In this document: positions 1 to 20,603 of the stretch, piece after piece
Layout: each line of letters starts with the position of its first letter
Position numbering within the stretch: position 1 is the stretch's first letter
Virus record (IMG/VR): IMGVR_UViG_3300027976_000262
Span: 1-20,603 of that record
From: a virus
Direction: 5' to 3' (one strand)
DNA: 20,603 bases
Notes under the pieces: generated by a model
The model's database searches: none
Told to the model about the DNA's origin: nothing
The model's input: the letters and a program-made list of their open reading frames with translations, nothing else
Position numbers and translations under genes: made by a program

Positions 1-26
1 TGCCAAAAACACATCTCCGCATATTT

Positions 27-50
27 GAAAGGATTGGGTGAAACCCCATG
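27..50 (+). promoter_or_regulatory. ribosome binding site and small hairpin before terS
   Basis: A GAAAGGA Shine-Dalgarno-like element (27-33) lies 14 nt before the ATG at 48, which is long. Between them GGGT (36-39) can pair with ACCC (43-46) across a 3-nt loop, which would shorten the effective distance. No other in-frame start fits better. No promoter is recognisable in the 47 bases before the gene. Confidence 0.35.
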
Positions 51-521
51 GGAGGACCTGCACCGACCCCTCTGGAACGCAAGAGAGCCCGTGGCAACCC
101 GGGCAAGCGTTCGATACCGGACGCCGGCAAGACGATTGCTTTGACTGGTATCACGGCTGCTGACATGCCGGTGACTTTGAAGAAGACTGGGCAGGATTTC
201 TGGCGGAAGTCGGTGGATGTCGCTGGTGGTTGGTTGTCGGGTTCCGATGCGAAGTTACTGCAGTTGGTGGCGGAGGCTCTGGACCGGCGCGACCACATCG
301 TGGCGACGTTGGACAGTGACGGCTGGACGGTCCTGACTAGCGCTGGGTACCCGTACAAGCATCCTTTGGCGGGTTCTTTGAACGATTTGGAGAAGCAGAT
401 CGGGCAGTGGCTTGCCCAGTTGGGTATGAACCCGACGGACCGTTCGCGTCTTGGCGTGGCGGAAGTGAAACCCCAAGGTACGCTCGAATTGTTGCGCGCT
501 CGCGCTAAAACCGCAAATTAG
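48..521 (+). CDS. terS: terminase small subunit, P27 family
   Basis: This is the likely small subunit of the packaging motor, which recognises viral DNA and hands it to the large terminase. It has 157 residues, a normal size. The N-terminus is basic with the RGNPGKR motif (residues 15-21) characteristic of P27-type small terminases. The middle is helical, and the C-terminal part carries the usual 'hPLxxxLNDLEKQIGQWLAQLGMNPTDRSRL' pattern in shortened form (around residues 105-135). It heads the packaging-structural gene order and is followed after 8 nt by a small gene and then the large terminase, as expected. Family assignment rests on these motifs and position and is fairly sure; DNA specificity cannot be read. 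Confidence 0.88.
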   Translation: MGGPAPTPLERKRARGNPGKRSIPDAGKTIALTGITAADMPVTLKKTGQDFWRKSVDVAGGWLSGSDAKLLQLVAEALDRRDHIVATLDSDGWTVLTSAGYPYKHPLAGSLNDLEKQIGQWLAQLGMNPTDRSRLGVAEVKPQGTLELLRARAKTAN

Positions 522-529
522 GAGTTCTC

Positions 530-694
530 GTGGATGTAAGCGAAATCGAATCTGTAATGCTCGGCTCGGTGGGCAACCCGGACACTGGTGTTGTTCGTGA
601 TGCGGCACATGCGATGGCTGTCGCTGTGCACAAGGCCCTGAATCCGGAGAAGGACCCGGTGCAGCGGGTCGTAAAACCAGCCGAAACTCGGTAG
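530..694 (+). CDS. small protein between the terminase genes
   Basis: This 54-residue open frame starts at GTG 530, with AGGAG at 520-524 overlapping the terS stop and a spacing of 5. It ends at TAG 694, 7 nt before the terL start. It fills the whole gap between the two terminase genes. The product starts MDVSEIESVM and is mildly acidic at the N-terminus. It has a central helix-prone stretch rich in Ala, Val and Met (residues 25-36) and a Lys/Pro/Arg tail. There is no signal peptide or membrane segment. terL has no clear Shine-Dalgarno of its own, so translation through this frame may couple terL expression to terS. I do not recognise a family. Good ribosome binding site and exact fit support a real gene. 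Confidence 0.6.
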   Translation: MDVSEIESVMLGSVGNPDTGVVRDAAHAMAVAVHKALNPEKDPVQRVVKPAETR

Positions 695-701
695 TCTTCC
701 T

Positions 702-2216
702 GTGGCCAGAATTAAGGGCTGGCCTCCTGCGCTTCTAACACCGGTTCCTGTTGCGGACCGTAGGCGTGGCGATGGCGCGCTGGTTACTGATTTCATTGAG
801 GGCTTGTGTCCTCAGGTCAAGGATTCTGTCGGTGGTAACGCTGGGGATCCTTTGGTCTTGCGTCCGTTCCAGCGGGAACTGATGAGGAGCGTCTACGCTC
901 GGAAGGCTGATGGCCGTTACCGGCACAGGCGGGTTCTTATCGGTTTGCCGCGTAAGAGTGGCAAGTCTGCGCTTGGTTCCGGTATGGCTCTACATGCGTT
1001 ACTGATGGGCCCGCGTGGTGGCGAGGTTTATTCGTGCGCGGCCGACCGGGACCAAGCCCGGATCGTTTTCGGTTCGGCTAAGGCGATGGTGGAGCAGTCC
1101 CCGGAGTTGTCTGCCGTGACTCGTTTGTTCCGTGACGCGATAGAGGTCCCGGAGACTGGCTCGGTCTACCGTGTGCTGTCGAGCGAGGCTTACACCAAGG
1201 AGGGTCTGAACCCTCATTGTGTGATTTTCGACGAGGTGCACGCGTCACCTGATGACGGTCTGTACAACGTGATGCAGTTGGCGATGTCGGCGCGTGTCGA
1301 TCCGTTACTTATCGGCATCACTACTCCGGGTGTGAAAACGGACCGCACTGGGCAGGACTCGGTCGCGTACCGCTTGTACCAGTATGGTGAGAAGATCGCT
1401 AAGGGCGAGGTCGAGGACCCGTCGTTTTTCATGGCGTGGTGGAAGGCTCCCGACGATTGTGACCACCGGGACCCGAAGATGTGGCGTTTGGCTAACCCGG
1501 CTTTCGGGGATTTGCAGGACCCTGAGGATTTCGTCGCTTCGGTGAAAACGACGTTGGAGAACGAGTTCCGCACGAAACGCCTCGGGCTGTGGGTGAATAA
1601 CCAGATTGCTTGGTTGCCGGCTGGGGCTTGGGACAAACTGCAGGAGCCGGATGTTGCGGATTCCGAGGTCGGTGTGATTGTCGGGTTCGATGGTTCTTTC
1701 AGTGGTGACAGTACGGCGTTGGTCGGTGTCACGATCGAGGCTGTCCCTAGGGTTTGGTTGATTAAGGCTTGGGAGAAGCAACCTGCGGACACGGACGATT
1801 GGCGTGTTGATATCGGTGAGGTCGAGGCCACGATCATGGACACGTGCCGCGACTACAACGTCGTGGAGGTGGTGTGCGACCCGTTCCGGTGGCAACGTTC
1901 GATGCAGGAGTTGGAAGCGGTCGGTGTGCCGATCATTGAGTACAACAGCAGCAGCCCGTCCCGGATGGTACCGGCGACTGCGAAGATGTACGACGCCGTG
2001 ATGAGCGACGGGGTTAGGCACGACCACAACCCGACTTTGGCTCGCCACATGGACAACTGCGTGATCAAAACGGACCGTCTCGGTCCTCGGATCACGAAAG
2101 AACACCGGGCTAGTCCGCGCAAGATCGATGCTGCGGTGGCTCTTGTAATGGCTTTCGACCGTGCCACTTGGGTGCGGGAGCAGGAACCGGTAGTACCGGT
2201 TCCACGATTCTTTTAG
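702..2216 (+). CDS. terL: terminase large subunit (ATPase-nuclease)
   Basis: This is the motor that translocates DNA into the prohead and cuts the concatemer. In its 504 residues I see a Walker A-like GLPRKSGKS (residues 81-89), then CAADRDQA (112-119), a common adenine-side motif, and Walker B VIFDE (174-178). The C-terminal RNase H-like nuclease has acidic residues in GFDGS (D330), VCDPF (D393) and KIDAAVA (D476). Length and domain order match the HK97/lambda-like large terminases of actinophages. The GTG start at 702 gives the natural N-terminus but lacks a good Shine-Dalgarno, so translation probably depends on the small gene ending at 694. It works with the small terminase upstream and the portal downstream. 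Confidence 0.96.
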   Translation: MARIKGWPPALLTPVPVADRRRGDGALVTDFIEGLCPQVKDSVGGNAGDPLVLRPFQRELMRSVYARKADGRYRHRRVLIGLPRKSGKSALGSGMALHALLMGPRGGEVYSCAADRDQARIVFGSAKAMVEQSPELSAVTRLFRDAIEVPETGSVYRVLSSEAYTKEGLNPHCVIFDEVHASPDDGLYNVMQLAMSARVDPLLIGITTPGVKTDRTGQDSVAYRLYQYGEKIAKGEVEDPSFFMAWWKAPDDCDHRDPKMWRLANPAFGDLQDPEDFVASVKTTLENEFRTKRLGLWVNNQIAWLPAGAWDKLQEPDVADSEVGVIVGFDGSFSGDSTALVGVTIEAVPRVWLIKAWEKQPADTDDWRVDIGEVEATIMDTCRDYNVVEVVCDPFRWQRSMQELEAVGVPIIEYNSSSPSRMVPATAKMYDAVMSDGVRHDHNPTLARHMDNCVIKTDRLGPRITKEHRASPRKIDAAVALVMAFDRATWVREQEPVVPVPRFF

Positions 2217-2225
2217 GAGTTCGAG

Positions 2226-2357
2226 ATGTCCTCACTGATGCAGGCTTTGGGTTTCGTACTGGTGGCGTTCGGTGTCGGGTTGGTTTTCGTCCCTGCCGGT
2301 TTCGTCGTTGTCGGTATCGGTGTTCTTGCTTTCGGGCTTGCTTTGGAGCGTGACTGA
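2226..2357 (+). CDS. tiny two-helix membrane protein between terL and portal
   Basis: This 43-residue frame starts at ATG 2226 with AGGAG at 2215-2219 (spacing 6), overlapping the terL stop. It ends TGA at 2357, sharing one base with the portal ATG (TGATG). Nearly the whole product is hydrophobic: a first segment around residues 6-22 and a second around 25-40, separated by VPAG, then a charged ERD end. That fits a small hairpin-like double-spanning membrane protein. Its function is unknown. Coupling on both sides means it is probably made in late infection with the packaging proteins. It could help prohead assembly at the membrane, or be a holin-like peptide, but neither is shown. Confidence 0.65.
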   Translation: MSSLMQALGFVLVAFGVGLVFVPAGFVVVGIGVLAFGLALERD

Positions 2358-3706
2358 TGCTGGGTCGCTTACTGAAATCCAGCGAGCAGCGCGCTGTGAC
2401 GTACCAGTCGCTGTTCCTAACTGACCAACTGGGCCCGAGCGTAACGCGTTCCGGTGTGCCTATGAACTCGCACGAGGCGATGAAAATCGGCGTTGTCTAC
2501 GCTGCGATGCGGCTGATCACAGATTCGATCTCGACTCTGCCGGTTTCTTCTTACACTCGCCAGAACGACCGCCGGTACCCGCACCCTCGCCCGGATTGGC
2601 TGGACAACCCAGAACCGGACCGTGGTGTTGGCAGGATCGACCACTTCCAGATGGTGCTGATGTCGCTATTGATCGACGGCAACGCCTACGTGCGGAAGTT
2701 GCGCAACCCGTCCGGTGTGCTCGTAGCGTTGAAAGTCCTCGACCCTTCGCGGGTCGAGCCGCGTCTTGCAGCCGATGGGTCGATCACTTTCGTTTTCGAT
2801 TCGAACCGCGTGCTCACAACCGAGGAAGTCCTTTGGATCCCGGACCTCCTGAGGCCGGGTTCTATCAAAGGAATCTCCCGTGTTAGCGAGTTGCGCGAGG
2901 TGCTCGGTATCAGTCGTGCTCTGGACGATTTCAGCGCTCGTTATTTCGGCTCGGGTACGTTGTCCAGTGGGATTATCGAAGTCCCGGGCGACATGACTGA
3001 GGAGCAGGCTACCAGCCTGAAAAACCAGTTTGAGAAGAACAGCAAGGGTTTGAAACACGCACACCGGCCGAACATCCTGAGTGGTGGTGCGAAGTTCCAC
3101 CGTATGGATTCTGACCCGCAACAGTCACAACTGGTCGAGTCCCGGGAGTTCGCTGTTATCGAGGTCGCTCGGATTTTCAAAATCCAGCCGGCGCTTCTCG
3201 GTGTGATGCAAGCCGGTTCGATGTCGTACGCGTCGGTGGAGCAACAACACATCCAGTTCGTCACTTTGACGCTCCGCCCGTACATAGCGAAGATCGAGGA
3301 GCATTACTCGCGTCTGCTCCCGGGCGACGCGTATCTGCGTTTCAGTATGGAAGGTCTGCTCCGTGGCGATTTGTCGTCTCGGTACACCGCCTACTCACAA
3401 GGGATCCAAGCGGGTTTCTTGTCGATCAACGACATCAGAGCGTTGGAGGATCTGGCACCGATCGATTCCGGTTCGGCTTCGCAACCTCGGGTGCCGCTCG
3501 CCAACGTGGACCTCGGCGCTGCCACGATCGTGGAGACTGAGAAACGAGTGCAGATGGCCGTGCGGATGATCAACGTCGGATTCGACCCTGCAGACGTCTT
3601 GTCTGTCTTGGACCTCCCACCGATGGACCACTCCGGTCTGCCGAGTGTACAATTACAAGGTTTGGAGAAGATACTCGCTGCGGGTATCCAAGGTGACTAC
3701 GCATGA
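2357..3706 (+). CDS. portal protein, HK97 type
   Basis: This is the dodecameric ring at the capsid vertex through which DNA enters and leaves, and to which the terminase and connector dock. The 449-residue length is normal. Features of HK97-type portals are visible: the N-terminal VYAAMRLITDSISTLP helix (about residues 47-62), the LLIDGNAYV strand (about 107-115), LKVLDPSRVEP (about 125-135), an IFKIQPALLG segment (about 273-282) and the following YASVEQQ stretch. A GGAG at 2345-2348 serves the ATG, which overlaps the previous stop. Assignment is confident from motif order and from its place between terL and the prohead protease. Confidence 0.95.
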   Translation: MLGRLLKSSEQRAVTYQSLFLTDQLGPSVTRSGVPMNSHEAMKIGVVYAAMRLITDSISTLPVSSYTRQNDRRYPHPRPDWLDNPEPDRGVGRIDHFQMVLMSLLIDGNAYVRKLRNPSGVLVALKVLDPSRVEPRLAADGSITFVFDSNRVLTTEEVLWIPDLLRPGSIKGISRVSELREVLGISRALDDFSARYFGSGTLSSGIIEVPGDMTEEQATSLKNQFEKNSKGLKHAHRPNILSGGAKFHRMDSDPQQSQLVESREFAVIEVARIFKIQPALLGVMQAGSMSYASVEQQHIQFVTLTLRPYIAKIEEHYSRLLPGDAYLRFSMEGLLRGDLSSRYTAYSQGIQAGFLSINDIRALEDLAPIDSGSASQPRVPLANVDLGAATIVETEKRVQMAVRMINVGFDPADVLSVLDLPPMDHSGLPSVQLQGLEKILAAGIQGDYA

Positions 3707-3725
3707 GGCACACGGAGGCAACAGA

Positions 3726-4454
3726 ATGAGTACAAACATCGAGTTTCGCAGTTTCGACGCGGAGATAATCGAGGTGCGGGCCGCTGAGAACGGCGACGGC
3801 ATGACTTTTGGTGGGTTTGCTGCGAAGTACGACCAACCGAGTCTCCCGTTGCCTTTCACTGAGCGGATCGCGCCGGGTGCATTCGACAGGTCACTGAAAG
3901 CCAAGAACGACATACGTGCGTATGTGAATCACGACGAGCGGATGGTGCTTGGGAGCACCAGAGCGAAAACCCTGCGGTTGGACAACCGCACGGAGGGGTT
4001 GTTCTCGGAGATCGACCTCCCGGACACGACCTACGCACGTGACCTCTCGGTCAGTATTGCGCGTGGCGACACACGGACGATGTCGTTCGGTTTCTCCACT
4101 GTGAGGGACGAGTGGGTTGGGCCTGAAGACCGCACGTTACTGGAGGTGCGGCTCCATGAGGTCTCGGTGGTCACTGGGACCGCCGCGTACCCGCAAACGA
4201 CCGCCAGCGTGCGGAACCTGACACAGATCGCTCACCGGACCGACACGGACCCGGAGGCCCTCAGTGACGCTATAGCGGCGCTCGAGGCTGGCGACACTCT
4301 GACGGACGAGCAGGCTGGTCTGCTGCGCACCGTGGTCGACCGTGCACACGGCCTACAACTGGAAGACCCCGCAACGCCGGCCGAACTCGTAGTCCCGTTG
4401 TCGGTGTTGTCCGCGAAGTTGGACCTGCACCAGTCGCACCTGAACATGTACTGA
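3726..4454 (+). CDS. prohead protease, HK97 gp4-like (S78)
   Basis: This is a serine protease that is packaged in the prohead, processes itself and removes the scaffold-like N-terminus of the capsid protein. From ATG 3726 (GGAGG at 3714-3718, spacing 7) it has 242 residues. The family's catalytic arrangement is visible: His69 in YVNHDE, Ser120 in RTMSFGF, and Glu145 in LHEVSVV. The GGFAAKYDQPS and RIAPGAFDRSL segments are also typical. Residues 170-242 form an Ala/Leu/Asp-rich tail that may act in assembly and be trimmed. The reading frame is open further upstream into the portal gene, but only the 3726 start has a proper ribosome binding site. It sits directly before its substrate. Confidence 0.93.
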   Translation: MSTNIEFRSFDAEIIEVRAAENGDGMTFGGFAAKYDQPSLPLPFTERIAPGAFDRSLKAKNDIRAYVNHDERMVLGSTRAKTLRLDNRTEGLFSEIDLPDTTYARDLSVSIARGDTRTMSFGFSTVRDEWVGPEDRTLLEVRLHEVSVVTGTAAYPQTTASVRNLTQIAHRTDTDPEALSDAIAALEAGDTLTDEQAGLLRTVVDRAHGLQLEDPATPAELVVPLSVLSAKLDLHQSHLNMY

Positions 4455-4548
4455 TCTCTTGGTCCTCGGAGCCGAGGACTTTGCCGTGGCGGAGCCGCTG
4501 CGGGTGCTAACCCTGCGATCCTACAACTACCCAAGAAATGAGAAACAA
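4455..4548 (+). promoter_or_regulatory. hairpin-rich leader of the major capsid gene
   Basis: This is 94 nt without a gene in an otherwise almost gapless operon. It holds a perfect dyad GTCCTCGG/CCGAGGAC (4462-4469/4472-4479) followed by TTT. A second, shorter dyad GCGG/CCGC shares the same GGAGCC core (4489-4498), and a third pairs GGGT/ACCC (4502-4505/4510-4513). A weak GAG at 4540-4542 is the only ribosome-binding-like sequence before ATG 4549. It may tune transcription or translation, or mark an RNA processing site. I see no convincing -35/-10 promoter here. Confidence 0.45.
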
Positions 4549-5751
4549 ATGTCGTATTTGCAACGTCTTATCGACGCGCAAAACTCCGACCTCCACGCGG
4601 CCCGGTCCCAGATCGAACGTGCGGAGACAGAGAAGCGCGAAATGTCAGTGGAAGAACGCACGGCTTGGGACGGCTACAACGCCGCCATGGACGAGCGCGC
4701 TGCCCACATCACCGAAGTCCGCAAGGACGAAGAACGCACCCGTGAAGTTGTTGCGGCTGCTGCTCTCGCACCTGAGGTACTTGCCGAGGTCCGCGCCGTG
4801 GAACGGGCGACTTCGGACGTCGATGTCCTTCGGAAGTTGGCGTCGGGCGAGTTGCGTTCGCACATGTTCGAACGCCGCGCACTGAACACAAGCGATGACA
4901 GCCAAGTTGTCCCGCAATCGTTCTACAACGTGATCCAAGAGAACCTGCTCTACGTCGGCCCCATGCTGGACAGTGGTTTGTTCACTGTCATGAACACAGC
5001 CGGTGGCGAAGACATGAAAATGCCAGTGGAAGCGACTCGTCCATCGGGTACTGCAACGGCTGAGGGCGCGACTCTTGCGCCTTCTGACCCTACGTTCTCC
5101 GAGATCACGATGCGCGCTCACAAGTTCACTACTCTCGTGGTTGTTAGCCGCGAGTTGCTGGAAGACTCCGGTCTCGACCTTGTCGGGTTCCTCGGTCGTC
5201 AAATCGGTGTTGCTATCGGTACCGCTGTGAACAGCACACTCACGCTGGGAACTGGTACTGTGCAACCGACTGGTATCTCGGTCGCGTCGAGCCTCGGCAT
5301 TACTGGCGCCAACGGGACAGCGACCGGCACGGGTTCTTTCACTGCGGACAACCTGATCGACCTCGCCCATTCTGTGGACACGGCTTACGCCTTGCGCCCA
5401 CAAACGGCTTGGCTGATGTCACGCGGCACACTCGGTGCTGTGCGCAAACTGAAAGACAGTTCGGGCCAGTACCTGTACACTCCTGCCGACACCGTCGGCA
5501 CTGTGAACCAGTTGCTCGGGTACCGGATCGCCGAGAACCCGTACGTCGCCGCAGTTGCTTCTGCAGCAAGGTCGGTTCTGTTCGGGGACATGTCCTCGTA
5601 TCACGTCCGCCAAGTTGGTGGGGTGGAAGTCGTTCGTTCCGACGAGGCGTACTTCACAAGTGATCAGGTCGCTTTCCGTGCTCGTATCCGTGTTGATGGC
5701 AATCTTGGCCAGTCTGCAGCGATCAAGCATTTCAAAGGCGGAACCGCGTAA
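4549..5751 (+). CDS. major capsid protein, HK97 fold
   Basis: This is the subunit of the icosahedral shell. From ATG 4549 it has 400 residues, the usual size with an attached delta domain. Residues 1 to about 100 are charged, helical and coiled-coil-like, matching the internal scaffold domain removed by the protease. The mature part probably begins between about residues 100 and 115 (around SHMFERRALNT). Downstream come VVPQSFYNVI, the LVVVSRELLEDSG spine-helix region and a C-terminal GDMSSYHVRQVGGVEVVRS stretch, all typical of the family. The frame is also open back to 4459, but that would put the hairpin-rich leader inside the protein. The Shine-Dalgarno is weak for so abundant a product. 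Confidence 0.94.
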   Translation: MSYLQRLIDAQNSDLHAARSQIERAETEKREMSVEERTAWDGYNAAMDERAAHITEVRKDEERTREVVAAAALAPEVLAEVRAVERATSDVDVLRKLASGELRSHMFERRALNTSDDSQVVPQSFYNVIQENLLYVGPMLDSGLFTVMNTAGGEDMKMPVEATRPSGTATAEGATLAPSDPTFSEITMRAHKFTTLVVVSRELLEDSGLDLVGFLGRQIGVAIGTAVNSTLTLGTGTVQPTGISVASSLGITGANGTATGTGSFTADNLIDLAHSVDTAYALRPQTAWLMSRGTLGAVRKLKDSSGQYLYTPADTVGTVNQLLGYRIAENPYVAAVASAARSVLFGDMSSYHVRQVGGVEVVRSDEAYFTSDQVAFRARIRVDGNLGQSAAIKHFKGGTA

Positions 5752-5767
5752 CACAGCGGAATAAACT

Positions 5768-5805
5768 CCTGCTGTGGCGTTGGCGCAGGACAACGTCACA
5801 GCAGG
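5768..5805 (+). terminator. strong hairpin after the capsid gene
   Basis: CCTGCTGTGGCGTT (5768-5781) pairs with AACGTCACAGCAGG (5792-5805) over 14 positions, 13 Watson-Crick and one G-U, around a 10-nt loop. It lies 17 nt after the capsid stop in the 98-nt gap before the glycosyltransferase. No T-run follows (TCCCCGCACC), so it may be a partial terminator or a barrier that stabilises capsid mRNA and lowers downstream expression. Confidence 0.55.
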
Positions 5806-5849
5806 TCCCCGCACCAAAACCCTGCGACCCTGCGAAAGGAAAACCTGCT

Positions 5850-7058
5850 ATGAACAGAGAAGACCGGAGGAGCGCGCAGCGCTCCAAGCACACGGACGAC
5901 CCGCTAACTGCGGTTTGGTTCAGTAACGCACCTTGGGCCCCGACCGGGTACGGGACTCAGACCGCTCAGGTCGTCCCTCGCATGAAAGCGGACGGGCACA
6001 ACGTGGCCGTGATCGCGAACTACGGACTCGAGGCGATGCAAACCCAGTGGGAGGGGATCAACATCTACCCGCGTGGGTACGAGTCCTACAGTAACGACGT
6101 CGTTGCTGCGAACTTCGCCGATTGGAAACGGCAACACCCACCCGGCCGGTCTCATGTTTTCGTTCTCTTCGACGCGTGGACTTTGGTGGGTCCACAGTGG
6201 GACGAACTACCCACTTCCGTCTGGACGATGATCGACCACATGCCAGTACCACCGGCAGTGCTGGAGAGGCTCATCAAACCGAACATCACCCCGATCTCAG
6301 TGAGTAAGTTCGGGCAGCGCGAGATCGAACGTCTAGACATCGAATCTCCCTACATACCGATGGCTATCGACACGCAACTGTACACACCGACCGCTACCTA
6401 CTCCAACGGCGGCAACGTACTGACCGGTCGGCAACTCATGGGTTTCAGCGAGGACGAGTTCGTTGTCAGTCTTGTGAACGCTAACAAGGGAGTCCTACCA
6501 TCGCGCAAGGCTTGGGGCGAGAACCTGCTGGCTTTCAGTATCTTCGCAGCGAGACACCCAGATGCAAGGCTCTACCTCCACACCGAGCGCCATGGGAGCA
6601 CCGGTGGTATCCGGCTCGACCCGTTGATCCAAGCGGTCGGGCTGAAAGAAGAACAATACAAGTTTGTGAACCAATACGCACTGCACTCGAACATACCGAA
6701 CGAAGCGATGGCCGCGATCTACACGTCCACCGACGTGCTGCTGGCCAGCACGATGGGTGAGGGTTTCGGTCTGACGGTACTCGAGGCTCAGGCGTGCGGG
6801 ACACCAGTGATAGTGAATGACTTCTCCGCGCAACCGGAGTTGCTCGGAGACGGGTGGCTCACGGAAAACCAACCGTGGTGGGACCCGACCCAGTTCGCGT
6901 GGTTCAGCACACCGAGTGTGCCGAGCATCGTCGATGGTTTGGAGTTGGCTTACCAACGTGGACGCGGCCGCAGCGACAAGGCCCGGGAACACGCACTCTT
7001 GTACGACGCGGACAAGATCTGGACTGAGAACTGGCGTCCGTATCTGGCGGCGTTGTGA
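5850..7058 (+). CDS. GT-B glycosyltransferase (GT4-like)
   Basis: This predicted retaining glycosyltransferase moves a sugar from a nucleotide donor to an acceptor. It has 402 residues from ATG 5850 (AAAGGA at 5835-5840). The N-terminal Rossmann-like half has the PTGYGTQTAQ loop (residues 31-40). The C-terminal half has LASTMGEGFGLTVLEAQACGTPVI (about 298-321, not quoted further), including the EX7E pair E304/E312 of GT4-like enzymes. There is no signal peptide or membrane segment, so it acts in the cytoplasm. It sits between capsid and connector genes, separated from the capsid gene by a hairpin. That position suggests virion proteins, perhaps the capsid, as acceptor, though host wall polymer or DNA cannot be excluded. 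Donor and acceptor are unknown. Confidence 0.85.
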   Translation: MNREDRRSAQRSKHTDDPLTAVWFSNAPWAPTGYGTQTAQVVPRMKADGHNVAVIANYGLEAMQTQWEGINIYPRGYESYSNDVVAANFADWKRQHPPGRSHVFVLFDAWTLVGPQWDELPTSVWTMIDHMPVPPAVLERLIKPNITPISVSKFGQREIERLDIESPYIPMAIDTQLYTPTATYSNGGNVLTGRQLMGFSEDEFVVSLVNANKGVLPSRKAWGENLLAFSIFAARHPDARLYLHTERHGSTGGIRLDPLIQAVGLKEEQYKFVNQYALHSNIPNEAMAAIYTSTDVLLASTMGEGFGLTVLEAQACGTPVIVNDFSAQPELLGDGWLTENQPWWDPTQFAWFSTPSVPSIVDGLELAYQRGRGRSDKAREHALLYDADKIWTENWRPYLAAL

Positions 7059-7083
7059 CAACGATTTTAGAGAGGAACCCGGC

Positions 7084-7680
7084 GTGGCTATAACAAACGG
7101 CTACTGCACACTCGCGCAGATCAAAGCAGCAGTGGGCATAGAAGACGGACTCGCAGATGCTCTCCTCGAGATGGCCGTCGATGCGGCCAGCCGGCTGATC
7201 GATGCGGAGTGCGACCGGGTCTTCTACACGACTGACAACGCCACCCGGGTTTTCCTCGCTGTGGAGCCCTACGTCGTGGCTACGGACGACCTGACGGCAG
7301 TCACGACCGTGGAACTCGACGACACGGGCGACGGGGCCTTCTCGGTCACGTTGCTGACAAGCGACTACCAACTGGAGCCCCTGAACGGGCTCTCCGGTGG
7401 GGGCGCCTACCCGTACACAAGGGTGCGGATGATCGGCGCCTACACGATCCCGATCTGGGGTGGTCAGGCCACGGTCCGCATCACGGGTGACTACGGTTTC
7501 GCACCGACACCGGCTCAAGTGACGCAGGCGTGCGTGATCCAAGCGAGCCGGATCTACAAACGGCTGGATTCCCCGTTGGGCGTCGCTGGTTTCGGTGACA
7601 TGGGAGCGATGCGGGTCGGCAAGACGGACCCGGACGTCGCGATGTTGATCCGCCCTTACAAGAAACACGCCTCAGCATGA
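7084..7680 (+). CDS. head-tail connector (HK97 gp6-like adaptor)
   Basis: This is the likely adaptor ring that binds under the portal and links head to tail. From GTG 7084 (AGAGG at 7071-7075) it has 198 residues. The N-terminal helices (CTLAQIKAAVGIEDG; LLEMAVDAASRLIDAECDR, about residues 8-45) and the following beta segments with TVELDDTGDGAF and YTIPIWGG resemble connector proteins of this class. The last quarter is helical again (VTQACVIQASRIYKRLDSP). The frame is open further upstream inside the glycosyltransferase gene, but that part is a shadow. It overlaps the next start by ATGA. Assignment combines pattern and position and is good but not certain. Confidence 0.75.
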   Translation: MAITNGYCTLAQIKAAVGIEDGLADALLEMAVDAASRLIDAECDRVFYTTDNATRVFLAVEPYVVATDDLTAVTTVELDDTGDGAFSVTLLTSDYQLEPLNGLSGGGAYPYTRVRMIGAYTIPIWGGQATVRITGDYGFAPTPAQVTQACVIQASRIYKRLDSPLGVAGFGDMGAMRVGKTDPDVAMLIRPYKKHASA

Positions 7681-8081
7681 GTATCGGTGGTATGCGCACT
7701 GCGCTCGCTGCGAACTTGTCGGCGATCCCGAACTTACGCACATCTGCGACGGTACCGGACAAACCGAACCCGCCAGTGGCCGTGATCAAACCCAATTCAG
7801 TGAACTTCGACATGGCTTTCGCCCGTGGACTCGACGAATACGAGTTCAGTGTGCTGCTGATCGTCGGCCGCGTGGACGAACGGACAGCCCAGAACAAACT
7901 CGACGGTTACTGCGCTCCCAGCGGAAGCGGAAGCGTGAAAGAAGCGATCGAGGCTGACAAGACTCTCGGAGGGAACGCCTACGACCTCCGAGTGCGCGAA
8001 ATGCGCAATTACCAACAAATAAACGTGGGCGACGTCATCTACCTGAGCGCCGAGTTCGTTGTTCAGGTGTTCGCACAGTAA
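7677..8081 (+). CDS. tail terminator-like or neck protein
   Basis: This protein has 134 residues, with an ATG overlapping the connector stop (ATGA) and no strong Shine-Dalgarno of its own. The N-terminal helix MSIGGMRTALAANLSAIP is followed by KPNPPVAVIKP, an alpha/beta core (EYEFSVLLIVGRVDER) and a C-terminal strand (YLSAEFVVQVFAQ). That is the pattern of small tail-terminator or completion proteins that cap the tail tube and join it to the neck. It lies between connector and major tail protein, where that protein is expected. A head-closure protein is the alternative reading. Confidence 0.6.
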   Translation: MSIGGMRTALAANLSAIPNLRTSATVPDKPNPPVAVIKPNSVNFDMAFARGLDEYEFSVLLIVGRVDERTAQNKLDGYCAPSGSGSVKEAIEADKTLGGNAYDLRVREMRNYQQINVGDVIYLSAEFVVQVFAQ

Positions 8082-8096
8082 AAACAAAGGAGCCAA

Positions 8097-8510
8097 ATGG
8101 CCAAGTTCGTAGTGAAAAATCCCGTGGTCGTATTTGCTGGCGGCACCGTCAGCACTTCGGTCGCACAATGCACCATCTCGTTAGAAGCAGACGATGTCGA
8201 AACCACCAACTTCGGTGGCGACGGTTGGCGTGAAAGGATCGGTGGACTGAAAGGCGGCTCTGTGTCGTTCGACTTCCACCAAGACTTCGCGGTCGCCGGT
8301 ATCGACTCCGTGTTCTTCGCAAACCTCGGCGGCACCGTCGCCGTTTCTGTGACCCCGCAAGGGACTGCAGCGATCGGCACCGCTAACCCGGCGTACACTT
8401 TCGTTGCGTTAGTCACCGAGTACAGCCCGATCGACTCTGCTGTTGGCGACCTCGCCACTTTCAGTGTCTCGATGCCAATCACGGGTGCAGTAACTCGCGC
8501 CGTCGCATAA
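8097..8510 (+). CDS. major tail (tube) protein
   Basis: This is the likely tail tube subunit that stacks as hexamers around the tape measure. It has 137 residues with a strong AAAGGAG (8086-8092) as expected for an abundant protein. It is beta-rich, with Gly/Val/Thr-heavy strands (FVVKNPVVVFAGGTVS; GGSVSFDFHQDF; PAYTFVALVTEY; LATFSVSMPITG) typical of small tube proteins of actinophages. It is followed by the tail assembly chaperone pair, which always sits between tube and tape measure. A single tube domain is present, without an extra Ig-like surface domain. Confidence 0.85.
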   Translation: MAKFVVKNPVVVFAGGTVSTSVAQCTISLEADDVETTNFGGDGWRERIGGLKGGSVSFDFHQDFAVAGIDSVFFANLGGTVAVSVTPQGTAAIGTANPAYTFVALVTEYSPIDSAVGDLATFSVSMPITGAVTRAVA

Positions 8511-8547
8511 CCAAACGCAACAAACAACCAACAAAGGAGTTCCTGCT

Positions 8548-8835
8548 GTGATGAAAATCTCGCTCGGCGTTGTGTACGAAGACGGGTCTGGCACCACTGT
8601 GCAAGCATCGGTGCCAGATTTCGTCGCGTTCGAAAGGAAATACGACAAACCGATTGCTGCGTTCCAAACGGACGTCCGCATCGAGTACTTGTCTTTCATC
8701 GCTTGGCACGCGTTAGACCGGACTAAGAAAACCACATTGGAGTTCGACCCTTGGCTCGACACACTGGCCGAGTTGGTAGTGGGCGACGAGGACGAGATAG
8801 TCCCTTTGGAGAAAACTCAATCCACTGGGTCGTAG
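8548..8835 (+). CDS. tail assembly chaperone, short form (G-like)
   Basis: This is the short product of the chaperone pair that binds the tape measure during tail assembly. AAAGGAG (8533-8539) serves adjacent in-frame starts GTG 8548 and ATG 8551; I give the outer one. The product has 95 residues with PDFVAFERKYDKPI and FIAWHALDR segments typical of the family and an acidic end. The stop is TAG 8835. It is translated in full when ribosomes do not slip at CCCTTTG (8802-8808). Confidence 0.82.
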   Translation: MMKISLGVVYEDGSGTTVQASVPDFVAFERKYDKPIAAFQTDVRIEYLSFIAWHALDRTKKTTLEFDPWLDTLAELVVGDEDEIVPLEKTQSTGS

Positions 8836-8957
8836 TCCAGATCGCTTACGAGTTCGGGCTTGCACCGAGTGTCGTGGCGAACGAGGACCCCAGAACTATC
8901 GCCACGATGTGGCGGTATATCAGGTGGCGGTCGATTGGGGCTAACCAGAGGAAGTGA
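8548..8957 (+). CDS. tail assembly chaperone, -1 frameshift form (GT-like)
   Basis: This is the extended chaperone made when ribosomes slip back one base at CCCTTTG. Translation follows the short frame through TTG 8806-8808, then continues from GGA 8808-8810 (GENSIHWVVVQ...) to TGA 8957, adding 49 residues for about 136 in all. The added part (VVVQIAYEFGLAPSVV, then MWRYIRWRSIGANQRK) has no plausible start and ribosome binding site of its own. It fits the T half of G/GT pairs. In lambda and relatives the GT form is the minor product, bridging tape measure and tube subunits. Confidence 0.8.
8802..8808 (+). promoter_or_regulatory. -1 ribosomal frameshift slippery heptamer
   Basis: C CCT TTG in the zero frame is the canonical X XXY YYZ form. 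After slippage CCT re-pairs as CCC and TTG as TTT. It lies about 27 nt before the zero-frame stop, with the -1 frame open from here to 8957. Confidence 0.8.
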
Positions 8958-8961
8958 CTGA

Positions 8962-9501
8962 GTGACGTTTCAAAACAGGGTGGTTGTTAAAAACGCCAAG
9001 TCTACGATGAAAGCACTCAAGGAGTTCCAGCCCGACGCTGAGAAGGAGATCCGGAAGCGGATCAACAAAGCAGCGGGCAAGGTGCGCGACAACGCTAGGC
9101 GGATGTTGCCCACTGGGAACGCGTTACGTAACTGGGGTGCGTGGTCGTCCAACACGGGCGGCCGCGACCTCACGTACGACGGCAACAACAAAGCGATCCG
9201 GCTGTCACGGGCTAACAGCCGTGCACGTGGCCAGATCATCAGTAACTACATCGGCGTTATCAACCCGACTCCTGCCGGTTCGATTTTCGAGTTGGCAGGC
9301 CGTCGCAACGCGGACGCGAGTTTCATGCACGCGTTCGGTGAGAAGAATTACGGCGACAGCCGGAAGACGAACACCGACCGTGGTGGTGTTTTCAAAGCGT
9401 TTGATGACGACAAGGGCGCTGCGGTGCGCGAGATCGAGGGTTCGCTGAAAGAGGCGGAGCGTCTGCTCCAAGTCTACCTGAACAACACGATAGGAGAGTA
9501 A
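8962..9501 (+). CDS. HK97 gp10-like tail completion or minor tail protein
   Basis: This 179-residue protein starts at GTG 8962, 4 nt after the chaperone stop, with AGAGGA upstream. The N-terminus is basic and helical (KALKEFQPDAEKEIRKRINKAAGKVRDNARRMLP, residues about 16-50, quoted only in part by family pattern). It is followed by TGNALRNWGAW and beta segments ending in GSIFELAGRRN and a His/Phe/Gly loop. This is the layout of HK97 gp10-like neck or completion proteins, where a long helix precedes PTGTGxLRxS and a strand ending in FELAG. Such genes usually lie between connector and tube, whereas here it is next to the tape measure. Functional assignment is moderate. Confidence 0.55.
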   Translation: MTFQNRVVVKNAKSTMKALKEFQPDAEKEIRKRINKAAGKVRDNARRMLPTGNALRNWGAWSSNTGGRDLTYDGNNKAIRLSRANSRARGQIISNYIGVINPTPAGSIFELAGRRNADASFMHAFGEKNYGDSRKTNTDRGGVFKAFDDDKGAAVREIEGSLKEAERLLQVYLNNTIGE

Positions 9502-9502
9502 C

Positions 9503-12500
9503 GTGGCTGTTGTTGTCTCTTTCGTCGGTAAGTGGGACGGCAAGGACGTCGCTCGGGCCCAACGTGAGATCGGGCAGTTCGGTAACAAGAGCACCGGTTC
9601 GATGGCGGCGTTCGGTAAGAAGGCCGGGATCGCTCTGGCTGCTGTCAGTGTTGCTGCTGTCGCGGCTGCTGCTGCTGTTGGTGTTGCGGCCGGCAAGATG
9701 GCGATGGATTTCGAGACTTCGCTGTCCAAGATCCAGGGTTTGGTTGGTATTTCCGCTGGTGAGATCGAGAAGATGCGGCAGCCCGTCATCGATCTGGCGA
9801 GCGAGTTCGGTAAGACCGCGACGCAAGCGGCCGACGCTATGTTTTTCATCCAGTCTGCTGGTCTGCGTGGTACTGATGCGATGGAGACGTTAGAAGCGTC
9901 TCTGAAAGCCAGCGCTGCGGGGCTGGGAGAAGTGAACGTGATCGCGGACTTAGCGACTTCGGCTATGAACGCGTACGGCTCTGATGTTCTTAGCGCTTCG
10001 GGCGCTACGGACGTGTTAACGAATGCCGTGCGTGAGGGGAAACTGGCACCGGCTGAGTTGGCTGGTGCGATGGGCGCGGTGCTCCCGATCGCCAGCGCTT
10101 TGGGCGTCGGGTTTGACGAGATCGGTGCTGCTTTCGCTTCCATGTCGCGTACTGGTACTGACGCTAGCCAAGCCGCCACCCAAGTGCGCGGTATCCTCTC
10201 GTCTCTCACCAAAGAGACACCGAAGGGTGCGAAGGCTTTGGCTTCGGTCGGTCTGTCGTACGAGGGGCTGCGCAAGCAATTGCAAGACGAGGGGCTGCTG
10301 CCCACTCTGCAGACGATGGTTGGTGCGTTCGACGGTAACACGGTCGCGACCAGTAAGTTCTTCGGGAACGTCCGGGCCCTGACCGGTGTGATGGACCTCC
10401 TCGGCACTAACGCCGATGGGACCGCTGCGATTTTCGACAGTATGGCCGACAGCACTGGCGTGCTGGACGAGGCTTTCTCCGCGACGGCTGAGACTTCGGC
10501 TTTCAAACTGCAACAGTCTTTCGCCACTGTTAAGAACTCGCTTGTCGAATTGGGTGCGTCTCTCACTCCTCTGGTCGAGTTGTTCGCCCAGAAGTTCTTG
10601 GTGCTGGCGGACGTTTTCAAAGCGATGGAGCCTTTGATGGCACCTTTGGTGGCTGTGCTGACCAAGGTCAGCACGATTCTGGCCGACGTCCTGCTGGACG
10701 CCGTCGATGCTCTGATCCCAGCGATCGCTCCGCTGCTGGGTGTGCTTGGCGCTCTGGCGGGTGCTATCGGTCCGCTGGTAGCGAAGATCATCGGGAAAGT
10801 CGCCGATATCCTAGTCCGGCTGCTCGCTGTGGTGACACCTCTGATCGGTCCTCTGATACAGGTAGTGTTCGGCATACTGGATGCCGCGTGGCCGATCATC
10901 GAGACCGTGGTCGATGTTGTCTTGTCACTGATCGAGTCGCTCGCTCCGCTGCTGGCCTCGGTCATGGCGTTGCTTATCCCGTTGGGCGAGTTGACTGAGG
11001 TCCTGTTGGCTGCGCTCCTCCCGATAATCAAACCGTTACTGCCGATCATCGAGGCCCTAGCGGTAGTGTTGGCGGTTGTCCTCGGTAAGGCGATCATCGT
11101 CCTGATCGGTTACATAGGCACGATGATCGTGGCGTGGTCCAAGTTTGCTCCGTTCGTCCTGAACAACGTCGTGAAACCCGTGGTCTCGCATTTCACTTCC
11201 ATGGCCGGGAAGGTACTGGACGGTGCTGTGCTGATGATGGGTTGGGTCCCGGGTCTGGGTGACAAACTCCGGGACGCGCAAGCCGCGTTCGGTACTTTCA
11301 AGAAGAACACCGAGAAGGCGATCGGTGATGCGGCTGACAAAATCTCGAAAGAAGGAACCCGGATCGGCCAAGGCATGGTCGACAGCGCTACCACTGCGTG
11401 GTCCAGCCCGACCGCCACCGTAGGTGTGGCTCGGTTCGGTAGGAACACCACTGCTGCGTTGTCCGCGTTGGGCCCGGGTCTGAACGCCACTGCGGATCAG
11501 TTAGGCCGTAACGCTGTCGAGGCGTACAACAGGAGTATCGCTGGGGCTGAAGGTCCGAAACGGCGAACCCCGGTCCCCGGGTCTGGCACTCCCGACCCGC
11601 TAATCCCGGTCCCGGTCCCGGTCCCACCACCGGGTGGTGGTGCCGCTGCGAAGGCGGTCGAGTCTGTGCGCGTCGTGTGGAAGAAGATCGCTGCGGCTGT
11701 CAGTGAGGAGTTGGACCTGCTCAACGTCTCGATCACCGGGAAAACTAAAGAACTTACTGGCAAAGTGGCTAAGGAGTTCGAGTCCCGGATGGAGTCTTTC
11801 AAGAAGATCGTCACTGGGCAGACCCAGATCATCAGCCAAGCCCGGGCTGCTCTAGATTCGTATGCGTCTTCGGTTGTCGACACGATCATGGGCAAGATCG
11901 ACTTCCAACAGACCGACGCGGAAGGCAACCCGCTCACTCCCGAGCAGATCGTCAGCCTGATCCTCGGCGACCTGACCAACCAAGCGTCTGCTGTCACTGC
12001 ACTGGCCGAGTCCGGTGTGATGACCAACATGCCGGAGGCTCTCGCTCAGAAGATCCTGACCATGGACGCGAAAGCAGCGTTGGCGTTAGCCGATTATTTA
12101 GCGGCGAACCCGGAGATGCTCACCCAACTGGACACGCAGTACCAAGCCCTCGCAACACTGACCGAGACCCTGCTCGGTGTACCGATGGCTGCGGCGTTCG
12201 CCAAGGTCGGCGACGCGTCTGCGCTGCAGATGATCGCCGACGCCAAGGCACGGATCGCCAAGGAAGCCGCGTCTTTCAAACAGTTCGCTAAGAACCAATT
12301 GAAAACGACGATCTCCATCGACGTCGTCTACAAGTACATCAACCCTCCGAGCGGCGCTAGTATCACGGTCCCTGCCAACGTCCCTAAGATGGCCGCTGGC
12401 GGTATCGTAACTACGCCCACGTTGGCTCTCATTGGTGAGGCCGGCCCGGAGGCCGTGATCCCGTTGGGTCGCGGTGGTGGTGTTGGCGGGAACAACTACT

Positions 12501-12613
12501 CGATCACTATCAACACCGGGGTTGGCGATCCACGCCAGATCGGTGAGGAGATCGTGAATTACCTGTCCAAGTTCGAGTCCGCTAACGGCGCTGTGTACGC
12601 GAAAGCAACCTGA
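9503..12613 (+). CDS. tape measure protein
   Basis: This is the extended protein inside the tail tube that sets tail length and takes part in DNA entry. It has 1036 residues from GTG 9503 (AGGAG 9492-9496). Segments in order: an Ala-rich hydrophobic helix (about 30-55); the TP901-like core with FETSLSKIQGLVG and AADAMFFIQSAGL (about 70-330); a long Leu/Ile/Pro-rich hydrophobic stretch (about 350-550) likely to insert in the membrane; a Pro-Val linker (about 690-715) encoded by three CCCGGT repeats; a helical region; and a C-terminal TPTLALIGEAGPEAVIPL motif (about 970-990) found at the end of many tape measures. At about 1.5 Å per residue the tail would be near 150 nm. Confidence 0.96.
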   Translation: MAVVVSFVGKWDGKDVARAQREIGQFGNKSTGSMAAFGKKAGIALAAVSVAAVAAAAAVGVAAGKMAMDFETSLSKIQGLVGISAGEIEKMRQPVIDLASEFGKTATQAADAMFFIQSAGLRGTDAMETLEASLKASAAGLGEVNVIADLATSAMNAYGSDVLSASGATDVLTNAVREGKLAPAELAGAMGAVLPIASALGVGFDEIGAAFASMSRTGTDASQAATQVRGILSSLTKETPKGAKALASVGLSYEGLRKQLQDEGLLPTLQTMVGAFDGNTVATSKFFGNVRALTGVMDLLGTNADGTAAIFDSMADSTGVLDEAFSATAETSAFKLQQSFATVKNSLVELGASLTPLVELFAQKFLVLADVFKAMEPLMAPLVAVLTKVSTILADVLLDAVDALIPAIAPLLGVLGALAGAIGPLVAKIIGKVADILVRLLAVVTPLIGPLIQVVFGILDAAWPIIETVVDVVLSLIESLAPLLASVMALLIPLGELTEVLLAALLPIIKPLLPIIEALAVVLAVVLGKAIIVLIGYIGTMIVAWSKFAPFVLNNVVKPVVSHFTSMAGKVLDGAVLMMGWVPGLGDKLRDAQAAFGTFKKNTEKAIGDAADKISKEGTRIGQGMVDSATTAWSSPTATVGVARFGRNTTAALSALGPGLNATADQLGRNAVEAYNRSIAGAEGPKRRTPVPGSGTPDPLIPVPVPVPPPGGGAAAKAVESVRVVWKKIAAAVSEELDLLNVSITGKTKELTGKVAKEFESRMESFKKIVTGQTQIISQARAALDSYASSVVDTIMGKIDFQQTDAEGNPLTPEQIVSLILGDLTNQASAVTALAESGVMTNMPEALAQKILTMDAKAALALADYLAANPEMLTQLDTQYQALATLTETLLGVPMAAAFAKVGDASALQMIADAKARIAKEAASFKQFAKNQLKTTISIDVVYKYINPPSGASITVPANVPKMAAGGIVTTPTLALIGEAGPEAVIPLGRGGGVGGNNYSITINTGVGDPRQIGEEIVNYLSKFESANGAVYAKAT

Positions 12614-13827
12614 TGGTGCAGGTGGAGGTCGCTTTCGACCTCGCAGCGAACGGGCTCGGTAGTTTCTTCACGTTAGACGACCCGGCCAAGGGTGTCCTCG
12701 ACAATACGCTGTTCTTGCTTGCTGGTGATGTCCTTGTCGATATCACCAGCACGGTACGGAAGGTGTCGGTCAGGCGCGGCCGCAACAGGCAACTGGACAA
12801 GTTCATTTCGGGCAACGCGAATCTGGTGGTGGACAACCGAGACCGGATCTACGACCCGACCAACACGGAGAGCCCGTACTACGGGTCTCTCGTACCTCGC
12901 AAGCAAATAAAAATCTCAGATGCAGGTGTGGTCCTGTACACGGGTTTGGTCGCTGACTGGAACTACGACTATTCACTGTCGGGTGACAGCACGGCGCAGG
13001 TTTCTTGTGTCGATGGCTTGTCGTTGTTGGTCCAGCCGACTGTGACAGCGGGGACCGGCATCGCGGAACTGACCGGTGCGCGGATCGACCGGGTGCTCAC
13101 TGGTGTCGGTTGGCCAACGGACAGACGCCAAATCTCACCCGGGAAAGCAACGTTGGACGCCGACGTGGTGGAAGACGGTAAGTCGAAGGCGTTGGATTAC
13201 CTGAACAAAATCTCACTGTCGGACCCGGGGGCGTTCTATGTTGGTGCTACTGGTGATGTGGTGTTTCGTGATCGTGCTGACTTGCAGGATGCATCGTCGG
13301 CGGTGACTTTCGGCACTGGCGGTATCGGTTTCTCTGACATCTCGGTGGAGTACGGTACCGAAGAGATGACCAATCTTGTCACGGTCACGTACTACGGCGG
13401 TACTGGAGTTGCTGGTACGGCTACGTCTGTCGATGAGGACTCGATCAACCGGTATGGGACTCTCGATCAGAATTACGACACTCTGCTCGCTAGCCAGTCT
13501 GACGCGCAGACGTTCGCCGATTGGCAGACCGGTCTGTACTCGGGGCCTCGTTACCGGGTCGACCAGATTGTGGTGGGCCTCGACGGGCTCACGGTGGAGG
13601 ACCAGCAGTTGGTGTTGGGGCTCGAACTTGGCGATGTGGTGACGGTGACGTGGACGCCGAACGGTGTTGGTGATGCGCTCAGCCAGTTGGTTACTATCGA
13701 TGGTGTCGAGTTTGCTGGCACTCCTGCTCGTCGCACGGTGTCGTTCACGATGAGCGAGACTGCTGCTGGTTTCATTCTTGATGATCTCGTTTTCGGTGTA
13801 CTCGGTAACAACATTCTGGCATTCTAG
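12613..13827 (+). CDS. minor tail protein (tail tip/baseplate)
   Basis: This 404-residue protein has a start overlapping the tape measure stop (TGATG). An N-terminal beta domain holds VRRGRNRQLDKF (about residues 49-60) and DNRDRIYDPTNTESPYYG (about 74-91), a signature of actinophage minor tail proteins, followed by LVPRKQIKI. The middle and C-terminal parts are beta-rich (LVADWNYDYSLSGDS; LGLELGDVVTVTW; TVSFTMSETAAG). Its position right after the tape measure is that of distal tail or hub proteins, so it probably forms part of the tip on which the fibre protein sits. No enzymatic motif is visible. Confidence 0.82.
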   Translation: MVQVEVAFDLAANGLGSFFTLDDPAKGVLDNTLFLLAGDVLVDITSTVRKVSVRRGRNRQLDKFISGNANLVVDNRDRIYDPTNTESPYYGSLVPRKQIKISDAGVVLYTGLVADWNYDYSLSGDSTAQVSCVDGLSLLVQPTVTAGTGIAELTGARIDRVLTGVGWPTDRRQISPGKATLDADVVEDGKSKALDYLNKISLSDPGAFYVGATGDVVFRDRADLQDASSAVTFGTGGIGFSDISVEYGTEEMTNLVTVTYYGGTGVAGTATSVDEDSINRYGTLDQNYDTLLASQSDAQTFADWQTGLYSGPRYRVDQIVVGLDGLTVEDQQLVLGLELGDVVTVTWTPNGVGDALSQLVTIDGVEFAGTPARRTVSFTMSETAAGFILDDLVFGVLGNNILAF

Positions 13828-13838
13828 GAAGGAATGAC

Positions 13839-14981
13839 ATGGCATATCCATTCGCAGCCGCTGACGTTTTGACAGCGGTCGATCTGAACGCGATGATCGG
13901 CGCACCAACACAAAACACGCAAACCGGCACGACCTACACCGCCGTCCTACTGGACGCCGGGAAAACCGTCACGCTGTCCAATGCGTCAGCCGTGACACTC
14001 ACAATCCCCGCGCAAGCCTCTGTGTCGTGGGCAGACAACACGCAACTGAACTTCCTGAACCTTGGTGCTGGCACTGTGACGATCACACCGGCTGCCGATG
14101 TCACTATCAACGGCACACCGTTGACTCTTGAGACGTCTAAGGGGGGAAGCCTAGTCCGCACAGCGTCAAACACATGGACGTTCATCCCTTTCTCCTCTGG
14201 TGACGGTACGCCGGGTGCAGCGAACTTCACGAACGCGGCTACCGGCACATTCTCGTCTGGTGGAATCTCGTACAAGTACATCACCTATACGGGGAATGGC
14301 AGCGTTACCTTTGACCGGGCCGGTTTCGTCACCATGTTGCTTGTCGGTGCGGGAGGTGGTGGGAGTTTCAACCAAGGCGGCGGCGGTGGTGCTGGTGGGC
14401 ATTTTTATTCAACAACCCTGTACGTCGCAGAGGGAACTTTTACGGTCGTAATTGGCGCTGGCGGTAATGCGCCGACAGGGGGCAAAGGTAATCCGGGTGG
14501 GGCGACTTATGTTTCCAATTACTACTCTGTCGGAGGAGGGCCGGGTGGTGGCAACGTCGATCAAGTCGGAGGGCCGGGAGGATCAGGCGGTGGCGGATCG
14601 GGACACGAGATCGCCGGTGGCGCTGGCGTAACAGGACAAGGTTTTGACGGTGCTATGAGTGGTGGCGGTGCTATGGGTGGCGGTGGTGGTGGATCGGCGG
14701 CGGCCACTAATCAGAATGGTGGAGCAGGTGCGGCGAACAGCATCACGGGCACAAGTGTCACGCGGGCCGGTGGCGGGGGTGCAGGCAACAAACAAAGCGC
14801 ATCAAATAACGGTGCTGGAGGGTCAGGCGGTGGAGGTACGGGAGGTGTTAATGCCAACAATGCCACGGCAGGCGGGACTAATCTAGGTGGCGGCGGTGGT
14901 GGTGGTGGTAACTCAACAACAGTAGGCTACTACGGAGCCGCTGGCGGTTCCGGTTTACTCATAATAAGGGCGGTGGTCTAA
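13839..14981 (+). CDS. glycine-rich tail tip or fibre protein, candidate receptor binder
   Basis: This 380-residue protein starts at ATG 13839 behind AGGAAGGA (13826-13833). The N-terminal ~120 residues form a beta domain with the phage-fibre pattern LLDAGKTVTLSNAS, then LNLGAGTVTITPAADVTI. From about residue 170 to 370 it is extremely glycine-rich (many GGGG and GGSG runs interrupted by Asn, Ala and Ser). It ends in GGSGLLIIRAVV, the usual closing strand of glycine-rich tip domains. Such regions often form polyglycine-helix sandwiches with variable loops that contact receptors. It is a good candidate for host-range determinant. Receptor unknown. Confidence 0.78.
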   Translation: MAYPFAAADVLTAVDLNAMIGAPTQNTQTGTTYTAVLLDAGKTVTLSNASAVTLTIPAQASVSWADNTQLNFLNLGAGTVTITPAADVTINGTPLTLETSKGGSLVRTASNTWTFIPFSSGDGTPGAANFTNAATGTFSSGGISYKYITYTGNGSVTFDRAGFVTMLLVGAGGGGSFNQGGGGGAGGHFYSTTLYVAEGTFTVVIGAGGNAPTGGKGNPGGATYVSNYYSVGGGPGGGNVDQVGGPGGSGGGGSGHEIAGGAGVTGQGFDGAMSGGGAMGGGGGGSAAATNQNGGAGAANSITGTSVTRAGGGGAGNKQSASNNGAGGSGGGGTGGVNANNATAGGTNLGGGGGGGGNSTTVGYYGAAGGSGLLIIRAVV

Positions 14982-15236
14982 ATGGCACATGTGGCACGCA
15001 TCAGCGAAGACGTAGTGCGGGAAGTCCACGTACTTAACAACAGCGACCTGCCCGACGACGGCGACTTTACTACAGAAGTCGAAGCGGCAGCGAACGCCTA
15101 CCAGCACTCGCTCGGACTCGAAGGGGTGTGGCTACTCACGTCGTACAACAACAATTTTAGGGGCCAGTACGCGGGCCAAGGAATGACGTATGACCCCGTA
15201 CTCGACGAATTCGTTAGCCCAGTGGTGGAGCCATGA
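14982..15236 (+). CDS. small tail-fibre-associated protein
   Basis: This 84-residue protein has an ATG directly after the previous stop. The pattern of an N-terminal strand (MAHVARISEDVVREVHVLNNSD), then WLLTSYNNNFRGQYAGQGMTYDPVLDEFVSP near the end, matches a small domain in many phages, either as a separate protein or as the end of fibre proteins (SYNxNFRxxxAGxGxxYDxxxDxFxxP). Its role is probably structural, as a fibre tip or assembly factor, but no activity is established. Position between the glycine-rich protein and the lysis genes agrees. Confidence 0.65.
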   Translation: MAHVARISEDVVREVHVLNNSDLPDDGDFTTEVEAAANAYQHSLGLEGVWLLTSYNNNFRGQYAGQGMTYDPVLDEFVSPVVEP

Positions 15237-15535
15237 GCGAAGTTGTGGTCACAACCCAAAAAATGTACGAACTCCTCCTGAGTATTGACAAACGACTAAC
15301 GGAGGCGATGACGGTGCAGGCGCAACACACCAAGTTGTTGTCCGACCATGAGAGTCGTCTGCGCAGTGTGGAGTCACAAGAGAAGTTGGACTCCAGCCTC
15401 GCCGAACTCACCAAGGACGTCGCCGATTTGACTGCGCAGATGCGCGCTATGCAGATGCGCGTGTGGAGCATCCCCTCGATCGCCACGGTGATCGCTCTCA
15501 TCGCTGTCGGTTTGACTTTCTTCCGTGGCATCTGA
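15233..15535 (+). CDS. coiled-coil membrane protein, XhlA-like (lysis accessory)
   Basis: This 100-residue protein has a start overlapping the previous stop (ATGA). Residues 8-75 form a charged, heptad-rich coiled coil (LLLSIDKRLTEA, LLSDHESRLRSVESQ, LAELTKDVADLTAQM), followed by one membrane segment (about 79-97, SIPSIATVIALIAVGLTFF) and a short basic end. This is the layout of XhlA/haemolysin-like proteins that act with holins. It sits directly before the holin, so it is probably a holin partner or antiholin-like regulator. The family link is by architecture, not a catalytic motif. Confidence 0.65.
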   Translation: MSEVVVTTQKMYELLLSIDKRLTEAMTVQAQHTKLLSDHESRLRSVESQEKLDSSLAELTKDVADLTAQMRAMQMRVWSIPSIATVIALIAVGLTFFRGI

Positions 15536-15552
15536 CACGGAGAACCCCAACT

Positions 15553-15572
15553 AGCCGCACTCACGTGCGGCT
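15553..15572 (+). terminator. hairpin in the lysis cassette before the holin
   Basis: A perfect 8-bp stem AGCCGCAC/GTGCGGCT (15553-15560/15565-15572) has a TCAC loop and lies 17 nt after the upstream stop and 18 nt before the holin ATG. No T-run follows. It could attenuate transcription or sit near the holin ribosome binding site (AGAGG 15581-15585) to delay lysis. Confidence 0.45.
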
Positions 15573-15590
15573 CCCAACCGAGAGGCGAAC

Positions 15591-15809
15591 ATGTACACAA
15601 TTAAGTTCTGGAAAGACGCATCCGAACGTGCTGTACGCACGGCCGCGCAGGTGCTCGTTGGTTTCTTCGGCGCCAACACCTTCGGCATACTGGAGGTCGA
15701 CTGGGCACAGGCCGGTTCCGTCGCTGCTCTTGCTGCTTTGACTTCGCTGTTGATGAGCGTCGCGAGCACCGGGGTCGGCGACCCCGAGAGCCCGTCCCTA
15801 ATCGAATGA
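15591..15809 (+). CDS. holin, r1t-like, two membrane segments
   Basis: This small membrane protein forms the timed lesion through which endolysins leave. It has 72 residues from ATG 15591 (AGAGG upstream, spacing 5). The N-terminal FWKDASERAVRTAAQ is the typical opening of r1t-type holins. Segment one covers about residues 17-35 and segment two about 41-60, joined by EVDWAQ, and the C-terminus reads GDPESPSLIE, again typical. The stop overlaps the next start (ATGA), giving coupled production with the glycosidase. Confident. Confidence 0.9.
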   Translation: MYTIKFWKDASERAVRTAAQVLVGFFGANTFGILEVDWAQAGSVAALAALTSLLMSVASTGVGDPESPSLIE

Positions 15810-16699
15810 CCCGCACAGTCGGCTTGCACCCGGATTTCACTGAGCCGTTACCTACGGGCCTGACGCACGTACGGATCTGGGACGCGGGGGCCGCTTGGTG
15901 CCAGATCCATACCGCGCCGGGCGTGTACAACTGGGATCGTCTGGACGAACTGGTCGCTAAGTCGCAAGGGAAACACGTCACGTACGTGATCAGCGGCTGC
16001 CCGCGTTGGGCGGCCAAATACCCGGACCAGCCACACGCCGCACCTTGGCTCGGACCGGGCACTAACTCGGTGCCGTTCGACCTCCGGATTTTCTACGATT
16101 TCGTGGGTCTACTGGCCTCCCGGTACAAGGGCAAGATCCAAGCGTACGAGGTCTGGAACGAACCGCAACTGGTGGACTTCCTGTACCCGTACACCACTGC
16201 GCAGTGTAACGCTCTGGCGCTCATGACCGAGCGCGCCTACGAGATCGTGAAAGCGGCCGACCCTGCCGCGTTCGTGCTTGCCGCTTCGGTCCTGCCTCGG
16301 AAGTCCAGCGGCGGTATGCGGCGTGCACGTAGATACTTGCGTGCTTTGCGACGCCGGGACTGGCCGGTCGACGCGATGACTTGCCACATCTACCCGGAGG
16401 TCGGGAGGGGCGCTCACCGTTGGGCGTGGATGCTCCGCCGTACAGTGGCGCAGATGCGGAGGCTCGGAGCACCGAGCAGGCTCTGGATCACGGAGACCAC
16501 TTACGGGTTGCTCGGCCCGGTGATCCCGGAAGACAAGGCACGGCAATTGGTCGCCGATACGTACGCGGCCGCTGGTGGCAAGTTCCTCTACTGGTACGCA
16601 GCAAACCGGCCCGACTTGGGTGGTCTGCAAGTCGTCACGACGGTAGGTACGCAGTCAGCCGCATGGCTGACCGCCACCAACGAAAGGACAAAACAATGA
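15806..16699 (+). CDS. clan GH-A-like glycoside hydrolase in the lysis cassette
   Basis: This predicted TIM-barrel glycosidase of 297 residues resembles the GH5/GH39-like part of clan GH-A. It has WDAGAAW near the N-terminus and YEVWNEP (residues 114-120) with the acid/base Glu119 preceded by Asn, the hallmark of the clan. HIYPEVG (194-200) follows, and WITETTYG (227-234) gives the candidate nucleophile Glu230. There is no signal peptide or membrane anchor, so it would need the holin to reach the wall. It lies between holin and peptidase endolysin with ATGA overlaps on both sides, so it is almost certainly a lysis enzyme. The substrate may be the galactan, arabinan or another secondary wall polymer of the host. 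Peptidoglycan is less usual for this clan. Confidence 0.78.
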   Translation: MTRTVGLHPDFTEPLPTGLTHVRIWDAGAAWCQIHTAPGVYNWDRLDELVAKSQGKHVTYVISGCPRWAAKYPDQPHAAPWLGPGTNSVPFDLRIFYDFVGLLASRYKGKIQAYEVWNEPQLVDFLYPYTTAQCNALALMTERAYEIVKAADPAAFVLAASVLPRKSSGGMRRARRYLRALRRRDWPVDAMTCHIYPEVGRGAHRWAWMLRRTVAQMRRLGAPSRLWITETTYGLLGPVIPEDKARQLVADTYAAAGGKFLYWYAANRPDLGGLQVVTTVGTQSAAWLTATNERTKQ

Positions 16700-17181
16700 A
16701 GTGGAAACTGGTGGAAGGCGGGGTTACTCTCCGCGCACAACTGGACGCACGATTCCCGGGCAGGGACAGGTCCAGCGACGGCAGTATCGGCGACTCCGAG
16801 CACGCATCGAGGAGCAGTTACCACAACCCGGACAGTCGCGGGTGGGTCCGCGCACTGGATATTGATGAGAACTTCGGCCGTGGCAAGTGGCGCCGGGGCC
16901 GCAACGGTAAGCACCTCGCGAAGCAACTGATCCAGTACGCCGCTTCTGGCCTGCCGGGTAGTGACCGTGTCTTGCACGTCGTGTACGAGGACAAGGTCGC
17001 CAGCGGGACGTACAAGTCGTCGTGGTGGAAGTTCCGTGGCAGCGGGTACGGGCACACGCAACACATCCACATCTCTTTCACACCGGCTGCTGAGAAGAAC
17101 GGCGCGCTGTGGCCGTTGCCCATCTTAGGTAAGCGGTTGAAAACCCGGCTTACTTGGTGGAGACGACTGAGGGCTGCTTAG
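16696..17181 (+). CDS. endolysin, M15-like zinc peptidase
   Basis: This is the likely peptidoglycan cross-link or stem-peptide hydrolase. From ATG 16696 (AAAGGA 16684-16689, overlapping the glycosidase stop) it has 161 residues. The M15/VanY-like motifs are visible: SSYHNPDSRGWVRALDID (residues 40-57) with candidate zinc ligands His43 and Asp55 or Asp57, and HTQHIHISF (120-128) with His123/His125. It ends in a basic tail (KRLKTRLTWWRRLRAA) instead of a recognisable wall-binding domain; the tail may bind the envelope by charge. Export needs the holin. The frame is open further upstream, but that part overlaps the glycosidase in another frame. Confidence 0.87.
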   Translation: MKWKLVEGGVTLRAQLDARFPGRDRSSDGSIGDSEHASRSSYHNPDSRGWVRALDIDENFGRGKWRRGRNGKHLAKQLIQYAASGLPGSDRVLHVVYEDKVASGTYKSSWWKFRGSGYGHTQHIHISFTPAAEKNGALWPLPILGKRLKTRLTWWRRLRAA

Positions 17182-17408
17182 TGGGTTTGGCTGCGGAGTT
17201 GGACGCCGCGAAACTCGTCCCTTTGAGGTGCACGGTCTGTAAGGCGTTGGCCTTGCTGGTGGAACCTGACCGGGGTGCGTTGGTGCTCGCGATCGAGGAT
17301 CGCGCTTTGAGCATCTCCCGGATTTCGTTGGTCTGTGGTGACAACGGGGTCGTGGTGGGTAAGGGCGCGCTGTACGCTCACCGTAGCGGGCTGTGTCCCA
17401 AACCATGA
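17181..17408 (+). CDS. small zinc-stapled helix-turn-helix protein
   Basis: This 75-residue frame starts at GTG 17181, sharing a base with the endolysin stop (TAGTG), behind GAGGG (17169-17173). The frame also has TTG 17154 and GTG 17157, but these lack the spacing. The product has CTVC (C17, C20) at the start and HRSGLC (H67, C72) at the end. Between them two helices plus a LSISRISLVCGDNGVVVGKGAL turn region resemble the 'start without, A-x-x-L-x-x-x-G-x-x-V-S' layout of small actinophage proteins in which CxxC and HxxxxC staple a helix-turn-helix. It may bind DNA and act as a regulator or packaging/replication helper. Target unknown. Confidence 0.6.
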   Translation: MGLAAELDAAKLVPLRCTVCKALALLVEPDRGALVLAIEDRALSISRISLVCGDNGVVVGKGALYAHRSGLCPKP

Positions 17409-18169
17409 CGCTGGCCAGCGGTTTGGGGTTGCTAGTCCCGGCTCCTCCGCGCGTCCTGACCTTAGACATCGAGACCAGCCCGGCGTTGGCGTACGTCTGG
17501 GGTTTGTTCGATCAGAACGTCTCCACTTCGCAAGTGGTGGAGCCTTCCCGGATGTTGTGTTTCGCTGGTAAGTGGTTAGGTGAGAAGCGGCCGTTCTTCT
17601 ATTCGGAGCGTGCTGGTGGGAAGGAAGAGATGGTGGCTGCTGCGTGGGAGGCTCTGAACGACGCCGACATCGTGGTTGGTTACAACCACGTGCGGTTCGA
17701 CATCCCACACATGAATAGGGAGTTCCTGCTCGCTGGGTTGGTACCTCCGTCTCCTGTGTTGCACGTGGACCTGCTGACTGTGATGCGTCGCAATTTCAAA
17801 ATGCTGAGTAACAAACTCGGTTACGTGACGAGCGCTGTCGGGTTGGACTCGAAGTTGGAGACTGGCGGGATGGAACTGTGGAACCGGGTCATGGCTGGTG
17901 ACGAGAAGGCTTGGGCGAAGTTCCGGCGTTACAACATCCAAGACGTCGTGATCACTGAGCAGTTGTTCTTGCTCCTGCAGCCTTGGATCAAAACTCCCCA
18001 TGCCGGTCTGTGGTCGGGCTCGATGTCGTCGTGTTACTCCTGCGGCTCTGGCGCTTTGGTGCCACATGGGTTGTCTCGTTCGAAGTCGAGTTCGTGGCCG
18101 TTGGTGCAGTGTTCCGGGTGTGGCGTTTGGGCGAAGGTCCTGCGCAACGGCGAGACGCGGCCGGTCTAG
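17405..18169 (+). CDS. DnaQ-like 3'-5' exonuclease with C-terminal zinc ribbon
   Basis: This predicted metal-dependent nuclease of the RNase H-like DEDD group has 254 residues from ATG 17405 (ATGA overlap with the HTH gene; an in-frame GTG at 17393 is the alternative). Catalytic acids are visible as LDIETSP (D21, E23), VGYNHVRFDIPH (D99) and YNIQDVVITEQL (D180). A zinc ribbon follows with CYSC (C210, C213) and CSGC (C236, C239), suggesting a nucleic-acid-binding tail. It could degrade host DNA or RNA, or process phage DNA ends. It is not attached to a polymerase here. It lies at the end of the late operon, unlike replication exonucleases. Confidence 0.83.
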   Translation: MTLASGLGLLVPAPPRVLTLDIETSPALAYVWGLFDQNVSTSQVVEPSRMLCFAGKWLGEKRPFFYSERAGGKEEMVAAAWEALNDADIVVGYNHVRFDIPHMNREFLLAGLVPPSPVLHVDLLTVMRRNFKMLSNKLGYVTSAVGLDSKLETGGMELWNRVMAGDEKAWAKFRRYNIQDVVITEQLFLLLQPWIKTPHAGLWSGSMSSCYSCGSGALVPHGLSRSKSSSWPLVQCSGCGVWAKVLRNGETRPV

Positions 18170-18399
18170 TGGCTGGGGTGCGGGTGCAGGTTGGTGAGGT
18201 GTCGGTCCGGTTCGATGGTGAGGTTTCGATCCGGGAGATCCGGGCTTTGCTGCGGTTGGCTACGTCTCTGAACCTCGCGTGTCTGGCTGAGGCTACGCCG
18301 GTCGAGGGCCCGAGTCAGGTTTTCGGGTTTGGCGCTCAGGTGGAGCGCTCGCCGGAGACGATCCTTTCGGAGGACTTGTCTTGGTATTTCGACGAGTGA
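18169..18399 (+). CDS. small protein at the end of the late operon
   Basis: This 76-residue frame starts at GTG 18169, overlapping the exonuclease stop (TAGTG as at the HTH gene). It begins with Val/Gly-rich strands (VAGVRVQVGEVSVRFDGEVS), then a helix with IREIRALLRLATSLNLACLAEA, and has an acidic end (ETILSEDLSWYFDE). There is no membrane segment or known motif. The frame is open further upstream inside the exonuclease gene, with no supported start there. I do not recognise it. The short distance and same overlap type suggest co-translation with the nuclease. Confidence 0.55.
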   Translation: MAGVRVQVGEVSVRFDGEVSIREIRALLRLATSLNLACLAEATPVEGPSQVFGFGAQVERSPETILSEDLSWYFDE

Positions 18400-18431
18400 G
18401 GGCCGTCTTGGGGTCTCCGAGGGCTTGAGGT

Positions 18432-18511
18432 CCTCCGGGGCCTGAGCGTGCCTGCCGGAGCCGCGAGGCTCCCGGAGGCGTTCTCCTTGCCCGTTCTCGG
18501 GTTGTTTTTTT
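18432..18511 (+). terminator. terminator of the late operon
   Basis: CCTCCGGG (18432-18439) pairs with CCCGGAGG (18471-18478). Inside lies an alternative stem GGAGCC/GGCTCC (18457-18462/18467-18472) capped by a GCGA tetraloop of GNRA type. A third short stem CCCG/CGGG (18490-18493/18498-18501) is followed directly by TTGTTTTTTT. This is the clearest U-tract in the window and probably ends late transcription 30-110 nt after the last late gene. Confidence 0.7.
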
Positions 18512-18518
18512 CTTGTGT

Positions 18519-18562
18519 GTGTTGGGGCTCCGATCGGCTGCGGCTGGTTGGGGCCCCAACAC
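18519..18562. other. large hairpin after the late terminator
   Basis: GTGTTGGGGC (18519-18528) pairs perfectly with GCCCCAACAC (18553-18562), with two more possible pairs inside and a loop of about 20 nt. It begins 8 nt after the T-tract and ends 6 nt before the tandem repeat. It could be a second terminator, or a cruciform-like DNA site between late genes and accessory cassettes. Confidence 0.5.
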
Positions 18563-18568
18563 TTGTGT

Positions 18569-18692
18569 CCGGGGCTGGTCTCATACTCGGTGATCCCTCG
18601 AAATCCGGGGATTAGGCGGGGATTCCGAGCCCGGGGCTGGTCTCATACTCGGTGATCCCTCGAAATCCGGGGATTAGGCGGGGATTCCGAGG
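18569..18692. repeat. 62-bp tandem repeat, two copies
   Basis: Copies at 18569-18630 and 18631-18692 differ only in their last base. Each can fold: CTCGG (18586-18590) with CCGAG (18625-18629), and ATCCC (18593-18597) with GGGAT (18619-18623). Each also holds GGGGATT twice, 11 bp apart (18607-18613 and 18618-18624), about one helical turn, plus inverted GATCCC and AATCC. This looks like a protein-binding array (operator, or origin or recombination site). It has no spacers and no open frame of note. Confidence 0.8.
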
Positions 18693-18694
18693 TC

Positions 18695-18798
18695 CGACGC
18701 GCCGGGAGGGGATTGGTGTTAGGGGTCCGGGTTCCCGTATGGTAGGCTGTCCCTAACAGGTCGCGAGGGGTCGTGGCCGCAAATCAAGGGAGAACCAA
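18695..18798 (+). repeat. promoter-leader repeat, copy 1
   Basis: This is the first of three near-identical repeats of about 105 bp, running from CGACGCGCCGGGAGG through the promoter and leader to the base before ATG 18799. It shares the blocks ATTGGTGTTAGGGGTCCGGG and CCTAACAGGTCGCGAGGGG with the copies at 19443 and 20404. The middle 19 bp vary most between copies. The leader end (CAAATCAAGGGAGAACC) has one base more than in the other two. Confidence 0.85.
18717..18758 (+). promoter_or_regulatory. promoter P1 with inverted-repeat operator
   Basis: The extended -10 is TG-G-TAGGCT (18740-18748), with a weak -35-like TTAGGG (18719-18724) 18 nt upstream. The predicted start is near 18755, giving a leader of about 44 nt with AAGGGAG (18786-18792). 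TGTTAGGG (18717-18724) and CCCTAACA (18751-18758) form an inverted repeat whose centres are 34 bp apart, about three turns. They cover the -35 and the start point, the layout of a repressor-controlled promoter. Confidence 0.6.
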
Positions 18799-19083
18799 AT
18801 GAACAAGCACACAGCAACCAACCCGACCACCGGCCGGGTCTACACGCGGAACAGCAAGACCCGCACCTACAGCCACGTCGTGGTTGCGGACTTCTACTAC
18901 ACTGACGGCCGAGTCGCGGCAGTGGTCCTCGGCGGCCAGTACGACGCACCTCAGTTCGGGACTTGGACCAGCCGGCTCGACCTCGCGGAGAAGGCGATGC
19001 GGAAGTTGACCTCCGATTTTGGGGTTCTCCCTTTGGACATCGCGAAGTTCGAAGTCCAAATCTTGGAAGCGGAGGTGGCGTGA
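18799..19083 (+). CDS. small unknown protein, first gene of cassette 1
   Basis: This 94-residue protein starts at ATG 18799 behind the conserved AAGGGAG leader. It opens with a polar stretch, then GRVYTRNSKTRTYSHVVV (residues about 12-29), a pattern I associate with small unknown actinophage proteins (YTRxSxRTYxHVVV). Strands (ADFYYTDGRVAAVVLGGQY) follow, then a helix (RLDLAEKAMRKLTSDFG) and a closing strand. It has no membrane segment or catalytic motif and is a small cytoplasmic alpha/beta protein. The stop overlaps the next start (TGATG). Function unknown; an early host-acting or regulatory role is only a guess from the promoter arrangement. Confidence 0.75.
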   Translation: MNKHTATNPTTGRVYTRNSKTRTYSHVVVADFYYTDGRVAAVVLGGQYDAPQFGTWTSRLDLAEKAMRKLTSDFGVLPLDIAKFEVQILEAEVA

Positions 19084-19382
19084 TGCGCTCGGACCGCTCG
19101 ATTCTGGAAGCGGTAGCGGCGGATCGGGAGTTGGTTCTGAAGGACGCGGCAGCGTCGCTTCAGAACTGGCGCATGGTGTGCGTTTCTTGGCACTCCCGGG
19201 GCGTTGTGGCAGTCTGCCGGAACAACGCCAACGAGGACGTGTCCGTCGAGTTCCACGAGAACGACGGCCACTACTACGTCCGGTTGTTGCACGGACGCCG
19301 GCTCGTCGCGTGGACAGAGTTCGGTGGGCTCGTGTCCCACGACGCGATCGTCGCTGCAGTCCTCGGCTACTTGGACGTCTAG
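19083..19382 (+). CDS. small unknown protein, second gene of cassette 1
   Basis: This 99-residue protein has its ATG overlapping the previous stop and GGAGG at 19071-19075 (spacing 7). The frame is open upstream, but there it only shadows the preceding gene. An N-terminal helix (MRSDRSILEAVAADRELVLKDAA) is followed by WRMVCVSWHSRGVVAVCR and further strands (DVSVEFHENDGHYYVRLLHG), and ends in a helix with SHDAIVAAVLGYLDV. The order of helix, beta sheet and C-terminal helix, and the length, resemble the second gene of the next cassette (19849-20133). I do not recognise a family. Terminator T1 follows 15 nt after the stop. Confidence 0.7.
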   Translation: MRSDRSILEAVAADRELVLKDAAASLQNWRMVCVSWHSRGVVAVCRNNANEDVSVEFHENDGHYYVRLLHGRRLVAWTEFGGLVSHDAIVAAVLGYLDV

Positions 19383-19397
19383 TACCAGTTCGGCACG

Positions 19398-19425
19398 GGA
19401 GGGTCGCCCAGACGGGCGGCCCTCC
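19398..19425 (+). terminator. terminator of cassette 1
   Basis: GGAGGGTCGCCC (19398-19409) pairs with GGGCGGCCCTCC (19414-19425), 12 bp with one G-U, with an AGAC loop. Only TT follows, so the U-tract is weak. It lies 15 nt after the stop and just before promoter P2. It is closely similar to the hairpin at 20357. Confidence 0.7.
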
Positions 19426-19442
19426 TTCCGTATGTCCGGGCT

Positions 19443-19546
19443 CGACACGCCAGCAGGGGGATTGGTGTTAGGGGTCCGGGTCCCGGGATGATAAACTGTT
19501 CCTAACAGGTCGCGAGGGGTCGTGGCCGCTAACAAGGGAGAATCAA
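19443..19546 (+). repeat. promoter-leader repeat, copy 2
   Basis: This copy of the 18695 repeat ends at the base before ATG 19547. Its 5' block is the most divergent (CGACACGCCAGCAGG), and its -10 is TAAACT instead of TAGGCT. Its leader is identical to copy 3 from the CCTAACA block to the ATG. Confidence 0.85.
19466..19507 (+). promoter_or_regulatory. promoter P2 with inverted-repeat operator
   Basis: The extended -10 is TG-A-TAAACT (19489-19497), with TTAGGG (19468-19473) 18 nt upstream. Left arm TGTTAGGG is at 19466-19473. The right arm is TCCTAACA (19500-19507), one mismatch from perfect. The A-rich -10 should make this the strongest of the three promoters, and the imperfect arm may weaken repression. 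Both are inferences. Confidence 0.6.
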
Positions 19547-19852
19547 ATGAACAGAGCACTCACCGGGCTCACCGGGTCCACCAGCGAGGCCAACAACCAA
19601 ACACTGCTCGACGCACTCAGGATCGGCCGGTACCTCCAGTGCCGCGCCGCCGAGATCGGCAACACGATCGACATGAAAGCACTGAACACCGTGATCAACG
19701 AGATCGTGGCCGAGTTGCTCGTACGATTCCCACAGGCTGCGGACATCCTCGAGGCTTGGGAGGACGACCTCGACGATCTGCGTCCGATGTCTCGGGTCAT
19801 CCAGTCGTTCGTGTCGGGTCTGCTCGGCGACCGTGTCAGTGGTGTCGCATGA
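19547..19852 (+). CDS. small helical unknown protein, first gene of cassette 2
   Basis: This 101-residue protein starts at ATG 19547 with the leader AAGGGAG. It is almost wholly helical by composition: NNQTLLDALRIGRYLQCRAA, then MKALNTVINEIVAELLVRFP, then ADILEAWEDDLDDLRPM, ending SFVSGLLGDR. The acidic EAWEDDLDDL patch (about residues 69-78) may be an interaction surface. It is not similar by eye to the first gene of cassette 1 although it occupies the same slot. The stop overlaps the next start (ATGA). Function unknown. Confidence 0.75.
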   Translation: MNRALTGLTGSTSEANNQTLLDALRIGRYLQCRAAEIGNTIDMKALNTVINEIVAELLVRFPQAADILEAWEDDLDDLRPMSRVIQSFVSGLLGDRVSGVA

Positions 19853-20133
19853 GCGCCGACCGGGGCCGGCCGGAGGTCCTCGACGTTGTCGAGGCCCTCG
19901 AGTTCGACCACAAACTGAAAGTTGCACGTCGGATCTCGGACACCGAGATATTCGCTGTCACGCGACCCGGGACGGACGTGTTGGTGCTCCTCACGGACAC
20001 CGGCCATTCCATAACCGTCGAGGCTTGGGACGGAGCCCAACTGTTCGAGACGTCATCAGTCCCCGGGCTCGGGTGTTACACTCCTGAGTTCGTTGCCAGT
20101 CTGGTAGTGCGCTACTTCGAAGACCTGTCATGA
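19849..20133 (+). CDS. small unknown protein, second gene of cassette 2
   Basis: This 94-residue protein has its ATG overlapping the previous stop, without a strong Shine-Dalgarno, so it is probably translationally coupled. The frame upstream is open but shadows the preceding gene. The helix RPEVLDVVEALEFDHKLKVARR is followed by strands (EIFAVTRPGTDVLVLLTDTGHS; TVEAWDGAQLFETSS) and a terminal helix (TPEFVASLVVRYFEDLS). Same size, element order and end pattern as the second gene of cassette 1 (19083-19382) suggest distant paralogy. No known family recognised. Confidence 0.7.
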   Translation: MSADRGRPEVLDVVEALEFDHKLKVARRISDTEIFAVTRPGTDVLVLLTDTGHSITVEAWDGAQLFETSSVPGLGCYTPEFVASLVVRYFEDLS

Positions 20134-20342
20134 ACAAACGCCAGCGCTCCGGGCTCCGGGCTCTATTCATCCAACGCAAAGCCATCGAAGAGTTTGGGAC
20201 CCCGGACTGGGTCACGTACCCAGAAGCGTCCCACTTGTGCGAGCACTTCCGGTCCAAGAAGGACAAATACGCCGGCTGGACCTCGTCGAACAGCGCCGTG
20301 CGCAGGCTGGACGTGTGCATGTACATAGCGCGCAACTCGTAA
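20130..20342 (+). CDS. small basic unknown protein, third gene of cassette 2
   Basis: This 70-residue protein overlaps the previous stop (ATGA). It has a basic N-terminus (MNKRQRSGLRALFIQRKA), a middle with TPDWVTYPEASHLCEHFRSKKDKYAGW, and a C-terminal helix with RRLDVCMYIARNS. The charge and helices would fit binding to nucleic acid or an acidic partner. Two cysteines (one each in LCEH and DVCM) are not arranged as a zinc site. I do not recognise it. Cassette 1 has no third gene. The terminator at 20357 follows. Confidence 0.65.
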   Translation: MNKRQRSGLRALFIQRKAIEEFGTPDWVTYPEASHLCEHFRSKKDKYAGWTSSNSAVRRLDVCMYIARNS

Positions 20343-20356
20343 CAACGCTCGCCACA

Positions 20357-20386
20357 GGAGGGGCTGCCCGTTTGGGCGGTCCCTCC
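20357..20386 (+). terminator. terminator of cassette 2
   Basis: GGAGGGGCTGCCC (20357-20369) pairs with GGGCGGTCCCTCC (20374-20386), 13 bp including two G-U, with a GTTT loop. No U-tract follows beyond single T residues. Sequence and placement match the cassette 1 hairpin, and the loops differ. Confidence 0.7.
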
Positions 20387-20403
20387 TCCTGCATACCCGG
20401 GTT

Positions 20404-20506
20404 CGACGCGCCGGGAGGGTATTGGTGTTAGGGGTCCGGGCTCTAATGTGGTAGGCTGACCCTAACAGGTCGCGAGGGGTCGTGGCCGCTAACAAGGGAG
20501 AATCAA
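20404..20506 (+). repeat. promoter-leader repeat, copy 3
   Basis: This copy of the 18695 repeat ends at the base before ATG 20507. Its 5' block CGACGCGCCGGGAGG is identical to copy 1, while its leader is identical to copy 2, so it is a mosaic of the two. Confidence 0.85.
20426..20467 (+). promoter_or_regulatory. promoter P3 with inverted-repeat operator
   Basis: The extended -10 is TG-G-TAGGCT (20449-20457), with TTAGGG (20428-20433) 18 nt upstream. Perfect arms TGTTAGGG (20426-20433) and CCCTAACA (20460-20467) are spaced exactly as in P1. It drives the gene starting at 20507. Confidence 0.6.
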
Positions 20507-20603
20507 ATGACAACATACGCAGCAAGCACACAAGACCGGGCGTTCCTCTTCGCTGACACGGTCGAGATCCTCGAGACCGAGGACCTCACAGTCCTCGTAA
20601 GCG
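20507..20603 (+). CDS. start of a further cassette gene (partial)
   Basis: This open frame starts at ATG 20507 with the conserved AAGGGAG leader and runs off the window after 32 codons. The visible part (MTTYAASTQDRAFLFADTVE, then acidic ILETEDLT and VLVS) is not similar by eye to the first proteins of the other cassettes. Too short for a call. Confidence 0.6.
   Translation, partial: MTTYAASTQDRAFLFADTVEILETEDLTVLVS

Follow-up and report, generated by a model that had tools for sequence, protein, structure and literature searches.

The window analyzed here, a 20,603-nucleotide stretch of DNA from an uncultured actinobacteriophage (IMG/VR record IMGVR_UViG_3300027976_000262), carries near its right end three plus-strand promoter-leader units of ~105–107 bp, which a repeat search and sequence alignment placed at 18695–18798 (unit 1), 19443–19546 (unit 2), and 20404–20506 (unit 3). 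An ATG follows directly after each (18799, 19547, and 20507), and units 2 and 3 are 87% (E = 2.9e-31) and 90% (E = 3.5e-38) identical to unit 1, respectively. Upstream of unit 1, the late/exonuclease operon ends at an intrinsic terminator with a stem and a T run (18489–18512, plus strand; terminator scan and sequence), followed by a 10-bp perfect inverted repeat, GTGTTGGGGC/GCCCCAACAC (18519–18562), which may be another terminator or one that works in both directions. The repeat search also showed a 61-bp sequence in two exact tandem copies (18569–18691) immediately upstream of unit 1; in this duplication, CTCGGTGATCCC and GGGATTCCGAG form an imperfect inverted repeat. GC-rich hairpins on the plus strand come after cassette 1 (19397–19426; −32 kcal/mol, z = −4.1) and cassette 2 (20356–20387; −32 kcal/mol, z = −5.3). 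An earlier sequence-only reading had called them terminator-like; the hairpins are real, but neither is followed by a T run.

That reading had also counted three repeats and proposed seeking them in the rest of the genome. When we compared an exact 22-mer of the leader with IMG/VR, a single contig was matched, IMGVR_UViG_3300027983_000068 (32,237 bp), with five copies. This contig and the window are the same phage: they differ by 18 SNPs over 18,083 aligned bp, with none after 18333. A position-weight scan of both strands of the whole 32-kb contig returned five high scores and no other score near them. All five units are co-directional and intergenic, are located after the structural genes, and end at an ATG. 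The array continues past the end of the window, whose last unit is unit 3; units 4 and 5 lie ~1.4 and ~3.7 kb farther on. The three repeats were correctly placed, each ending at its start codon, but the phage has at least five, two of them recovered by the proposed search. Exact-pattern scans of IMG/VR gave no carrier besides this contig, BLASTN of the unit and of the 2.2-kb region against INPHARED gave no match, and the unit was absent from all syntenic relatives compared, which share the neighborhood of a DnaQ-like exonuclease. A looser-pattern IMG/VR match in the AT-rich L064 looks like chance.

The five units share one order of parts: GTGTTAGG, a segment of varying sequence, TGNTANNCT, 3 nt, an unchanged CCTAACAGGTCGCGAGGGGTCGTGGCCGC, GGGAGA, and ATG. 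TGNTANNCT fits an extended −10 element in all five, with TG and TA..CT invariant and the surrounding bases variable. The sequence TTAGGS, 18 nt upstream, is a weak predicted −35 with little resemblance to TTGACA, and no promoter was called at the units by a strict scan for sigma-70 promoters. In unit 1, the predicted elements are the −35 TTAGGG (18719–18724), the extended −10 TGGTAGGCT (18740–18748), and a +1 near 18755; the extended −10 reads TGATAAACT in unit 2 (19489–19497) and TGGTAGGCT in unit 3 (20449–20457).

Around the predicted promoter, TGTTAGG and CCTAACA form an exact 7-bp inverted repeat with a 28-nt spacer and a fixed outer distance of 42 nt in five of five units (18717–18758, 19466–19507, and 20426–20467 in units 1–3). 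A 7-bp dyad alone is not rare, as similar repeats occur in ~10% of genomic 78-nt windows, and because the arms never vary, it shows no covariation. We consider the dyad credible because both arms fall in invariant blocks, between which we estimate the chance of a complementary 7-mer at ~0.3%. When columns were shuffled, 1 of 200,000 trials reached the invariant run of 29 nt; the leader could owe its invariance to recent gene conversion and not to selection. By computed fold, the predicted transcript opens with an 8-bp hairpin, GGUCGCGA-GGGG-UCGUGGCC, followed by GGGAGA and ATG. This leader hairpin (GGTCGCGA-GGGG-TCGTGGCC at 18759–18778 in unit 1, −14.5 kcal/mol, z = −2.8; 19508–19527 in unit 2; 20468–20487 in unit 3) starts 4 nt past the predicted +1 in the five units, at energies of −12.9 to −14.5 kcal/mol.

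All of the cassette genes in the window lie on the plus strand. Cassette 1 holds a 94-aa gene of family A (18799–19083) and a 99-aa gene of family B (19083–19382), both assigned by paralog search; the latter is predicted to fold as alpha-beta5-alpha (mean pLDDT 82.6). Cassette 2 has genes of 101 aa (19547–19852), 94 aa (19849–20133), and 70 aa (20130–20342), and no relative was found for the first in family and paralog searches or for the third in family searches. Cassette 3 begins with a family B gene that runs off the window (20507–20603) and is complete as L005:8921–9205 (minus strand). Family A has members in cassettes 1, 3, and 4 (A1–A4, E = 1.7e-11, alignment z = 18.8; A3–A4, E = 2.7e-6, z = 8.5; A1–A3, E = 0.003, z = 6.1) and family B in cassettes 1 and 3 (B1–B3, E = 6e-8, z = 18.5), so that the genes do not simply differ between cassettes, as had been thought: both genes of cassette 1 have paralogs elsewhere in the array. 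Placing 19849–20133 and L005:4898–5374 in family B was unsupported by a shuffle test (z of −0.4 to 3.1). Searches of Pfam and PHROGs assigned no function to the cassette proteins, fold searches with the family A and B models gave no match with E below 1e-3, tblastn of both families against INPHARED gave no convincing match, and neither the leader nor a family A relative was found in GTDB genomes. These results speak neither for nor against the host-takeover or anti-defence role suggested earlier. Separately, on the otherwise unrelated contig IMGVR_UViG_3300027987_000239, a gene (L066:6001–6228) shares the family A N-terminus; its DNA is 82% identical across 79 bp where the gene begins, with no identity upstream. 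The family A gene start thus occurs without the promoter unit.

Between units, neighboring genes of the mapped array overlap or nearly abut, with spacings of −23 to +19 nt, and the gaps at the units measure 102–164 nt. The unit 3 operon includes a WhiB-like gene (Pfam E = 6.7e-19), the unit 4 operon encodes a putative secreted lysozyme- or Rpf-like protein (read from the sequence; no family match), and unit 5 precedes an adenylosuccinate-lyase-like gene, purB (Lyase_1, 9e-30), with replication genes farther on. Other gaps of 126 and 193 nt in the early region beyond unit 5 may hold other promoters. Because of the WhiB-like gene and purB, the locus is not only accessory, and from the operon layout and the gene content behind units 3–5, the units look like early promoters of the phage rather than only the heads of accessory cassettes.

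We therefore favor, at a probability of about 0.72, a reiterated early promoter with a standard 5′ leader that opens each early operon, its activity being predicted. Host RNA polymerase with the housekeeping sigma factor would recognize the invariant extended −10 together with the weak −35, and transcription would start ~7 nt past the −10, inside CCTAACA (near 18755, 19504, and 20464). The 8-bp hairpin at the mRNA 5′ end would shield against 5′-end decay and keep the adjacent GGGAGA site open, and we propose that every operon would in this way receive an identical start, both strong and uniform. A single regulator probably binds the TGTTAGG...CCTAACA repeat, which reaches from −35 to +1, and would switch all five operons jointly. 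In two cases the preceding operon would be terminated by hairpins, and new copies would arise by duplication of a promoter with its next gene and by exchange between copies. The context is supportive: unit 1 comes after a terminator, units 2 and 3 come after hairpins, and in syntenic relatives the corresponding point holds a terminator and one TTGACA promoter.

The history of the array bears on the closest competitor of this reading. Among the five units, 13 of 21 informative site pairs are incompatible in a four-gamete test, which upholds the earlier description of copy 3 as a mosaic. DNA similarity also extends beyond the units, upstream across the hairpins for units 2 and 3 (80% over 163 bp) and into the gene for units 1 and 4 (82% over 197 bp). 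Given the cassette paralogs, duplication of promoter and gene accounts for part of the array, and the sequence patterns suggest that the copies first arose by duplication and later underwent exchange or gene conversion with one another.

Such exchange, and the similarity that continues past the units, would also be expected if the units were mainly a recombination platform, in which the control repeats allow whole cassettes to be swapped between phages and the locus is a modular accessory one. We regard this as unlikely. Searches of IMG/VR, GTDB genomes, and INPHARED yielded no other phage that carries the unit, the paralogs common to several cassettes are explained by duplication, units also head non-accessory operons, and shared promoters could give rise to exchange as a side effect. 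What stands of the modular-locus proposal is that near-identical units head short co-directional operons and that copies exchanged sequence; swapping between phages was not observed, as the sole other carrier found is the same phage, and a purely accessory role is contradicted by the WhiB-like gene and purB behind the units. Cassette content, which had been suggested for comparison between relatives, did not vary between the window and the other contig of this phage over their shared stretch.

More distant relatives, whose DnaQ-like exonucleases are 57–74% identical, do vary at the site, which counts weakly for cassette swapping. The site is occupied by a tyrosine integrase with a small HTH-like gene in L023 and L024 and by serine recombinases in L025 (names read from the sequence), while L014–L020 have a small gene there along with a single terminator and a single TTGACA promoter; these differences indicate that modules are exchanged at this point over long periods. 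The L025 promoter resembles the unit (GATTGGTGT, TGGTAGACT, and TTCCTA), with a spacing that is 6 nt different. A GGTGCA/TGCACC inverted repeat at the L014/L018 promoter is not put forward as homologous, as it is not kept in L015, L016, or L020. Upstream of the tyrosine integrase, L023:6751–6810 looks by eye like a tRNA-Lys 3′ end in reverse complement and is a probable attP core.

The integrase and HTH-like genes of the syntenic L023/L024, and a dyad that surrounds the promoter in every copy, would fit a temperate phage whose early region is kept repressed, with the inverted repeats as operators of its immunity repressor. This is improbable, more so than the recombination platform: no integrase, excisionase, or repressor was recognized among the early ORFs read on the incomplete contig, all mapped early genes are co-directional, and the dyad is short. 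It is more improbable still that the element acts as RNA, with dyad and leader forming two adjacent read-through hairpins as put-like antitermination or processing sites. In put-type RNAs, two stem-loops of the nascent early transcript act on RNA polymerase, and the predicted fold of the 85-nt unit 1 transcript does have two neighboring stems (−31.7 kcal/mol). However, the z score of this fold is only −1.7, the first stem is present only in read-through RNA, Rfam gave no match at gathering score, and the extended −10 within the first "loop" is left unexplained.

The early-promoter reading can be set against known repeats. In cluster K mycobacteriophages, ESAS/SAS repeats lie just 5′ of the start codons of many non-structural right-arm genes (PMC3203893; PMC11373665), and Adephagia has seven intergenic 46–47-bp ESAS that combine an inverted repeat with SigA-like −10 and −35 elements spaced 17–18 nt from each other (PMC11373665; PMC3203893). 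The window units likewise occur only in the non-structural region and directly 5′ of start codons. However, the 13-bp SAS, GGGATAGGAGCCC, is absent from the unit start codons at up to two mismatches; its sole two-mismatch match in the scan (19326–19338, minus strand) is inside a gene. As regards the SigA-like pair, the units have TGNTANNCT at an 18-nt spacing from a weak −35, with a negative strict scan. In place of imperfect ~17-bp inverted repeats with a 4–14-nt spacer, they have perfect 7-bp arms and a 28-nt spacer. As neither the SAS sequence nor the inverted-repeat dimensions agree, the units are not ESAS; in addition, unlike ESAS, they place an invariant leader hairpin between promoter and start, and their cassettes include paralogs. 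Halovirus HF2 also reuses short intergenic repeats along its genome, and all nine that were tested had promoter activity (PMC8707807), but these are archaeal promoters with AT-rich motifs and no homology to the units.

At least one Streptomyces phage isolate, Hiyaa (MK279841.1), also has a reiterated promoter-leader layout, built from different sequences. Hiyaa has an intergenic repeat series in which TGNTTTAMT occurs in 21 of the 45 upstream regions examined, nearly always with CTTGCG or TTGCG 18–19 nt upstream; a literature search found no published description of these repeats. Between 17213 and 42305 (L076), ~20 start-associated units with the order CTTGCG-N18-19-TGNTTTAMT-hairpin-GGAGC-ATG head small genes. 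Both phages combine a −35, an 18–19-nt spacer, an extended −10, a short gap, a 5′-proximal hairpin, and a purine-rich ribosome site before the ATG, in front of small cassettes, and both encode PurZ and PurB. Their sequences are unrelated (CTTGCG/TGNTTTAMT versus TTAGGS/TGNTANNCT), the ~20 Hiyaa units are more diverged, and the Hiyaa inverted repeat, CTTGCG/CGCAAG, flanks the −35 only. Most Hiyaa leaders begin with a GC-rich hairpin (mean z of −1.31 versus +0.23 for control stretches), whose stem varies between units (20 leaders gave 16 distinct stem entries). That stems change while pairing and position are kept supports, by analogy, a functional leader hairpin in the window units. Another phage has a 72-bp repeat (75%; L070:2423–2494 and 2847–2918) between its short genes, a possible reiterated leader.

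To our knowledge, the early promoters of most actinobacteriophages are unmapped. On our best reading, the known purpose of starting early operons would be served here by a reiterated, compact promoter-leader variant. The five natural copies separate constant from variable positions and so define testable promoter, leader, and operator elements; the shared layout with Hiyaa despite different sequence suggests that a reiterated promoter with a hairpin leader is a general device. The units could supply insulated expression parts for Actinobacteria, and they offer a possible counterpart for ESAS, whose role is still called unclear.

The same phage encodes PurZ (L011:2209–3402; PHROG 1211, "2-aminooxy adenylosuccinate synthetase," 2.1e-81), with GGQYGSEGKG and Ser at the place of PurA Asp13, and its own PurB-like lyase (L005:3476–4684) and dUTPase (L011:1048–1746), all on the minus strand of IMGVR_UViG_3300027983_000068; its genome likely contains 2-aminoadenine. 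The PurZ and PurB pair is also present in Hiyaa and in Gordonia phage Archimedes. If T:Z pairs hardened −10 melting, each early operon would need its own strong start, and Z-DNA actinobacteriophages might share the reiterated extended −10 and 5′ hairpin leader through selection via T:Z pairing. This phage and Hiyaa would be two examples, with unrelated sequences, but we think the idea very doubtful: Archimedes and Arthrobacter phage Glenn, which both encode PurZ, showed no comparable repeat series, which argues against its generality. Elsewhere in the window, between head genes, an ORF at 5850–7058 resembles, by eye, a group-1 glycosyltransferase.
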